Of a DNA stretch of 64,000 nucleotides, positions 1 through 64,000 are shown piece after piece. The notes under the pieces were generated by a model. It was given only the letters and a program-made list of their open reading frames with translations, had not been told where the DNA came from and made no database searches. Source of the stretch: Halorubrum rubrum (GTDB lineage Archaea; Halobacteriota; Halobacteria; Halobacteriales; Haloferacaceae); contig NZ_JANHDM010000002.1 of NCBI RefSeq assembly GCF_024494685.1, positions 186,001-250,000 of the forward strand, given 5' to 3'. Positions within the stretch are counted from its first letter, which is position 1, and each line of letters starts with the position of its first letter. Made by a program: the position numbers and the translations under genes.

Positions 1-868
1 CGTCGCTCGCGCCAAACGCGAATCCGGGGACGGCCTTGTTCCCGTTCTCGGTACATGTCGCGCGAACGAAGTCAGCGAGAACCGTTCCGTTCAGACGGAT
101 ATCGTATCCGCGAGCGAAGCCGCTGTCGTTCTCGTACTCGTTTGCCGAGAGATCGAACCGGTCGGCGAACGCACGGATCTCGGATTGGAACGTCTCATCG
201 ACGTTCGAGACCGAGACGTAGTGGTCCGTCACCGACCCTTCCGCGAGCCACGCACCGACGAAGAATCCGGTCGCAGAATCCAACGGGAACCGTTCCGGCA
301 GTCCGACCGTCCCACCGACGGGATACACGGTTTCTTCGTCGATCTCCCCGGTTTCAAGCGCCTCTCGTTTGGTTCGGAGCTGCGCCTCACCGGCCGGTAC
401 CGCGTCGACTCCGCCGTCGGTCAGCGTCGACGTATACCAGTAATCGGTAGCCGGGAGATACTCCCGGAGATCGACGGTATCCGTCCCGTCGGATTCGAAT
501 CGTCCGACGACCGGGAGCCAATCCCCCTCGGTGAGATCCTCACCGGCGACGGGGACTACTTCGTTGTCACGCCGTGTGACGAACGAGTGCGCCTTCGTCG
601 CTCGGATCGTTCGGCCCGACTCGAGTTCGAATCGGAGCAGTTCCTCGGGCGTCTCGTGTCGACTGACCTCCTCGACCGGTTTCCAGCGAATCTGCTCGTC
701 TCCGTCGAGGCTCAGGGTTTCGAGCCCGTCCGGAGCCACCGCGACCTCGTGGCCGTCGAACTTTCGAGACTCGCGGGAGTCGACGACGTCGTCGACGAGC
801 GATCCGATCTCGACGATCTCTGTCTCACCGTCACGGCGAACGACCACTCGCTCGTCGTACGGGACGCT
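1..868 (-). mobile_element. Intein inside RNA polymerase A'' (N-terminal part)
   Basis: In-frame insertion after GTQM. Splice block A is [11 protein letters not shown], with Ser as first intein residue; block B is [13 protein letters not shown] with the conserved Thr-x-x-His; further on [13 protein letters not shown] is the first LAGLIDADG (DOD) endonuclease helix. At least 289 intein residues are visible and its C-terminal end is outside the window. The presence of the DOD motif says it is a full-length intein with a homing endonuclease domain, not a mini-intein. Inteins at RNA polymerase A'' are known in some other archaea; here the insertion is in a conserved active-centre segment, the usual habit of inteins. 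Confidence 0.9.
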
Positions 869-1120
869 CATCTGCGTTCCGGGTTCACCGATCGACTGCG
901 CAGAGACGGTTCCCACGGGCTCTAACGGGTCCACGCGGGTCTCGATGTACCGGTTCTCGACGCCGGTCACGATGTCGGTCGCCTGCTCGATGGTGACCTC
1001 GCCGTACTCGTCGGCTTTCGCCTCCAGCGTCTCGTACACCTTCGTCTTCAGCCGCTTCGGGAGCTCCGTCGCCTCGACGACGGCCTCCATGTCCTCGGTG
1101 ACGTGCTCGTACTCAGTCAT
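1..1120 (-). CDS. rpoA2: DNA-directed RNA polymerase subunit A'' (partial, intein-containing)
   Basis: This is the C-terminal part of the largest RNA polymerase subunit, which is a separate gene in archaea. The frame opens at 1120 (ATG) and stays open to the window edge, so the 3' end is missing. Residues 1-84 are A'' extein, ending [12 protein letters not shown], a nearly invariant sequence of this subunit. After that the normal continuation (TMNTFHYAG-like) is replaced by intein sequence. The start overlaps the end of rpoA1 by 8 bases, so it is the last gene of the rpo operon in this window. The protein must be spliced to be functional. Gene identity is certain; the remaining extein lies outside the window. 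Confidence 0.95.
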
Positions 1121-4046
1121 CCGACTCCACCCCCAGCTCGTCCGCCTTGTTCAGTCCCGGACCCGCGTGCTCCGAGAGGTTCGTCGGCGGCGCGCGCTCG
1201 CCGAGGAACCGCTCCTTCTCGTCGTCGGAGTCGAACTCCGACTCGAGGACGCGGTCGGCGATGCCGTCGACGTCGATGCCGTCCCCCTCGCCGGAGGAGA
1301 CCTTGATCGGCGAGGTTCCGTCCTCGCCGAACTCGAACTGGACGATACGCCCGGAGGTGTCCCGGACCGTGCCGTCGTACTGTGCCTCCAGCTCCGAGAG
1401 CGCGTTGATGAGCCGCCGCTGGAGGTAGCCGGACTTGGAGGTCCGGACCGCCGTGTCGACGAGCCCCTCGCGGCCGCCCATCGCGTGGAAGAAGAACTCC
1501 TCGGGCGTGAGCCCGCCGCGGTAGGAGTTCTCCACGAAGCCGTGCGCCTCCGCGGAGAGGTCGTCGGCCTCGTAGTGGGCAAGCGTGCGGTCCTCGTAGC
1601 CGCGGTTTATCCGCTCGCCGCGAACCGCCTGCTGGCCGACCGAACCGGCCATCTGCGTGAGGTTGAGCATCGAGCCGCGCGCACCCGAGCGGGCCATCAC
1701 GACCGCCGGGTTGTCGTCTCCGAAGTGCTGGTCGGCGATCTCGCCGGCGGAGTCGCGGGCCTTCCCGAGCGTCTGCATGATCTTCATCTCCAGCGTCTCG
1801 TCGACGCTGCGGCCGGGCAGCGACTCCAGCTCGCCCGCCCGATACGTCTCGATCAGCTCGTCGACGCGATCGTACGCGCTCCCGATCGCCTCGTCGACCT
1901 GCTCTTCGGCCGCCGAGGGGATCGATTCGTCGTCGATCCCGATCGAGAAGCCGAAGTGCATGATCGCCCGCATCGCGAGCGAGGCGATCTCGTTGATGAA
2001 GACGCGAGCGCGCGTCTCGCCGTACTGCTTGGTGAGGGTGTCGACGACCTCGCCGCCGAACGCGCCGACGGCGTCCTCGTCTATCGTTCCCTCGACGAGC
2101 TGGCCGTCCTCGATGACCACGGCGTCGCCGGTCGAGGAGGTGAACTCGAGCGTGAGATCGTCGGGGAGCAGTTCCGAGAAGAGCGTCCGGCCGGTCCAGA
2201 ACTCCCGGCCGTCGTCGTCGACGCCGTCGGCCTCGGGCAGCTCGTCGACCCGCGTCGCCCGGAGCAGGTCGAGCGCCTGCGTCTCCGTGAACTCGGGGTT
2301 GGCGTGGGTGAGCAGGTACGTCCCGGAGATGTGGTCCTGGATCGCGCCGATGATGTTCCCGCCGAACCGCGGCGAGAGGATCTGCTCTTGGACGCGCATG
2401 AGCACGCGTGCCTCGGCGCGAGCTTCCTCGTTCTGGAGCGCGTGCATGTTCATCTCGTCGCCGTCGAAGTCGGCGTTGTACGGCGGACAGACGACGGTGT
2501 TGAGCCGGAACGTCTTGTACGGCATCACGACCACCTCGTGGGCCATGATCGACATCCGGTGCAGCGACGGCTGCCGGTTGAAGATCACGATGTCGCCGTC
2601 GACGAGGTGCCGATTGACCTCCCAACCGGACTCGACCTTCTCGGCGAGCTCCTCGCAGTTCTTCTCGGTCACCTTCAGGCGGCGGCCGTCGGGCCGGCGC
2701 ACGTAGTTCGCGCCCGGATGCGCCTCGGGACCGTTCCGGACGTACTGGCGCGCGTCCTCGACGTTGCGCTCGGTGACGTTGAGCGTCTGGGTCATCTCCT
2801 TGGCCACGCGGTCGGGGACGCCGACCTCGTTCAGCGAGAGCGTGGGGTCCGGCGAGATGACGGTCCGCGCGGAGAAGTTGACGCGCTTACCGGAGAGCGA
2901 CCCGCGGAAGCGCCCCTCCTTCCCCTTCAGCCGCTGTGAGAGGGTCTTGAGGGGACGGCCGGAGCGGTGGCGGGCCGGGGGCGTCCCGCTGATCTCGTTG
3001 TCGACGAACGTGGTGACGTGGTACTGTAACAGCTCCCAGAGGTCCTCGATGATGAGCTGTGGCGCGCCGGCCTCGCGGTTCTCCATGAACCGCTGGTTGA
3101 TGCGGATGATGTCGACCAGCTTGTGGGTGAGGTCGTCCTCGGAACGCTGGCCGTTGTCCAGCGTGATGGAGGGGCGCGTGGTGACCGGCGGCACCGGGAG
3201 CACCGTCAGGATCATCCACTCGGGCCGGGAGTGCTCGGAGTCGATGCCGAGCACCTCCAGGTCCTCGTCGGGGATGTCCTCGAACCAGTCGCGGACGTCC
3301 GAGGGCATCAGCTTGTTCATGTCCTCCTCGGTGAGGTCGATGTCGAGCGCCTTCTCGATGGCGCGACGGTCCTCCTTGCGCGGACGGAACTCGCCCGCCA
3401 TGATCTCGTTTATCCGCTCCAGGGCAATGTCCGTCTTCTCGGCCAGCTCCTGCGGGGAGGTTCCGGGGTCCGCTTCCTCCTCGTCGGGCTGCATCGCGGC
3501 CGCGATGTGCTCCGAGTAGTCGCCGGAGAGCACGTCCTGGACCTCGTAGTAGGTCGTCGGCTTCTCGTGTTTGATGTCCGCCTGCGGCTCGCCGCAGTAG
3601 GGACACGTCGACGCCTTCCGGGCCTGCCGGACGGCCGCCTTCAACACGTCGTGGGGGTCCTCGCCGAGCTCCTCGGCGCGTTCCAGCCGATCCTGGAACT
3701 CCTCGCGTTCCGCCTCCGTGAGCGCCAGCTTCCCGCACTCGCGGCACGTCGATCGCAGCAGTCGGCGGATGAGCTTCGTGAACCCGACGTGGATGACGGG
3801 GGCGGCGAGCTCGATGTGCCCGAAGTGGCCGTTACACGACCCGGAGTGGGAGCCGCAGGTCCGACACTCCAGTCCGGGGTCGATGACGCCGAGCCGCGGG
3901 TCCATGAGCCCCATGTCGATCGGGTAGCCGTCGTCGTCGTACGTGTCCGCGGTGATCACCTTCGTGGCCGACATGTCCCGGTACGTCTCCGGGTCCATGA
4001 GGCCGAAGTCGATCCCGCCGAGCACCTTCGGTGTTTGCATTGACAT
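1113..4046 (-). CDS. rpoA1: DNA-directed RNA polymerase subunit A'
   Basis: 977 aa, usual length for the haloarchaeal A' subunit, which carries the catalytic centre of RNA polymerase. The Mg-binding loop [12 protein letters not shown] lies near residue 525. Zinc-binding cysteines are seen near the N-terminus ([17 protein letters not shown]) and in CRECGK / CPYCGEP. The start used is ATG at 4046; a second in-frame ATG is two codons later at 4040 and cannot be excluded. It directly abuts rpoB1 (stop at 4047-4049) and overlaps rpoA2, so the genes are co-transcribed. No intein is present in this subunit. Confidence 0.97.
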
Positions 4047-5876
4047 TTAAATCGCGTCCTCCAGTTCGAGTTTCGGTCGGATTCCCAGGGCGATCATCTC
4101 GTCGAGCAGCAGCTTGAACGCGTAGCTGACCTCCAGCTCGTGGATGTCGTCCTCGTCGCCCGTGACCGGGTCGTACACGCGGCGCTGCTCTCTGTCCTCG
4201 ACGGCGACGAGGCCCGTCTCCGCAGAGACGTACACCTGCTCCGCGTCGGAGGACTCGAGCAGCCGCTCGTTGAGCACCATCGACGCGCCGTGGCCGATGA
4301 TCGTGTCGCGCTCCATCTCGCCCACGCGGAGGCCGCCCTCGCGGGCGCGCCCCTCCGTCGGCTGGCGCGTGAGCACCTGGACCGGCCCGCGCGAGCGGGC
4401 GTGGAGCTTGTTCGACACCATGTGGTACAGCTTGTGGTAGAAGATCGTCCCGACGAAGATCTCCGCGTCGATCTTCTCGCCGGTGACGCCGGAGTACATG
4501 ACCTCCTTGCCGGAGGACTTGAACCCGTGTTCCTCCAGCCCGCTCCGGAGCTCCTCCTCGTCTTCGCCCTGGAACGGCGTGCCGTCGACGCGCGAGCCGC
4601 GCAGCGAGCCGACCTTGCCGCCGAGCATCTCCAGCACGTGGCCGACCGTCATCCGCGACGGCAGCGCGTGCGGGTTCATCACGAGGTCGGGGACGACTCC
4701 CTCCTCGGTGAAGGGCATGTCCTCCTGGGGCGCGAGGTGGCCCACGACGCCCTTCTGGCCGTGTCGGGACGCGAACTTGTCACCGAGTTCGGGCACCCGC
4801 TGGTCGCGCACCTTCACCTTCGAGAGCTTCGAGCCGTCCTCGCCCTCCATCAGCGTCACCGTGTCGACGACCCCGGACTCGCCGGAGCGCATCGTCACGC
4901 TCGTCTCGCGGCGCTTCTGCGGGGAGAGCCCGCCCATGTCGTCGGGCTCCTCGAGGAACCGCGGCGGGCTGGTCTTGCCGAGGAGCACGGAGGACTCGTC
5001 GACCCGCGTCTCGGGATTGACGAGGCCGTCCTCGTCGAGGTGGGTGTACGCGTCCTCGCCGCGCGCCCCGCGGACGTCCTGGTCCGGGATCTCGAAGCGG
5101 TCCTCCTGGCCGCCGGGATACCGTCGCTCCTCGCCCTCGTAGGTCCGGAAGAAGTGCGAGCGGGTGAGCGCGCGGTCGACGGAGCCCTGGTTCATCACCA
5201 GCGCGTCCTCGATGTTGAACCCCTCGTAGCTCATCACGGCGACCACGAAGTTCTGGGCGGCTGGCCGTTTGTCGAAGCTGATCTGGTCGGAGGTCTGCGT
5301 CTTCACCATCGCCAGCTGCGGGTAGTGCAGCAGGTGCTGGCGGGTGTCCGGCCGGATCCGGTAGTTGGCGGAGGGGAGCCCGAGCGACTGTTTCATCATC
5401 CCAGCGCCCATCGTGATGCGCGGAGAGGCGTTGTGTTCGGGATACGGGATCATCCCCGCGCCGATGCCGAAGACGAGCTGCGGGTCGATCTCGAGGTGGG
5501 TGTGGTTCTCCGTCACGTCCTCCTCGTCGACGGCGACGAGGATGTCCTCCTCCTCCTCGGCGTCGATGAACTCGACGTAGCCGCGGTCGACGAGGTCCTC
5601 GAACTCGACGTCGCCGCGCTCGAGGGCGGCGATCTCCTCGTCGCCGAGCAGCGGCTCGCCGTTCTCGACGACGATCAGCGGACGACGGGCCCGCCCCGCG
5701 TCCGCGTTGACGATCACCTCTCGGGTCCTGTCCTTCACCGAGACGTTCACCATCTCGCTCACGTCGCCGCGACGGCGCGCTTCGCGGATCTGGCCGGCGA
5801 GCTCGTGCGGGTCCGGATGGGTCCCGACGAGGCTCCCGTTGACGTACACCTTCGCTTCGCGTTCTGCTTGTGCCAT
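4047..5876 (-). CDS. rpoB1: DNA-directed RNA polymerase subunit B'
   Basis: 609 aa, the C-terminal half of the second largest RNA polymerase subunit. It begins [18 protein letters not shown] at the ATG at 5876; a longer in-frame opening upstream would overlap rpoB2 and is not conserved. Recognisable are [13 protein letters not shown] and the [12 protein letters not shown] segment that lines the active site. The C-terminal anchor region contains [13 protein letters not shown]. It sits one base after the rpoB2 stop and is immediately followed by rpoA1, the standard archaeal order. Confidence 0.97.
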
Positions 5877-5877
5877 G

Positions 5878-7443
5878 TTAGTCGTCCGCCGTCTGTCGTT
5901 CGACGCCCTCGATGCCGGGGATCCCCTCGACACCCATCGACGCCAGTTCTCGTTTCAGCCCCTGTTCGTCCTCGACGGTCTGTGACAGCTCCATCGCCTG
6001 CGCGAAGTTCTTCACGAGCCCGCAGTTCGGCCCCTCCGGCGTCTCGGAGGGACAGATGCGCCCCCACTGGGTCGCGTGGAGGTCCCGCGCCTCGAAGTGC
6101 GGCTGCGAGCGCGACAGCGGCGACCGGAGGCGGCGCAAGTGAGAGAGAACGCCCATGTAGTCGGTCCGGTCGACGAGCTGGGAGACGCCTGAGCGTCCAC
6201 CCACCCAGTTGCCCGTCGCGATGGGGTGTTCGAGCCGCTCGGTCAACACGTCCGAACGGACCACCGTGTTCACGGTGAGCTGCCGGTTCCGCATGTTCGC
6301 CCGCTCGAGCTGGTACTTCACGTCGCGCGCCAGTTTGTTCAGGGCGGTCCGGAACAGGTCGCGCATCAGGTCGCCGGAGACCTTCAGGCGCTTGTTCGCG
6401 TAGTGGTCCTTGTCGTCGGCCTCCCGGCGGTCCAAGGCGAGCTCGAAACACGCCTCGGCCATCCGGCAGAGGTAGTACGCCTTGTTGATCCGGACGTCCT
6501 CCTCGTCGACCCCCTCCTCGTGGAGGTGCGGCAGGAGGTAGCGGTCGATGACGTAGTTCGCCCGCTTGAGCTGGTAGTTCTTCCCCTGGCCCGAGGCGAC
6601 CCGCTCGCCGAGGGTCTCGATGGCCCCCTCGGTCGTCTGGACCGAGGCCTCCTCCAGGTTCTCCAGCATGAACTTCACGATCTCGGGGTCGTCGCTCACG
6701 CGGTGGACGATCTCCTCGTCCGACTCGAGTCCGAGCGCGCGGACGAGCGTGACGAAGTCTATCGACCCGGAGACGGAGGGGAACGACACCTCGAGCAGCC
6801 CCTCGCGGTTGCGCTCACAGAGGACCAGGGCGCGGTACCCGCGGCGCTGGGAGAACGTCTTCGCGACCTGGATCTCGTCGCCGTACTTCGAGTCGTACTC
6901 GGCGAGGATCTTGTTCGGCGCGAGGTCCTCCGAGGTCATCAGCACGCGCTCGGAGCCGTTGACGATGAAGTAGCCGCCGGGGTCGACGGGGTCCTCGCCG
7001 ATGTCGATCAGCTCCTCGTCGGTGAAGTCGGCCATGTTACACTTATCCGAGCCGACCATGATCGGCATGCGGCCGACCTTCGTCTCCGTGCTGTCGACGA
7101 CGGTCTCGGGCTCGTCCTCGCCACCGCGCACGATGGACATCTCCATGAACACCGGCGCGGAGTAGGTGATGTTCCGCAGGCGGGCCTCCTGGGGGTACAG
7201 AAGCTCCTCGGAGCCGTCGGCCTCGCGGACTCGGGGCGTGACCATCCGCACGTCGCCGAGTTCGACGTAGACGGGCTCTTGGCCCTCCTTGTCGCCGATG
7301 TCGGTCTCGATGGTCTCCTTCTCGTCGACCACCTCCTGCATCCCGCGGCCCAGGAAGTTGTTGAACGACCGGAAGTGATGTTCGGCGAGCCGTTCGTCGG
7401 AGAAGTACTCGCGTGAGACCACGCGTCGGTCTTGCCTGTTCAT
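5878..7443 (-). CDS. rpoB2: DNA-directed RNA polymerase subunit B''
   Basis: 521 aa, the N-terminal half of the split B subunit. It starts [22 protein letters not shown] at ATG 7443, overlapping the end of rpoH by 4 bases. Typical segments are [30 protein letters not shown] and the fork-loop region RRLRSPL. Residues near the C-terminus ([18 protein letters not shown]) are the most conserved in the family. The B''/B' split is seen in Halobacteria and methanogens. Confidence 0.97.
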
Positions 7444-7670
7444 GAGACGACCAGTCGGAACACGACCGCTCGATCCGTCGTGCGTGAATCGCGAACGATC
7501 TTCACCACGTCCCCGACTTCGGCGTCGTCGGGGGTCGCGGGGTCGGTGCGTTTGATCTTCGGTAAGTTCGTCTTCTTCACGTCGTACTCGGACAGGACCG
7601 CCTCGATCTCCTCGGGATCGTCGATCAGGACGTGGTCCGGAACGAGTTCGTGTTGGCTTACGTCTACCAT
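7440..7670 (-). CDS. rpoH: DNA-directed RNA polymerase subunit H
   Basis: 76 aa, the archaeal counterpart of the C-terminal domain of eukaryotic Rpb5. It begins [17 protein letters not shown] and contains the conserved [11 protein letters not shown] segment. As first gene of the operon it sets the transcription start: a weak TATA-like ACCTTATGC is found on the minus strand around 7739-7731, which would give a leader of about 40 nt. It overlaps rpoB2 by 4 bases. Confidence 0.95.
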
Positions 7671-7900
7671 GGGTGGTGGTGGTGGGGAAAAGCTATCACG
7701 AGATACTACAGCGTGTTACCGACTGCAGCCGCATAAGGTTTGTCAACTCCGCCGCGCACGGCTCTCCGCGCGGGGCGTTCCACGTCCTCACGCTCGGGAG
7801 TGACACACAAAAACGTACCGCCCTCCCTGTGAGCGTTCACCACCGCCGCCGCCGATGGCAAGCCTTATTTGCCAGACACGGGTACGACAGGTTGCGACGC
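7671..7900. promoter_or_regulatory. Divergent promoter region rpoH / tRNA-Asp
   Basis: 230 bp without a gene. On the plus strand CTTATTT at 7864-7870 is placed about 30 nt before the first tRNA-Asp, a suitable TATA box. On the minus strand a weaker TATA-like site for rpoH lies at 7731-7739. I see no other structure. Confidence 0.55.
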
Positions 7901-7973
7901 GCCCGGATGGTGTAGTGGCCCATCATACGACCCTGTCACGGTCGTGACGCGGGTTCAAATCCCGCTCCGGGCG
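7901..7973 (+). tRNA. tRNA-Asp (GTC), copy 1
   Basis: 73 nt without encoded CCA. The acceptor stem GCCCGGA pairs with TCCGGGC, discriminator G. The anticodon loop is CTGTCAC with anticodon GTC. The T-arm is CGGGTTCAAATCCCG. A TATA-like CTTATTT lies about 30 nt upstream. A short CCCC/GGGG hairpin follows directly (7975-7988). Confidence 0.97.
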
Positions 7974-8003
7974 TCCCCTCTTTCGGGGCCTCCGTCGCTG
8001 TCT

Positions 8004-8076
8004 GCCCGGATGGTGTAGTGGCCCATCATACGACCCTGTCACGGTCGTGACGCGGGTTCAAATCCCGCTCCGGGCG
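8004..8076 (+). tRNA. tRNA-Asp (GTC), copy 2
   Basis: Identical over all 73 nt to the copy at 7901-7973, 30 bp downstream of it. There is no separate TATA box, so both are probably made from one transcript. Directly after its 3' end begins a run of palindromes and a partial copy of the tRNA tail (8077-8256). Confidence 0.97.
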
Positions 8077-8077
8077 T

Positions 8078-8131
8078 ATTCTGTCGCCGCCAGTCGACGA
8101 GCGAAGCGAGTCGATACCGGCGGTGACGAAT
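8078..8131. repeat. Palindrome with GAGCGAAGCGA apex, abutting tRNA-Asp
   Basis: The arms 8078-8091 (ATTCTGTCGCCGCC) and 8119-8131 (GGCGGTGACGAAT) pair with one bulge and one mismatch or wobble. The inner stem is GTCGAC (8093-8098) with GTCGAT (8110-8115). The centre is exactly the 11-nt loop GAGCGAAGCGA (8099-8109). It starts two bases after the tRNA 3' end. Confidence 0.8.
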
Positions 8132-8140
8132 CGTTTCAGA

Positions 8141-8210
8141 GGGATTTGAACCAGGGAGTGAAGCGAGCGAAGCGAGCGGAACGAGTGGGGTTCAAATCCC
8201 GCTCCGGGCG
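8141..8210. repeat. tRNA-Asp tail copy plus inverted T-arm copy
   Basis: 8188-8210 repeats exactly the last 23 nt of tRNA-Asp (T-arm and acceptor 3' strand, corresponding to 8054-8076). 8141-8152 (GGGATTTGAACC) is the inverted complement of 8189-8200 (GGTTCAAATCCC), so a T-arm fragment is also present in opposite orientation. The palindrome so formed is centred on another GAGCGAAGCGA (8165-8175). The tail copy has the look of an attachment-site scar at a tRNA gene. Confidence 0.8.
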
Positions 8211-8256
8211 TTCTCGACGAACGATTCGGCGAGCGTAGCGAGCCGTTCGTCGAGAA
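8211..8256. repeat. Palindrome directly after the tRNA-Asp tail copy
   Basis: TTCTCGACGAAC (8211-8222) pairs perfectly with GTTCGTCGAGAA (8245-8256). After a 5-nt bulge the inner GGC/GCC closes on the 11-nt loop GAGCGTAGCGA (8231-8241). It begins at the base after the tail copy ends. 8257-8379 is plain spacer up to the permease gene. Confidence 0.8.
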
Positions 8257-8379
8257 CGCTCGCACGAGGGTGTGATCGGTCATTCGTTCGACGATACCGA
8301 CCGCAGTCGGAGCGGAGCGTATCACGGACGAGGCCTCGAGGGAGTCGAAAGCGAGGAGCGCCGCGGGCGGGTTCGGGAC

Positions 8380-9987
8380 TCAGATCCCTTCCTCGCCCTC
8401 CTGTGCGAGGATGACCACCATCGAGAGCCCGGAGATGACGAGGAGGATGAGCGTGGGGACGACCGCGTACTGGTAGAGCGCGGTCGCCTGCGCGCGCCAG
8501 ATCTGCGTGACGATCGTATCGAACCCGGAGGGACGGAGCACGAGCGTCACCGGCAGTTCCTTCATCGTCGTGAGGAACACGAGGGCCGCGCCGGCGACGA
8601 TGCCCGAGCGTGTGAGCGGAAACGTCACGCGCTTGAACGCGCCCGTCGGCGACTCCCCGAGCGTGCGACCCGCCTCGACGAGCCGCCGGTCGACCTGGAG
8701 GATCGACGTCCGGGTCGACCCGACCGCCTGCGGCAGGAAGCGGACGACGTACGCGAACACCAAGAGCGGGAGCGTCTGGTAGAGCCACGGCACGTAGCCG
8801 GAGCCGAAGTAGACCAACGCGAGCGCCAGCACGATGCCGGGAACGGCGAACCCGACGTACGTCGCCCGCTCGAAGACGACCGCGAGCGGCGAGTCGTGGT
8901 TCGCGGCGAAGTACGCGACGGGGATCGCCGCCAGCGCGGCGACGACGGCTGCCGCCGCGGAAACCGATACCGAGTTGAGCACCTGAACCGGCTCGAACGC
9001 CATCGAGGGACGGCGGCCCGCCTCCGACCGGACCAGCCACAGCCCGAGGATCCACAGGGGCACGAGCAGCGCGAACCCGGAGACGCCCGCCGGGAGCAGC
9101 GTCGCCGGCCAACGAAGTCGACCGAGCGACACCAGGTCGTTCGTCCGGCCCGCGTCGTCGCCGCTCGCGTTCCGGTCCGAGCGGACCGCCCACTCCAGCG
9201 CGAGCACCAGGAGTACGACGACGAGCAGCTGTAAGGAGAGCAGCGCGGCGTAGTCGCGGCCGAACGCGTTGTACTCGACGTAGATCTGGCGGGTGAACAC
9301 CGGCAGCCGCATGATGGAGGGCGTGCCGAAGTCGGAGACCGCGTACAGCGCCGCGAGCAGCGACCCGGCGGCGATCGCCGGGCGGATCGTCGGGAGCGTC
9401 ACCCGGCGGAACGCCGCGAGCCGCCCGTGGTTCAGCGTCCGGGCCGCCTCCAGGAGGGTCGTGTCGAACGACAGCAGCGCGGCCCGCGTCGTCAGGTAGA
9501 CGTACGGATACGTGTACAGCGTGATGACGAGGATCGAGCCGGAGAGCCCGGTGATGTCGGGCACGCGAGCGACGCCGAGCGGGGCGAGCACCTCGTGGAA
9601 CTCGCCTTGCGGCCCGAACGCGGAGACGAACGAGAAGGCACCGACGTAGCTCGGCACGACGAGGGGGAGCGCGGCCGCGATCGACCAGAACCGCCGGAAC
9701 GGGAGGTCGGTCCGCGTGGTGAGGTACGCGAGCGGGACGCCGACCGCGATCGAGAAGGCGGTGACGCCGGCCATCAACAGCAGGCTGTTGACGAGCACCT
9801 CGGCGGTGGCCGGGCTGAACATCAGGTCGGTCGCGCGCTCCCGCTCGACCGCGGCCGCCTCGATGACGAGCCACGCCAGCGGGAACACGAGCGCCGCGGC
9901 GATCGCCGCACACAGCAGCGTCAGTCCGATCGGGAGGCGGTCGTCGCCGTCGGTCAGACGGTCGCGGATGCGGTGTCGCAGGGTCAT
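8380..9987 (-). CDS. Fe(III)/thiamine-type ABC transporter permease, two fused domains
   Basis: 535 aa inner-membrane permease made of two homologous halves, each with about six membrane segments and one EAA loop that contacts the ATPase: LEAARTLNHGRLAAFRRVTLP in the first half and VEAGRTLGESPTGAFKRVTFP in the second. This double architecture is that of FbpB/AfuB and ThiP proteins. I chose ATG 9987 (MTLRHRIRD); the GTG at 10092 would add 35 unlikely residues across the promoter. No binding protein or ATPase gene is adjacent. The operator TTTAGG-N4-CCTAAA at 10082-10097 in its upstream region favours iron as substrate. Specificity is inferred, not proven. Confidence 0.85.
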   Translation of the reverse strand: MTLRHRIRDRLTDGDDRLPIGLTLLCAAIAAALVFPLAWLVIEAAAVERERATDLMFSPATAEVLVNSLLLMAGVTAFSIAVGVPLAYLTTRTDLPFRRFWSIAAALPLVVPSYVGAFSFVSAFGPQGEFHEVLAPLGVARVPDITGLSGSILVITLYTYPYVYLTTRAALLSFDTTLLEAARTLNHGRLAAFRRVTLPTIRPAIAAGSLLAALYAVSDFGTPSIMRLPVFTRQIYVEYNAFGRDYAALLSLQLLVVVLLVLALEWAVRSDRNASGDDAGRTNDLVSLGRLRWPATLLPAGVSGFALLVPLWILGLWLVRSEAGRRPSMAFEPVQVLNSVSVSAAAAVVAALAAIPVAYFAANHDSPLAVVFERATYVGFAVPGIVLALALVYFGSGYVPWLYQTLPLLVFAYVVRFLPQAVGSTRTSILQVDRRLVEAGRTLGESPTGAFKRVTFPLTRSGIVAGAALVFLTTMKELPVTLVLRPSGFDTIVTQIWRAQATALYQYAVVPTLILLVISGLSMVVILAQEGEEGI

Positions 9988-10072
9988 TGTACGGGAAGCG
10001 GAGTCGCTTTCCACGAGCGAGGGCGTGCCCGGCGTTAGGGGTTCCGATCGCTCGGCGAGCGCACTCCGACGG

Positions 10073-10079
10073 ATATAAG
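10073..10079. promoter_or_regulatory. TATA-like box shared by a divergent gene pair
   Basis: ATATAAG on the plus strand is about 28 nt before the ATG at 10105, suggesting a leaderless transcript. The complement TTATAT could serve the permease gene on the minus strand, with a start near 10050. Confidence 0.5.
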
Positions 10080-10081
10080 GA

Positions 10082-10097
10082 TTTAGGGCCACCTAAA
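10082..10097. promoter_or_regulatory. DtxR/Idr-type operator TTTAGG-N4-CCTAAA
   Basis: A perfect 6-bp inverted repeat TTTAGG GCCA CCTAAA between the divergent permease and the gluconate-dehydrogenase-like pair. It lies between TATA and start of the rightward gene and just upstream of the TATA of the leftward gene. The sequence type matches binding motifs of haloarchaeal DtxR-family iron/manganese regulators. The same motif with the same spacing recurs at 12386-12403. Confidence 0.7.
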
Positions 10098-10104
10098 AAC
10101 TTCC

Positions 10105-10686
10105 ATGGAACTGACGCGACGCGACGCGGCGGCCGCGCTGGCCGCGGTCGGCGCGACGGGCGGCGTCGCGCTCGGCGTCCGTCGAGCGGGCGACGGGGGG
10201 ACGGGCGACGACGGAAGCGCGGGCGGCGCGGACGGAGCCGCCGGCGACGGCGAAGGCGACCGGAGCCCCTCCGACGAGGCGGTCCGCGAGGCGATGGCCG
10301 CGGTCGCGACGGCGGTCTATCCGGACGCCGTCTCGGGAGTCGAGTCGTTCGTCGACGGCTTCCTCGACGGCCGGCTCGACGGGTCGGCACACGCCGAGGG
10401 GATCCGGGCGGCGGTCGCCGAACTCGAGTCGTCGGCGCGGTCGTGGTACGACGCCCCCGTCGCCGACCTGGAGACGGCCGAGCGCGACGAACTCCTGCGC
10501 GAACTCGGCGCTGACACGGCCGAGGAGGACCCGCACGGCACGACCGCGGAGCGGGTGCGGTTCTTCGTCGTCAACGAGCTTCTGATCGCGCTGTACGCCT
10601 CGCCGACCGGCGGCGAACTCGTCGGGATCGAGAACCCGCAGGGATACGCCGGCGGGGCCGAGAGCTACACGCGAGGGTCGCCGTGA
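10105..10686 (+). CDS. Gluconate 2-dehydrogenase subunit 3-like protein, TAT-exported
   Basis: 193 aa. The N-terminus ELTRRDAAAALAAVGATGG looks like a twin-arginine signal, followed by an acidic, Gly/Asp-rich linker (residues about 30-55). The remainder resembles the gluconate 2-dehydrogenase subunit 3 family, whose members partner with a flavin GMC subunit. The next gene, overlapping by 4 bases, is just such a GMC oxidoreductase, which supports the call. Expression is probably leaderless and controlled by the operator at 10082-10097. The substrate is unknown. Confidence 0.75.
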   Translation: MELTRRDAAAALAAVGATGGVALGVRRAGDGGTGDDGSAGGADGAAGDGEGDRSPSDEAVREAMAAVATAVYPDAVSGVESFVDGFLDGRLDGSAHAEGIRAAVAELESSARSWYDAPVADLETAERDELLRELGADTAEEDPHGTTAERVRFFVVNELLIALYASPTGGELVGIENPQGYAGGAESYTRGSP

Positions 10687-12341
10687 GCGGCGCGGAGAGC
10701 GTCGGGAACGAGGGGGGCGGCGGTACCGAGGGAAGCGACGGCGACGCCGTCGACCGCACCCCCGTTCCCGACGCGGACGTCTGCGTCGTCGGCGCCGGAC
10801 CGGCGGGCGCGCTCGTCGCCGACCGGCTCGCGGGCGACCACGAGGTCGTGGTGCTCGACGCGGGGCCGCGGTTCGACCCCGAAGACCGACTCGCGAGACA
10901 GGAGCGGGCGATCCGCCCGTTCTACGACCGCCCGGACGTGTGGGGCGTCGGGGGAGCGCGCGACGCTCACGAGAACGCCGGCGACTGGTTTTATCCCCTT
11001 AATCACGCCCGCGTGAAGGGGGTGGGCGGGTCGACGCTCCACTGGCAGGGGATGGTGATGCGCCTCCACGAGGACGACTTCAACTCCGGCTCGACGCGGG
11101 GGGTCGGCCCCGACTGGCCGATCGACTACGCCGACCTGCGGCCCTACTACGTGGAGGCCGAGCGCGAACTCGGCGTCGCGGGGGCCTCCGACAACCCCTA
11201 CGCGCCGCCGCGCGAGGAGCCGCACCCGATGCCCGCCTTCGAACCCTCCTACAGCGACTCGCTGTTCGCCGAGGCCTGCGAGTCGCTGGGGATCGACATG
11301 CACTCCGTGCCGAACGCGCGCAACTCCGAGCCGTACGACGACCGGTCGCCCTGCGTCGGCTACGGCACCTGCCAGCCCGTCTGCCCCTCGGGGGCCAAAT
11401 ACGACGCGACCGTCCATATCGAGCGCGCAGAGGAGCGGGGCGCGACCGTCATCGACCGCGCCCCCGTCCAGCGGCTCGAACACGACGACGACGATTCGGT
11501 CACGACGGCCGTCTACGCGACGCCCGAGGGCGAGGAGCACGGGCAGGAGGCCGACGCGTTCGTCGTCGCCGCCGGCGGCGTGGAGACGCCGCGGCTCCTC
11601 CTCCTTTCCGACTCCGACCGGTATCCCGACGGCCTCGCGAACGGGAGCGGCCACGTCGGCGAGTTCTTCATGGACCACCTGTTCGCGGGCGCGGGCGGCA
11701 CGCTCGACGAGCCGACCAGGCAGAACCACGTCGGCTTCTACACGAGCGCCTGCGATCAGTTCTACGACGAGGCCGACGAGACGCAGGCCCCCTTCAAGCT
11801 GGAGTTCTTCAACTACGCCGGCCCCTCGCCGGTCGAGATGGCGCTGTCCGGCGACGACTGGGGCGATCCGCTCTTAGACCGGCTCCGCGACGGGTACGGC
11901 GACCACGTCGCGATGGGCGGGCTCGTCGAGCAGGCCCCGGACGCCGACAGCCGCGTGACGCTCGCCGACGACCGAGTCGACGACCACGGCAATCCCGTAC
12001 CCCGGATCGAGTGGACCGTGGGCGACCGCGCGCTCGACACGATCGAGCGCGCGAACGAGATCCAGGTGGAGATATTAGAGGAGCTCGGCGCGGACGTGGG
12101 GTGGGTCGCGGGCCCGGACGCGACCGGCCCCGCCTACCACCACATGGGCACGACGCGGATGAGCGGCGATCCCGATCGGGGCGTCGTCGACGCCGACTGC
12201 CGCACCCACGACCTGGACAACTGCTGGATCGCCTCCAGCTCCGTCTTCCCCACGAGCGGCGCGATGAACCCCACGCTCACCATCGCCGCGCTCGCGCTCC
12301 GGGTCGCCGACGACGTGGACGCGCGGCTCGGCGAGGCGTGA
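10683..12341 (+). CDS. GMC-family FAD oxidoreductase (sugar/alcohol dehydrogenase type)
   Basis: 552 aa starting at GTG 10683, overlapping the preceding stop (GTGA). The FAD-binding motif CVVGAGPAGALVADRL lies near residue 30. In the middle CVGYGTCQPVCPSGAKYDA is the Cys-rich segment found in membrane-type gluconate/sorbose dehydrogenase flavin subunits. The C-terminal GMC signature is NCWIASSSVFPTSGAMNPT, with the catalytic-type His in YHHMGTTRM. With the preceding gene it forms a two-subunit extracytoplasmic dehydrogenase. The electron acceptor and substrate cannot be read from the sequence. Confidence 0.88.
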   Translation: MSGAESVGNEGGGGTEGSDGDAVDRTPVPDADVCVVGAGPAGALVADRLAGDHEVVVLDAGPRFDPEDRLARQERAIRPFYDRPDVWGVGGARDAHENAGDWFYPLNHARVKGVGGSTLHWQGMVMRLHEDDFNSGSTRGVGPDWPIDYADLRPYYVEAERELGVAGASDNPYAPPREEPHPMPAFEPSYSDSLFAEACESLGIDMHSVPNARNSEPYDDRSPCVGYGTCQPVCPSGAKYDATVHIERAEERGATVIDRAPVQRLEHDDDDSVTTAVYATPEGEEHGQEADAFVVAAGGVETPRLLLLSDSDRYPDGLANGSGHVGEFFMDHLFAGAGGTLDEPTRQNHVGFYTSACDQFYDEADETQAPFKLEFFNYAGPSPVEMALSGDDWGDPLLDRLRDGYGDHVAMGGLVEQAPDADSRVTLADDRVDDHGNPVPRIEWTVGDRALDTIERANEIQVEILEELGADVGWVAGPDATGPAYHHMGTTRMSGDPDRGVVDADCRTHDLDNCWIASSSVFPTSGAMNPTLTIAALALRVADDVDARLGEA

Positions 12342-12385
12342 GGCGGCCGCGTCGCTCTCGGGCGTGTCACGCCGACTCGCGATTG

Positions 12386-12403
12386 TTTTAGGTAAACCTA
12401 AAA
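12386..12403. promoter_or_regulatory. Second DtxR/Idr-type operator
   Basis: TTTTAGGTAAACCTAAAA has perfect 8-bp arms around a 2-bp centre. It contains the same TTTAGG-N4-CCTAAA core as the site at 10082-10097. It lies 32 bp upstream of the glycosyltransferase start codon at 12435, where it would cover the promoter. Confidence 0.7.
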
Positions 12404-12434
12404 ATTCAAGTGGGTGCGACGTGAGGTGCGGGTA

Positions 12435-13295
12435 ATGAGCGACTCAGCGCACACGACGAACGGGGCCGCGAGCGCGTTCGACGCGGACGCGACCGACGAT
12501 GCGGGTTCGACCGACGACGCGGACTCGATCGACGATGCGGGTTCGACCGACGACGCGAACTCGATCGACGGAACGGACGCGGCCGACGGGGCGGCGAGCG
12601 CCGACGCCGACGAGTACACCTTCGACGACCTGAGCGTCGTGATGGGCACGTACAACGAGGCGGAGGCGATCGGGACCGTCCTCTCCGACATCGACGAGGT
12701 CACCGACGGCCGCGCGGAGGTCGTCTGCGTCGACGGCTCCTCGGACCGCACGCCGGAGATCGCCCGCGAGCACGGCGCGCGCGTCATCGAACAGGAGCCC
12801 CAGGGGTACGGCGTGGCGGTGCGCGAGGCGATCCTCGCGCCCGACCGCCCGGTGGTCGTCACGACCGACTGCGACGACACCTACCCGATGGAGGCGTTGC
12901 CGGCGTTCCTCACGGAGATCAACGACGGCGCGGACGTGGTGAGCGGCGATCGGCTCTACCACGGCGCGAAGGCGATGCCGGCGTTCAACCGCCTCGGCAA
13001 CCACGCGTTCGCGGCGGTCGCGAGCCTGCTCATGGGCGAGCGCGTCCACGACACCACCACCGGGATGCGCGCGTACCGCCGCGAGGTCGTCGAGGGGATC
13101 GGCTGGACGGAGAACACCGGCCTCTCCGCCGAGCTCCTGATCCGCCCGCTGATGCGCGGCCACGACGTGCGCGAGCGCCCGATCCGGTACGCGGAGCGCC
13201 TCGGCGAGACGAAGCTCGATCCGATCGGCGGCGGGGCCGCCATCGCGAAGTCGATCGTCACCGTCTGCCTCGAAGAGCAGCTCCGGCGGTTCTGA
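12435..13295 (+). CDS. Family 2 glycosyltransferase, dolichyl-phosphate hexose transferase type
   Basis: 286 aa, from ATG 12435 (MSDSAHTTNG); an upstream GTG at 12414 is less likely. Residues 15-60 are an acidic low-complexity tail built from 12-residue repeats. The catalytic GT-A domain starts at LSVVMGTYNEAEAIG, with CVDGSSDRTPEIA and the metal-binding TTDCDDTYPM. The C-terminus has no membrane segments. The family transfers a sugar from a nucleotide donor to dolichol phosphate at the membrane; similarity to AglJ-type enzymes is my impression only. The operator 12386-12403 suggests metal-dependent control, unusual for a glycosylation gene. Confidence 0.8.
   Translation: MSDSAHTTNGAASAFDADATDDAGSTDDADSIDDAGSTDDANSIDGTDAADGAASADADEYTFDDLSVVMGTYNEAEAIGTVLSDIDEVTDGRAEVVCVDGSSDRTPEIAREHGARVIEQEPQGYGVAVREAILAPDRPVVVTTDCDDTYPMEALPAFLTEINDGADVVSGDRLYHGAKAMPAFNRLGNHAFAAVASLLMGERVHDTTTGMRAYRREVVEGIGWTENTGLSAELLIRPLMRGHDVRERPIRYAERLGETKLDPIGGGAAIAKSIVTVCLEEQLRRF
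12495..12566 (+). repeat. Two tandem 36-bp coding repeats
   Basis: Units 12495-12530 and 12531-12566 differ by a single base (G to A at the 28th position). They encode DDAGSTDDADSI followed by DDAGSTDDANSI in the N-terminal tail of the glycosyltransferase. A degenerate third unit follows. This is a recent in-frame duplication, likely to vary in number between strains. Confidence 0.85.
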
Positions 13296-13453
13296 CGGGA
13301 CGACCTCGACTCTAAACCGGACGGCGGTCCACACACGGTGGGCATCCAGGACCGCCGCCGGCGGCGTATTTCGCAACCGGGAACGACGCGCTCGTTCGAA
13401 ACCGACGGGCGATCGTTCACCGCGGTCGCGTTCGCTTCGCAGTATCGGCCGAT

Positions 13454-14008
13454 CTATCCGTCCTCGTCGCTCGGGACCGCGGCCAGCGCGTCCTCGACGA
13501 CCCGGAGCGCCGTCGCGCCGTCGCGCCTACCGACGACCGCGACGAGCGAGCCGTCGTCGTCCCCCGCGACCGCGACGCCCGCGGCCGCGACCGCGACGCC
13601 GACCGCGTCGAGCCGGGAGAGCGCGGCCGCCAGCGCGGCAGCGTCGACCTCGCCGGTCGCGAGCAGCGCGGTGTGCGAGCCGTCCGGGACGACCGCCGCG
13701 CCGCCGACTCGAAGCAGCGACTCGCCGTCGTCGCCGTCGCCGCCCGCTCCACCCGCCTCGTCGTCGGTCACGACCCCGACGCCGCTCCGCATCGTGACGC
13801 TCGCGGTTCGGGCCGCGGTCGCGTACGCCGGGAGGTCCTCGCGGAACCGGCGGAGCGCGGTCGCGACCGCGTCCTCGTCGCCGTCGAGGTCGGTCGACTC
13901 GACGAGCCACGCGGCGGCCGCGCTGTGGTTCAGGACTCCCGCGCGGAGCGCGTCGAGGAGGAAGGGATGGTCCCGGACCGCCTCGCGGGTGTCGGCTGCC
14001 AGCGACAT
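13454..14008 (-). CDS. Haloarchaeal conserved protein of unknown function (DUF7523-like)
   Basis: 184 aa from ATG 14008 (MSLAADTREAVRDHPF); an in-frame ATG at 14035 would add nine residues. The N-terminal half (RAGVLNHSAAAAWLVEST, then a predicted ACT-like alternation) is typical of a small haloarchaeal family whose members begin MSLAAETR. The C-terminal half has two beta-alpha repeats (LLRVGGAAVVPDGSHTALLA; VGVAVAAAGVAVAGDDDGS). No catalytic motif and no signal peptide are visible. The assignment to a named DUF is from memory and uncertain. Confidence 0.7.
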   Translation of the reverse strand: MSLAADTREAVRDHPFLLDALRAGVLNHSAAAAWLVESTDLDGDEDAVATALRRFREDLPAYATAARTASVTMRSGVGVVTDDEAGGAGGDGDDGESLLRVGGAAVVPDGSHTALLATGEVDAAALAAALSRLDAVGVAVAAAGVAVAGDDDGSLVAVVGRRDGATALRVVEDALAAVPSDEDG

Positions 14009-14046
14009 GCTCGCTTCTGTGCGAGCGGTCGACATGTCGGTTTCGG

Positions 14047-14094
14047 TCGGCGTGCGCCGGGGTCGGCGTGCGCCGGGGTCGGCGTGCGCCGGGG
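14047..14094 (+). repeat. Three perfect tandem copies of a 16-bp unit
   Basis: The unit TCGGCGTGCGCCGGGG is repeated exactly at 14047-14062, 14063-14078 and 14079-14094. Each unit holds a small palindrome (CGGCG-TG-CGCCG). It lies in the 188-bp gap between the divergent starts of the 184-aa protein and cbiX. It is too short and without spacers to be a CRISPR. Confidence 0.9.
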
Positions 14095-14196
14095 TCGGTC
14101 GGCGCGCGACCGTCCCGCTCCGGACCGTTCGCCTGAGCGTTCCCACGCCCTCGCAGCCTCCGAAGTCCCTAAGAGCGGCGCGCCCCCAGATCGGGT

Positions 14197-15066
14197 ATGC
14201 AGTCGCTCGTCATCGTCGCGCACGGCTCCCACCTCAACCCGGAATCGAGCGCGCCGACCTACGCACACGCCGACACGATCCGCGCGTCCGGGGCGTTCGA
14301 CGAGGTGAAGACCGGGTTCTGGAAGGAGGAACCGCACTTCCGGGAGGTGCTCCGCACCGTCGAGGGCGACGAGGTGTACGTCGTCCCGCTTTTCGTCTCC
14401 GAGGGCTACTTCACCGAACAGGTGATCCCCCGCGAGCTTCGACTGGAGGGGTGGGACGTCTCCGAGTGGGACTCCGACGGCCTCTCCGCGGACCAGGCCA
14501 CGCTCGTCGCCGAGGACGTCGACCGCGAGGTCCACTACTGCGGCCCCGTCGGCACCCACCGCGCGATGACGGACGTGATCGTCCGGCGCGCGGAGTCGGT
14601 CACCGGCGACTCCGACGTGGGCGAGGGATTTGGGCTGGCGGTCGTCGGCCACGGTACCGAGCGCAACGAGAACTCGGCGAAGGCGATCGAGTACCACGCC
14701 GACCGGATCGCGGAACGCGATCGCTTCGACGAGGTGGAGGCGCTCTACATGGACGAGGACCCCGAAGTCGACGACCTCCCGGAGTACTTCGAGAGCGACG
14801 ACGTCGTCTTGGTCCCGCTCTTCATCGCCGACGGCTACCACACCCAGGAGGACATCCCGGAGGACGTGGGGCTCTGTGAGGACCACACGGAGGGCTACGA
14901 CGTGCCGACCGCGGTCGACGGCACCCGGATCTGGTACGCCGGCGCGGTGGGCACCGAACCCCTCATGGCCGACGTGATCTTGGAGCGCGCGGCGGACGCC
15001 GGGGCCGACCTCGGCGACGCGCTCGCGACCGTGCGTGAAACCACTCGCGTCGCCGCGGGGGACTGA
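14197..15066 (+). CDS. cbiX: CbiX-type sirohydrochlorin cobaltochelatase, two CbiX domains
   Basis: 289 aa. Both halves have the chelatase fold with an N-terminal metal-ligand His: LVIVAHGSHLNPES at residue 10 and AVVGHGTERNENS in the middle. Bacterial long CbiX proteins have the same two-domain build, while many archaeal CbiXS are single-domain. The reaction is Co(II) or Fe/Ni insertion into sirohydrochlorin for cobalamin or sirohaem-type tetrapyrroles. It is followed after 2 bp by a DR2241-family gene, a known haloarchaeal pairing. Confidence 0.88.
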   Translation: MQSLVIVAHGSHLNPESSAPTYAHADTIRASGAFDEVKTGFWKEEPHFREVLRTVEGDEVYVVPLFVSEGYFTEQVIPRELRLEGWDVSEWDSDGLSADQATLVAEDVDREVHYCGPVGTHRAMTDVIVRRAESVTGDSDVGEGFGLAVVGHGTERNENSAKAIEYHADRIAERDRFDEVEALYMDEDPEVDDLPEYFESDDVVLVPLFIADGYHTQEDIPEDVGLCEDHTEGYDVPTAVDGTRIWYAGAVGTEPLMADVILERAADAGADLGDALATVRETTRVAAGD

Positions 15067-15068
15067 TC

Positions 15069-16277
15069 GTGGCGGACTCCACTCCTACCGCGTCCGAGGC
15101 CGCTGCAACCGGAGACGACCCCGACGTCCCCGATATCGACCTCCCGAGCGACGCCTTCGACGCGGTGCTCGACGAACTCGGCGATCCCGACGACCCCGAC
15201 GACGAGCTCCGGTTCGAGGGGTTCACGGTCGCCGTCTCGGGCGACGGTCGCGCCGGCGACGCCGACGCCCGCTACGTCCTCGACCCGGCCGGCGACGATC
15301 CCCGAACGGGTCTGAGCGAGCGCGACCTCCACGCGGCGCTCGCCGAGCGCGCGGCCGCCGTCACCGACTGGTACGTCTTCGAGCGCGTCGTCGGCGAGTT
15401 CGGCCCCCGGCGCGCGTTCCTGCGGTGGATCGAGGACGCCGACGGTGCGACCGTGGCCGCCCGGTACGCCGCGCTCGCGGCGGGGGTAGAGCGCGCGTGG
15501 GGGCAGCTCCGGATCACCGCCCGCGTCACCGACCGCGGCGAGCGCCGGTACGAGGTGCGCCACGAGGCCGACGCGGGCGTCCCCCGCGAGGAGCTGACCG
15601 TCCACGACGACCCGCTCGACGCCCGCGACATCGTCAAACTCGACGAGCGGGGACGCTACCGGCCGCTGAAGACCGCGCCCACGCTGCGCGGCGGGTGGAT
15701 CTTCCCCGACGTGGGGCCGAAGGCGGTCTACGAGACGGTCGAGACGATCTATCCGGCCACGATCGCCAACTGGCACCGCGAGCGCGAGGGCGAACTCGAC
15801 GTGAGCCACTGGCGCGAGACGATGGAGCGGCAGTCCGGCATCTACGGCGTGATCCGGACGTGGGACCGCGGTGAGGGATACGAGCACGTGAACTGGGTCG
15901 CCGAGGCCTGCTGTGACGACTCGCAGTGTCTGAAACGCCGGGAGTGGGAGTACGACGACGAGACCGACCTCGACGTCGACGGCGGCGACGGCGTCTTCCC
16001 CTGCCGGGAGCCGTGTTCGGTCGTCGTGAGCGCCGCCCGCAAGTGGACGCGCCTTGAGAGCGAGCAGTCCAGAACGTACGCGTTCGAGCTCACGCCGAGC
16101 GAGAAGGAGCAGCTCGAGGCGATCGTCGACGCGGTCGCGGACGGCCGGATCGACGAGATCCGCGAGGCGGACACGAAGGAGGGGGCGAACCGCTACCGCG
16201 CCCGGTTCCTCCGCGCGAAGCTGTTCGACGAGGACGGGAACCTCGGCGGCGTGCCGACCGACCCCGACGACGAGTAG
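15069..16277 (+). CDS. DR2241 family protein (probable Fe-S protein linked to CbiX)
   Basis: 402 aa starting at GTG 15069. The N-terminal 25 residues are acidic. Four or more clustered cysteines (ACCDDSQCLKRREWEYDD and later FPCREPCS) suggest an iron-sulfur or metal site in residues about 275-320. The family was named after a Deinococcus protein and is linked with CbiX-like genes; its biochemical role is not established. Tight spacing after cbiX indicates an operon and a role in tetrapyrrole metal insertion or handling. Confidence 0.75.
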   Translation: MADSTPTASEAAATGDDPDVPDIDLPSDAFDAVLDELGDPDDPDDELRFEGFTVAVSGDGRAGDADARYVLDPAGDDPRTGLSERDLHAALAERAAAVTDWYVFERVVGEFGPRRAFLRWIEDADGATVAARYAALAAGVERAWGQLRITARVTDRGERRYEVRHEADAGVPREELTVHDDPLDARDIVKLDERGRYRPLKTAPTLRGGWIFPDVGPKAVYETVETIYPATIANWHREREGELDVSHWRETMERQSGIYGVIRTWDRGEGYEHVNWVAEACCDDSQCLKRREWEYDDETDLDVDGGDGVFPCREPCSVVVSAARKWTRLESEQSRTYAFELTPSEKEQLEAIVDAVADGRIDEIREADTKEGANRYRARFLRAKLFDEDGNLGGVPTDPDDE

Positions 16278-16345
16278 CCGCGAGTTCGCCGCGAGTTCGT
16301 CGCAGTCGGGTCGCCGTCGCTACATCGCCGTCGACCCGCGGCCGC

Positions 16346-19300
16346 TCACATGAAGTCGGCGATGCCCGACTGCTTGTTGGTGTCGTCTTCGAAGATCGAC
16401 TCCAGGGCGTCCTCGAGCACGTACAGCCGCTGTTTGGTGTAGGGCCGGCAGCCGAACCGCTCCGCGACCTCGATGGCGGTGTCGACGTACTTGCTCACGG
16501 ATCCCTCGTGGACGGTGAGGTTCACCCGGCCGCCGCACTCCCGGCAGTCGCCCGAGAGGGGCATCCGCCGGTACTTCTCGCCGCAGTCGAGACACCGCGT
16601 CTCCTGGCGCGAGAACGCCCGCAGGTTCCCGATGATGTCCGGCAGGAAGTGGTACTCGATGACGCGTTCCGCCACGTCCGTCTCGTCGACCGCGCGGACC
16701 TTCCGGGCCAGCTCCAGTTGGGCGTCCATCTTCTCCATCATGTCGCCGAGCGTCTTGTACGCCGAGAGGTCCGGCCCCATCGCGATGTCGGTCGTGTCGT
16801 GGGTGTGGTCGAACCCGCGGTACTCGTCGTCGGTGCCGAGCGTGTCCTCGCCCAGTTGGATCCGCTCTTCGACCGCCCCCGGATCCGCCATCTCGCGGGT
16901 CGCCTCGTAGAACGCCAGCGGGTACCGCCGCACGACGTCCATGTTGTGCGCCTCGTCGTCGATCTCCGAGGGGTCGATCCGCGAGGACATCACGAGCGGC
17001 GCGTCCATGCGACCGCCGCGCTGGTCCGGCAGAAACGTCTTCGAGAAGTTGAGAAGCCCGTCCATGAGCAGCATCACGCAATCCTCGTCACCATCACATT
17101 GATCTGCTGATATATCATTTGCTATTAACGAATGGGTCTCCTCCACGGTGAGACAGTAGACGTGATCGGTGTCACTCTCGACAAACTCGATCTCTCTAAT
17201 ACTATCTAGTAGGTAGTCACCGGATCCACCGTCCGAAGCGACAGACGTACCCGGTTTGATCGATGAGACATTCGTCTCCAGTCGATCCTCCTTTCTGGTG
17301 AGGTGGAATCCGGCCACCTCGGAGAAGCGTACGGCTTCGCGCGAGGAAATGACAATGATGTACGCCTGCGAAGTGAGACGAGTGTCGGTCTCATCGTAGA
17401 AGTCCGGGAACTTATCTTGGAGTTGAGCGCGCTTCGGTCGGTCAATTTTCGCGTGGATGTCGAGTCGTCTCAGAAGCCCGATCAGGTCCTCACGAAGTTC
17501 TTCGCTTATTGTGGTTGCCGTGATGCGAAGTGATCCCTTGGCCACGCTGCCATCGCCGCTGAAGTACCCGCTCAGGTACGCACCGACGACCTCGTCAGAT
17601 GCATCGAATATTTGATCGGGGACGCGTTTCGTATGCGCGTACACACCGGCATCGAGTACCGAGTCGAAGAACGCACGCAACAGGCGACCGGAGACGGTCA
17701 CTTTCGCGTGATTCTCTTCGTACGGATCGACACCGAACTCCTCCCGCAGAACGTCGACGAAGAACTCTCGCGCTTCCGACTCGGTTCCACAGATCGTCGT
17801 TTGGTGAATGGTGCCCTTCGGTGTCTCCTGTTCGCGAGCGAATCCCTCGGCCGCGTAGTAGCCGAGCAACGTCGTGACGCGCCGGTTGAGCTCGACGATC
17901 CGGTTGATCTCAGTGCGGTCACGTTTCATCCCGAGCGTCACGTCTTCCGGGACGAACTCGAGCAGTTCGTCGAGCGAGGAGAAACACCGCTGAAGATACG
18001 ACGCGGGGAAACTCTCGCGGTACAGGTAGTTACTCAGCGTCTTCTTGTTCGTCTCGAACACTTCGGTCATACTCTGGAGCGGGTAGAACCGTCCCTCCCA
18101 GTCGTCGGCGAACGCGTCCTCGAAGAGTTCGTACAGCCGATCCTTGTCCAACCCTGTTATCATGAGGCGGTCGGTCGGAACCGCTTCGGATCGAATGAAC
18201 TCGGCGAGCAGATCGAACCGACGTGAACTCCGATCGCCGTCGTCGTTCCCGACCGAATCGGGGATGACCAGCTCGTCGGTCGTATCGAGGTCTCGCGCTT
18301 CGACACCGACGATCGAGTCCTCCTCTACGTCGTACACGTGGACTCCGTGATCCGGGGTGACGGTTATCGATCGTCCGGAGTCAGTCCGAACCCGTACGAG
18401 GTGATCCGGCGCTTCGTGTTTACTGACCGCTTCCACCGGACGAGAGACTCGATCCCCGTCGGCGGTCAAGGCGGGAACGTACAGATCTCCATCGACGTCC
18501 TCCAGCTTGCCGACTGCAGTTCCGAAGTCGTCGAATTCGACATCGGATCGATCGAGATACGTCTCGACGAACGCCTCGATCTCGTCGTATCGGAGGCGAC
18601 CGGTCTCGTCCTCGTACCAGATCTTCGTCTCCGGGTGGAAGCAGTTCCGACGTTTCGCGGCGTGAAAGTACGGATGCGCGTAGCCGACCGCGGCCGAGGT
18701 GAACCCCACGACCCGGCCGACGGTCGCGGCGCTCGTGTGCGGGGCCATCCCGAAGACGAGCTCGCCGACGAGGTCGTCGCGCTCGTTGACCTCGTAGAAG
18801 CGCGGGAGGTCGTAGAACTGCGCGAGGAGGTCGTCGACGAAGTCGGCGGTCCGTAGCATGTGTTCGGCCGCGCCGTCCGAGAGCACGACGTCCTGGACTT
18901 TGAGCTCGACGAGCTGGTCGTCGTGACGCAGCGGGTCGCCGTCGATGTCGGTCTCGTACCCCAGCTCCCGGAAGTGGTCGGCGGTGACGTCGAGCTCCTC
19001 GGGGCGGACCGACGTGACCGGGAGGTCGGTCATGTCGTACCGGACCGTCCCGTCCTTGAACGAGGTGACGCCGTTCTTCGCGCGTAAGATCCCCTTCTCG
19101 ATGGGTTCGGGCGTCTTGTTCGTCGAGGTGAGCCCCTGGACCCCTTTGAGGATCTCGAAGGCGGACTCGCGCTCGCCGACCGATTCGAGCGCCGAGCGGT
19201 AGGCGTCGTTGAGGTCGACCTCCTGGTAGGTCGCCGCTGTGACCTCCCACTCACAGCGCGGGCACTCGATTCGCCCGGCCTCGTCGGGCTCGCAGACGGT

Positions 19301-21424
19301 GCCGCAGTCGCCGCACTCGTAGTGGGGCTCGGTGTGGGTGCCACAGTCGGGACACGAGGGACGATAGGTGTGGGTGCCGCAGTCGGGACACGCGCGATCC
19401 GCGACCTCGAGTTCGTGGCGGCCGCGTCGCCCGCGGTCGTCCATCGTCCGGGCCGCCTCGGCGACGTCGCGCTGCGGGCCGCCGGCCTCGTTGATCGGGA
19501 ACAGCGTGTGGACCGCCGGCGAGAGGTCGCGGCTCTCCGACTTCTCCGGACGGCCCATCCGGTTGCCGATCCGGACCGGGGCGCGCTCGCGAACCTCGAA
19601 TGACGCGATCGCGTTCACGGCTCGCACCGCGTTGTCGCCGCCGTCCCACTCGCGGGCGGCCGCCGGGAGCTCGTCCCACTCCCTCCGGAGCCCGTCGTCG
19701 ACCCCGAGCGAGCGCGCGAGCGGCCGCCACGTCGGGACCCGGAGCGAATCGGGCGTGGCGGCGTGTTCGACGAGCAGCCGTTCGAGCGCGCTCGCGATCC
19801 GATCGGTACGTTCGATCGCCAGCACGCCCTCGACGATCTCGCCGCCCGCGACCGCGTCGGCGAGCGCCTCGAACTCGGCGACCGACACGTCGTGCCAGAG
19901 GTAGGTGTACTCGGGGTGGAGCGGGCAGTCGTACGACGCCGCCCACTCGAGCGCCTCCTCGGGGTCCGGGTGTTCGAGGTCGACGTTGGGATCGTCGTCG
20001 AGCGCCTGGACGTCCGCGCCCGCCGCCTCGAACTCCTGGACCCACCACTCGTAGACGTACGAGGCCGGCACGAGCGGATGGTTGTTCTCGACGAACTCCC
20101 CGTAGTTGACGAGGTACTCGCCCAGATCGAGGATCTCCTCCACGCCGTTGCGGACGGCGAGCGCCTCCTCGGGGTCGTCGATCCGCCGGACCTCGCCGTT
20201 CGCGAGCTTCACCGTCGGGCCCTCGATGGAGTCGACCGGAACGACGCCCGCGGCCTTTCCCGGACGCTCGGTCTTTATCTGCGTCCCGGTCGCGAGGAAG
20301 TCGTCCACGAGGTGCATCGTCGCCGGGTGCACGCCCGCGGTCGCGAAGCCGTGGTTTCTCGCGCGGCCGTACCGGAGCCGGAACCCGCCGTCCTCCGACG
20401 GGTGCGTGAACACCGGCCGCCCGGCGATCAGGTCCCGCAGGAACTTCTGTGAGGGCTTCGGCCGGGGCGGTCCGGCGGGGCTGGCATCGTCGGACCGTCC
20501 GTCCGCGCTCGCGTCGTCGCCTCCGCGTTCGTCGCCCTCGCGTTCGTCGCTCGCGCCCTCGTCCTCGCCCCCGTCTCCGTCCTTCCCGATCGTCCCGTCG
20601 ATGAGGTCCTGGAGCCACGGCCAGTCGACCTCCTCGAGGTCGCGAGTGTACCGCTGGATCTTCGGGGCCTTCAACGCGATCCCCTCGGCGGCGACGAGAC
20701 ACATCCCGCCGCGTGCGGAGTTGGTGTCGACCCGTTCGAGGTCGCGGAAGCCGGAGACCTCCTCGTCGCCGGTCGCCTCCCCGTCGAGCATGATGGGGAT
20801 GTTCTCCGCGATGAACTTCGCCTCCTCGTCCTTCGGCGTGTACTGAAGCCCGGTTTCGCGGTCGTAGAGGGCGATCTCCTCGGCGTATCGCTCGACCTCC
20901 TCGGTCCGCGCGTGGTACTCGTCGATCCCCAGAAGGGCCCGCGCGTAGTCGGCCACCAGGACCGAGAGCGCCTGTGCGGTCCCGCCCGCGGACCGGATCG
21001 GGCCCGCGTAGTAGACGTTGATGAACTCGGTGCCGTCGTCGTTCCGTAACAGCTCGACGCGGTCGATCCCCTCGATCGGCGCGGCGACGACCCCCTCGGT
21101 GAGCAGCGCCACGGCGGTCCGAACCGCGCCCTCGATCTTGCCGGCGCGGGAGTCGTAGTCGCCGACGGTCCCCTCGACGAAGTCCGTGACGAGCTCGAGG
21201 GCGGCCTCCTCGCGGGACATCTCGCCTTCCAGCTCGCGGACGCGGTCCGCGACCCCGTCGATCCCGAGGATGTTCTCGACGCGGTCGGCCATGTCGCGTG
21301 CGACCGGGATCTCGATCTCCGGTTCGGGATCTTTCCCCTGTGCCTTCGCCGTCTCCGCGACCTCGAAGGCCTCGTCGAGCCGCTCCTCGATCCGCGCGAA
21401 GTAGCGCTCGTCGTCCGACCTCAT
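16346..21424 (-). CDS. polC: DNA polymerase II (PolD) large subunit DP2, with intein
   Basis: 1692 aa precursor, giving an 1177-aa polymerase after splicing. Start ATG 21424 (MRSDDERYFARIEERLDEAF). Features in order: N-terminal DP2 domain with NVYYAGPIRSAGGTAQAL; an acidic, poorly conserved insertion around residues 275-320; DGGFRLRYGRARNHGFATAG; a cysteine-rich zinc region (CPDCGTHT, CPDCGTHT, CGDCGTVC, CPRCEWEV); the catalytic NCDGDED split by the intein after Asn927; and the C-terminal zinc motif CLDCGEKY...CRECGG. DP2 pairs with the exonuclease subunit DP1, not in this window, to form the archaeal replicase. No neighbour is clearly functionally linked. Confidence 0.96.
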   Translation of the reverse strand: MRSDDERYFARIEERLDEAFEVAETAKAQGKDPEPEIEIPVARDMADRVENILGIDGVADRVRELEGEMSREEAALELVTDFVEGTVGDYDSRAGKIEGAVRTAVALLTEGVVAAPIEGIDRVELLRNDDGTEFINVYYAGPIRSAGGTAQALSVLVADYARALLGIDEYHARTEEVERYAEEIALYDRETGLQYTPKDEEAKFIAENIPIMLDGEATGDEEVSGFRDLERVDTNSARGGMCLVAAEGIALKAPKIQRYTRDLEEVDWPWLQDLIDGTIGKDGDGGEDEGASDEREGDERGGDDASADGRSDDASPAGPPRPKPSQKFLRDLIAGRPVFTHPSEDGGFRLRYGRARNHGFATAGVHPATMHLVDDFLATGTQIKTERPGKAAGVVPVDSIEGPTVKLANGEVRRIDDPEEALAVRNGVEEILDLGEYLVNYGEFVENNHPLVPASYVYEWWVQEFEAAGADVQALDDDPNVDLEHPDPEEALEWAASYDCPLHPEYTYLWHDVSVAEFEALADAVAGGEIVEGVLAIERTDRIASALERLLVEHAATPDSLRVPTWRPLARSLGVDDGLRREWDELPAAAREWDGGDNAVRAVNAIASFEVRERAPVRIGNRMGRPEKSESRDLSPAVHTLFPINEAGGPQRDVAEAARTMDDRGRRGRHELEVADRACPDCGTHTYRPSCPDCGTHTEPHYECGDCGTVCEPDEAGRIECPRCEWEVTAATYQEVDLNDAYRSALESVGERESAFEILKGVQGLTSTNKTPEPIEKGILRAKNGVTSFKDGTVRYDMTDLPVTSVRPEELDVTADHFRELGYETDIDGDPLRHDDQLVELKVQDVVLSDGAAEHMLRTADFVDDLLAQFYDLPRFYEVNERDDLVGELVFGMAPHTSAATVGRVVGFTSAAVGYAHPYFHAAKRRNCFHPETKIWYEDETGRLRYDEIEAFVETYLDRSDVEFDDFGTAVGKLEDVDGDLYVPALTADGDRVSRPVEAVSKHEAPDHLVRVRTDSGRSITVTPDHGVHVYDVEEDSIVGVEARDLDTTDELVIPDSVGNDDGDRSSRRFDLLAEFIRSEAVPTDRLMITGLDKDRLYELFEDAFADDWEGRFYPLQSMTEVFETNKKTLSNYLYRESFPASYLQRCFSSLDELLEFVPEDVTLGMKRDRTEINRIVELNRRVTTLLGYYAAEGFAREQETPKGTIHQTTICGTESEAREFFVDVLREEFGVDPYEENHAKVTVSGRLLRAFFDSVLDAGVYAHTKRVPDQIFDASDEVVGAYLSGYFSGDGSVAKGSLRITATTISEELREDLIGLLRRLDIHAKIDRPKRAQLQDKFPDFYDETDTRLTSQAYIIVISSREAVRFSEVAGFHLTRKEDRLETNVSSIKPGTSVASDGGSGDYLLDSIREIEFVESDTDHVYCLTVEETHSLIANDISADQCDGDEDCVMLLMDGLLNFSKTFLPDQRGGRMDAPLVMSSRIDPSEIDDEAHNMDVVRRYPLAFYEATREMADPGAVEERIQLGEDTLGTDDEYRGFDHTHDTTDIAMGPDLSAYKTLGDMMEKMDAQLELARKVRAVDETDVAERVIEYHFLPDIIGNLRAFSRQETRCLDCGEKYRRMPLSGDCRECGGRVNLTVHEGSVSKYVDTAIEVAERFGCRPYTKQRLYVLEDALESIFEDDTNKQSGIADFM
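17099..18643 (-). mobile_element. Intein with LAGLIDADG endonuclease inside PolD DP2
   Basis: 515 aa, residues 928-1442 of the precursor. It starts CFHPETKIWYED (Cys1) and ends THSLIANDISADQ, followed by Cys of the extein (CDGDED). Block B is GRSITVTPDHGVHVYDV. The two endonuclease helices are LLGYYAAEGFA and GAYLSGYFSGDGSV. The C-terminal residue is Gln instead of the usual Asn and the usual penultimate His is replaced by Asp. The DNA at its 3' end (about 17090-17180) is visibly AT-richer than the polymerase, in line with horizontal spread of homing inteins. It splits the metal-binding active site. Confidence 0.95.
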
Positions 21425-21455
21425 CGCCGCCGGGTCGGAGCCGTCGATCCCGACA

Positions 21456-21875
21456 TCAGAGCCATAGGTCCAGGTCGGTGACCGGGTCGTGTTCGCGCTC
21501 GAGCGGCTCGGCGAACGCCCGAAGGTGACACTCGCCTGCCCAGACGGTCGCCGAGTCGAGGTGGCCGGCGAGCGCCTGTCCGCTCGGCCGCGACAGCACA
21601 GCGTGGGTGTGCGCGAACGCGTCTCCCTCCAGAAGCGAGACGTTGCCGACGCAGGCGGCGACCTCGAGCGGCTCGTCGAAGGTCACCGACCGGTACTCCG
21701 TCTCCTCCTGGTCGTAGAACCAGACCTCCGCGTCCTGGACCGCGCCGAGCGCCGAGAACCACCCGGCGTCGACGTCCTCCTCGCGGGCGAGGTCCTCGAT
21801 CTCCTCACGCCAGTCGGCCCCCGTCTCGAACCGCGCGACGTACTCCGCCGTCGGTTCGACTTCGCGGTACTGCAT
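21456..21875 (-). CDS. PPC (DUF296) domain protein
   Basis: 139 aa from ATG 21875 (MQYREVEPTAEYVARFETG). It is a single plants-and-prokaryotes-conserved domain: GADWREEIEDLAREEDVDAG, then SALGAVQDAEVWFYD and the metal-site-like FAHTHAVLSRPSG with GECHLRAFAEP. Prokaryotic members are small trimeric proteins often annotated DNA-binding, but direct function is unclear. A T-rich TATA-like GGCTTTTTG at 21898-21906 (minus) fits a leaderless start. A palindrome ATATCGCGATAT lies 71 bp upstream. It ends 31 bp before polC. Confidence 0.85.
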   Translation of the reverse strand: MQYREVEPTAEYVARFETGADWREEIEDLAREEDVDAGWFSALGAVQDAEVWFYDQEETEYRSVTFDEPLEVAACVGNVSLLEGDAFAHTHAVLSRPSGQALAGHLDSATVWAGECHLRAFAEPLEREHDPVTDLDLWL

Positions 21876-21945
21876 AGAAACCGGTGACGGGCCGCGGGAC
21901 AAAAAGCCTTCAGTCGGGCTGGGCGAGCGCGTGGACGTTCTTTCG

Positions 21946-21957
21946 ATATCGCGATAT
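21946..21957. promoter_or_regulatory. Perfect 12-bp palindrome ATATCGCGATAT
   Basis: Located between the starts of the PPC gene and the 3' end of the NifU-like gene, 71 bp upstream of the PPC start. It is AT-rich within GC-rich DNA, as operators often are. The partial sequence TCGCGATAT is seen again at 22964-22972. Confidence 0.4.
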
Positions 21958-22071
21958 GAAGTGTATCGAGTCGAGGGGGCGGGTCCGGGGTCGAACGAGC
22001 GATCTCGAAAAACGCGGCTGCTATCGGCTGTACGACGAGAAAACGCGAGAAAACGGTTCGACCGCCGAGAC

Positions 22072-22443
22072 TCAGAAGGGGGCCTGCGGCCCCTCGTCGT
22101 CGTCGCCGTCGGTCGTCTCGCCGGGGAAGGAGGGGGACATGCCGCCGCCGGTGCTGCCGAGGTCGCCGTCGGCGCCCGCACCCATGCCCGTGTCGGCGTG
22201 AACGGTCTCGATCTCGGGGATCTCCTTGACCATCCGGGACTTGATCGCCTGGATCGTCATCGGGGAGATGCCACAGCCCGAACACGCTCCGCCGAGCTGG
22301 ATCTGGACCTCGCCGCTCTCGCGGTCGAGGTGGCTGATCGCGGCGCTCCCGCCGTGCATCTGGATCTGCGGGAAGTTGCGCCGCAGGAAGTTCGTGATCC
22401 GCTCGCGGAGGTCGTTGTCCGCGTCGCTCGTATCCGTGCTCAT
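22072..22443 (-). CDS. NifU C-terminal domain protein, Fe-S scaffold/carrier
   Basis: 123 aa. It begins MSTDTSDADNDLRERITNFL and has the NifU-C core IQMHGGSAAISHLDRESGEV and the cluster-binding pair GACSGCGISPMT. The last 40 residues are a Gly/Asp-rich tail. Proteins of this type bind a labile [4Fe-4S] cluster through the CxxC and pass it on. It stands alone; the suf genes are at the other end of the window (62617 onward). Confidence 0.9.
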   Translation of the reverse strand: MSTDTSDADNDLRERITNFLRRNFPQIQMHGGSAAISHLDRESGEVQIQLGGACSGCGISPMTIQAIKSRMVKEIPEIETVHADTGMGAGADGDLGSTGGGMSPSFPGETTDGDDDEGPQAPF

Positions 22444-22499
22444 GGCTCCGAGTTGGCGGTCGGTCGGCTTATGCCTTTGGTTCGGGGGGGATCTCCGGG

Positions 22500-22826
22500 C
22501 TATTCGGGGGCGTCGACGCCCAGCGTCCGGTAGAGCTCCGTCTCGATCCGGTCGACGTACTCCTCGAGCGTCGCCTCGAACGTCTCGTCGTCGACGAGGA
22601 CGCCCTGGAGCCGCTCGCGGGGGTTTTCCGGGAGTTCGACGCGGAACTCGCCGTCCTCGTAGGTCGGCTCGGATTCGTTGAGCACCATCTGGTCGATCCC
22701 GTGGATAAGCTCGGAGTCGTAACGCTCGTTCATTTGGTTGAACGCGTTCTTGTACGCCCGCTGGAGTTCGGGGAAGTAGTGGACGTACTTGTCCTCGAAC
22801 TTCTCGGGGTCGAACTCGTCGGCCAT
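22500..22826 (-). CDS. Haloarchaeal conserved protein, DUF5783-like
   Basis: 108 aa starting ADEFDPEKFEDKYVHYFPE (ATG 22826). It is mostly alpha-helical and acidic: FNQMNERYDSELIHGIDQMV, then an EFRVELPENPRERL turn and a C-terminal helix EEYVDRIETELYRTLG. This is a small family widespread in Halobacteria without assigned function. The open frame continues far upstream by GC bias, but only the part from this ATG looks like protein. A T-rich TATA-like GGCTTTTTCC at 22849-22858 (minus) fits a leaderless start. Confidence 0.8.
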   Translation of the reverse strand: MADEFDPEKFEDKYVHYFPELQRAYKNAFNQMNERYDSELIHGIDQMVLNESEPTYEDGEFRVELPENPRERLQGVLVDDETFEATLEEYVDRIETELYRTLGVDAPE

Positions 22827-23194
22827 GTCGAGATCCAGGGACCGCCGGGGAAAAAGCCGGTCGATCCGCCGGGGGCGACCCCGAACGCCGACGTGATCGA
22901 CCGACGTGTCGGCGTACGACCGTTCCGAGGGATCTCGAGGCCGAGCCGAATATGAATCATATTTCGCGATATTAAATAGGATCCCGTCGACCAACCCACG
23001 GTGAGGGCGTTCCGAATCAGGTCCCGGAGGTTCCCGTTTCTCGTGCCTGCCCGAGACGTGACGATCCCCCGCCCTACGGCGATCGGTGCCTCGCCCGAAG
23101 TCTCCCCGGCGAGACCGGAAGGTTCGGCGCCGATTCGACACCCCGAGGTCGGGGACACGACTCGGCGGTCGTGCGATCGACCACGAACGGTCGT
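22827..23194. promoter_or_regulatory. 368-bp gene-free region with an AT-rich palindrome
   Basis: The only structure is at 22949-22979: AATATGA-A-TCATATT (22949-22963, perfect) directly next to TCGCGATATT and the TATA-like TATTTAAT (minus strand, 22972-22979). In the minus direction the palindrome lies where an operator overlapping the start site would be, about 125 bp before the DUF5783-like gene. No convincing gene is seen on either strand. Confidence 0.4.
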
Positions 23195-24235
23195 TCAGGC
23201 GTCGCTCCGGTCGAGCCGGGGCCAGTCGTCCAACCCGACGCGGAGAGCGGCTTTGAGTGCTCCGAGAACGACGGGGCCGAAGAACAGCCCCATGATCCCG
23301 AACGCGTACGCTCCTCCGAGAATACCGAGGAGGATGACGGCGGGATTGAGCTTCGCGTATCTGTCGACGGCGAACGGACGGAGATAGTCGTCGGTGAGCC
23401 CGACCACGATGACGCTGTAGGCGAACAGTCCGACGGCGAGCAACGGTTCGCCCGTGAGGTACAGGTAGACCACCGCCCCGCCCCAGACGGGGATCGCACC
23501 GACGAGCGGAACCATGGCGAGAACGACCATAACGGCCGTCCAGAACGGCGCGTTGGGAACGCCGGTAGCGACGAGTCCGACTCCGGCGACGACCCCCTGG
23601 ACGACGGCGACGAAGACGTGTCCGAAGAGAACGCCCCACATCACGTCGTTGATCTCGGCGTAGAGGTCGCGCTGGGTATCCGCCGGAAGGGGGACCGTTC
23701 GGTGGATCCAGTCGACCAAGTCGTCACCGTCCTTGAGGAGGTAGTAGACGAGAAAGAGCGCCAACGCGATCCCGATGAGGTGGAAGGTGATCGTACCGAA
23801 CGCCTGGGTCGACCGTTCGAATACGATCGTCCCGATCTCCCGTCCCGAGGTGACGATCTCGCCCACGATGTCGACCTCCAGTCCGGTGAGCTCCCCGATC
23901 CGGGATTCGACCACCGCGATCTGTACCGTGTCAGCGTCGACGTCGCGAAGGATCCGGTCGGCGCTGTCCACGACGGTCGCGAGGACGACGACGAACGGTG
24001 CGACGAATCCGGCGACCGCCAGGGCGACGAGCGAGAGTGCGGCTACCATCGGCGATACGTACGCTTCGAGACGGATCTGTAGCGGGTAGAGCACGTAGGC
24101 GAGGAGGACGGCACCGAGGACGTACTGGAGAAACGGCCGGATCAGTAGGACCGACAACAGGAGGAGAGCGACGATGAGGGCGAGAACGAACCCCTTGCTG
24201 AGATTCACGACTGCGAGTTCATCGAGCAGTGACAA
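23195..24235 (-). CDS. AI-2E family transporter (PerM-like membrane protein)
   Basis: 346 aa. It has about eight membrane segments in the arrangement of the AI-2E exporter/PerM family: three N-terminal helices (FVLALIVALLLLSVLLI; VLGAVLLAYVLYPLQIRL; VAALSLVALAVAGFVAPF), a soluble stretch (residues about 90-140), then helices including AVILLGILGGAYAFGIMGLF and VVLGALKAAL near the end. DDYLRPFAVDRYAKLNPAVI is typical of the family. Substrates are mostly unknown; some haloarchaeal members may be Na+/H+ antiporters. It is divergent from the TIGR00341 gene. Confidence 0.88.
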   Translation of the reverse strand: MSLLDELAVVNLSKGFVLALIVALLLLSVLLIRPFLQYVLGAVLLAYVLYPLQIRLEAYVSPMVAALSLVALAVAGFVAPFVVVLATVVDSADRILRDVDADTVQIAVVESRIGELTGLEVDIVGEIVTSGREIGTIVFERSTQAFGTITFHLIGIALALFLVYYLLKDGDDLVDWIHRTVPLPADTQRDLYAEINDVMWGVLFGHVFVAVVQGVVAGVGLVATGVPNAPFWTAVMVVLAMVPLVGAIPVWGGAVVYLYLTGEPLLAVGLFAYSVIVVGLTDDYLRPFAVDRYAKLNPAVILLGILGGAYAFGIMGLFFGPVVLGALKAALRVGLDDWPRLDRSDA

Positions 24236-24407
24236 AAAGATTCGACGTCATCACGGCTGTAGACCGCGTTTGCCGCCGTCGACCGTCGGGGGAATCCGGA
24301 TCGACCCTCGACCGTTCCGCGGGTTTCGTCGACTCGCTCCCGAGAGGAGTTCGTCACTCGCATTCCGTTCGATCGGCCACGACTGGATTTTTCCGGACAC
24401 GAAACCA

Positions 24408-24413
24408 TTTATC
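24408..24413 (+). promoter_or_regulatory. TATA box TTTATC for the TIGR00341 gene
   Basis: About 27-30 nt upstream of the ATG at 24438, predicting a leaderless transcript. The rest of 24236-24407 holds nothing that I recognise. Confidence 0.55.
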
Positions 24414-24437
24414 CTGTACGGGCGAGTCGTGGTATCC

Positions 24438-25739
24438 ATGGCTCGGCTCGTTTTCGTGACCGTCCCGGTAGGGAAACGGGACGCCGTTCTCGACGTTCTG
24501 ACGGACGAAGGAATCAATTACACCCTCACCGACGAGACGAGCAGCCGCGAATACGCCTGTGCCGTTCACTTTCCGCTCCCGACGAACGCCGTCGAGCCCA
24601 TCCTTGACCGGCTCCGGGAGAACGGGGTAAACGACGATGCGATCACGGTGACGGTCGAGACGCAAACCGTCGTCTCACGCGATTACGACCGGCTCGCGGA
24701 GCGGTTCACGGAAGACGACGACAGTCCGGAGCAGATCGCCCGCGAGGAGCTACAGAGCGCGGCCGAGAACCTCGTCCCCGCGTCGATCCCCGTATACGCC
24801 GGCATGACAATCGTCAGCGCGATCATCGCAACGGCCGGTCTGCTCCTCGATTCCGCGGCCGTCGTCGTCGGATCGATGGTGATCGCGCCCCTGATCGGCC
24901 CCGCAATGGCTGCGAGCGTCGGGACGGTGTTTCGCGACCGCTCGCTCTTCCGAGACGGCATCAAGCTTCAGGTGTTCGGGCTCGTTCTCTCGATCGTCAG
25001 TGCGGCCCTCTTCGCGTTCGCCGTCAAGCGCGGAAACCTCGTCCCGCCCGGATTGGATATCCTGGCGATCCCGCAGATCCGTGAACGGTTTCGCCCGGAC
25101 GTGCTTTCGCTCGTCGTCGCCCTCGGCTCGGGCGTCGCGGGAGTGATCAGCCTCGCGTCCGGGCTCTCTTCGGCGCTGGTCGGCGTCATGATCGCGGTCG
25201 CCCTCATCCCGCCGGCCGCGACGGTCGGCATCGGTCTCGCGTGGGGGACGCCGGCGTTGGTTCTCGGCTCGGGAGTCCTGCTCCTCGTCAACGTCCTCTC
25301 AATCAACCTCGCCGCACTCGTCATGTTGTGGTACATGGGATATCGGCCGGTCCGGTGGATCAACGTCGAACAGACCCGGCAGACGTTTCTCAAGCGAGTC
25401 GGCGTGCTCCTGCTCAGTATCCTCCTGTTGTCCGCCTTCCTCGGCGCGGTCACGTTTTCGTCGTTTCAGACCGCGACTGCGGAGCAATCGATCCAGAACG
25501 AGGTCGAGACGACCCTCGACGAACCGGCGTATTCGGAGTTCATCCTCCTGGACGTCGAGTTCGAGTACTCGGAAAACCTTCTCGCTCAGGAACCCTCGCA
25601 AGTAACCATCCAGATCGGAGCGCCTCCGGGGGATATCCCTCCCGAACTCGGCGAACGGTTGGACGCCCAAGTCGATCAGGCCGCGGGACGTAACGTCGAC
25701 GTTCAGATCCGATACGTCACGACTCAACAACCGCCTTGA
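24438..25739 (+). CDS. TIGR00341 family (DUF389) membrane protein
   Basis: 433 aa from ATG 24438 (MARLVFVTVPVGKRDAVLDVL). Residues 1-95 form a ferredoxin-like soluble domain; then six or so membrane helices beginning at VPVYAGMTIVSAIIA-like IPVYAGMTIVSAIIATAG, with the family signature VVVGSMVIAPLIGPAMA. The C-terminal 90 residues after AFLGAVTFSSF are extracytoplasmic. The function of this family is not known; members are common in haloarchaea and in cyanobacteria. It converges with the SLC13 gene (17 bp gap). Confidence 0.88.
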   Translation: MARLVFVTVPVGKRDAVLDVLTDEGINYTLTDETSSREYACAVHFPLPTNAVEPILDRLRENGVNDDAITVTVETQTVVSRDYDRLAERFTEDDDSPEQIAREELQSAAENLVPASIPVYAGMTIVSAIIATAGLLLDSAAVVVGSMVIAPLIGPAMAASVGTVFRDRSLFRDGIKLQVFGLVLSIVSAALFAFAVKRGNLVPPGLDILAIPQIRERFRPDVLSLVVALGSGVAGVISLASGLSSALVGVMIAVALIPPAATVGIGLAWGTPALVLGSGVLLLVNVLSINLAALVMLWYMGYRPVRWINVEQTRQTFLKRVGVLLLSILLLSAFLGAVTFSSFQTATAEQSIQNEVETTLDEPAYSEFILLDVEFEYSENLLAQEPSQVTIQIGAPPGDIPPELGERLDAQVDQAAGRNVDVQIRYVTTQQPP

Positions 25740-25756
25740 TCCGGTTCGACACGTAG

Positions 25757-27763
25757 TCACAGCCCCCAGAAAACCGTGATGCCGACGGTCGTGACGATCG
25801 TCAGTATCAGTTGTAAGGGTGCGCCGACGCGTGCGAAGTCGGTGAACTTGTACCCGCCCGGTCCGTAGACCATCAGGTTCGTCTGGTAACCGACGGGCGT
25901 CAGTAGCGGGGTGCTGGCCGCGAAGGTCACGGCCATCGCGAACGCGAACGGATTGGCGCCGAGCTGTCCGGCGACCTCGACGCCGACCGGCAACATCAAC
26001 ACCACGCTGGCCGAGTTACTGACCATCTCCGTGATCAGCGCCGTCCCCAGATAGAACAGTCCGAGGACCGCGATCACGGGGAGGAGGACGCCCACGGAGA
26101 CGATGACGTCGGCGATGACGTCCGCCGTCCCGGAGGCCTCGACCGCGATGCCGAGCGGGATGACGCCCGCCACCATGAAGATCACCTGCCAGTCGATGGC
26201 GTCGTACGCTTCCTCGGGCGTCAGGATGCCCGTAAAGAACATCGCCGCGACGCCCGTCAGCGCACTCACCATGAGCGTGAGGACGTCGAGTGCTGCGAGT
26301 CCGAGGGCGCCGGCGAGGATCCCCAACGCGATGGGGATCTTCGACCGGTCGAACTCTTCCCACCCGTCCTCGCCCGCGATGGCGACGTTCGTGTCCCTCG
26401 CGATGCGATCGAGCACCTGGTCGGACGCCTGGACGAGGATGACGTCGCCGGCCCGTAAACGGACCTCCCGGAGACGCTGACGGATCACCTCGTCGCCGCG
26501 CCGGATCGCCAGAACCGTCACGTCGTAGTCGCGCTCGAAGTCCGCGACACCGCTGCGCCGACTCGACCAGGGGCCGGGCAACAACACGACTTCGGTGAGT
26601 TCGATCTCCTCGTCGGGGGGCTCCTCGTCCGTCTCGTCACCGTCCTCTTCCGTGTCTTCGCTAGACGCCTCGCTCTCTGCGAGAGAGTCGCTGGCCTCCG
26701 CGTCGGGCGGCTCCCAGCCGTGACGCCGCGGTGAGAAGCCGGGCGGGAGGGACGCGTCGTCCTCCGCGGCCGCCTCCATGACCTCCGGCAACAGCCGGAG
26801 GTGGTCGTGTTCGATGACCTCCTGGAGGGTTTCCTGATCGGCCCTGACGGAGAGGACGTCGCCGGCCCGGATCCGTTCCGATCCGAGTCCGTGGGCGAGC
26901 GTTCGGTCGCCACGAACGATCTGGAACACGTCGAGATCGAGGTCCTGCCCGCTCAGTTCCTCGACCCGAGAACCGACGAGCGGCGAGTCCTCCATGACGA
27001 CGACGTCGGTGAGATAGTCGGTCATGCCGAACGCGTCGGTGGGCGACTCCGCCGGCTCGATCCGGACCGGAGTGAGGTATCGACCGACGGTGAGCAGATA
27101 CACGATCCCCACGAGCAGGACGACGGCCCCCAGGTGCGTGAACTCGAGCAGCGAGAACGGCCGCGCGTCGGGGCCGCCCACCTGAACCCACACCTCGCTC
27201 GCCAGGAGGTTCGTTATCGTCCCGACGACGGTGAGCATGCCGCCCAGCATCGAGGCGAACGACAGCGGGATCAGGAGCTTCGAGGGCGACGTCTTCGTTT
27301 GCCGAGCGAGGTTCATTATGGCGGGGATCAACACGGCGACGACCGAGACGTTGCTGACGACCCCGCCCGGCGGCCCGGAGAGCGTGACGGTGGCGAGCAG
27401 CTGCCGGAACTCGTCGTCCCCGGCGAACGCGATCAGTTTCCGCGTGAGGATCTGGATGACGCCGGTCCGTCGGACGCCCTCGCTCAGCACGAACATCGCC
27501 AGCACGGTGAGCGTCGCGGGGTTCGAGAACCCGGAGACGCCCTGCTCCGGAGACACGCCGGTCCACTCGCCGAGGAGGACGAGCGCGACGACGAGCCCGA
27601 CCGCAGTGGCGTCGATCGGAACCGGCTGGGTAACGAAGAGGACGAAGACGGTGGCGATGAGTGCCAACACGACGAGCACGTCGATCGAGAGCGGAAGCGA
27701 TCCGGGGAGCGGCTGTAGGGGCCATCCGGCGCTCGAAGCGGAGAGGAGTGAGAGAGAACTCAT
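25757..27763 (-). CDS. SLC13-family permease with two internal TrkA-C domains
   Basis: 668 aa from ATG 27763 (MSSLSLLSASSAGW); a start at 27805 is possible but lacks support. N-terminal membrane half (TQPVPIDATAVGLVVALVLL; SGPPGGVVSNVSVVAVLIP), then two RCK_C/TrkA-C ligand domains (about residues 220-310 and 380-450) separated by an acidic linker, then the second membrane half with NSASVVLMLPVG and TPVGYQTNLMVYGPGGY. Such proteins are Na+-coupled dicarboxylate or sulfate-type carriers regulated by the TrkA-C domains. The substrate is not evident. Confidence 0.88.
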   Translation of the reverse strand: MSSLSLLSASSAGWPLQPLPGSLPLSIDVLVVLALIATVFVLFVTQPVPIDATAVGLVVALVLLGEWTGVSPEQGVSGFSNPATLTVLAMFVLSEGVRRTGVIQILTRKLIAFAGDDEFRQLLATVTLSGPPGGVVSNVSVVAVLIPAIMNLARQTKTSPSKLLIPLSFASMLGGMLTVVGTITNLLASEVWVQVGGPDARPFSLLEFTHLGAVVLLVGIVYLLTVGRYLTPVRIEPAESPTDAFGMTDYLTDVVVMEDSPLVGSRVEELSGQDLDLDVFQIVRGDRTLAHGLGSERIRAGDVLSVRADQETLQEVIEHDHLRLLPEVMEAAAEDDASLPPGFSPRRHGWEPPDAEASDSLAESEASSEDTEEDGDETDEEPPDEEIELTEVVLLPGPWSSRRSGVADFERDYDVTVLAIRRGDEVIRQRLREVRLRAGDVILVQASDQVLDRIARDTNVAIAGEDGWEEFDRSKIPIALGILAGALGLAALDVLTLMVSALTGVAAMFFTGILTPEEAYDAIDWQVIFMVAGVIPLGIAVEASGTADVIADVIVSVGVLLPVIAVLGLFYLGTALITEMVSNSASVVLMLPVGVEVAGQLGANPFAFAMAVTFAASTPLLTPVGYQTNLMVYGPGGYKFTDFARVGAPLQLILTIVTTVGITVFWGL

Positions 27764-27960
27764 TCGTTCGTCGTTCCCGGAGTTCGCTCGATTCCCACAT
27801 AGCATTTGGGTTCCCTCCGGGTGACGCGGTCGTCTCCCGCAGTTTTGCGGGACGACGCTCGACGAGCGCGTCCGTCGGGGGACGGTTCGACGTTCGTCGA
27901 CGCGCGACGCTCACGGCGGCGGACGGGTGAGCCGGACAGTTCGGGCCGAAGAGAGCGCGC

Positions 27961-29388
27961 CTACCGGTTCAGCGTGTGGATCGCCTGCCCCTGCGCGTTC
28001 TCGGCGGCCTCCATCACGGCCTCCGAGAGCGTCGGGTGGGTGTGAACCGTCGCGGCGACGTCCTCGAGCGTCGCCCCCATCTCGATCGCGAGCCCGACCT
28101 CCGCGATCAGCTCCGAAGCCTCCGGACCGACGATCTGCGCGCCGAGGACGAACCCCTCGTCCGCGTCGGCGACGATCCGGACGAACCCGTCGGTGTGGCC
28201 GGTCGTCAGCGCGCGCCCGGAGGCGTTGAAGGGCATCTCGCCGACCGCGACGTCGAAGCCGGCCTCCTCGGCGTCGGTCTCGGTCATCCCGACGGTTCCG
28301 ATCTCGGGGTCGGTGAAGACGGCGGCGGGGATCGCCCGCTGGTCGAGCGCGGCCGGCTCGCCGGCGATCGTCTCGGCGGCGACGATCCCCTCCTTGGAGG
28401 CGGCGTGCGCGAGCATCGGCTCGCCCGCGACGTCGCCGACGGCGTGGACGTGCTCGACCGCGCTCCGGGTCCGGTCGTCCGTCTCGATGAACCCCCGATC
28501 GTCGGTCTCGATCCCTGCCCGCTCGAGATCGAGCCCGTCGGTGACGGGTTCGCGGCCGACCGCGACGAGGACCCTGTCGGCGGGGTACGTCGACTCCTCG
28601 CCCGCCTCCGTCTCCGTGTGGACGAGGTAGCCGCCGTCGCTCGCCTCCGACCAGCCGGTCGCGCCCTCGCCGAAGCTGAACTCGATTCCCAGATCCTCGG
28701 CGCGCTTCCGGACGACGCGTTTCACGTCGTCCTCGTAGGGATCGAGGACGTCCTCGAGCATCTCGACGACCGTGACGTCCGCGCCGAGCTTCGCGTAGAC
28801 CGTCGCGAGCTCCATCCCGATGTAGCCGCCGCCGCCGACGACGAGGCGGTCGGGGACGCTCTCGGCCGAGAGCGCGGCCGCGGAGTTCCAGACGTGCTCG
28901 TCGGCGAAGGAGAAGCCGGGGATCTCGACCGGCCGGGAGCCGGTGGCGACGATCGCGTGCTCGAACTCGATCGACTCCGACCCCTGCCCGTCGCCGCCGT
29001 GGGCGACGCGGACCGTCTGGTCGTCGACGAACGAGGCGGCCCCCTCGATCAGGTTCACGCCGTTGGCCTTACACAGCTTCTCGACGCCGCCCGTGAGCCG
29101 GTCGACGACGCCCTCCTTCCACTCGATCATGCGCGCGAGGTCGACGGCCGGGTCGGCGTGGATCCCCATCTCCTCGGCGGTGCCCGCCTCGTGGGCGAGC
29201 CCGCTCGCCGTGATGAGCGCCTTCGAGGGGATACAACCCCGGTTGAGACACGCCCCGCCGTAGGCGTCCTTCTCGACCAGCGTCACGTCGAGTCCCTTCT
29301 GTGCGGCGCGGATCGCGGCGACGTAGCCGCCCGGCCCCGCGCCGATCACCAGTACCTCCGTTCCCGTCGAGATGTCTCCGACCACCAT
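27961..29388 (-). CDS. lpdA: Dihydrolipoyl dehydrogenase (E3)
   Basis: 475 aa FAD/NAD disulfide oxidoreductase. FAD motif VLVIGAGPGGYVAAIRAAQKG; redox-active disulfide GGACLNRGCIPSKAL; NAD motif VVGGGYIGMELATVYAKLG; catalytic HTHPTLSEAVMEAAE near the C-terminus. The ATG at 29388 overlaps the E2 stop as TGATG; a GTG one codon earlier is possible. It reoxidises the lipoyl groups of E2 at the end of the 2-oxoacid dehydrogenase operon. Confidence 0.96.
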   Translation of the reverse strand: MVVGDISTGTEVLVIGAGPGGYVAAIRAAQKGLDVTLVEKDAYGGACLNRGCIPSKALITASGLAHEAGTAEEMGIHADPAVDLARMIEWKEGVVDRLTGGVEKLCKANGVNLIEGAASFVDDQTVRVAHGGDGQGSESIEFEHAIVATGSRPVEIPGFSFADEHVWNSAAALSAESVPDRLVVGGGGYIGMELATVYAKLGADVTVVEMLEDVLDPYEDDVKRVVRKRAEDLGIEFSFGEGATGWSEASDGGYLVHTETEAGEESTYPADRVLVAVGREPVTDGLDLERAGIETDDRGFIETDDRTRSAVEHVHAVGDVAGEPMLAHAASKEGIVAAETIAGEPAALDQRAIPAAVFTDPEIGTVGMTETDAEEAGFDVAVGEMPFNASGRALTTGHTDGFVRIVADADEGFVLGAQIVGPEASELIAEVGLAIEMGATLEDVAATVHTHPTLSEAVMEAAENAQGQAIHTLNR

Positions 29389-30977
29389 CACTCGTTCAAC
29401 AGCAGCAGTGGCTCTTCAAGATGGTCCATCACGACGTTCGCGAACTCGGCGGCGACCGCGCCGTCGACGACCCGATGGTCGATCGACAGCGACAGCGGCA
29501 GCGTCGAGGCCGGAACGACCTCGTGACCCGTTCCATCTCCGGACCGCTCCCGCACGACGGGGCGCTTCTCGACCGCGCCGAGCCCCAGAACGGCGGTCTC
29601 GGGGTAGTTGATGATCGGCGTCGCGTACTCCCCGCCGATCGCGCCGAAGTTCGTCAGCGTGAACGTGCTCCCGCGCAGCTCCTCGGGCGCGAGCGACCGG
29701 TCGCGCGCCCGCGACGCGAGGTCGCTCACCTCGGCGGCCAGCTCGAAGAGTCCCTTCTCGTCGACGTCCTCGATTACGGGGACCATCAGTCCCGCATCGG
29801 TCGCGACCGCGACGCCGAAGTGGTACTCGTCTTTCAAGACGATCTCCTCGGCCTCCTCGCGGAGCTCGCTGTTGAGGATCGGGTACTCCCGCAGCCCCGC
29901 GAGGACCGCCTTCATCACGAACGGCAGGTAGGTGAGTTTCACCCCCACCTCCGCCGCCCTCGGTTTCAGCCGCTCGCGGGCGGCAACGAGCGCGTCGACC
30001 TCGGCGGTGTCGTGGTGGGTGACGTGCGGAGCCGTGAACTTCGACTGCTCCATGCGCTCGCCGATCGTCCGGCGGACGCCCCGGTACGGGATCGTCTCTC
30101 CCGGCGCGTCGGTCGCCGGATCGGCCGGCGTCGGCTCCGTTTCCACGCCCGATCCACCCTCGCCGGCGGGCGGCGCGGCCTCGTCGTCCGGCCGCGCGCT
30201 CGCTTCGGCGTACGCCCGGACGTGCTCCTCCGCGACGAACGCCTCGCCCTCGCGCGTCTCGTCGGTGGGCACGTCGTCGAGATCGACGCCCAGGTCGTTC
30301 GCCAGTTTCCGGGTCGCCGGCGTCGAGAGGGTCCGATCCCGGCCGGCGGGCTCGGGACCGGAGCCCGGTTCCGCCGCGGTCGTCGCGCCCGCCCCCTCCG
30401 CGGAGCCCCGCTTGCTCACCGCCGACTTCCGGTCACCGGTGTCCATCTCGACCGGCTTCGGGTCGGTCGCGTCGTCCTCGTCGGGATCGGATCCCTCGGC
30501 GTCGGCGTGCTCGCGCACGTCGCGCTCGTCGACCCGACCGCCGGGACCGCTCCCGTCGACCGCGGAGAGGTCGACGCCGAGCTCGCGCGCCAGCCGACGG
30601 ACCGACGGCGGGGCGAACGTGCGGCGCGACGGGGAACCCGATTCCGCCTCGACGGAGGTCGGCTCCGAGTCGTCGGGTTCCGCGTCGGTCGGCTTCGTAT
30701 CGCCGGATTCCGCGTCGGCCGACGCTCCGTCCGCCCCGCCGACGCGGAACGAGATGATGACGTCGCCGACGGGGACGACCTCCCCCTCCTCGACGAACAG
30801 CTCCTCGACGACGCCGTCGTAGCTGGAGGGGACCTCCACGAGCGCCTTGTCCGTCTCGACCTCGGCGACGGGCTGGTCCTCCTCGACGCGGTCGCCGGGC
30901 GCGACCAGCCACGAGACCAGTTCGCCCTCGGCGACCCCCTCGCCGACGTCCGGCAGCCGGAACTCCTTGACCGTCAT
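29388..30977 (-). CDS. 2-oxoacid dehydrogenase E2, dihydrolipoyl acyltransferase
   Basis: 529 aa. One lipoyl domain with the modified Lys44 in VETDKALVEVPS; then, unusually, two stretches resembling the E3/E1-binding domain (PPSVRRLARELGVDLSAVDG at about 115, and STPATRKLANDLGVDLDDVP at about 215), joined by long acidic linkers; then the acyltransferase core from about 300 with LSIDHRVVDGA (catalytic His and Asp) near the end. ATG 30977 overlaps the E1-beta stop by 4 bases. The second copy lacks the GPGGRV turn of the first. The acyl substrate (pyruvate, branched-chain or other 2-oxoacid) is not defined. Confidence 0.94.
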   Translation of the reverse strand: MTVKEFRLPDVGEGVAEGELVSWLVAPGDRVEEDQPVAEVETDKALVEVPSSYDGVVEELFVEEGEVVPVGDVIISFRVGGADGASADAESGDTKPTDAEPDDSEPTSVEAESGSPSRRTFAPPSVRRLARELGVDLSAVDGSGPGGRVDERDVREHADAEGSDPDEDDATDPKPVEMDTGDRKSAVSKRGSAEGAGATTAAEPGSGPEPAGRDRTLSTPATRKLANDLGVDLDDVPTDETREGEAFVAEEHVRAYAEASARPDDEAAPPAGEGGSGVETEPTPADPATDAPGETIPYRGVRRTIGERMEQSKFTAPHVTHHDTAEVDALVAARERLKPRAAEVGVKLTYLPFVMKAVLAGLREYPILNSELREEAEEIVLKDEYHFGVAVATDAGLMVPVIEDVDEKGLFELAAEVSDLASRARDRSLAPEELRGSTFTLTNFGAIGGEYATPIINYPETAVLGLGAVEKRPVVRERSGDGTGHEVVPASTLPLSLSIDHRVVDGAVAAEFANVVMDHLEEPLLLLNE

Positions 30978-31966
30978 GGCTCGAACTCCGCGGCCTCCCT
31001 GATACCTTCCTCGATGCGCGTCGCGCTCGGGAGGTAGTAGTCCTCGAGCGCGTACAGCGGGTACGGCACGTCGAACCCGGTGATCCGCTCGATGGGGGCC
31101 TCCTGGTACAAGAGCGCCTCCTCCTGGAGGATCGCCGTGATCTCCGCGGCGAGTCCGGCGGTTCTCGGGGCCTCGTGGACGACCGCCGCGCGACCGGTCC
31201 GCTCGAAGGCGTCGACGATCGCCTCCCGGTCGAGCGGCGAGATCGTCCGCAGGTCGAGCACCTCGCACTCGATGCCGTCCTCGGCGAGCGCCTCGGCGGC
31301 CTCGAGGGTGGGACGCGTCATCGCGCCGTAGGTGAAGACGGCGACGTCGTCGCCCGCGCGCCTGGTCGTCGCCTCGCCGATCGGGACCGTGTACGGCTCC
31401 TCGGGAACCTCCTCGCGGAACGCGCGGTAGATCAGCTTCGGCTCGAGGAATATCACGGGATCGGGATCGCGGATCGACGCCGCGAGCAGTCCCTTCGTGT
31501 CGTACGGGGTGGAGGGGATCACGACCTTCAGCCCCGCCTCGTGGGCGTAGAAGGCCTCCTTCGACTCCGAGTGGTGTTCGGGCGCGCGGATCCCGCCGCC
31601 GTACGGCGCCCGGAGGGTCATCGGCAGCGTGAACCGGCCCCGCGAGCGGGCCCGGAACCGGGCCATGTGCGAGACGATCTGGTCGTAGCCGGGATACATG
31701 AACCCCGAGAACTGGATCTCTGGGACCGGCCGCATCCCCATGGCGGCCATCCCGACCGCGCAGCCGACGATGGCGGACTCCGCGAGGGGCGTGTCGACGA
31801 CGCGGTCGCCGCCGAACTCCTCGTGGAGCCCCTCTGTCGCGCGGAAGACGCCGCCGTTCTTCCCGACGTCCTGGCCCATCACGACGACGTCGTCGTCCGC
31901 GCGGAGTTCGGTGTGGAGTCCGTCCCGTACCGCCTGTACCAGCGTGAGGTTCTGCGTGTCGCTCAT
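30974..31966 (-). CDS. 2-oxoacid dehydrogenase E1, beta subunit
   Basis: 330 aa transketolase-like subunit. Typical segments are VVMGQDVGKNGGVFRATEGL, DTPLAESAIVGCAVGMA and RAPYGGGIRAPEHHSES. The length is standard. ATG 31966 follows the E1-alpha stop with no gap. With E1-alpha it forms the ThDP-dependent decarboxylase of the complex. Sequence similarity covers both pyruvate and branched-chain enzymes, so no gene symbol is given. Confidence 0.94.
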   Translation of the reverse strand: MSDTQNLTLVQAVRDGLHTELRADDDVVVMGQDVGKNGGVFRATEGLHEEFGGDRVVDTPLAESAIVGCAVGMAAMGMRPVPEIQFSGFMYPGYDQIVSHMARFRARSRGRFTLPMTLRAPYGGGIRAPEHHSESKEAFYAHEAGLKVVIPSTPYDTKGLLAASIRDPDPVIFLEPKLIYRAFREEVPEEPYTVPIGEATTRRAGDDVAVFTYGAMTRPTLEAAEALAEDGIECEVLDLRTISPLDREAIVDAFERTGRAAVVHEAPRTAGLAAEITAILQEEALLYQEAPIERITGFDVPYPLYALEDYYLPSATRIEEGIREAAEFEP

Positions 31967-33082
31967 TTATTCACCCAGGAAGGCCGCGTCGCCGCGTTCC
32001 TCGCGGAGCGCCGTGAGCTCCGCGTGCTGCGCCTCCAGTTCGGTCGGGAGCTCGGCGTAGGCGTGCTCGAACAGCGCCCGCGGCTCCGGTCTGGGGGCCG
32101 ACTCCGCCGCCTCGATGGCGTCGGCGACGCGCGTCTCGACCTCGGCTTCGATCGCGTCGACCCGGTCGTCATCGAGGATCCCCTCGGCGCGGAGGTACCG
32201 CTCCAGCCGCGGGATCGGGTCCTTGCGCCGCCACCGCTCGACCTCGTCGTCGTCGCGGTAGACGGTGGGATCGTCGGCGGTGGTGTGCGCGCCGAAGCGG
32301 TACTGGACCGCCTCGATCAGCGTCGGGCGGAGCCGGCTCTCGGGAGGATTCCGCGCCTTCTCGAGGGCCGCCGCCGTGACCGCGTACACCGCGAGCGGGT
32401 CCATCCCGTCGACCTGGACGCCGTCGAAGCCGTACGCCTCGGCCTTCCCCGCCAGCGTCGCGCTCCGCGTCTGCCGCTCGCGCGGGACGGAGATCGCCCA
32501 CTGGTTGTTGTTACAGAAGAGGAGGGTCGGCGTGTCGAAGACGCCCGCGAAGTTACAGGCCTCGTGGAAGTCGCCCTCGCTCGTCGCGCCGTCGCCGAAG
32601 TAACAGACGAAGACGTCGTCCTCGCCCCGCAGCTTCGAGGCCCACGCCCCGCCGACCGCGTGGGGGACGTGCGAGGCGATCGGCACCGCGATCGGGAAGA
32701 CGTTGACGTCGTCGGGCGCGCGCGCGCCGTCGCCGTGGCCCATCCAGTAGAGCAGCGTCTTCTCCGGCGGAAGCCCGTGGACGAACGCCGCGCCGTGCTC
32801 GCGGTAGGAGGGAACGATCCAGTCGTCCTCGGCGAGCGCGGTCGCCGACCCGATCTGTGCGCCCTCCTGACCCGACAGCGGCGGGTACGTCCCCATCCGC
32901 CCCTGCCGTTGGAGACTCACCGCCCGCCCGTCGAAGTGCCGGGCGAGCCGCATGTCGCGGTAGATCCCGACGAGCGCGTCCTCGTCGAGGTCGGGCACGT
33001 CGCCGACGACCGTGCCGTCCTCGTCGAGGACGCGAACGGGGTCGTCGTACGCCCTGTCGAACACGTTCACGGTCGGGGACAC
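31967..33082 (-). CDS. 2-oxoacid dehydrogenase E1, alpha subunit
   Basis: 371 aa. ThDP/Mg motif from FGDGATSEGD to FCNNNQW; the phosphorylation-loop-like YRFGAHTTADDPTVYR is also present. The start is GTG 33082 (MSPTVNVFDRAYDD); no in-frame ATG exists nearby. A TATA-like GGATATTACC on the minus strand (33111-33120) would give a leader of under ten nt. First gene of the four-gene operon. Studies in other haloarchaea found such genes but no matching classical pyruvate dehydrogenase activity, because pyruvate is oxidised by a ferredoxin oxidoreductase; so the substrate is open. Confidence 0.93.
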   Translation of the reverse strand: MSPTVNVFDRAYDDPVRVLDEDGTVVGDVPDLDEDALVGIYRDMRLARHFDGRAVSLQRQGRMGTYPPLSGQEGAQIGSATALAEDDWIVPSYREHGAAFVHGLPPEKTLLYWMGHGDGARAPDDVNVFPIAVPIASHVPHAVGGAWASKLRGEDDVFVCYFGDGATSEGDFHEACNFAGVFDTPTLLFCNNNQWAISVPRERQTRSATLAGKAEAYGFDGVQVDGMDPLAVYAVTAAALEKARNPPESRLRPTLIEAVQYRFGAHTTADDPTVYRDDDEVERWRRKDPIPRLERYLRAEGILDDDRVDAIEAEVETRVADAIEAAESAPRPEPRALFEHAYAELPTELEAQHAELTALREERGDAAFLGE

Positions 33083-33343
33083 CTCGTCATGGGAGTACAG
33101 TCCGACGCCTGGGTAATATCCTTTTCGTCGGTGGGTTTACGATGGGCAGGAATCTCGCCGATGAGATGACGGTTCGTTCACCAGAATAGGCCCTAACTGA
33201 TGATATATAGATAATCGGACGGAGAAGTGGAATCCTTTTCGTCGGATCGCCGCGTTCGATGAATATCTCGAACAAACGTGATGGTTTCGCGGGCGACGGG
33301 ACGGTCGGGTGCGAGCGTCGTCGGTGCGGTGGCGCGTGCCGAC
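33083..33343. promoter_or_regulatory. Upstream region of the 2-oxoacid dehydrogenase operon
   Basis: It holds the TATA-like GGATATTACC (minus, 33111-33120) and two exact copies of ATCCTTTTCGTCGG at 33118-33131 and 33232-33245, 114 bp apart. The first overlaps the TATA region of the E1-alpha promoter. Between them is an AT-rich stretch (TGATATATAG near 33200). No gene is visible. Confidence 0.45.
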
Positions 33344-33673
33344 GAGCGGCCGGAGGCCGCGAGTCGCACACGCGAGGGACGCTGCGAGCGGGGCGAGGGA
33401 CGAACGGAGTGAGTCCCTCGATAAGCGAGCGGCGAAGCCGCGAGCCGCGAGCAGCGAGGCTGGGGAGGCGTGAGGTGCGGGTGCGTTCCCGCGAGCGCAA
33501 CGAGCGGGAGCACGGGAGTCGCAGCCCGCGCAGCGAGCGAGCAGGACCGTCTTCCGGTGGTGCTGTGGGAGCGGGACTCAACGGGGCAGCCGCCGGGGGT
33601 GTTGCCGCCGGCTGCGGGAGGCGCGTAGCGCCCCGCGGCTGGGGCTTTGGCGGTGGTCACCGCGCCAGCGACG
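33344..33673 (+). repeat. GC-rich dispersed repeat cassette A, hairpin-rich
   Basis: A non-coding mosaic of perfect hairpins. Examples: CGAGGGAC (33394) / GTCCCTCG (33413) with loop GAACGGAGTGA; GCGGC-GAA-GCCGC at 33429-33441; TTCCCGC / GCGGGAG around loop GAGCGCAACGA (33493-33503); GGCGC-GTA-GCGCC at 33620-33632. Anchors shared with cassette B (50795-51139, inverted): GAGCGGCCGGAGGCCGCGAG at 33344, GAGGCTGGGGAGGCGTGAGG at 33456, GGGACTCAACGGGGCAG at 33573 and CGCGGCTGGGGCTTTGG at 33634. An open frame across it is a by-product of GC content. Confidence 0.75.
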
Positions 33674-33710
33674 GTCTCCACTCGATCGAGACCGCTCCGT
33701 GGCGAACGGG

Positions 33711-33738
33711 CGTTTCGGACGGAAACACGTCCGAAACG
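33711..33738. terminator. Perfect 11-bp hairpin downstream of the RHH gene
   Basis: CGTTTCGGACG (33711-33721) pairs with CGTCCGAAACG (33728-33738) around a 6-nt loop. It lies 64 bp beyond the stop of the minus-strand RHH gene, so it may end that transcript, or belong to the neighbouring repeat cassette. No T-run follows. Confidence 0.35.
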
Positions 33739-33801
33739 TAGGCTCTCAAGGACCGGAAGGGAACCCTACGGCTCGGCGAGGAGGACCGAACGGCCGGGCG
33801 A

Positions 33802-34206
33802 CTATCCGAGTCGGAAGGAGGGCTCGTCCGGCTCGCCGTCGAGGTCCTCGAGTTGGATCACGTCCTCGTCCTCGTCCTCGAGCTGCTCGCGGAGGTAGTT
33901 GACGTAGCGTTTGTGCTCCTCGAGCTGCTCGCGGAGGTGGTCGGCCTCGAGCTCCAGCCGTTCGTGCTCCCGGACGAAGCTCTTGGGGACCTCGATCTTC
34001 GGGGGGAACGACTCGCCGCTGTCGCCCATGCTCTCGAGCTCCGCCTCGGGAATGACGCGGACCTGTCCGTCGTGGGCAACGAGCGTATCCACGTAGTCCC
34101 GGAAGACGGCCGAAAGCGAGATGTCCCGCTCCTCGGCGATGTCTCGGAGGGTCTCGAAGGCGTCCTCGTTGACGCGGAACGAGATCGTCTTGTTCTTGTT
34201 GCCCAT
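33802..34206 (-). CDS. Ribbon-helix-helix regulator with C-terminal coiled coil
   Basis: 134 aa. The N-terminus NKNKTISFRVNEDAFETLRDI, then ERDISLSAVFRDYVDTLVAH, is a MetJ/Arc-type ribbon-helix-helix DNA-binding domain (residues 5-50). A Pro-containing linker follows, then a charged coiled coil (FVREHERLELEADHLREQLEEH) of about 45 residues. It is a probable dimeric repressor with an oligomerisation tail. ATG 34206 is preferred over GTG 34209. A TATA-like GTTTAAGTA (minus, 34230-34238) gives a leaderless transcript. Target genes are unknown. Confidence 0.8.
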   Translation of the reverse strand: MGNKNKTISFRVNEDAFETLRDIAEERDISLSAVFRDYVDTLVAHDGQVRVIPEAELESMGDSGESFPPKIEVPKSFVREHERLELEADHLREQLEEHKRYVNYLREQLEDEDEDVIQLEDLDGEPDEPSFRLG

Positions 34207-34326
34207 CACGCCCCGATCGTCGCGCGGACTACTTAAACATTTGTCAGACGGTGGCAGACGTCCGGTCGCGCCGGTTCGGAAAAACGAACCGTCGGGGCGG
34301 CGTCGGATCCCGGACGTGCCAGGCGA

Positions 34327-35001
34327 TCAGGTCCCGGTCGCGTCGGGCGCTTCCGCATCCTCGACCGCGCCGTCTCCCGCGGTTGACCCGTCCGCGGCGG
34401 GGTCGTCGTCCCCGTCGTCGGCGAGTTCGTCGGCGTCGTCGAGGTCCTCGAGCGCAGACAGCGCCGCCGCCTTGTACGTCTCGGGGTCGAGGTCGTACTC
34501 CTCGCGGGCCATCCGCGCGTACTCGTTGCCCTCGTCGTCGAAGGCGGCCACGCGCTCGATCGTTCGCTCGGCCGTCTCGGCGACCCAGCGGTCGCGGACG
34601 GTCGCGTCGACCTCCGTGATCGACTCCGGGCGGACCGAGACGCGGACCGTCCCGTCGTCGGTCTCGTACGTCCGGGGCTTGCCGACGACCGCGACGTACG
34701 CGGGCGGCTCCAGGTCTCGGAGCTTCGAGGCGGCCTCGGGCTGGTACTGGCCGGCGTAGACGAAGAACGTCCCGGTGGGGTCGACGACCCGGCCCCGCCA
34801 GTACTCCGAGTCCTCGCCGACGTCCTCCTTCTCGGTGAGAGTGCCGACGAAGAAGACGCGGTTGGCGGACTCCCCCGTCGGCAACAGCAGGTAGACGGGC
34901 GCGCGCTCGTCGTCGGACTCCTTGAACGTGTAGCCGGCGTCGTTGAACTCGCTCGCGAACACGCGCCGGGCGACCTCTCGGGTGGGGGTTGACTGGCTCA
35001 T
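34327..35001 (-). CDS. rpap3: RPA-associated protein (RPAP3 type)
   Basis: 224 aa, COG3390-like haloarchaeal single-strand-binding partner protein. It begins MSQSTPTREVARRVFASEFN and contains an OB-type beta-barrel (APVYLLLPTGESANRVFFVG, VDPTGTFFVYAGQYQPEA). The last 35 residues are a highly acidic tail. It follows the RPA gene by one base, the conserved rpa3-rpap3 operon arrangement known from Haloferax, where both are co-expressed and interact. The symbol rests on this order and on length. Confidence 0.85.
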   Translation of the reverse strand: MSQSTPTREVARRVFASEFNDAGYTFKESDDERAPVYLLLPTGESANRVFFVGTLTEKEDVGEDSEYWRGRVVDPTGTFFVYAGQYQPEAASKLRDLEPPAYVAVVGKPRTYETDDGTVRVSVRPESITEVDATVRDRWVAETAERTIERVAAFDDEGNEYARMAREEYDLDPETYKAAALSALEDLDDADELADDGDDDPAADGSTAGDGAVEDAEAPDATGT

Positions 35002-35002
35002 T

Positions 35003-35929
35003 TCAGATCGACCTCGCTTCGATCAGCGCGCTCTCGACGTCGACGGCACCGGGTTCCTCCATCTCGTCGACCAGGACGTACCGGCCGAACGTCGGCCCGG
35101 TGACGCGGTAGTAGCGGCCGAGCACGTCCTCGGCCATCTCCTCGGCGACGACGGTCGTGTCGAGCGCGTCCATCGCCATGTCCTTGGCCTCCTCGAGGCC
35201 CATCCCGGTGAGCTCCTCCGTGGCCTCGCGGTCGAAGATCACCTCGGTGACGGTCTCGCCGTCGTCGAGGACGCCCTTGATGCGCAGGTCGAACTCGCCG
35301 TCGACCTGACCGTGTTCCGAGCACCGCCCGTTCTGGAGGACGCGGGTACAGTCCTCCTCGGGGCAGCGCTTTATCAGCCCGGAGCCGGACTGGATGTCGA
35401 CGAGGGCCCCCTCGACGGTCTCGGCGTTGTCGCCGACCTCGATCTCCTCGTCGATCTCCGTAATCTGTGTCGTCCGGTTGAGCTTCACCGAGTAGCTCCC
35501 CTCGTACTCGTCGGTGACGACGTTGGAGAGCTCGTAGGAGGTCCCCTCCTCCAGCTCGGGGAGATCGGAGGTCTCGAAGGCGACGAACTTGATCGTGCCC
35601 GACTCGTCGCCGACGAGCCCGACCTGCGAGATGGAGTCGCTTCTGGGCTCCCAGAGGTCGACGAGCTTCACGCGCAGGTCGACCCACCGCTCGTCCTCGT
35701 CGATGTCGTTCACCCGGACCCGCTCGGTGCCGCCCCGGCCGAGCTCGTCGCGCTCCATCCCGGCGTCGTCGAGGTAGCTGTTGGTGACGCTTCGGCGCGC
35801 CTCCTCGAGCGGTACGCGGTACTCGTTGACCAGGTTTTCGAGCCGCTCTTCGACCTCGTCGGGACCCACCTCGAGGTGGTCCGAGAACTGTTCCGCTATC
35901 GCCTCCGCTTCCTGTCGCAGTTCGCTCAT
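35003..35929 (-). CDS. rpa3: Replication protein A, RPA3 type, single-stranded DNA binding
   Basis: 308 aa. N-terminal helical region (residues 1-65), a central OB fold (VNDIDEDERWVDLRVKLVDL, GLVGDESGTIKFVAFETSDL), and a C-terminal zinc finger beginning KRCPEEDCTRVLQNGRCSEH. One OB fold plus zinc finger and a length near 310 aa fit the RPA3 class rather than RPA1 or RPA2. It binds single-stranded DNA in replication and repair. Promoter: GTTTTAATATC (minus, 35987-35997), about 60 bp before the ATG. RPA2 is elsewhere in this window (51943). Confidence 0.88.
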   Translation of the reverse strand: MSELRQEAEAIAEQFSDHLEVGPDEVEERLENLVNEYRVPLEEARRSVTNSYLDDAGMERDELGRGGTERVRVNDIDEDERWVDLRVKLVDLWEPRSDSISQVGLVGDESGTIKFVAFETSDLPELEEGTSYELSNVVTDEYEGSYSVKLNRTTQITEIDEEIEVGDNAETVEGALVDIQSGSGLIKRCPEEDCTRVLQNGRCSEHGQVDGEFDLRIKGVLDDGETVTEVIFDREATEELTGMGLEEAKDMAMDALDTTVVAEEMAEDVLGRYYRVTGPTFGRYVLVDEMEEPGAVDVESALIEARSI

Positions 35930-36258
35930 GGGTGTCTCGCCTCCGGTCGTGTTTCAATGGGAGGCGTACGACGGTTGGTTCCTCATGATATTAAAACGAC
36001 GGTGACCGCGGTGAAAGTGACGCTCGAACGGCCGAGCGCGGCTCGAGTCGACCGATCGTGGACGATCGATGGCTGGGCGTCTGACGCGCGTCGGTCACGC
36101 GCGGGCTGCGTTTCGAGTGGAACGTTCACACGGATGGGAGTTCGCGAACGGGTGACGTTCACGTTCGCGAACGGGGAGCGGTCACAGGGGTTCACGGGGG
36201 CGCTCTCGGCCGACCCGTCGGCAACGGACCTATACTCCGGGCGGTCGAAACCGACGGT
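35930..36258. promoter_or_regulatory. Divergent promoter region with paired GTTCGCGAAC palindromes
   Basis: 329 bp. It contains the rpa3 TATA (35987-35997, minus), a TATA-like CCTATAC at 36229-36235 for the rightward 100-aa gene, and two exact copies of GTTCGCGAACGGG at 36140-36152 and 36163-36175, 23 bp apart. Each copy contains the palindrome GTTCGCGAAC, so two operator-like sites lie on nearly the same DNA face. Confidence 0.45.
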
Positions 36259-36561
36259 ATGGACGACCGGCTCGAACGAGTGATCCGCCAGCAGCTCCGG
36301 AAGGCCGGCCGGCAGTTCGAGGAGGCCAAGCGGGCGTACGCGGAGGGAAGAACGGGTCCCGACCGCGAGAACGCCGGCGCGGAGCGGTACGACCTGCCGA
36401 CCGACGACGAGGGGCGCGCGCGGATCGTCTGCCGACGATACGCCGAAAGGCGGTCGGTGACCGTCGACGCCGAGGGGAGACCGGCCTGTTTCGAGTCGGG
36501 ACACGCCGACTGCGAGGGGTGTGCGGAGGACGTACGGGACGGCTACGTCGAGACGTGGTAG
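36259..36561 (+). CDS. Small haloarchaeal zinc-finger-like protein (DUF7091-like)
   Basis: 100 aa. N-terminal helix DDRLERVIRQQLRKAGRQFE, a basic/acidic middle, then a Cys cluster (IVCRRY, ACFESGHADCEGCAEDV) able to bind one zinc. The protein is small and acidic, likely cytoplasmic. The CCTATAC box upstream supports a leaderless start at 36259. Function unknown; the family name is from memory. Confidence 0.7.
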   Translation: MDDRLERVIRQQLRKAGRQFEEAKRAYAEGRTGPDRENAGAERYDLPTDDEGRARIVCRRYAERRSVTVDAEGRPACFESGHADCEGCAEDVRDGYVETW

Positions 36562-36600
36562 CCGGGGAGGTTATATGCGTTGAAAGCGTGCGAGTTGGCC

Positions 36601-37851
36601 ATGGATCGGAAGACGGTCGCCGTCGCCCTGCTCCTCGTGGTCGGAGCGGGACTGATCCTCTCGGGATTACTCGGCGGGACCGCCGAGCGGCCGGAGCCCG
36701 GCGAGGTCCCCCAAGAGTCCCTCATCGAGGTCGAAGGCGACTACGAGCTGTGGCCGTACACGAGTCGAAGCCGATCCGTCTACGGGCAAACCCTCGCGAT
36801 AAACGTCGTGTTTCAGAACGACGCCGAGACGGTCGAGCGCACGCTCACCGCGGACCCGGACGCCGACTGGCGAGAGACCGCGGCGGCCGAGGAGACCGAC
36901 GAGTTCGGCGACAGGACGGGAGGCGACAACGGGACGGCGCTGACCGAGCCCGTCGACGACGAGAACGGGACGGACCCGGTTCGTGACCTCGTGGAAGGGA
37001 ACTGGGAGAGCGCCAGCGGGTCGGAGCGGTACTCGTATTTCAGGGGATCGGACGGCGGCGTCTGGAAGGCGGTCACGTTCGAGATCCACGACGGGACCTA
37101 CCTCGGTACGCGCGATCACATCCGTGCCTACGAGTCACCGGACGGGGAGTACACGGCGGTACAGATCCACGGGGAGTACTACGACTGGTTCCGCCTCCGT
37201 CACACCGTCTCCGACATCGACGATCCGGCGGCTCGGCTCGAGGACGAGTTCATCGACAACCCGACCGCCGCGGAGGTGAGCCGGGAGTACCGGGGGATCG
37301 AGGGGGGCTGGAGCGACGGGTGGCTCTCCGTGATCGAGGTCGCGGTCCTCCTCCCGATGGCCGGCGCGCTCCTGCGACGACGGACTCGCGAGGCGACGTG
37401 GGAGGCGGTACGCCGCCTCCGTCGGGAGGGTTGCCGACACGGCGCCGCGCTGGCCCTGGCAGTGACGCTCGCGGCGGTCTTCGTCTCGATCCGATACGTG
37501 GGGGTCGCGGTGGAGACGGCGTATCCCGCCCTCCCGCCGAAGGCGATCGCCGCGCCGCTGTATCTCGTGATCGCCGTCGGACTCCCGACGCTCGTCGTCG
37601 TCGGGAGCGAACGGGCGGACCCGACGGTGGCGTTCCTCGGGGTCGTGTTGGGTCTCGGGACGGGATTCCTCCTCGATTTCGCCGCCGTCGGGGTGGCGGT
37701 ACCGCCGGGCCTCATCGTCCACCGCGTGGCGGTCCTCGTCGCGCTCGGACTGGTCGCGGTGGGACGCGCCGCGGAGGACCGGCCAGTCCTCGCCGCCGGC
37801 GTGGTCGCGTGGATCGTCGGACTGAGCCTCCCGCTCGCGGACGTGATCTGA
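36601..37851 (+). CDS. Haloarchaeal membrane protein of unknown function
   Basis: 416 aa from ATG 36601 (MDRKTVAVALLLVVGAGLIL), fixed by the TATA box TTATAT at 36571-36576. One N-terminal membrane helix, an extracytoplasmic domain of about 220 residues rich in Asp, Gly and Asn-x-Thr sites (ESLIEVEGDYELWPYTSRSR, SYFRGSDGGVWKAVTFEIHD), then about six membrane helices from residue 240 to the end. I do not recognise the family with certainty. It is not obviously co-transcribed with the next gene, which has its own TATA. Confidence 0.7.
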   Translation: MDRKTVAVALLLVVGAGLILSGLLGGTAERPEPGEVPQESLIEVEGDYELWPYTSRSRSVYGQTLAINVVFQNDAETVERTLTADPDADWRETAAAEETDEFGDRTGGDNGTALTEPVDDENGTDPVRDLVEGNWESASGSERYSYFRGSDGGVWKAVTFEIHDGTYLGTRDHIRAYESPDGEYTAVQIHGEYYDWFRLRHTVSDIDDPAARLEDEFIDNPTAAEVSREYRGIEGGWSDGWLSVIEVAVLLPMAGALLRRRTREATWEAVRRLRREGCRHGAALALAVTLAAVFVSIRYVGVAVETAYPALPPKAIAAPLYLVIAVGLPTLVVVGSERADPTVAFLGVVLGLGTGFLLDFAAVGVAVPPGLIVHRVAVLVALGLVAVGRAAEDRPVLAAGVVAWIVGLSLPLADVI

Positions 37852-37950
37852 GATGTCGGACGGGAGCTCCCCGACGGGCAAACTCGGGAGACGGGGGGCG
37901 AGGAGACACCATAGAACTGATATAGTTTCGGGGACGAGTCAGCCTGGGAA

Positions 37951-39789
37951 ATGACGGGACCGATCAGTCGTCGTGAGGCGCTCGCGGGTATCGGCCTCGC
38001 TGTCGGGAGTGCCGGCTGTGTCGGTCGCGCACGAAACATCGCCGGACGGGATGGGTCCTCACAGCTCGTACTGGAGATCCGGACGACCCCCGCCGACGAG
38101 GACCCGAACGGGATCCGGATCGCACGGGCGCTCGCGGAGAACCTGTCCGCCGTTGGCGTCGACGCACGGGTCGAGACGATGAACGGGACCGACCTCCACC
38201 GGACGGTGCTTCTCAATCACGACTTCGACGTGTTCGTTGGACAGTACACGGAGGTGCTCCCCTTCGATCCGGACGCACTATACGGACTCGTTTACTCCGG
38301 GTTCGCCGCCGAGGCGGGATGGCAGAACCCGTTCGGATTCACCAACTTGGAGACCGACGAGCATCTCGAGGCGCAGCGGATCGCGGACGGATCCGACCGA
38401 GACGACGCCGTCGCGGAACTCCTCACCGACGTGTGTGAGAAACAGCCGTTCACCGTCGTCGCCTTCCCGGACGCGCTCGCGGCGACGCGGGCGGATCGAT
38501 TCGTCGGCTGGGAGACGGGTCCCCCCGTCTCCGCGACCGGGCTTTTCCGCATGGAGTACGTCGACGCCGAAGACGACGAGGATCCGGTCACCCTCCGCCT
38601 CGTGACGACCGACGGGCGAATCTCCGAGAACTGGAACCCGATCGCGGCGGAGTACCGGCGATACGGGACGTTCATGTCGCTGTTGTACGATCGGCTCACG
38701 GTCGTCGACGACGGGACCGTGGTCCCGTGGCTCGCTCGCAGCTGGGAGTGGCACGATCCGGAGACGCTCGAGATCGAGCTACGGTCGTCGACGTGGCACG
38801 ACGGGGAGCCGCTGACCGCGGACGACGTCGCGTTCACGTACGGCTTCCTCCGGGACACCTCGATGGGGAACGCCGAGACGCCGGTCCCCGCCTCGCAGTT
38901 CCGCGGACGCGGGTCGATCGTGGAGTCGACGACCGTGGTCGACGACTCGACCGTCAGACTGCGGATCGGGGAGACCGGTGCGGAAGTGACAAAACGAGCC
39001 TTACAGGTACCGATACTTCCGCAACACGTCTGGAGCGATCGGGCCGAGACGGCGACGGTCGGCGGGTTCGAGTTCGACCTCGAGACCACGGAGGCCCTCG
39101 TCATTCCCAACGAGGAGCCCGTGGGGAGCGGCCCCATGCGCTTCGTCGAGGCGACCCCCGGAGAGCGGGTCGTCTTCGAGCGGAACCCCGACCACTTCCT
39201 CGCTCGCGCCGGATCGGCCGACGGGGACGATGGGAACTCGGGCGGATCGACGGCCGAGGACGAAGGGTGGGGTTCGATCCCGGACGCGTACCGGGGGAAG
39301 CCGTCGTTCGATCGGCTCGAGGTGGCGGTCGTCGGGTCGGACGTGGAGGCGGTACAGTGGGTCGCCGACGGCCACGCCGACGGAACGGTCTCGAATTTGG
39401 GTCCGGATTCGGTTCCGCGGATCGGTCGAGAGAGCGGCGTCCGTCTCGTGAGCACGCGGTCGGCCGCGTTCTACTACGTGGGATACAACGCGCGGCGCGC
39501 CCCGCTTTCGAACCCGCGGTTCCGTGGGATCGTCGCGTCGCTCGTGGACAAGGCGACGCTCGTCGATGACGCCTTCGCCGGGTACGCACAGCCGGCCGGC
39601 AACCCGCTCGCGGCGTCGCCCGAGTGGGTCCCCGAGGACCTCCGTTGGGACGACGAGCGCGGCGAGGACCCGGTGTACCCGTTCCACGGGACGGACGGGT
39701 CGGTCGACGTGGAAGCGACGCGCGAGTCGCTCCGCGATATCGGCTATCGGTTCGACGAGTCCGACAGACTTCTGGCGCGGGAGCAATGA
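37951..39789 (+). CDS. ABC transporter substrate-binding lipoprotein, peptide/nickel class (SBP_bac_5)
   Basis: 612 aa. Signal RREALAGIGLAVGSAGCVG: twin-arginine-type n-region and lipobox Gly-Ser-Ala-Gly-Cys near residue 22, so a lipid-anchored external protein. The family core is seen in VVPWLARSWEWHDPETLEIE, STWHDGEPLTADDVAFTYGF and NPRFRGIVASLVDKATLV. A Ser/Gly/Asp insertion lies near residue 425. TATA TGATATAG at 37918-37925. It overlaps the PAP2 gene (ATGA); no ABC permease genes are nearby, so the partner transporter is elsewhere or this is a stand-alone receptor-like protein. Confidence 0.86.
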   Translation: MTGPISRREALAGIGLAVGSAGCVGRARNIAGRDGSSQLVLEIRTTPADEDPNGIRIARALAENLSAVGVDARVETMNGTDLHRTVLLNHDFDVFVGQYTEVLPFDPDALYGLVYSGFAAEAGWQNPFGFTNLETDEHLEAQRIADGSDRDDAVAELLTDVCEKQPFTVVAFPDALAATRADRFVGWETGPPVSATGLFRMEYVDAEDDEDPVTLRLVTTDGRISENWNPIAAEYRRYGTFMSLLYDRLTVVDDGTVVPWLARSWEWHDPETLEIELRSSTWHDGEPLTADDVAFTYGFLRDTSMGNAETPVPASQFRGRGSIVESTTVVDDSTVRLRIGETGAEVTKRALQVPILPQHVWSDRAETATVGGFEFDLETTEALVIPNEEPVGSGPMRFVEATPGERVVFERNPDHFLARAGSADGDDGNSGGSTAEDEGWGSIPDAYRGKPSFDRLEVAVVGSDVEAVQWVADGHADGTVSNLGPDSVPRIGRESGVRLVSTRSAAFYYVGYNARRAPLSNPRFRGIVASLVDKATLVDDAFAGYAQPAGNPLAASPEWVPEDLRWDDERGEDPVYPFHGTDGSVDVEATRESLRDIGYRFDESDRLLAREQ

Positions 39790-40685
39790 GTCCGCTCCTC
39801 TCGATCCTCACGAGCGTCCTGTTCTGGGTGACCGCGATGTGTCTCGTGGCGGGGGTCGCGATCGTCGGCCCGCGGCGACTGTACGGGATCGGTGAGAACC
39901 TCGTTCCGCACCTCCGCGAGTCGCGTCGCGAGGTCGCCGCCCTGCTCGTCGTGCTCGCCGTGAGCGGGGTCGGCCGTCCCGCGCTTCAGTCGGTCTCCGA
40001 GGTGTTCGGTCTCCGGCTGACCGGCGCCATCCTCGCGCTCGAGGGCGGGTTCGTCGCATGGCTCCAGGGGACCTTCCAGAGCCCGCGGCTGACGCTGTAC
40101 TTCTCCTCCATCTACGTGTTCGGGTACGCGTTCCTGCTCGTGTTCCCGTTTCTCGCGTACGCGGCGCTTCCGAAGCCGACGACGTTGAAGCGACTGATCG
40201 TGGCGTACACGCTCAACTACGCGATCGGACTCGTGTTGTACACCGTCGTGTTGGCGTACGGCCCGCGAAACGTGATGCCGGACCTCGTGACCTCGCTTCT
40301 GTACACGTTCAACCCGAACTTCCAGACGCTCACCGGGGAGGTGAACGTCGAGACGAACGTGTTTCCCTCACTTCACACCTCCCTGTCGGTGACGGTCGCG
40401 GCCTTCGCGGCGCTCACCCGCGAGGAGTACCCCGCGTGGACGCCGATCGCCTGGTGGCTCGCCGGCTCCGTGGTCGTCTCGACGATGTACCTCGGGATCC
40501 ACTGGCTCACGGACGTAGTCTTCGGAACCGCACTCGCGCTCGGCTGCGTGTACGCCGCCTACCGGTACGTGGATCCGACCGAGGAAGACGCTGAGCCGGA
40601 CGAGAGAGAGGCTGGACCGGACGAGGGAGACGGCGGGTCGGAGCCCGGCGGGGGAGGGTCGGACTCCGCGTCGTCGACCGTCTGA
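39786..40685 (+). CDS. PAP2-superfamily membrane phosphatase/transferase (Aur1-like)
   Basis: 299 aa with about six membrane helices. Catalytic motifs of the PAP2 family: NVFPSLHTSLSVTV (PSLHTS) and STMYLGIHWLTDVVFG with the second His and Asp. The first motif (KxxxxxxRP) is not visible, as in inositol-phosphorylceramide-synthase-type members. The acidic C-terminal tail is about 45 residues. Start ATG 39786 overlaps the preceding stop. Likely role is removal or transfer of a lipid phosphate group at the membrane; substrate unknown. Confidence 0.82.
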   Translation: MSPLLSILTSVLFWVTAMCLVAGVAIVGPRRLYGIGENLVPHLRESRREVAALLVVLAVSGVGRPALQSVSEVFGLRLTGAILALEGGFVAWLQGTFQSPRLTLYFSSIYVFGYAFLLVFPFLAYAALPKPTTLKRLIVAYTLNYAIGLVLYTVVLAYGPRNVMPDLVTSLLYTFNPNFQTLTGEVNVETNVFPSLHTSLSVTVAAFAALTREEYPAWTPIAWWLAGSVVVSTMYLGIHWLTDVVFGTALALGCVYAAYRYVDPTEEDAEPDEREAGPDEGDGGSEPGGGGSDSASSTV

Positions 40686-40700
40686 TCGCGGCGGAACCGG

Positions 40701-41393
40701 TTACGTTCCCTCGACCAGCCGACGGAGGTGCTCGGGAGGGACTGCGCCGCGGGCGGCGTGACCGTCGTACGCGAACGTCGGAACGCCGGTGACGCCGCGT
40801 CGTTTCGCCTCCTCGAACAGTTCCGTGACCGCCTCTCGGAGCGTATCGTCGTCCAGCGCGGAGCGAACCTCCGCGGGAGCGACCCCGGAGTCCGCGGCGA
40901 GCGAGACGAGGAGGTCGCGGTCGCCGATGTCCTCGCCCTCCCGCCAGAGCGCGGCGAAGATCGCCTCGTCGAACGCCAGCCACGCGTCGTAGGGGTAGTG
41001 TTCCTTCACGTAGTAGGAGACGACCTGCGCGTCGAGCGAGTCCACGTCGGTCGCGATCTCCAGGTCCATCTCGGCGTCGTACTCCTCCTGGAGCCGGCGG
41101 ACGTTCTCCTTGGCCTGCGCGTAGTAGTCCTCGTCCTTCCCGTCGTCGACCGACGTGTCGATGCTCCCGTCAGATCGCCGCTTCCCGCTCCGGAGGTCGA
41201 AGGGGTGCCAGTCGATCCGGAGGTCGGCGTCGTCCTCCCCGCGCGTCTCGCGATACTGCTCGAGCGACTGCCGGCCCAGGTAACAGAACGGGCAGACGTA
41301 GTCCGAGAATATCGTGACGCTGACGGGGCCCTCCGCGGTCCCGTCGCCGGCCGCCGCGCTCGCGTTCTCGCCGTCGCTTTCGGTGTCGCTCAT
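40701..41393 (-). CDS. DsbA-family thiol oxidoreductase (FrnE type)
   Basis: 230 aa from ATG 41393 ([18 protein letters not shown]), with a disordered acidic head of 22 residues. Thioredoxin-fold active site [18 protein letters not shown] with CPFC. The cis-Pro is in [13 protein letters not shown]. There is no signal peptide, so it acts in the cytoplasm, as FrnE-like proteins linked to oxidative stress do. Divergent from thiD. Confidence 0.88.
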
Positions 41394-41478
41394 ACCCGCC
41401 CTCCGCCCTCGACGCGGAAAGCCCGTTCGACGGCGGCGATCGCCAGCCACTAGTAAAACCGATGAATACCACTCGAGT

Positions 41479-42312
41479 ATGGCAGCTCGCTTCGATCCCG
41501 TCTCACCGCCCGTCGCGCTGACGATCGCCGGCAGCGACAGCGGCGGCGGAGCGGGGATACAGGCGGACCTGAAGACGATGACGACCCACGGCGTCTTCGG
41601 CACGTCGGTCGTGACGGCGACGACCGCTCAGAACACCCGCGGCGTCGAGGACGTGGCCCCGCTGTCGGCCGAGCACGTGGCCGCCCAGTACGACGCGGTC
41701 GTCGAGGACTTCGCGCCCGCCGCGATCAAGACCGGGATGCTGGCGACGCGCGAGGTCGTCGAGACGGTGACGCGCGAGGTGCGGGAGTTCGACGGCCCGG
41801 TCGTCGTCGATCCGGTGATGGTGGCCGCGACGGGCGATCGGCTGCTCTCGCCCGCGGCCGAAGACGCCTACGAGGGGCTGATCGCGTCGGCGACGCTCGT
41901 CACGCCGAACGCCGACGAGGCGGCGATCCTCGTCGACGGCGCGGTCGAGACGCCCGCCGACGCCGAGCGTGCGGGTCGCGAACTCGTCGAGCGCGGCGCC
42001 GACGCGGCGCTCGTGAAAGGCGGGCACCTCGACGCCGACGGGGAGGTCGTGGTCGATACCCTGGCGTGCGGAACCGAGGGCGAGGACGCTCGCGTGCGTC
42101 GGATCGAGAACCCGCGGATCGACGCCGCGGCGACCCACGGTTCCGGCTGTACCCTGTCGAGCGCGATCGCCGCGCGGCTGGCCCGCGGCGAGCCCCTCGA
42201 GGATGCCGTCGTCGCCGCGGTCGACGACATGGGCGAGGCGATCCGGCGCGGCTACGACGTGGGGGAGGGCCCCGGCGCGGTGAACCCGACGAGGTTCGAC
42301 GGCGGGCCGTGA
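41479..42312 (+). CDS. thiD: Hydroxymethylpyrimidine/phosphomethylpyrimidine kinase
   Basis: 277 aa ribokinase-family enzyme of thiamine synthesis, phosphorylating HMP and HMP-P. Signatures: [36 protein letters not shown], and the anion-hole/catalytic [14 protein letters not shown] near the end. Only the kinase is present; the C-terminal ThiN extension of some archaeal ThiD proteins is absent. Start ATG 41479 is supported by TAGTAAAA at 41451-41458. No THI-box RNA is seen in the short leader. Confidence 0.92.
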
Positions 42313-42414
42313 GCCCCTCCCGGACGAGACCGGCCAACGACGCGGAGAGATGGTCCGAGAGCGGGCGCCTCCGGCGGCGACGACGGGTCGTGGTCATTCG
42401 CCTGAGGCCCTCGG

Positions 42415-43248
42415 TCAGTCGCTGGGGGCCGCAATCGTGGCCGGCTCGATCTCGAGGAGACGGGCGTCACATCCCCCACATCGAGCCACCACGACGTCGT
42501 GGGTGGTACAACAGGACGCCACGACTTCCTCTCCCATCGCCACGTCACCGCCGCACGTCGGACACTCCTCGACGAACAGTCGGAGCGCACCGAGAACGGT
42601 GCTCCGGGCCGGTTGCGAGAGTTCGATCCAGTCCCCCTCGGCGTCCCGCAACACGTGGTCGGCCGCCACGTCTGCCCGGAAGGCGGCCCGAGACACCCAG
42701 TGACCGACCCGCTCGCCGTCGACGGCGGCGAACACCGCGTTGCCGCGCTCTTCGACCACCAGGTCCTCGTCGGGACCGTAGACCGCGGCGAGCCGCGTGA
42801 CCGCCGCGACGTCGTCCGTCTCGCGGGCGTCCTCGAGACGCGTCCGCCACGCCGACGCGAACCAGGGCGCGTATCGAAGGTCGGTCCCGTCCTCGGTCTC
42901 GACGAGCACGCCCGCCGACAGGAGGTACGACTCGGGGTCGATCGCGTCGGTCGTCGACGGCTCCGCGGTCGACGTGGGAGCCTTGCCGAACAGCGCGAGA
43001 ACCCGCTTCGGGAGGTACCGCTTGGTGAGTTCGGGCGTCCCCGGAACGAGGTAGCCGCGGAGCCAGATCGCCACGAACGAGACGACGACCACGGCCGCGC
43101 CGGCCGCGGGGGTGACGCCGGTTCCGACCACGGCACCGGCGGCGAGGGCCACGGCGACGTTCACCGCCGTACAGGGGAGACACCGGTTTTCGCCGGTGTA
43201 CTCGGGACGGCGAAACCGACCGATCGGCCCGTCGCGGGACAAGTCCAT
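42415..43248 (-). CDS. Haloarchaeal membrane-anchored protein with C-terminal zinc ribbon
   Basis: 277 aa from ATG 43248 (MDLSRDGPIGRFRRPEYTGE). RCLPCTAVN is followed by one or two membrane segments (VALAAGAVVGTGVTPAAGAA, AVVVVSFVAIWLRGYLV). The soluble part has a zinc ribbon, ECPTCGGDVAMGEEVVASCC then ARCGGCDARL. I know this pattern only as a haloarchaeal protein of unknown function. The start is chosen because upstream residues are Ser/Arg-rich and typical of non-coding reading. Confidence 0.72.
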   Translation of the reverse strand: MDLSRDGPIGRFRRPEYTGENRCLPCTAVNVAVALAAGAVVGTGVTPAAGAAVVVVSFVAIWLRGYLVPGTPELTKRYLPKRVLALFGKAPTSTAEPSTTDAIDPESYLLSAGVLVETEDGTDLRYAPWFASAWRTRLEDARETDDVAAVTRLAAVYGPDEDLVVEERGNAVFAAVDGERVGHWVSRAAFRADVAADHVLRDAEGDWIELSQPARSTVLGALRLFVEECPTCGGDVAMGEEVVASCCTTHDVVVARCGGCDARLLEIEPATIAAPSD

Positions 43249-43391
43249 GCCGGAGGGGACGGCCGATGAGGCCTTGTATGTACGGTCGGTCGCGGACGCC
43301 GCGCTCACGCGGCTCCTCGGGTCTGCGACCGCCGCCTCGTCCGTCCCGAGCGACCCGTAGGGTTTTAGCCGCCGACGGCGGGAGTACGGGT

Positions 43392-46175
43392 ATGCCAACG
43401 GGGATCGTCGGGGAGTTCCTCGAACTCAAGGAGTCGACGGACGCGGACGTCCTCGCGATGCAGTGCGGCGACTTCTACGAGTTCTTCGCCGACGACGCCG
43501 AGCTGGTCGCCGACGAGCTCGATTTGACGGTCTCACAGAAGTCCTCGCACGGGTCGTCGTACCCGATGGCGGGCGTCCCGCTCTCGGAGCTGACGCCGTA
43601 CCTGAAGGCGCTCGTCGAGCGCGGCTACCGGGTCGCGGTCGCCGACCAGTACGAGACGGGGGACGGCCACGCGCGGGAGATCACCCGAGTGGTCACGCCG
43701 GGGACCCTCCTCGAGACGAGCGACGACGACGCGCGGTACCTCGCGACCGTGGTGCGCGGCGGCGGGAGCGGGGGGCACGGCGGAGACGGTGGGGCGGGCG
43801 GCGGAAGCGGGGGCGACGCCGACGACGGCCCCTACGGGGTCGCGTTCGCGGACATCACCACCGGCCGGTTCCTCGCGGCCGAACTCGCCGACCGGAGCGA
43901 CCTCCGTGCGGAGCTGTACCGGTTCGATCCCGCGGAGGTGCTGCCGGGTCCCGACCTCCGGAACGACGACGCCTTCCTCGGGGCGGTCCGTGAGGACCTG
44001 ACCGGCTCCGTCTCCGTCTTCGACGCGGAGGCGTTCGCGCCGGGGCGGGCGAGCCACGCGGTCCGCGAGCAGTTCGGGGCGGAGACCGCCGACAGCGTCG
44101 GGCTCGACTCCGACCCCGCGACGCGGGCGGCCGGCGCGGCGCTGGCCTACGTCGCGGAGACGGGCGCGGGCGTGCTCGCGTCGATGACCCGGCTGACGAC
44201 GTACGCCGCGAGCGACCACGTCGAGCTCGACGCCACCACCCAGCGCAACCTCGAACTGACGGAGACGATGCGCGGCGACGCCGACGGGACGCTCTTCGAC
44301 GCGGTCGACCACACGGTCACCGCCGCGGGCGGGCGGCTGCTCCGCGAGTGGCTCACGCGCCCGAAGCGCGACCGCGACGAGCTGGACCGCCGGCTCGACG
44401 CGGTGGCGGCGCTCGCGTCCGCGGCGCTCGCGCGCGACCGGCTCCGCGAGACGCTCGGCGACGCGTACGACCTCGAGCGGCTCGCCGCCCGGACGACGAG
44501 CGGGAGCGCGGGTGCGCGGGAGCTGTCGTCGGTCCGGGACACCCTCGCGCTGCTTCCCGCGCTCGCGGACGCGGTCGAGGGAACGCCGCTCGCCGACTCG
44601 CCGGTCGCGGGGATCCTCCGTCGGCCGGACCGTGCCCGCGCCCGCGACCTCCAAGACGAGCTGGACGGGGCGCTCGCGGAGGACCCGCCGAAGACGAAGA
44701 CCGAGGGCGGGCTGTTCCGGAAGGGATACGACCCGGAGCTCGACGACCTCATCGAGCGCCACGAGGCGGCCGTCGAGTGGCTCGACACCCTCGCGGAGCG
44801 CGAGAAGCGCGACCACGGCCTCACCCACGTCACCGTCGACCGGAACAAGACGGACGGCTACTACATCCAGGTCGGAAAGTCGGTCGCGGACGAGGTGCCG
44901 GAACACTACCGGGAGATCAAGACGCTGAAGAACTCGAAGCGGTTCGTCACCGACGAGCTGGAGGAGCGGGAACGGGAGGTGCTCCGGCTGGAGGAGGCGC
45001 GCGGCGAGCTGGAGTACGAACTGTTCGAGGAGCTGCGCGAACGAGTCGCCGGGGCGGCGACGCTGCTACAGAACGTCGGCCGGGCGTTCGCGGAGGTGGA
45101 CGCGCTCGCGTCGCTCGCGACGCACGCGGCGGGCAACGACTGGACGCGGCCGACGCTGACCGAGTCGCGGACCCTCTCGATCGAGGCGGGCCGGCATCCG
45201 GTGGTCGAGCGGACGACCGACTTCGTGCCGAACGACCTCGAACTCGACGCCGAGCGCGGATTCCTCATCGTCACGGGGCCGAACATGAGCGGGAAGTCGA
45301 CGTACATGCGGCAGGCCGCGCTGATCCAGCTGCTCGCGCAGGCGGGGTCGTTCGTCCCGGCGCGGTCGGCCGAGGTCGGGCTCGTCGACGGGATCTACAC
45401 CCGCGTGGGCGCGCTCGACGAGCTGGCGCAGGGCCGGTCGACGTTCATGGTCGAGATGCAGGAGCTGTCGAACATCCTCCACTCGGCGACCGCGGACTCC
45501 CTGGTGATCCTCGACGAGGTGGGCCGCGGTACCGCGACCTACGACGGCATCTCGATCGCCTGGGCGGCCACGGAGTACCTCCACAACGAGGTGCGCGCCC
45601 GCACCCTCTTTGCCACCCACTACCACGAGCTGACGACCCTCGCCGAGCACCTCCCGCGGGTCGCGAACGTCCACGTCGCGGTCGACGAGCGCGACGGCGA
45701 CGTGACGTTCCTCCGGACGGTGCGGGACGGGCCGACGAACCGCTCCTACGGCGTCCACGTCGCCGACCTCGCGGGCGTCCCCGAGCCGGTCGTCGACCGC
45801 GCGGACCGGGTGCTCGACCGACTCCGCGAGGAGAAGGCGATCGAGGCCAAGGGCGGCTCGCCGGACGGGTCCGGCGCGACGAGACAGGCCGTCTTCGACC
45901 TCTCGACCGGCTCGTTCGCGGGGAACGAGCGCGAAGAGAGCGGGGATCGAAACGGCGACGGGCGCGACGACGACGGCCGTGACGGCGACGCACCCGACCG
46001 CGGCGACGGATCGGCCGGCGCGACGGCCGCGACCGTCGAGGAGGGGACGGGGATCGACCCGGAGACGCTGGCGGTGATCGAGGAGTTGACCGACGTCGAC
46101 GTCGCGGCGACCCCGCCGGTGGAGCTGCTCTCGCGGGTCCAGGAGTGGCAGGAGCGGCTCGACGGGGGCGACTGA
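43392..46175 (+). CDS. mutS: DNA mismatch repair protein MutS
   Basis: 927 aa from ATG 43392 (MPTGIVGEFLELKESTDADV). Mismatch-recognition motif CGDFYEFF near residue 25, connector and lever domains, then the ATPase: GPNMSGKSTYMRQAALIQ near 630, EVGRGTATYDGISIAWA, and TLFATHYHELTTL. An acidic low-complexity stretch (residues about 840-890) precedes a short C-terminal helix-turn-helix region. Domain I has a Gly-rich insertion (residues about 120-145). Leaderless, with a TTTTAG box near 43363. mutL is not next to it. Confidence 0.95.
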   Translation: MPTGIVGEFLELKESTDADVLAMQCGDFYEFFADDAELVADELDLTVSQKSSHGSSYPMAGVPLSELTPYLKALVERGYRVAVADQYETGDGHAREITRVVTPGTLLETSDDDARYLATVVRGGGSGGHGGDGGAGGGSGGDADDGPYGVAFADITTGRFLAAELADRSDLRAELYRFDPAEVLPGPDLRNDDAFLGAVREDLTGSVSVFDAEAFAPGRASHAVREQFGAETADSVGLDSDPATRAAGAALAYVAETGAGVLASMTRLTTYAASDHVELDATTQRNLELTETMRGDADGTLFDAVDHTVTAAGGRLLREWLTRPKRDRDELDRRLDAVAALASAALARDRLRETLGDAYDLERLAARTTSGSAGARELSSVRDTLALLPALADAVEGTPLADSPVAGILRRPDRARARDLQDELDGALAEDPPKTKTEGGLFRKGYDPELDDLIERHEAAVEWLDTLAEREKRDHGLTHVTVDRNKTDGYYIQVGKSVADEVPEHYREIKTLKNSKRFVTDELEEREREVLRLEEARGELEYELFEELRERVAGAATLLQNVGRAFAEVDALASLATHAAGNDWTRPTLTESRTLSIEAGRHPVVERTTDFVPNDLELDAERGFLIVTGPNMSGKSTYMRQAALIQLLAQAGSFVPARSAEVGLVDGIYTRVGALDELAQGRSTFMVEMQELSNILHSATADSLVILDEVGRGTATYDGISIAWAATEYLHNEVRARTLFATHYHELTTLAEHLPRVANVHVAVDERDGDVTFLRTVRDGPTNRSYGVHVADLAGVPEPVVDRADRVLDRLREEKAIEAKGGSPDGSGATRQAVFDLSTGSFAGNEREESGDRNGDGRDDDGRDGDAPDRGDGSAGATAATVEEGTGIDPETLAVIEELTDVDVAATPPVELLSRVQEWQERLDGGD

Positions 46176-46271
46176 CGGACGCTCCGAGCGACGGCGACCA
46201 CCCGTCCGACGGTGACCTCGGCGACCGCGTCTGACGTAAGAACTAATGTGCGACCTCGCCGTAACACGGGT

Positions 46272-46625
46272 ATGGGCATCATGAGCAAGATCCTCGGCGG
46301 GGGCGGGCAGCGTTCCGTCGACGACTACGTCGAACTCGACATAGACGACTTCGCCGAGGCGAGCGGGGAGGCGGGCATGAAGGTACACATCGCCGAGATC
46401 GGCGACCAGAGCGACGTCATCCCGATCAAGGACGCGGTCTACGACGGCGACTTCGTCATCGCGGACATCACTCGCCACTCCACGTCGGACCGGACAGTCG
46501 AACACATCATCGACGAGCTTCGCCAGGTGGCCGAGGAGGTCGACGGCGACATCGTCCAGAAGGGCGACGACCAGCTCGTGGTCGCGCCGACCGGCGTGAC
46601 CGTCTCGCGTCAGAAGCTCTCTTGA
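46272..46625 (+). CDS. sepF: Cell division protein SepF, archaeal type
   Basis: 117 aa from ATG 46272. MGIMSKILGGGGQR is a short amphipathic membrane-targeting helix; the core DYVELDIDDFAEASGEAG, then KVHIAEIGDQSDVIPIKDAV and VEHIIDELRQVAEEVDGDI matches haloarchaeal SepF, which anchors FtsZ2 to the membrane during division. The length is typical. An in-frame ATG at 46281 is a possible alternative, but would remove part of the targeting helix. Confidence 0.93.
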   Translation: MGIMSKILGGGGQRSVDDYVELDIDDFAEASGEAGMKVHIAEIGDQSDVIPIKDAVYDGDFVIADITRHSTSDRTVEHIIDELRQVAEEVDGDIVQKGDDQLVVAPTGVTVSRQKLS

Positions 46626-46704
46626 TCGGAGGCCCTCCAACGAGGGAACGAACCGCCCGTGACGGCCCGATCCCGAAGTCAGTCTCTCGGCGGTCGAACC
46701 GTGT

Positions 46705-46712
46705 CATATATG
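46705..46712 (+). promoter_or_regulatory. TATA box CATATATG of azf
   Basis: 30 nt before the ATG at 46739; predicts a leaderless or nearly leaderless transcript. Confidence 0.6.
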
Positions 46713-46738
46713 CCGTCCTCGCGTCCATAGTAGGCTGA

Positions 46739-47545
46739 ATGGACGATCCGGTCCTACTCACTGGCGCGGGCGGGCGGGTCGGCCAGGCCATCCTCGATGG
46801 CATCGGCGAGGAGTACGACTGGCGGCTCCTCGACCGCGAGCCGCTCCCGGCCGCGAAGGTCCCCGACCGGGTGACCGACGCCGACCAATACGTCGCGGAC
46901 ATCACCGACGAGCGCGCCGTCCGCGAGGCCATGCGGGGGGTGAACGCGGTGATCCACCTCGCGGGCGACCCGCGGAAGACCGCGCCGTGGGACTCCGTCC
47001 TCCGGAACAACATCGACGGGACGCAGGCCGTGATGCGCGCCGCCGCCGAGGCCGGCGTCGAGAAGTTCGCGTTCGCCTCCTCGAACCACGCCGTCGGCGG
47101 CTACGAGACCGACGACCGGACGCCCGACCTCTACCGCCCCGACGACGACTACCGGCTCGACGGCGACGAGCTTCCCCGGCCGGGCAACCTCTACGGCGTC
47201 TCGAAGGCGACCGGCGAGTTCCTGGGTCGGTACTACCACGACGAGTTCGGGATGGCCGTCGTCTGCGTCCGCATCGGCAACCTCACCAAGGACCATCCGC
47301 CGCGCGAGTACGAGCGCGGCCAGGCGATGTGGCTCTCGCATGGCGACTGCGCGCATCTCTTCGAGCGGTGTCTTCTGGCGGAGTACGGCTTCGAGATCGT
47401 CTACGGCATCTCCGATAACGACCGAAAGTACTACTCGATCGACCGCGCCCGCGAGATCCTCGGGTACGATCCGCAGGACAACTCCGCGAACTACACCTTC
47501 GAGGGCGACCCGATCGCCGAGGACCCGCCGACCGACGAGCCCTGA
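46739..47545 (+). CDS. azf: NAD+-dependent glucose-6-phosphate dehydrogenase (Azf), SDR family
   Basis: 268 aa extended short-chain dehydrogenase. NAD motif VLLTGAGGRVGQAILDGI; active site NLYGVSKATGEFLGRYYH (Tyr-x-x-x-Lys); the C-terminal block YGISDNDRKYYSIDRAREIL and LGYDPQDNSANYTFEGDP closely fits the haloarchaeal Azf enzyme, which starts the oxidative pentose phosphate pathway in Haloferax. Other SDR epimerases in the window (55433) lack this C-terminal block. RPA2, histone and deacetylase lie about 5 kb downstream; I recall a similar neighbourhood in Haloferax. Confidence 0.88.
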   Translation: MDDPVLLTGAGGRVGQAILDGIGEEYDWRLLDREPLPAAKVPDRVTDADQYVADITDERAVREAMRGVNAVIHLAGDPRKTAPWDSVLRNNIDGTQAVMRAAAEAGVEKFAFASSNHAVGGYETDDRTPDLYRPDDDYRLDGDELPRPGNLYGVSKATGEFLGRYYHDEFGMAVVCVRIGNLTKDHPPREYERGQAMWLSHGDCAHLFERCLLAEYGFEIVYGISDNDRKYYSIDRAREILGYDPQDNSANYTFEGDPIAEDPPTDEP

Positions 47546-47591
47546 GGATCCGTCGACGCCGCCGACGATGCCGACGTCGTCGCCGCGCCGA

Positions 47592-48434
47592 TCACTCGAA
47601 GAGTCCCGACACGTCCCGTCGCTCGCGACGGTCCCGGTCGACGTGATCGGCGATCCGGGCCGCGATCTGCGGGCGCGCCTCCGGCCGTCGGAGATACGCG
47701 AACACGAGCTCCGTGACTCGCGTCCGGCCCGTTCCCCGTTCCTCGCGGGCGAGCCGCGCCGCCGACGACAGCGTCTCCTCGTCCCCGGCGTCGACCGCCG
47801 CCGCCAGCGCGGGCGCGGCCGCGAGCGTCGCCGCCAGATCCAGGTCCTCGAACCCGACGGCGACGCCGTCGATCCGGAGCGTCGGGGGTTCCGGGCCGGG
47901 TTCGTCGGGCGAGGTGGAAGCGGCGTCGGGCGTCTCGAGCGCGTCGGCGAGCTCACGGCACCACTCACGAACCGGCTCGAGGACGAGCCCGCGGTACCCC
48001 CCGCCGACCCCTCCGAGGAGGGTCACGGCGCGCGTACCGTGTTCGGCGGCGTCGGACCGCTCCCCGCCTCTCGCGCGATCGGCCGCGGTCGCGACCGCGA
48101 GTAGCCCCCGGAGAACTCGTTCGTCCTCGCCTTCGCACTCGGCGGCGGCATCGGTGGCGTCGTCGTTACCGCCGGCGGCGACATCGCTACCGTCCTGGTC
48201 GACGACCGCGTTCAGCGCCGCTTCCCACCGATCGCGCGCCGCCAGGACGTGTCCGGCGTTGAACAGGGCCACCCCTGCCTCGAACGCCGCGTCGACGGCC
48301 TCGTTCCTGGCGTCGCCGTTAGCGTCGCTGGCGTCGGCGGGGCGGTCGTCGCGATCCCCGGCGTCGCCACGAGCGTCGCGTGTCACGCGGTCGTCTCGGT
48401 CGGCGCGGAAGATAAACCCCGGCTCGATCGGCAC
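47592..48434 (-). CDS. DUF309 domain protein
   Basis: 280 aa from GTG 48434 (MPIEPGFIFRADRDDRVTRD). The DUF309 helical hairpin AFEAGVALFNAGHVLAARDRWEA is at about residues 50-72, with the expected following helices RVLRGLLAVATAADRARGG. The first 45 residues are acidic and low complexity. Function unknown; the domain is a small helical bundle. The start is uncertain because the N-terminus is not conserved. Confidence 0.75.
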   Translation of the reverse strand: MPIEPGFIFRADRDDRVTRDARGDAGDRDDRPADASDANGDARNEAVDAAFEAGVALFNAGHVLAARDRWEAALNAVVDQDGSDVAAGGNDDATDAAAECEGEDERVLRGLLAVATAADRARGGERSDAAEHGTRAVTLLGGVGGGYRGLVLEPVREWCRELADALETPDAASTSPDEPGPEPPTLRIDGVAVGFEDLDLAATLAAAPALAAAVDAGDEETLSSAARLAREERGTGRTRVTELVFAYLRRPEARPQIAARIADHVDRDRRERRDVSGLFE

Positions 48435-48479
48435 CGAACCAACACGATAATGTGAGTCAAATACAATAGTAAGTTAGAC

Positions 48480-50336
48480 GTGTCAAGTAGCCTTCTGCCG
48501 GTCGTCGCAGTCGTCCTCGTCTCGGGACTCGGCGTACAGCTGCTCGCACACCGGCTGAAGGTTCCGAGCGTGGTCTTCTATCTCGTTATCGGGGTCGTCT
48601 TAGGTCCCGAGATGCTCGGGCTCGTGACGCTGGACACGTTCGGAGAGGGCCTCGAGATCATCGTCGGCCTCAGCGTCGCGATCATCGTCTTCGAGGGGGC
48701 GTTCGCGCTGCGGATCGACCGGATCCGGCGCGCGTCGACCGTCTCGCTCCGGCTGGTCACGATCAGCGCTGCCGTGATGTTCCTCGGGACCGCGATCGCG
48801 GTGCGCGTCCTCGAGGGGGCCACCTGGGAGATCGCGCTGCTGATCGGGGCGCTGCTCGTCGCGACCGGCCCCACGGTGATCACGCCCATCCTCGACGTCG
48901 TCCGGGTCAGAGACCACGTCGCGACCGCGCTGGAGACGGAGGGGATCGTCAACGACGTGACGGCGGCGATCGTCGCGGTGGTCGTCTTCGAGACGCTGCT
49001 TCTCGACGACCTCGGCGTGCCCGCGACGCTCGTGTCTTTTCTCCAGCGGTTCGGCACCGGCGTCGCCGCCGGGATCCTCGCGACGGTCATTATCTACCTG
49101 CTCTTAGAGAGCGAGTTGGTTCCCGAACGCGACGTTCAGGCGTCGCAGTTCCTCGTGTTGGCCGCGGCGGTCGGGTCGTTCGCGGCCGCCGAGGCCGTCG
49201 CGGCCGAGGCGGGGATCGCCGCGGCGGCGACGAGCGGGATGCTGCTCGGGAACGCCGACATCGACAACAGAGAGGAGATCGAGCGGTTCGCACAGAACAC
49301 GACGCTCATCGTGCTCTCGTTCGTGTTCATCTCGCTGGCGGCGCTGATAGACGTCGAGGCGATCCTCGGGCTGGGGCTCGGCGCGGTCGGGCTCGTCCTC
49401 GTGGTCATGCTCGTGTTGCGCCCGTTGGGGGCGTTCATCGCCACGTTCGGCGTCGAGCGGTTCACGCGGGCCGAGCGGCTGTTCATCGCGGCCGTCGGGC
49501 CGCGCGGGATCATCCCGGCGAGCGTGGCGACGCTGTTCGCCATCGAGCTGGAGCTGGCGGGGAACCTCGCGGCCGGACAGCTGCTCGTCGGGACGGTGTT
49601 CGCCGTCATCTTCGCGACGGTCGCGGTCGAGGCGGGGCTGGCGCGGCAGATCGGCGAGTACCTCGGAGTGTCACCAATGCGTACGATAATCATCGGCGGG
49701 GGTCGGATCGGCCGAGCGCTCGCCACACGACTGGAGAACAGGGGCGAATTCGTCGTCATCGTCGAGTCCGACGCGGACGTGGTCGAGAGCGCGCGCGCCG
49801 AGGGGTACACCGTTCACGAGGGCGACGGAAGCGAGGCGGCGGCGTTGCGTAACGCCGGGATCGAGGACGCCAAACGGGTCATCACCACGACTGCCGACGA
49901 CGACATCAACCTCCTCGCGTGTCAGCTCGCGATCACCAAATTCGACGTCAGGTCGGCGTACTCGCGCGTGAACGACCCCGAGAACGTCGACGCGTTCGAG
50001 AGCGTCGGTGTCGAGGCCATCGACGCCACGACGGCGACCGCGGTCGCCATCGACGACGAGATCGAGCGCCCGGCGCTCACCCACTGGATGAACGAGCTCG
50101 GCGACAGCCACGACGTCCAGGAGGTGGAGGTGACCTCCGAGAAGCTCGCTGGAAAGACCATCCGCGACCTCAACTCGGACATCCCCGACGGGGCGTTCGT
50201 CGCCGTCATCAGCCGTGACGGCGAGAACCGCGTCCCCTCCGCGGACAGCGTGTTGGAGTACGGCGACCACGTCACGTTCATCGGCGACAGCGACGCGGTT
50301 CGTCAGGCGATGGACCGGTTCCACCCGCACGACTAA
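48480..50336 (+). CDS. Na+/H+ antiporter (CPA1/NhaP type) with TrkA-N and TrkA-C domains
   Basis: 618 aa from GTG 48480. Residues 1-395 are an antiporter membrane domain of about 12 helices, with EGIVNDVTAAIVAVVVFE carrying the ion-binding Asn-Asp pair and FIAAVGPRGIIPASVATLFA. From about 400 a RCK/TrkA-N nucleotide-binding domain starts, IIIGGGRIGRALATRLENRG, followed by a TrkA-C domain (VTSEKLAGKTIRDLNSDIPD). Such fusions regulate cation exchange by NAD(H) or nucleotides. It is the last core gene before the accessory patch. Confidence 0.9.
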   Translation: MSSSLLPVVAVVLVSGLGVQLLAHRLKVPSVVFYLVIGVVLGPEMLGLVTLDTFGEGLEIIVGLSVAIIVFEGAFALRIDRIRRASTVSLRLVTISAAVMFLGTAIAVRVLEGATWEIALLIGALLVATGPTVITPILDVVRVRDHVATALETEGIVNDVTAAIVAVVVFETLLLDDLGVPATLVSFLQRFGTGVAAGILATVIIYLLLESELVPERDVQASQFLVLAAAVGSFAAAEAVAAEAGIAAAATSGMLLGNADIDNREEIERFAQNTTLIVLSFVFISLAALIDVEAILGLGLGAVGLVLVVMLVLRPLGAFIATFGVERFTRAERLFIAAVGPRGIIPASVATLFAIELELAGNLAAGQLLVGTVFAVIFATVAVEAGLARQIGEYLGVSPMRTIIIGGGRIGRALATRLENRGEFVVIVESDADVVESARAEGYTVHEGDGSEAAALRNAGIEDAKRVITTTADDDINLLACQLAITKFDVRSAYSRVNDPENVDAFESVGVEAIDATTATAVAIDDEIERPALTHWMNELGDSHDVQEVEVTSEKLAGKTIRDLNSDIPDGAFVAVISRDGENRVPSADSVLEYGDHVTFIGDSDAVRQAMDRFHPHD

Positions 50337-50529
50337 GGCGGCGAGAATTGAGATTCCAGGTGGGGACTCATGCGGTTTTACGATCTTACAAACCGATTCG
50401 TATGAGATGATTTTCCACGTTTTCAGGCGAACCGGGCAGTACAATCGGTGTACGAATTGATCGGCCCGAACAGTCCCAGAAGAATCTTTGAGCCGATGTG
50501 TTATTCAGGTTGGACGCTTGAGAACAGGT
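50337..50529. other. AT-rich spacer before a possible small gene
   Basis: 193 bp clearly richer in A and T than the surroundings. TTATTC at 50501-50506 is a TATA-like box for the 34-aa frame at 50530. Nothing else is recognised. Confidence 0.4.
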
Positions 50530-50634
50530 ATGATCGGTACAGGGACTCAGATCATCGCAATTACGTTCACCGTTGTGATGGTGCTGACTTTAGCTATGCT
50601 GCTACGATTGCTGAAGAATTTTCGTGAGCTGTGA
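50530..50634 (+). CDS. Possible 34-aa single-span membrane protein
   Basis: ATG to TGA, 34 aa: a short polar head MIGTGTQ, one hydrophobic helix (IIAITFTVVMVLTLAMLL, about 18 residues) and a positively charged tail RLLKNFREL. The positive-inside rule puts the tail in the cytoplasm. A TATA-like TTATTC lies 24-29 nt before the ATG, exactly right for a leaderless haloarchaeal gene. It sits in AT-rich DNA next to a mobile element and has no relatives I know. It could still be chance. Confidence 0.4.
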   Translation: MIGTGTQIIAITFTVVMVLTLAMLLRLLKNFREL

Positions 50635-50674
50635 GATCCCTGTACTGAGCGAATCTAATTCCACAAAAAAATAC

Positions 50675-50682
50675 ACAAATTG
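50675..50682 (+). repeat. Target site duplication, left copy ACAAATTG
   Basis: Exact match to 51288-51295 on the other side of the 605-bp element. Confidence 0.85.
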
Positions 50683-50794
50683 GGCTTTGTTGAAATTCTA
50701 TTCTTCAGATATATTCTCACCTGAAACAGCCGGTCGATGAGAACTGCTTGTAGCACGGGTGTTTCGTAAGTGATCGAGGTGATACGAAGGGGAT

Positions 50795-51139
50795 CGTTGC
50801 TGGCGCGGTGAACACCTCCAAAGCCCCAGCCGCGAGGACTCACGGCTTCACCGTTCGCCAGTCGAGGGCTCCCTTCGGTCGCCCTCGCACGACTCGCGCG
50901 GCTCGCTGCGCTCCTCGCTCAGTCGCTTTGCTCCTTCGCTGCGGTGTCGCCGGCGGCTCCGCCGCCGGCTGCCCGTGGCGCGTAGCGCCACGCTGCTTAC
51001 GTCGCCGAGCTTCGTCCTCGCGGCTGCCCCTTTGAATCCCACCCCGCACCGCACAACCCCGCACCTCACGCCTCTCCAACCTCGCCGCTCACTTCGTTCG
51101 CGGCGTCCCTCGCGGGCTCCTCGCGGCCTCCGGCCGCTC
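50795..51139 (-). repeat. GC-rich dispersed repeat cassette B, carried inside the element
   Basis: Inverted relative to cassette A (33344-33673). On the minus strand it reads, in order, GAGCGGCCGGAGGCCGCGAG (51139), GAGGTTGGAGAGGCGTGAGG (51083), GGGATTCAAAGGGGCAG (51040) and CGCGGCTGGGGCTTTGG (50834), matching A with few changes. The hairpins between differ: CGAGGGC/GCCCTCG at 50863-50887, GCCGGCGGC/GCCGCCGGC at 50949-50969, CGTGGCGC-GTA-GCGCCACG at 50974-50992, CGCCGC/GCGGCG at 51083-51105. Non-coding. Confidence 0.75.
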
Positions 51140-51150
51140 GGAGGCGCAGG

Positions 51151-51169
51151 GCGAGAGCGAAGCTCTCGC
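51151..51169. repeat. Hairpin with GAA triloop
   Basis: GCGAGAGC-GAA-GCTCTCGC, perfect 8-bp stem and C-GAA-G closing. Another perfect 9-bp stem (GCCGGCGGC / GCCGCCGGC, loop AGA) follows at 51175-51195. Both lie inside the 605-bp element. Confidence 0.7.
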
Positions 51170-51287
51170 TTGAAGCCGGCGGCAGAGCCGCCGGCGACGC
51201 CACCGCTCGGGCGATCGCTCGTTGCTTCGGCTGTACTGACTGCGACTGGGTCAGAATATATCACTTGGTGAGAATTTCAACAGAGCC

Positions 51288-51295
51288 ACAAATTG
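51288..51295 (+). repeat. Target site duplication, right copy ACAAATTG
   Basis: Exact match to 50675-50682 on the other side of the 605-bp element. Confidence 0.85.
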
Positions 51296-51303
51296 TTCTA
51301 TGG

Positions 51304-51316
51304 CGTCCTGACGGAG
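51304..51316 (-). repeat. tRNA-Arg tail fragment, 13 bp
   Basis: CGTCCTGACGGAG, identical to the last 13 nt (complement) of the tRNA-Arg gene at 51597-51609. 149 bp from the next fragment. Confidence 0.7.
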
Positions 51317-51332
51317 TCCTGCGCGAGCGGTG

Positions 51333-51357
51333 CGAGGGCGACCGAAGGGAGCCCTCG
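51333..51357. repeat. Hairpin with GACCGAAGGGA loop
   Basis: CGAGGGC (51333-51339) and GCCCTCG (51351-51357) around the 11-nt loop GACCGAAGGGA. It is followed at 51365-51377 by GCGGC-GAA-GCCGC. Confidence 0.7.
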
Positions 51358-51415
51358 AAAGTGAGCGGCGAAGCCGCGAACGAGCGAGCGCAGGGCACGT
51401 CAGGAGGCGAACGCC

Positions 51416-51444
51416 GCGGCTGTCGAACGAAGTGAGACAGCCGC
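51416..51444. repeat. Hairpin with GAACGAAGTGA loop
   Basis: Perfect 9-bp stem GCGGCTGTC / GACAGCCGC around GAACGAAGTGA (51425-51435), 8 bp from the second tRNA-Arg tail fragment. Confidence 0.75.
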
Positions 51445-51452
51445 AAAGTGAG

Positions 51453-51475
51453 CGTCCTGACGGAGATTTGAACTC
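51453..51475 (-). repeat. tRNA-Arg tail fragment, 23 bp
   Basis: Exact copy of the last 23 nt of tRNA-Arg (51597-51619), covering the acceptor 3' strand and most of the T-arm. It lies 144 bp from the intact tail. It is typical of an attachment-site duplication left by an integrated element. Confidence 0.8.
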
Positions 51476-51543
51476 GAAAAGACGATCCGGTCGCTCACTT
51501 CGTTCGCTCCCGGCTGCGACTTTTCTACTCAGATCTCCTCGGA

Positions 51544-51597
51544 GTTTCTTTCAGCACGTGCTGCTCGCTTCGCTCGCAGCGTTGTGCTGAAAGAAAC
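51544..51597. repeat. Strong palindrome at the 3' end of tRNA-Arg
   Basis: Arms GTTTCTTTCAGCAC (51544-51557) and GTGCTGAAAGAAAC (51584-51597) are perfect over 14 bp; inner stem GCTGC/GCAGC; apex loop TCGCTTCGCTC, i.e. GAGCGAAGCGA on the minus strand (51565-51575). The outermost base is the tRNA discriminator position, so the hairpin begins directly at the tRNA end. Confidence 0.85.
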
Positions 51598-51669
51598 GTC
51601 CTGACGGAGATTTGAACTCCGGTCCCTGGCTCCGCAAGCCAAGAGGATAGTCCACTACCCTACCAGGAC
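51597..51669 (-). tRNA. tRNA-Arg (GCG)
   Basis: 73 nt on the minus strand. Acceptor GTCCTGG pairs with TCAGGAC with one G-T pair; anticodon loop TTGCGGA with anticodon GCG, reading CGC; T-arm CGGAGTTCAAATCTCCG. No encoded CCA. A TATA-like CTTAAGTAT (minus, 51691-51699) is about 26 nt before the mature 5' end. Confidence 0.95.
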
Positions 51670-51942
51670 TCGAGTACACGTACCGCCGAGATACTTAAGA
51701 CGGTTACGGTCCGGCGTCCGCGTGTCCGACGGTCGCACGGATCGGTCGGGGACGCGGGCCGGATCGACGCCGACCGGACGATCGCGACGACTGAACGTTT
51801 TTGTATCGAACCGGGACGAGTGCGGGGTATGCCGAGCGAGAACGCGACCCGAAAGCGGGGGGAGAACGCGGCCGACGAGGACGGGGAAACGGCGCAAGGA
51901 CAACGCTTATCCGCGGAGTCGACGACCCTACGAGGTACGCGT

Positions 51943-53385
51943 ATGGGAGCCATAGAGGACGTCTACGAGGACCTCGAGACCGACGTCGAGTTCGAGGAGT
52001 TCGCGGCCGCCGTCGAGGACAAAGTCGAGCAGATGGGCGGGCTCGCGGACGAGGAGACCGCCGCGATGCTCATCGCGCACGAACTCCGCGACGAGGAGGC
52101 CGACACCATCGCCGACATCGAGCCCGGCATGAACGACGTGAAGTTCCTCGGGAAGGTGACCTCCATCGGCGACGTCCGCACGTTCGAGCGCGACGGCGAA
52201 GACGACGAGGGTCGCGTCTGTAACGTCGACGTCGCGGACGCCTCCGGCTCCGTCCGAGTCGCCCTCTGGGACGAGATGGCGACCGCGGCCGAGGAGGAGC
52301 TTGAGGTCGGTCAGGTGTTGCGGGTCATGGGCCGGCCGAAGGAGGGGTACAGCGGCCTCGAGGTGAGCGCCGACAAGGTCGAACCCGACGAGGACGCCGA
52401 GGTCGACGTCCAGGTGCTCGACACCTATCGCGTCGAGGACCTCACGCTCGGGGCCTCCGACGTCGACCTCGTCGGGAAGGTGCTCGACACGGACACGATC
52501 CGGACGTTCGACCGCGACGACGGGAGCGAGGGCCGGGTGGCGAACCTCACCGTCGGCGACGAGACCGGGCGGGTCCGGGTCACGCTGTGGGACGACAAGG
52601 CCGACCTCGTCGAGGAGTTCGCATCGGGCGAGGTCGTCGAGGTGGGCGACGGCTACGTCCGCGAGCGCGACGGCGACCTCGAGTTACACGTCGGCGACCG
52701 AGGCACCGTGGAGGCGGTCGACGAGGACGTCGAGTACGTCCCGGAGACGACCGACATCGCCGAACTGGAGATCGGTGAGACCGTCGACGTCGCCGGCGGC
52801 GTCATCGAGACGGACCCCAAACGGACGTTCGACCGCGACGACGGGAGCGAGGGGCAGGTCCGCAACGTCCGGATCAAAGACGACACCGGGGAGATCCGCG
52901 TCGCGCTGTGGGGCGAGAAGGCCGACCGCGATATCGAGCTGGCGGACCGGGTCGTCTTCACCGACGTGGAGATACAGGACGGGTGGCAGGACGATCTGGA
53001 GGCGTCCGCGAACTGGCGCTCGACCGTCTCCGTGCTCGACGCCGCCGGCGACGGAACGGCGGGCGACGGCGCGGACGACGGAACGGCGGACGCGACGAGC
53101 GGGACGGCGGCCGACACGGGGCTGGACGCCTTCGGCGACTCCGCGGGATCGGGCGACGAGGCGGTGGCGGACGGGGACGGCTCCGCGACGGCGACGGCCG
53201 ACTCCGGCTCCGCCGAGAACGTGGAGTTCACGGGGACGGTCGTCCAGACAGGGGACCCAGTCGTGTTGGACGACGGAGAGCGGACGAAAAGCGTCGAGAC
53301 GGGTGCGAGCCTGCGGCTCGGCGAGGAGATCACGGTTCGCGGCCCGGAACGCGACGGGACGATCCACGCCGAGGACGTGTTCTGA
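51943..53385 (+). CDS. rpa2: Replication protein A, RPA2 type, three OB folds
   Basis: 480 aa from ATG 51943 (MGAIEDVYEDLETDVEFEEF). N-terminal helical domain, then three OB folds recognisable by the repeated pattern in FERDGEDDEGRVCNVDVAD, TFDRDDGSEGRVANLTVGDE and TFDRDDGSEGQVRNVRIKDD, each followed by RVALW or RVTLW. A low-complexity Gly/Asp/Ala linker (residues about 365-425) leads to a small C-terminal beta domain. In Haloferax RPA2 is the essential single-stranded-DNA-binding protein. TATA-like GCTTATCC at 51905-51912. A longer frame upstream is not conserved. Confidence 0.92.
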   Translation: MGAIEDVYEDLETDVEFEEFAAAVEDKVEQMGGLADEETAAMLIAHELRDEEADTIADIEPGMNDVKFLGKVTSIGDVRTFERDGEDDEGRVCNVDVADASGSVRVALWDEMATAAEEELEVGQVLRVMGRPKEGYSGLEVSADKVEPDEDAEVDVQVLDTYRVEDLTLGASDVDLVGKVLDTDTIRTFDRDDGSEGRVANLTVGDETGRVRVTLWDDKADLVEEFASGEVVEVGDGYVRERDGDLELHVGDRGTVEAVDEDVEYVPETTDIAELEIGETVDVAGGVIETDPKRTFDRDDGSEGQVRNVRIKDDTGEIRVALWGEKADRDIELADRVVFTDVEIQDGWQDDLEASANWRSTVSVLDAAGDGTAGDGADDGTADATSGTAADTGLDAFGDSAGSGDEAVADGDGSATATADSGSAENVEFTGTVVQTGDPVVLDDGERTKSVETGASLRLGEEITVRGPERDGTIHAEDVF

Positions 53386-53539
53386 CCGCCCCCCGCCCTG
53401 GCTCTCGAGGACGGAGCACGCCGGAAGCTCGAGGGTCGTATCCGGCGTGAGACGCCGATCGACGGATCCGGAGCGAAACGACTCGCTGAGTGGCTTCGAG
53501 GCCGTCGTTCGGCCGCGTAAACGCCGGTAACGGAAAGCG

Positions 53540-53545
53540 TTATAC
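53540..53545 (+). promoter_or_regulatory. TATA box TTATAC of the histone operon
   Basis: 26 nt centre to start, predicting a leaderless histone mRNA beginning at 53569. Confidence 0.6.
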
Positions 53546-53568
53546 GGTGGACGAACCCGACTGTGTGT

Positions 53569-54000
53569 ATGAGTGTCGAGTTGCCGTTCGCGCCGGTCGA
53601 TACCATCATCCGGCGGAACGCCGGCGAGCTCCGGGTCAGCGCCGACGCCGCCGAGGAGCTGGCCCGGCGGATCCAGTCGCACGGCGCGGAACTGGCGATC
53701 GACGCGGCCGACCGCGCGACGGCCGACGGACGGAAGACGCTGATGGCGTCCGATTTCGGCGTCGAGCAGGTCATCTCCCGCGAGGAGCTCTCCCTCCCCG
53801 TCGCGCCCATCGACCGGATCGCGCGGCTCCGCATCGACGACCGGTATCGCGTCGGCGTCGACGCGCGGATCGCGCTGGCCGACATCCTCGAGGACTACGC
53901 CGACAACGTGGCGAGCGCCGCGGCGACGCTGGCCCGCCACGCGGACCGCCGGACCGTACAGGCCGAGGACATCGAGACGTACTTCGCGCTGTTCGAATAG
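53569..54000 (+). CDS. hstA: Archaeal double histone (fused tandem histone folds)
   Basis: 143 aa. Two histone folds in one chain: LPFAPVDTIIRRNAGELRVS onward (residues 1-68) and LPVAPIDRIARLRIDDRYRV onward (73-143). The fused, acidic type is characteristic of Halobacteria; in Halobacterium it behaves more as a transcription regulator than as a bulk packager. An upstream in-frame ATG two codons earlier (MCMSVE) is outside the expected leaderless start. The deacetylase gene begins at the base after its stop. Confidence 0.93.
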   Translation: MSVELPFAPVDTIIRRNAGELRVSADAAEELARRIQSHGAELAIDAADRATADGRKTLMASDFGVEQVISREELSLPVAPIDRIARLRIDDRYRVGVDARIALADILEDYADNVASAAATLARHADRRTVQAEDIETYFALFE

Positions 54001-55005
54001 ATGCGCTTCGGCTACAGCGAGCGGTGCCTCGACCACGACACCGGCGACCGACATCCAGAGAACCCGGATCGGCTGCGTGCGATCCGGCGGGGGCTCGCGA
54101 AGCGCCACGGCGTCGAGTACGTCGAGGCGTCGCCGGCGGATCGCGAGGCGGTGACCGCCGTCCACGACGATGACTACGTCGACGAACTCGAGACGTTCTG
54201 TGCGGACGGGGGCGGCAACTGGGACCCCGACACCGTCGCGGGCGAGGCGACGTGGGACGCCGCGCTCTCGGCGGCCGGACTGGCCGGGTGGGCGGTCGAG
54301 GCGGCGCTGGACGGCGAGAACGGACGAAAGACCCCGTTCGCGATCGGTCGGCCGCCGGGACACCACGCGGTCACCGACGACGCGATGGGGTTCTGTTTCT
54401 TCAACAACGCCGCGGTCGCGGCACAGCGCGTCATCGACGCCGGCCGCGCCGAGCGTGTGGCGATCCTCGACTGGGACGTCCACCACGGAAACGGCACCCA
54501 GGACATCTTCTACGACCGGGGCGACGTGCTGTACGCGTCGATCCACGAGGACGGGCTCTACCCCGCGACGGGCGATCTGACCGAGACGGGTGAGGGCGAC
54601 GGCGCGTGTACGACGGTGAACCTCCCGCTCGCGGCCGGGGCTGGCGACGCCGACTACCGCTACGCGGTCGACGAGGCGATCGATCCGGCGTTCGACAGGT
54701 TCGATCCCGACCTCGTGATCGTCTCCGCGGGGTTCGACGCACACCGTCACGATCCGATCTCGCGGATGCGCGTCTCCTCGGAGGGGTACGCGCTGTTGAC
54801 CGACCGGATCCGGACGGTCGCGGACGACGTCGACGCAGCCGTGGCGTACGTCCTGGAGGGCGGGTACGGCCTCGACACGCTTGCGGAGGGGGTGTCGATG
54901 GTTCACGAGACGTACGACGGCCGAACGCCCGTCGATCCCGACGGCGACCCCAGCGAGAAGACCGAGAGCCGGGTCGCCGACCTTCGGTCGGCACTGGGGT
55001 TGTAG
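54001..55005 (+). CDS. Histone deacetylase family amidohydrolase
   Basis: 334 aa zinc hydrolase. RPPGHHAVTDDAMGFCFFNN with the catalytic His pair near 119, zinc ligands in ILDWDVHHGNGTQDIFY and VSAGFDAHRHDP, and the LEGGYGLDTLAEG loop near the C-terminus. ATG immediately follows the histone stop (TAGATG), so translation is coupled. The substrate may be acetyl-lysine of proteins (histone included) or an acetylpolyamine; the operon with histone is suggestive only. Confidence 0.92.
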   Translation: MRFGYSERCLDHDTGDRHPENPDRLRAIRRGLAKRHGVEYVEASPADREAVTAVHDDDYVDELETFCADGGGNWDPDTVAGEATWDAALSAAGLAGWAVEAALDGENGRKTPFAIGRPPGHHAVTDDAMGFCFFNNAAVAAQRVIDAGRAERVAILDWDVHHGNGTQDIFYDRGDVLYASIHEDGLYPATGDLTETGEGDGACTTVNLPLAAGAGDADYRYAVDEAIDPAFDRFDPDLVIVSAGFDAHRHDPISRMRVSSEGYALLTDRIRTVADDVDAAVAYVLEGGYGLDTLAEGVSMVHETYDGRTPVDPDGDPSEKTESRVADLRSALGL

Positions 55006-55432
55006 CCGGCTGGCGACTCGGTCGGGGACGACACCCTGACGAACCGGAGGGCCTCCGAGCGAACGCAGGACACGAGCGGGGAGAGACCGGAGGACCCTCC
55101 GACGGTCGGCGATAAGCGGCGGTGACGAGGCTGGGGAAGCGTGCTGCGGTGCCGGGCGGATCCCGCGGCACTGCGAACGGGACACGAACGTCACGACCCC
55201 CACAGCGAAGCGAGCAGGAACTGAGCGAGACCGGAGGTCTCGCTGGCTCACGCGGTGAAAGCACGAAACCGTCTTCGGATGGTTCCGGATCGGACGCGAG
55301 GGGTGACCGGGGGACGGCGGCGACGACGTCCGGGATCCGCCGGAACGTCCGATCCCGGAGAATCCGCGGGACTCCCCCGCGCCGCCCGTCCGAATTCCAC
55401 ACGTACTTACCCGCTACCGCTCACGGACGCGT
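55006..55432. repeat. Degenerate GC-rich repeat cassette C and promoter of the epimerase
   Basis: Contains GACGAGGCTGGGGAAGCGTG (55117-55136) and CAGCGAAGCGAGCAGGA (55202-55218), degenerate forms of anchors in cassette A, and a perfect hairpin GCGAGACC-GGA-GGTCTCGC (55225-55243). No gene. TATA-like GTACTTACC at 55403-55411 precedes the epimerase ATG by about 26 nt. Confidence 0.55.
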
Positions 55433-56368
55433 ATGGATCTCGTTGATTCACGCGTACTCATCACGGGCGGGGCTGGACTGGTCGGGAGTCACCTCGCCAC
55501 CCGTCTCCTCGAGGAGGGCGCGACCGTCCGAGTCGCCGACGACCTCTCGAAGGGCGGACGTGACCGGGTGCCGGAGGGAGCCGAGTTCGTCGAGGCGGAC
55601 GTGACCGACCCCGACGACGTCGCCGAAGCCGTCACCGCGGACCTCGACGTCGTCTTCCACTTCGCCGCGTACACGGACACGAACTACGAGGACGACCGCG
55701 AGCTGTTCGAGGCGAACACCGAGATGACGTACAACGTCTTGGAGCGAGTGGCCGAGGTCGGCGTCGACCGGTTCGCGTTCACCTCCTCGTCGACCGTGTA
55801 CGGGGAGGCCCCCCGCCCGACGCCGGAGGACCACGCGCCGATGGAGCCGATCTCCATTTACGGCTCCTCCAAGCTGGCCGACGAGGCGCTGATATCGACG
55901 TACGCGCACTCCTACGGGGTCAGGTCGTGGGTGTTCCGGTTCGCGAACATCGTCGGCCCCCACCAGCGCGGGAACGTGATCCCCGACTTCATCCAGAAGC
56001 TCGAGGACGACTCGACCGAACTCGAGATCCTCGGCGACGGCCGCCAGGAGAAGTCGTACATGCACGTCACCGACTGCGTCGACGCGATCCGCCACGTCGT
56101 CGAACACGCGGACGACGACCTCAACGTGTACAACCTCGGCACGCGGACGACGACCTCGGTCACCGACATCGCCGACGTCGTGAGCGAGGAGCTCGGCGTC
56201 GACCCCGAGTACGCCTACACCGGCGGCGACCGCGGCTGGACCGGCGACGTGCCACGGATGCGGCTCTCGATCGAGCGGCTCGCCGACCTCGGCTGGGAGC
56301 CGTCGATCGAGAGCGACGAGGCGGTCCGGCGCGCGGCGCGACAGCTGATCGACGAGATCGTCGAGTGA
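55433..56368 (+). CDS. NAD-dependent sugar-nucleotide epimerase/dehydratase (GalE-like)
   Basis: 311 aa extended SDR. RVLITGGAGLVGSHLATRLL binds NAD; active site pair FTSSSTVYGEAPRP and Tyr-x-x-x-Lys in ISIYGSSKLADEALI. C-terminal part YAYTGGDRGWTGDVPRMRLS is typical of UDP-glucose 4-epimerase-like enzymes for surface polysaccharide or glycoprotein sugars. Exact substrate not determinable. Stand-alone gene with its own promoter. Confidence 0.88.
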   Translation: MDLVDSRVLITGGAGLVGSHLATRLLEEGATVRVADDLSKGGRDRVPEGAEFVEADVTDPDDVAEAVTADLDVVFHFAAYTDTNYEDDRELFEANTEMTYNVLERVAEVGVDRFAFTSSSTVYGEAPRPTPEDHAPMEPISIYGSSKLADEALISTYAHSYGVRSWVFRFANIVGPHQRGNVIPDFIQKLEDDSTELEILGDGRQEKSYMHVTDCVDAIRHVVEHADDDLNVYNLGTRTTTSVTDIADVVSEELGVDPEYAYTGGDRGWTGDVPRMRLSIERLADLGWEPSIESDEAVRRAARQLIDEIVE

Positions 56369-56423
56369 GCGGCTACCAGGTCCCGTTCCGCCGGAACGCC
56401 TATCACCGCGTTTCGACGATCCG

Positions 56424-56828
56424 ATGACGATGGTCCTGAGAAAGTGGTGTCCCGACCGCCCTCCGACGTGGACGGACGTGCTCGTCGGCGTTCTCGCCCT
56501 GCTCTGGATACCGATCAACCTGGCGTCGCTCCGGACGATTCACTGGAGTTGGGTGTTCGGCGGCGTCGCGATCGGTTTGGTCGCGACGGGGCCGATCGCC
56601 AACTCACGGAGCGGTAAACGGGTCGGAGCGTGGTTCCGAACGATCGGTGTCGGAGGGAGACTAGTGGTCATCCTCTCCTTCGCCGCGGCCGTCTGGATCG
56701 TGAGCAACCGGGTCGACGTTCCGAGCGAGATCGTCACCAGCGCCGCGGGAGGGTTCATGATCTCGTTGGTGGTGTACCTTCTCGTGTCTCTGATCCATTC
56801 GGGTGGGATCCGGCGGATCGACGACTAG
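56424..56828 (+). CDS. Small haloarchaeal membrane protein, unknown
   Basis: 134 aa with four predicted membrane segments: VLVGVLALLWIPINLASL, WVFGGVAIGLVATGPIA, GRLVVILSFAAAVWIV and AGGFMISLVVYLLVSLI. Positively charged loops lie between helices 2 and 3. Start ATG 56424 or the ATG two codons later (56430). No family recognised. Confidence 0.65.
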   Translation: MTMVLRKWCPDRPPTWTDVLVGVLALLWIPINLASLRTIHWSWVFGGVAIGLVATGPIANSRSGKRVGAWFRTIGVGGRLVVILSFAAAVWIVSNRVDVPSEIVTSAAGGFMISLVVYLLVSLIHSGGIRRIDD

Positions 56829-56920
56829 TCGCCGTCCGTCTCCGTTTCCGCTTCGGATCGGTTCGATTCCCGCCGAGCCGCTTCGGAAGGCCCTTTTAAT
56901 CCGCCCGTCGAACGGACGGT

Positions 56921-58702
56921 ATGTTCAGACAGTTCCGGTCGGAGGTCGAGGCGGCGCTCTCGGACGCGCTCGCCGCCCTCGATCTCCCGACCGACGACCT
57001 CGGCATCGAACGCCCGCCCGACGAGATGGACGCGACGCTCGCCTCCAGCGTCGCCTTCCGGCTCGCGGGCGAGGTCGGCGAGGCGCCGCCGAACGTCGCG
57101 AGCGACGTCGCCGAGGCGGTCGACGTCGACCCCTACGACTACCTCGTCGGCGTCGACACCGCCGGCCCGTACGTCAACTTCCACGTCGGCGAGCGCTACC
57201 TCGCGGACGCGCTCGACGCGGCGGCCGGAAACGAGGCGTACGGGACGCTCCCCGACCGGGACACCTCGGTCGTCGTCGAACACACGAGCGCGAATCCCAC
57301 CGGGCCGGTCCACGTGGGGCGCGCCCGTAACCCGATCGTCGGCGACGCGGTCGCGAACCTCCTCGAGTACGCCGGCTACGACGTGGACCGCCACTACTAC
57401 GTCAACGACGCGGGCCGCCAGATGGCGGTGTTCACGTGGGCGTACGAGACGTTCGACGAGTCGGACCTGGAGGGGGAGCCCGCCCGCGACCGGATCGAGT
57501 ACGACCTCGTGCGCTACTACCGTCGGGGAAACGCCTATCTCGAGGAGGCCGACCCCGACGACGTCGAGGCCGCGGAGGCCGAGATATCGGCCATCCTCCA
57601 GGGGTTGGAGGCGGGCGACGAGGCGGCGTACGAGCGCGTCGGCGCGGTCGTCGACGCGGTACTCGGCGGCATGAAGGACTGTCTCGCCCGGCTCCCAGCG
57701 GAGTTCGACGAGTTCGTCAAGGAGACGCGATTCATGCGCGACGGCTCGACCGACGAGATCGCGGCGCGGCTCAAGGAGACCGACCACGCCGTCTACGAGG
57801 AGGACGCCTGGCAGCTCGAGCTCGACGAGTGGGGGATCGACAAGAACCTCGTCTTCTTACGCTCCGACGACACCAGCCTCTACACCACCCGCGATCTCGC
57901 CCATCACGAGTGGAAGTTCGCGAACTACGACCGCGCCGTCACCGTCCTCGGCGAGGACCACAAGCTCCAGGCCGACCAGCTCGACGCCGCGCTCGAACTG
58001 CTCGGCAACGACACCGACGCGCTCGGTCACGTCATCTACTCGTACGTCAACCTCCCCGACGGGAAGATGTCCACCCGGAAGGGCACCGGGGTCATGCTCG
58101 ACGACCTCCTCGACGAGGCGATCGACCGTGCCCGCGAGGCGGTCGAGAGCCGGATGGACGACCGGATCCGCGACGACGACCTGACCGACGAGGACGTCGA
58201 GCGCATCGCCCACCAGGTCGGGATCGGCGCGGTGCGGTACGACATCGTCTCGAAACAGCCCGCGAAGGCGATCACCTTCGAGTGGGAGGAGGCGCTCGAC
58301 TTCGAGGCGCAGTCGGCCCCGTTCGTCCAGTACGTCCACGCGCGCTGTTGCGGCATCCTCGACGAGGCGGCCGAGGCGGGGTTCGACGTCCCCGAATCGG
58401 GCGAGTCGATCGACGTCGACGTCGGGACCCTCGAGACCGACGAGGCCGAGGCTCTGCTGCGGGAGGTCGCTCGCTTCCCGGCCGTCATCGAGTCGGCCGC
58501 CGACGACCTGGAGCCGCACACGATCGCGACGTTCACCCGCGAGTTCGCGGACGCGTACAACGCCTTCTACCGCGAGTGCCCCGTGGTGACCGCCGAGAGC
58601 GACGAACTGCGGGACGCCCGACTCGCGCTCGTCGCGGCCGCGCGCTACACGATGGCGAACGCGCTCGACGCGCTCGGCGTCTCCGCGCCCGAATCGATGT
58701 AG
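56921..58702 (+). CDS. argS: Arginyl-tRNA synthetase
   Basis: 593 aa class I synthetase charging tRNA-Arg. N-terminal Add-1 domain, HIGH-type motif [18 protein letters not shown] near residue 130, KMSKS-type motif [14 protein letters not shown] near 380, and a C-terminal anticodon-binding domain beginning [24 protein letters not shown]-like TTTTAAT at 56894-56900 gives a leaderless start. The window also carries a tRNA-Arg(GCG) gene 5 kb upstream, unlinked. Confidence 0.96.
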
Positions 58703-58815
58703 CGCGGGGTCGCTTCGCGTCGCGAGCGCCACTCTTCGCGGCCGAAACCGCGTCCGCGCCGCCGTCGAACCGGCGGTCAAAGGTTACTTACACGCGCCAC
58801 GCCGTATTGAAGACA

Positions 58816-60066
58816 ATGAGTAGCGACGCCCAGGAGGCGAGCAAGGACCGGCGGAAGTACGAGTTCCGCAAGGTCATCGAGGAGCTCAAGGAGTTCGAGG
58901 GCTCCGGCACGCAGCTCGTCACCATCTACATCCCCGAAGACAAGCAGATCTCGGACGTGGTCGCCCACGTCACCCAGGAACACAGCGAGGCGTCCAACAT
59001 CAAGTCCAAACAGACCCGGACGAACGTTCAGGACGCGCTGACGAGCATCAAGGACCGTCTCCGCTACTACGACACCTACCCCCCAGACAACGGGATGGTG
59101 ATCTTCTCCGGGGCGGTCGACGCCGGCGGCGGCCGAACCGACATGGTCACCAAGACGCTCGAATCGCCGCCGAACCCCGTCCAGTCGTTCCGCTACCACT
59201 GCGACTCCGCGTTCCTCACGGAGCCGCTCGAGCACATGCTCGCGGACTCCGGGCTCTTCGGGCTCATCGTCCTCGACAGACGGGAGGCCAACGTCGGCTG
59301 GCTGAAGGGGAAACGCGTCGAACCGGTCAAGTCCGCTTCCTCGCTCGTCCCCGGCAAACAACGGAAAGGGGGCCAGTCCGCCCAGCGGTTCGCCCGGCTC
59401 CGACTCGAGGCCATCGACAACTTCTATCAGGAGGTCGCGGGGATGGCCAACGACCTGTTCGTCCCCAAGCGTCACGAGCTCGACGGCATCCTCGTCGGCG
59501 GTCCCTCGCCGACGAAGGACGAGTTCCTCGACGGCGACTACCTCCACCACGAGCTACAGGACAAGGTGCTCGGGAAGTTCGACGTGGCCTACACCGACGA
59601 GTCCGGACTGAAGGACCTCGTCGACGCCGGCAGCGAGGCGCTCTCCGATCAGGAGATCGTCGAGGACAAACGCCACATGGAGGAGTTCTTCGAGAACCTC
59701 CACACCGGCGAGGAGGCCACCTACGGCTTCGAGGAGACCCGACGCAACCTGATCATGGGCTCCGTCGACCGGCTGCTCATCTCGGAGGACCTCCGGTCGG
59801 ACGTGATCGTTTACGAGTGTCCGAACGGCCACGAGGAGTTCGAGGTGGTCGACTCGCGACACTCCACCCCCGCTCACGAGTGTTCCGAGTGCGGCGAGGA
59901 CGCGGCGGTCGAGGAGCGCGAGGACGCCATCGAACACCTGATGGCGATCGCCGAACAGCGCGGCACCGACACCAAGTTCATCTCCACCGACTTCGAGAAG
60001 GGCGAACAGCTGCTCGACGCCTTCGGCGGCATCGCGGGCATCCTCCGGTACTCGACCGGCGTCTAA
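58816..60066 (+). CDS. prf1: Peptide chain release factor aRF1
   Basis: 416 aa from ATG 58816 (MSSDAQEASKDRRKYEFRKV). Stop-codon recognition: NIKS at residues 61-64; peptidyl hydrolysis: GGQ in KQRKGGQSAQRF near 185. A zinc-finger-like CPNGHEE...HECSECGED lies in domain 3. Usual length for archaeal aRF1. TATA-like TTACTTA at 58784-58790. It reads all three stop codons in archaea. Confidence 0.96.
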   Translation: MSSDAQEASKDRRKYEFRKVIEELKEFEGSGTQLVTIYIPEDKQISDVVAHVTQEHSEASNIKSKQTRTNVQDALTSIKDRLRYYDTYPPDNGMVIFSGAVDAGGGRTDMVTKTLESPPNPVQSFRYHCDSAFLTEPLEHMLADSGLFGLIVLDRREANVGWLKGKRVEPVKSASSLVPGKQRKGGQSAQRFARLRLEAIDNFYQEVAGMANDLFVPKRHELDGILVGGPSPTKDEFLDGDYLHHELQDKVLGKFDVAYTDESGLKDLVDAGSEALSDQEIVEDKRHMEEFFENLHTGEEATYGFEETRRNLIMGSVDRLLISEDLRSDVIVYECPNGHEEFEVVDSRHSTPAHECSECGEDAAVEEREDAIEHLMAIAEQRGTDTKFISTDFEKGEQLLDAFGGIAGILRYSTGV

Positions 60067-60094
60067 AACACGGGTTCGACCGCCGACTGCGTCC

Positions 60095-60535
60095 TCACCG
60101 CTCCGGCTCCGCCGGCACCGCCGCGACCTCCAGACACGCGCAGGCGTCGGTCTCGGGGTCGAAACAGTCCGGACACTCGGGCTGGCGGTCGATGATCGTG
60201 TCCAGCCGCTCGGCGACGGTGTCGTCTATCACCGCCTCCAACTCGTGGGCCTCCTCGCGGAACTCCTCGACGGCGAGGACGTTCGCGAGGAAGCGCTCGA
60301 TGATACAGTAGGTCTGGAGCGCGTCGCGCGCCTTCACGATCCCGTCGTCGGTGAGTCGAACTCCCTTGTACTTCTCGTGTTCGGCGAGCCCGCGCTCCTC
60401 GAGCTTGCCGATCATCTCGTTGGCGCTCGCCGGACTGACCCCGAGGGCGTCGGCGATCGAGCCGGTCGAGGCGGGGCCGTCCTCCTGTTTCTGTACGACG
60501 TAGATCGTTTTGAGGTACTGGTCTGCGGTGTTCAC
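60095..60535 (-). CDS. DtxR-family metal-dependent transcriptional regulator (SirR/Idr type)
   Basis: 146 aa from GTG 60535 (MNTADQYLKTIYVVQKQEDG). Winged helix with recognition helix VSPASANEMIGKLEERGL (residues about 34-51), then the dimerisation/metal domain with ligands in FREEAHELEAVIDD and a Cys-rich end ECPDCFDPETDACACLE. There is no SH3-like third domain. It follows a ferritin-like gene on the same strand and is a plausible reader of the TTTAGG-N4-CCTAAA operators at 10082 and 12386. Confidence 0.9.
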   Translation of the reverse strand: MNTADQYLKTIYVVQKQEDGPASTGSIADALGVSPASANEMIGKLEERGLAEHEKYKGVRLTDDGIVKARDALQTYCIIERFLANVLAVEEFREEAHELEAVIDDTVAERLDTIIDRQPECPDCFDPETDACACLEVAAVPAEPER

Positions 60536-60576
60536 GCTTCGCCTCCGTCCGTGGTCGTCGGCCTCCTCGGTCGTCC

Positions 60577-60618
60577 CGTCGGTTCGGTCCTCCGGCTCGT
60601 CGGTTCGGTCCTCCGGCT
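60577..60618. repeat. Two tandem 21-bp copies between the ferritin-like and DtxR genes
   Basis: Units 60577-60597 and 60598-60618 are identical (CGTCGGTTCGGTCCTCCGGCT type). They fill half of the 82-bp gap and touch the stop of the ferritin-like gene. Confidence 0.85.
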
Positions 60619-61103
60619 CATCGTCGTTCCATGACCTCCGTGACCTCGCTCACGCCCTCGGCCTCCTCCTCGCGGATCGCCTCCAGGGTGTCGAGCAGTT
60701 CGTCGCGGTCGACCGAGAACTCCGCGTCCGCGCCCTCTATCGCCTCGATGAGGTCGTCGTAGAACTTGTAGGCGGTCTCCTCGTTACACAGCTGGTCGTA
60801 CAACACGCCGTCGAAGTCGTCCGGCTGCGTCCGCCCGTACCGCGCGTCGACGAGCGACTCGATCTCGTCGAACGGGACGCTGTCGACGCCGAGCCCCTCG
60901 ATGAGCCCCTCCAACCGCGCGCGGTGCTCGGCGGACTCCTCGGCGGCGTCCGAAAGCAGCGTCTCGACCTCCTCGTCGAGCTCCGCGTCGAGGCTCTCGT
61001 AGTGGTGGTGAGCCCGCGCCTCGACGACCTCCTCCAACACGATCCCGATCTGTAGCAGTCTGGCGAGCTGGTCGTCGGAGGTGATCCGCTGGCTGACGCT
61101 CAC
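60618..61103 (-). CDS. Ferritin-like domain protein
   Basis: 161 aa from GTG 61103 (MSVSQRITSDDQLARLLQIG); a GTG three codons earlier (61112) is possible. Four-helix bundle with candidate iron ligands in QIGIVLEEVVEARAHHHYES, ESAEHRARLEGLIEGL and CNEETAYKFYDDLIEAIEG (Glu/His of the ExxH type). Likely a rubrerythrin/ferritin-type iron-binding protein. It is upstream of, and probably co-transcribed with, the DtxR-family gene, a logical iron-storage and iron-sensor pair. TATA-like CTTAAG near 61165-61170 (minus). Confidence 0.8.
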   Translation of the reverse strand: MSVSQRITSDDQLARLLQIGIVLEEVVEARAHHHYESLDAELDEEVETLLSDAAEESAEHRARLEGLIEGLGVDSVPFDEIESLVDARYGRTQPDDFDGVLYDQLCNEETAYKFYDDLIEAIEGADAEFSVDRDELLDTLEAIREEEAEGVSEVTEVMERR

Positions 61104-61190
61104 CTCGACCACCCGTCGCCGTTCGATACGCCCGTTCGCATGGTGTCACGTCGGGGCCTCCCCGACTTAAGCGGTTCCCTCGGGGATCGA

Positions 61191-61196
61191 TTTATC
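61191..61196 (+). promoter_or_regulatory. TATA box TTTATC of the aminotransferase gene
   Basis: 28 nt before the ATG at 61222; leaderless start expected. Confidence 0.55.
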
Positions 61197-61221
61197 ACGC
61201 CCACCCGCGAGGAAGGTCTCC

Positions 61222-62553
61222 ATGGGCGTGTTCTACAAGTGGGGCGCGGGTCGGGACCCCGACCACCCGGAGATCGTCGACGCACACGACTCGACGCTCG
61301 TGACGGCCGGCGGCGAGGAGATCCTCGACGCGGCCGCGGGCGCGGCGGTCGTCAACCTCGGCCACTCGCCGCCCGGCGTCGCCGACGCCATGGCCGAACA
61401 GGCCGAGCGGGTCGGCTACGTCTCGACGTCGCACTTCACGACCCCGTCCGCCGAGTCGGTGGGGGAAACGCTCGCCGCGATGACGCCGGGCTCGTTGAAC
61501 GAGGCGTTCTTCGTCGACTCCGGCAGCGAGGCGGTCGAGTCGGCGATCAAGCTCGCCCGCGACTACCACGTCGCCCGCGGCGAGCCGACCCGAGAGGCGG
61601 TGATCGGCCGGTGGGCCTCCTACCACGGATCGACGCTCGGCGCGCTCTCCGCCTCGGGCAACACCGGTCGGCGGACGACGTACGAGCCCTCGCTGCGGGG
61701 CTGGCCGAAGATCGCCCCCGCGTACCCGTATCGCTGGGATCACGAGGGACCTCCCGAGGAGCAGGCGGTCGCGGCCGCCGGAGAGCTGGAGCGGCTCGTC
61801 CGTCGCGTCGGCCCCGAGACGGTCTCCGCCTTCATCGCCGAGCCCGTGGGCGGGTCGAGCGTCCCCGCGACGCGTCCGCACCCCGCCTACTACCGCGAGA
61901 TACGCCGGATCTGCTCGGAGTACGGGCTCCTCTTCATCGCCGACGAGGTGATGGTCGGGTTCGGCCGGACCGGCGACGCCTTCGCCTGCGGGGGGCTCGG
62001 GGTCACGCCGGATCTCATGGCGCTCGGGAAGGGGCTCTCAGCCGGCTACGCGCCGATAAGCGCGACGATGGTCGCCGACCACGTCGTCGAGACGCTCGAG
62101 GCGAACGACCACGCCTTCCAACACGGTCACACCTACAGCGGGAACCCGATCTCGACGGCGGTGGCCGACCGCGTGCTCGATCGCTACACTGAGGACCTGT
62201 TCGCGGCGGCTCGACGGCGCGGGCGGCGGCTCGAGGAGACCCTGGAGCCGCTCGTCGAGAGCCCGATCGTCGGCGAGATCCGACGGGTGGGGCTCCAGGT
62301 CGGCGTCGAGTTCGTCGCCGACCGGGAGACGAAGACGCCGTTCGATCCGGACGCCGATATCGCCGACCGGATCTACGACGCCGCGCTCGAGGACGGCGTG
62401 TACACGTATCCCGGCGGCGGCAGCGTCGACGGACGGGCCGGCGATCACCTCATGCTCGCGCCGCCGCTCACGGTCGACGACGCGGACGTCACGACGATGG
62501 GCGAGACCGTCGTCTCGGCCGTGAACCGCGTCGCCGGCGAGGAGGGATACTAA
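61222..62553 (+). CDS. Class III pyridoxal-phosphate aminotransferase
   Basis: 443 aa from ATG 61222. Fold-type I aminotransferase: FFVDSGSEAVESAIKLARDY, WASYHGSTLGALSASGN, FIADEVMVGFGRTGDAFAC (PLP-binding Asp), and the Schiff-base Lys in DLMALGKGLSAGYAPISA. Most like omega-aminotransferases of the aspartate/beta-alanine or GABA-pyruvate type. Nothing in the neighbourhood gives the substrate. Confidence 0.9.
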   Translation: MGVFYKWGAGRDPDHPEIVDAHDSTLVTAGGEEILDAAAGAAVVNLGHSPPGVADAMAEQAERVGYVSTSHFTTPSAESVGETLAAMTPGSLNEAFFVDSGSEAVESAIKLARDYHVARGEPTREAVIGRWASYHGSTLGALSASGNTGRRTTYEPSLRGWPKIAPAYPYRWDHEGPPEEQAVAAAGELERLVRRVGPETVSAFIAEPVGGSSVPATRPHPAYYREIRRICSEYGLLFIADEVMVGFGRTGDAFACGGLGVTPDLMALGKGLSAGYAPISATMVADHVVETLEANDHAFQHGHTYSGNPISTAVADRVLDRYTEDLFAAARRRGRRLEETLEPLVESPIVGEIRRVGLQVGVEFVADRETKTPFDPDADIADRIYDAALEDGVYTYPGGGSVDGRAGDHLMLAPPLTVDDADVTTMGETVVSAVNRVAGEEGY

Positions 62554-62616
62554 CGGCGTTCTCGGAGGCGGTCGCGAAAAATCGAATCTCCGTGCGTCTT
62601 CCCCGCGAGCGACCCG

Positions 62617-63834
62617 CTACTGGAGCCGTTCGACGACGAGTTCCTCGACGTCCTCGCGGAACTCGTCGACCGCGATCTCCTCTAAGACGGGCACGAAGAA
62701 GCCCTCGACGAGCATGTTTCGCGCCGTGAGCGAGTCGATGGAGCGACTCTCCAGGTAGAACAGGTCCTCGGCGTCGACCTGCCCCACGGTCGCGGAGTGT
62801 GACGCCTCCGTGTCGTGGTTGTGGATGATCAGCTTCGGCGACGCGTCCGCCTCGGCGTCGTCCGACAGCATCAGCGTGTTCTCGCGCTGGTAGCTCGAGG
62901 TGTTCCACGCGTCACGGCCGACGTCCTGGACGCCCTCGTACACCGAGCGCGCCACGTCGTCGAGCACGCCGCGCGTGACGAGGTCGGCCGTGGTGTGTTC
63001 GGCCTGGTGCCAGACGCGGGCGTTGACGTCGAAGTGCTGGTCCTCGCTGCCGAAGAACGTCCCGACGATCTGGCTCTCGGAGCCGTCGCCGTTCAGTTCG
63101 GTCTCGACGTCGGAGCGGGTGAGCTTCGAGCCGAAGTTGCTCTCGATCCAGTCGATCGTGGCGTACGTGTCCGTGATCCCGCGTTTCAGCGAGTAGGTGT
63201 AGGTGTCGTCGTCGAGGTTCTGGAGCGAGCCAAACTGGACGGCCGCGTTCTCGCCGCCGACGACCTCGACGAGGTTCGAGAAGTACCGGTCTCCCTCGAT
63301 CTCGCTCTCCTCACCCGACTCGATCGACTCGAGGATCGTCACCGACGACGACTCCTCGGCGACTACGAGCGTCTGGCTGAACAGCGAGCGGGAGTTCATC
63401 TCCGCGCGGATCTTCACGTCCTCGACGTCGACGCCCTCGGGGACGTAGACGAACGTGCCGGTCGTAAAGAGCGCCACCGACAGCGCCGTGAGGTAGTTGT
63501 GCTCGGGGTCGAGCACGGTGCCGAAGTGCTCCTCGAGGGTGTCGCCGTACTCGTCGAACGCCTCGGTGAACGGCGCGACGACGACCTCGTCGTCGCCGGC
63601 GGTCCGCTCCGTCGCGTCCGACTGGTTCAGCGGGTCGACGAGCGCCTCGAAGTCCAGCGCCTCGAGGTCCGTCCAGCGCCGGCCGGGCGTCTGGATGACG
63701 TCGGGTAGCTCCGCAGTCTCCAGCGCCGAAAGCGCGTTCAGACGGGTCTCGAGGAGCCACTCGGGCTCGTCGCGTTCCTCCGCAATGTGTCGTACCGTGT
63801 CCTCCGAGAGGCTCTCGATTGCTTTCGTGCTCAT
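62617..63834 (-). CDS. sufD: Fe-S cluster assembly protein SufD
   Basis: 405 aa from ATG 63834 (MSTKAIESLSEDTVRHIAEE). Beta-helix core characteristic of SufB/SufD: GTFVYVPEGVDVEDVKIRAE, then SNLVEVVGGENAAVQFGSL, HTTADLVTRGVLDD and HNHDTEASHSATVGQVDAED with FYLESRSIDSLTARNMLVEG near the end. It forms the SufBCD scaffold complex. It is one base after the sufB stop, so the two are translated together. Confidence 0.95.
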   Translation of the reverse strand: MSTKAIESLSEDTVRHIAEERDEPEWLLETRLNALSALETAELPDVIQTPGRRWTDLEALDFEALVDPLNQSDATERTAGDDEVVVAPFTEAFDEYGDTLEEHFGTVLDPEHNYLTALSVALFTTGTFVYVPEGVDVEDVKIRAEMNSRSLFSQTLVVAEESSSVTILESIESGEESEIEGDRYFSNLVEVVGGENAAVQFGSLQNLDDDTYTYSLKRGITDTYATIDWIESNFGSKLTRSDVETELNGDGSESQIVGTFFGSEDQHFDVNARVWHQAEHTTADLVTRGVLDDVARSVYEGVQDVGRDAWNTSSYQRENTLMLSDDAEADASPKLIIHNHDTEASHSATVGQVDAEDLFYLESRSIDSLTARNMLVEGFFVPVLEEIAVDEFREDVEELVVERLQ

Positions 63835-63835
63835 G

Positions 63836-64000
63836 TTATCCGAGCGAACCCTCCATCTCCAGTTCGACGAGCCGGTTCAGCTCGACGGCGTACTCGATCG
63901 GCAGCTCCTCCGTGATCGGCTCGATGAACCCCGAGACGATCATCTGTTTCGCGTCGTCGTCGTCGAGACCGCGCGACTGGAGGTAGAAGATGTCCTCGTC
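63836..64000 (-). CDS. sufB: Fe-S cluster assembly protein SufB (C-terminal 54 residues)
   Basis: The frame enters from the window end and stops at TAA 63836-63838. The residues [20 protein letters not shown], then [20 protein letters not shown] are the conserved SufB tail. The stop is followed, after one base, by the sufD ATG. The rest of the gene lies outside the window. Confidence 0.94.

Follow-up and report, generated by a model that had tools for sequence, protein, structure and literature searches.

What do the palindromes and partial tRNA copies behind the tRNA-Asp genes of Halorubrum rubrum represent? The window in which they lie, by which we mean the whole stretch of 64,000 nucleotides that was analysed (contig NZ_JANHDM010000002.1, positions 186,001 to 250,000), holds a similar arrangement at a tRNA-Arg gene, and a sequence-only reading had argued from the pair for a specific element that targets tRNA 3' ends. 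Our analysis supports such an element. How it is targeted is unproven, no enzyme has been identified, and that the units move is an inference drawn by comparing genomes. The explanation that we prefer, at a probability of roughly 0.5, is that these are non-autonomous, gene-free cassettes, specific for tRNA 3' ends and moved in trans by site-specific recombination.

Architecture of the units at tRNA-Asp and tRNA-Arg

Two identical tRNA-Asp(GTC) genes lie on the plus strand at 7901..7973 and 8004..8076 (both called by ARAGORN and matched to each other as an identical 74-nt repeat), and the second is the anchor of the array. Its tail runs from the T-arm to the discriminator base (8054-8076), and all features behind it are on the same strand. 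A first hairpin module, H1 (8078..8131; apex GAGCGAAGCGAG; fold of -30.0 kcal/mol), abuts the tRNA 3' end; the orthologous tRNA-Asp genes of relatives carry the same family of H1 modules. Next comes AGAGGGATTTGAACC (8138..8152), here called the inverted tail, which repeats the tRNA-Asp T-arm imperfectly and in inverted orientation (14/15 complementary); then a second hairpin module, H2 (8152..8187), of the CAGGGA...GA-GTGG class and supported by pattern matches and covariation; and, as the right end of the unit, 23 nt that reproduce the tRNA-Asp 3' tail without a mismatch (8188..8210; 24/24 with the T at 8211). A second unit begins with an H1-type hairpin (8211 to ~8258; apex GAGCGTAGCGAG) and retains a decayed inverted tail at 8263..8279, CACGAGGGTGTGATCGG against CACAAGGGTTTGAATC.. 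in relatives (comparison with L233 and L240). The apex GAGCG(A/T)AGCGAG occurs at 8099, 8165 and 8231 and elsewhere in the 64 kb solely at tRNA-Arg (four in total).

The sequence-only reading had already named several of these parts. Its two identical tRNA-Asp genes, its palindrome at 8078-8131 (our H1), its exact 23-bp tail copy, its next palindrome from 8211 to about 8256 and the apex common to three palindromes all held, as did its inverted T-arm piece (8141-8152), which is slightly longer than claimed. It had also noted that the spacing at the two tRNAs is similar: the tail-to-tail distance of 134 bp is confirmed for tRNA-Asp, and 144 bp was measured at tRNA-Arg. Absent from it were the conserved H2 hairpin and the decayed inverted tail of the second unit.

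The plan at tRNA-Arg is that of tRNA-Asp, on the minus strand. The tRNA-Arg(GCG) gene (51597..51669; ARAGORN) anchors the second array of the window and is followed by an H1 hairpin (51540..51596; the same module in L258, L277 and L281), an inverted tail CGAGGAGATCTGAG (51528..51541), an H2 hairpin of the GTCGCAGCC...GTC class (51481..51520) and an exact 23-nt copy of the tRNA-Arg tail (51453..51475). Behind these, on the same strand, lies a type-2 unit (51304..51452) that copies only the 3' end of the acceptor (GACTCCGTCAGGACG at 51304-51318); relatives carry it too, in varying order. The two tRNA genes are themselves placed differently among genomes. Most of the relatives compared (G001, G007, G012, G003) have them about 4 kb apart on one strand; in G001 they are convergent at about 360 bp, and in this window they face each other some 43 kb apart (8004-51669). 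The change of spacing would be an inversion plus growth of an island, with ends near both arrays, and recombination between the arrays is possibly responsible.

A unit consists of H1, inverted tail, H2 and tail, in that order, and at 230 tRNA loci its size is constantly small (83-207 bp, median 114). What the inverted tail repeats, imperfectly, is the T-arm of the host tRNA and sometimes its whole tail. In the second type of unit the acceptor end alone is copied. This architecture is shown directly by the sequences.

Tail matching and H2 folding

All 45 tRNA loci of this genome were fetched with their flanks and scanned, and 44 tRNAs entered a test of own against swapped tails. An exact match of at least 21 nt to the tRNA's own tail lies within 400 bp downstream of seven of the 44, whereas none of 1,892 swapped tail/downstream pairs in this genome shares even 18 nt; the copies are therefore not due to chance. 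Six further tRNAs carry shorter, decayed copies, and such decay beside intact copies suggests turnover and not a fixed function. Upstream copies are lacking in this genome apart from the trivial Asp-Asp duplication. Either of two outcomes would have counted against a targeted element, namely that no other tRNA in the genus has tail copies, or that copies are equally frequent upstream. Neither occurred: tRNAs of 15 kinds have such copies, and in this genome, the Asp-Asp pair aside, they lie downstream only.

The inverted tail is matched to the tRNA that it follows, which is likewise shown. The T-loop purine, its complement in the inverted tail and the copy are concordant in 155 of 167 distinct units, and the 11-nt acceptor part is identical at 11/11 positions in 115 of the 167, against 2.5% of random pairs. 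These 167 units came from an H2 pattern that demands intact T-arms and thus represent intact units only. Among the genus matches a T-arm lies 22-83 bp upstream in 114/121. The seven without a nearby T-arm were read singly: six turned out to be arrays at tRNAs in which the tail is mutated or set at another distance, a type-2 unit intervenes or H2 is inverted, and one (L223) is an orphan that adjoins IS genes after a rearrangement and is without an integrase. A larger autonomous parent element was considered and rejected, since none of the seven exceptions shows one.

That the structure of H2 is conserved is shown by covariation. In the short class, represented by 26 sequences of numerous genera and tRNAs, a five-pair stem is held while its sequence changes: one pair is CG in 18 and GC in 8, another AU in 16 and GC in 10, a third appears as GC, CG, AU or UA, and the inner stem has up to 10 double changes per pair. 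The covariation score is 0.220 against 0.099 after shuffling; pairing is seen in 97.6% of cells and falls to 21-44% once the partner is slid. The longer class gave the same outcome (0.237 against 0.130). Columns set by the search pattern are invariant and hence provide no evidence. Such compensatory changes imply that H2 is selected as a folded strand, of DNA or of RNA, and the data do not decide between the two: G.T and A.C cells are about equally frequent in the stems (11:8), so that the strand that folds is not singled out. A consensus CAGGGA...GACYG recurs in H2 across the order and at many unrelated tRNAs. A K-turn was tried as an explanation of the CAGGGA/GA loop and rejected, because the 3-nt bulge is absent. 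The segment from inverted tail through H2 to tail thus folds and covaries; recombination on that folded strand is an inference.

A rival explanation is a function in RNA, in which the units would be trailers of the tRNA transcript that act in termination, in 3' processing or as an attenuator, with the inverted tail pairing to the tRNA's own tail or to the copy. In its favour, every unit lies on the tRNA strand, and the apex prefers that strand by 100:6 in H1 and 97:0 in H2, with its tandem G.A on the sense strand; the succession of tail, inverted tail and tail resembles an attenuator; some H2 loops are TTCG-like; and hairpins are able to terminate transcription in Haloferax (PMC7237163). Against it, the unit is dispensable at a given tRNA, since sister species may have it, lack it, or carry it multiplied or in another order; selection on RNA should favour G.U, yet there is no such excess over A.C; and a bias for one strand is equally expected from site-specific insertion of DNA. 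We regard this explanation as unlikely.

Distribution and variation of the arrays

The signature of inverted tail, H2 and T-arm was found in 46 of 52 genomes of the genus, taken from its named relatives to be Halorubrum, with zero matches for a reversed pattern in the same 52. With an upstream T-arm added, the pattern matched 104/170 genomes and 22 of the 28 genera of the family. Of the genomes in a phylum sample, 55 of the 72 belonging to this order have the signature and none of 224 from other orders does; the reversed pattern again found nothing. A scan of 84,980 prokaryote species returned at least 80 matches; all the titled ones are haloarchaeal, among them Halorubrum, Haloferax, Halobellus, Haloarcula, Natrinema, Natrialba and Halorientalis. 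In these samples and among the titled matches, the cassettes are confined to salt-loving archaea, where they stand behind many tRNA genes.

Exact tandem arrays are shown at several tRNAs: 4 x 111 bp at tRNA-Lys, four units of 86-87 bp at tRNA-Leu, 3 x 106 at tRNA-Gln, 2 x 92 at tRNA-Glu and 2 x 119 at tRNA-Arg. A precise empty/filled pair is shown as well, at tRNA-Leu, where the site is empty here and filled in the sister genome G007, and the near-identical downstream flank is joined directly to the tail. This comparison of two genomes (G000/G007) has no outgroup, and insertion cannot be told from loss. Recombination between direct repeats is another possible source of the empty site and of the exact tandem copies.

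Modules and their order are exchanged between species. At the orthologous tRNA-Asp and tRNA-Arg (30 genomes each) they vary in kind, number and order, and in G001 they differ although the neighbourhood is 99% identical. Where the window has its two H1 modules as a-b, L233 and L240 have them as b-a; the second H1 of the window (8211..8258) is identical at 48/50 positions to the module directly 3' of tRNA-Asp in the sister species G007. The H1 module inspected stands directly 3' of a tail, be it the tRNA's own or a copy, in all 30 of the cases read (of 37 matches), and is confined to tRNA-Asp and tRNA-Ser(GGA), two genes with similar tails; no pair of tRNAs with dissimilar tails was found to have an H1 in common. 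Any transposition is thus limited to like tails or to exchange at the T-arm. Lys arrays with an Arg-type tail joined at the T-arm occur (L081, L086), and a 25-nt H2 core remains unchanged beside four different acceptor tails. In one of 121 cases (G028) H2 is flipped within its inverted T-arms, the product expected of recombination at inverted sites. Decay is polar, as is shown by the better fidelity of the copies proximal to the tRNA over the distal ones (31 to 5, p = 1.3e-5).

The tRNA-Leu of L083, L094, L220 and L221 has a second, 5'-truncated tRNA-Leu about 200 bp behind it, whose variable arm is split by a GTCGCAGCC-class H1-H2 unit and which is followed by a further complete unit. At tRNA-Arg(CCT) (L062, L077-L080, L222) two versions of the tail, CGCCGTGCCCG and CGTCGCGCCCG, are each on the tRNA or on the copy depending on the species; this looks as if tRNA 3' ends had been traded with the copies in the array, a possibility only. 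The tRNA-Gln of L058 (G015), and also that of L087, has an intron-like insertion after the anticodon region besides its downstream unit. Separately, pure target-site duplication was considered as the origin of the tails; it is weakened by tails unlike the adjacent tRNA (L062, L080), which could also be explained by copies that lag behind.

Much of this variation could arise passively. In such a scenario an ancestral palindromic trailer would have given rise to the units, and had them multiplied and shuffled, by hairpin-driven template switching, slippage and unequal crossing-over between short tail repeats, direct and inverted, without a dedicated enzyme. The exact tandem copies, the exchanges where tails share sequence (Asp/Ser and the T-arm chimeras), the H2 flipped between inverted repeats and the high stability of GC-rich hairpins all speak for it. 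It is countered by an order-wide H2 consensus with a covarying stem at many unrelated tRNAs, which is unlike the products of random mutation, by the confinement to tRNA 3' ends of one order and by the polarity towards the tRNA. Passive rearrangement remains possible.

Candidate movers and comparison with known systems

The analysis turned up neither an enzyme nor a circular intermediate nor an autonomous parent element. The units are gene-free: in none of 121 genus cases does an integrase lie between an H2 unit and its tRNA, and no gene-bearing version was seen among them. The 2.9 million viral contigs of IMG/VR gave a single match to the pattern, which is not viral (L076, 13744-13920): it is a chromosomal tRNA-Glu, followed by a unit and by the decayed form of another, and it lies right beyond the structural-gene end of a head-tailed provirus. 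BLAST against phage and plasmid records gave no match.

These searches bear on the proposal that the units are decayed att sites of tRNA-integrating viruses or plasmids, the tail copy being attR and the palindromes remains of attP arms. The block of identity from T-arm to gene end is indeed what T-loop integrases leave, and haloarchaea often harbour tRNA-integrating elements, which leave partial tRNAs behind (PMC7921747, PMC3119063). The constantly small size of the units at 230 tRNA loci, the lack of any gene-bearing case in 121 and the viral and plasmid searches argue against it. So do the integrases of this genome: no Phage_integrase (PF00589) was found within 50 kb of an array-bearing tRNA, and those near a tRNA are at genes without H1 or H2. 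We hold this origin to be very unlikely. The loci concerned, L005 (C19:269492) and L009 (C11:131992), have an integrase 0.9 and ~3.4-3.9 kb downstream of the tRNA and no H1/H2 array, and are likely to be conventional integrated elements.

A further explanation considered is that of IS200/IS605-type non-autonomous elements, mobilised by a Y1 transposase and with the inverted tail as guide to the cleavage site; PATEs of this sort, and integrated elements with tRNA repeats, have been described in Haloquadratum (PMC3119063). Two subterminal strand-specific hairpins, the lack of terminal inverted repeats (none were seen in the repeat lists or alignments) and the succession of inverted tail, H2 and tail, which has the topology of guide, hairpin and cleavage site, are points in favour. 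However, 11 of 52 genus genomes have no match to the Y1 transposase (PF01797), including G009 with six units, G015, G019 and G021; the sole Y1 (IS200-type) transposase of this genome is split into two pieces ~325 bp apart (C24:25584-26267; L321, L322); and the target is a 22-nt tRNA tail and not a motif of 4-6 nt. Since genomes without Y1 bear arrays, Y1 as a required mover was rejected, and we place this explanation last among the rivals, as very improbable.

Other known systems share single traits with the units. The PATEs of Haloquadratum walsbyi and IS200/IS605 elements are also short and non-coding, have palindromes near both ends and occur in haloarchaea (PMC3119063), whereas the tRNA units are strictly targeted to the tail with a copy of it, tandem, and present in genomes without Y1; IS200/IS605 insertion duplicates none of its target, whereas a tRNA unit brings or duplicates 11-24 nt of the tail. 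REP/RAYT sequences are likewise short, strand-specific, dispersed extragenic hairpins with a conserved apex, presumably moved in trans, but they lack the composite, tRNA-anchored build and the target-specific inverted repeat, and for the tRNA units no RAYT-like partner is known and the Y1 domain is missing from array-bearing genomes. MITEs are defined by transposon-related terminal inverted repeats and a short duplication of the target, whereas a tRNA unit opens on a T-rich stretch with H1, closes with the tRNA tail and has no such repeats. The att sites of SNJ2, HF1/HF2 and SSV-type elements similarly use the 3' part of a tRNA, from T-arm to gene end, which the element restores, but the tRNA units are ~100 bp long, integrase-free and tandem, and have an inverted tail and two hairpins. 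Integron cassettes with their attC sites come close in forming an array on a fixed anchor, from which the tRNA arrays too would grow, and in a varying order and content with the newest-looking cassette beside the anchor; the imperfect inverted repeat that folds round a variable hairpin at the end of an integron cassette may have its counterpart in the succession of inverted tail, H2 and tail. They differ in that the tRNA units are gene-free (86-148 bp, no ORF) and have no adjacent IntI or attI, that the core site is the T-arm/acceptor sequence of the host tRNA, matched per tRNA, and that behind every core site there is a further hairpin, H1.

Every known kind that was tested departs from the units in one defining feature or more, and on this ground we judge the units to be new in kind, a judgement that would shrink if the mover belonged to a known integrase family. 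No description of such units was found in the open-access literature searched; subscription papers were mostly outside the search, and the absence is probable, not certain. The nearest report is of 'partial tRNAs' beside full tRNAs in Haloferax gibbonsii (PMC7921747), probably the same objects, as they are tRNA fragments adjoining a full tRNA; the main text gives only their count and reports no hairpins, inverted tail, arrays or distribution.

In the reading that we favour, recombination in trans, a cassette of H1, inverted tail, H2 and tail starts right behind the final base of the tRNA gene and ends in a tail copy of its own; since it brings that copy, the tRNA would stay intact and the target be restored for the next insertion. 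Site-specific recombination at T-arm/tail sites would move the cassettes, and its substrate would probably be a single DNA strand that forms the H1 and H2 hairpins, in the manner of integron attC sites or the ends of REP and IS200. The putative trans-acting enzyme would most likely be a tyrosine recombinase, encoded by the host or by a mobile element, and arrays may grow outward from the tRNA. What favours this reading is the rebuilding from T-arm to gene end, which is the logic of T-loop tyrosine integrases, together with traits that by analogy are integron-like: hairpins confined to one strand, arrays that extend from an anchor and units that look freshest beside it. A bolder version, which we hold to be possible but less likely than not, is an unknown integron-like recombination system of haloarchaea that inserts gene-free, hairpin-folded cassettes beside tRNA genes and uses the tRNA 3' end as anchor and folded sites customised for each tRNA by the inverted T-arm copy.

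If the reading is true, the units would provide natural strand-folding sites whose structure covaries, and since arrays change within a genus and units are only ~100 bp long, the activity should lend itself to direct testing in Haloferax or Halorubrum by sequencing tRNA flanks. The reading would then also account for the unexplained 'partial tRNAs' of haloarchaeal annotations, and the tRNA flanks of haloarchaea would record an unrecognised recombination activity that extends across the whole order, leaves the tRNA unharmed because its 3' end is rebuilt, and adds to its arrays outward, as integrons do and as CRISPR arrays do from their leaders.
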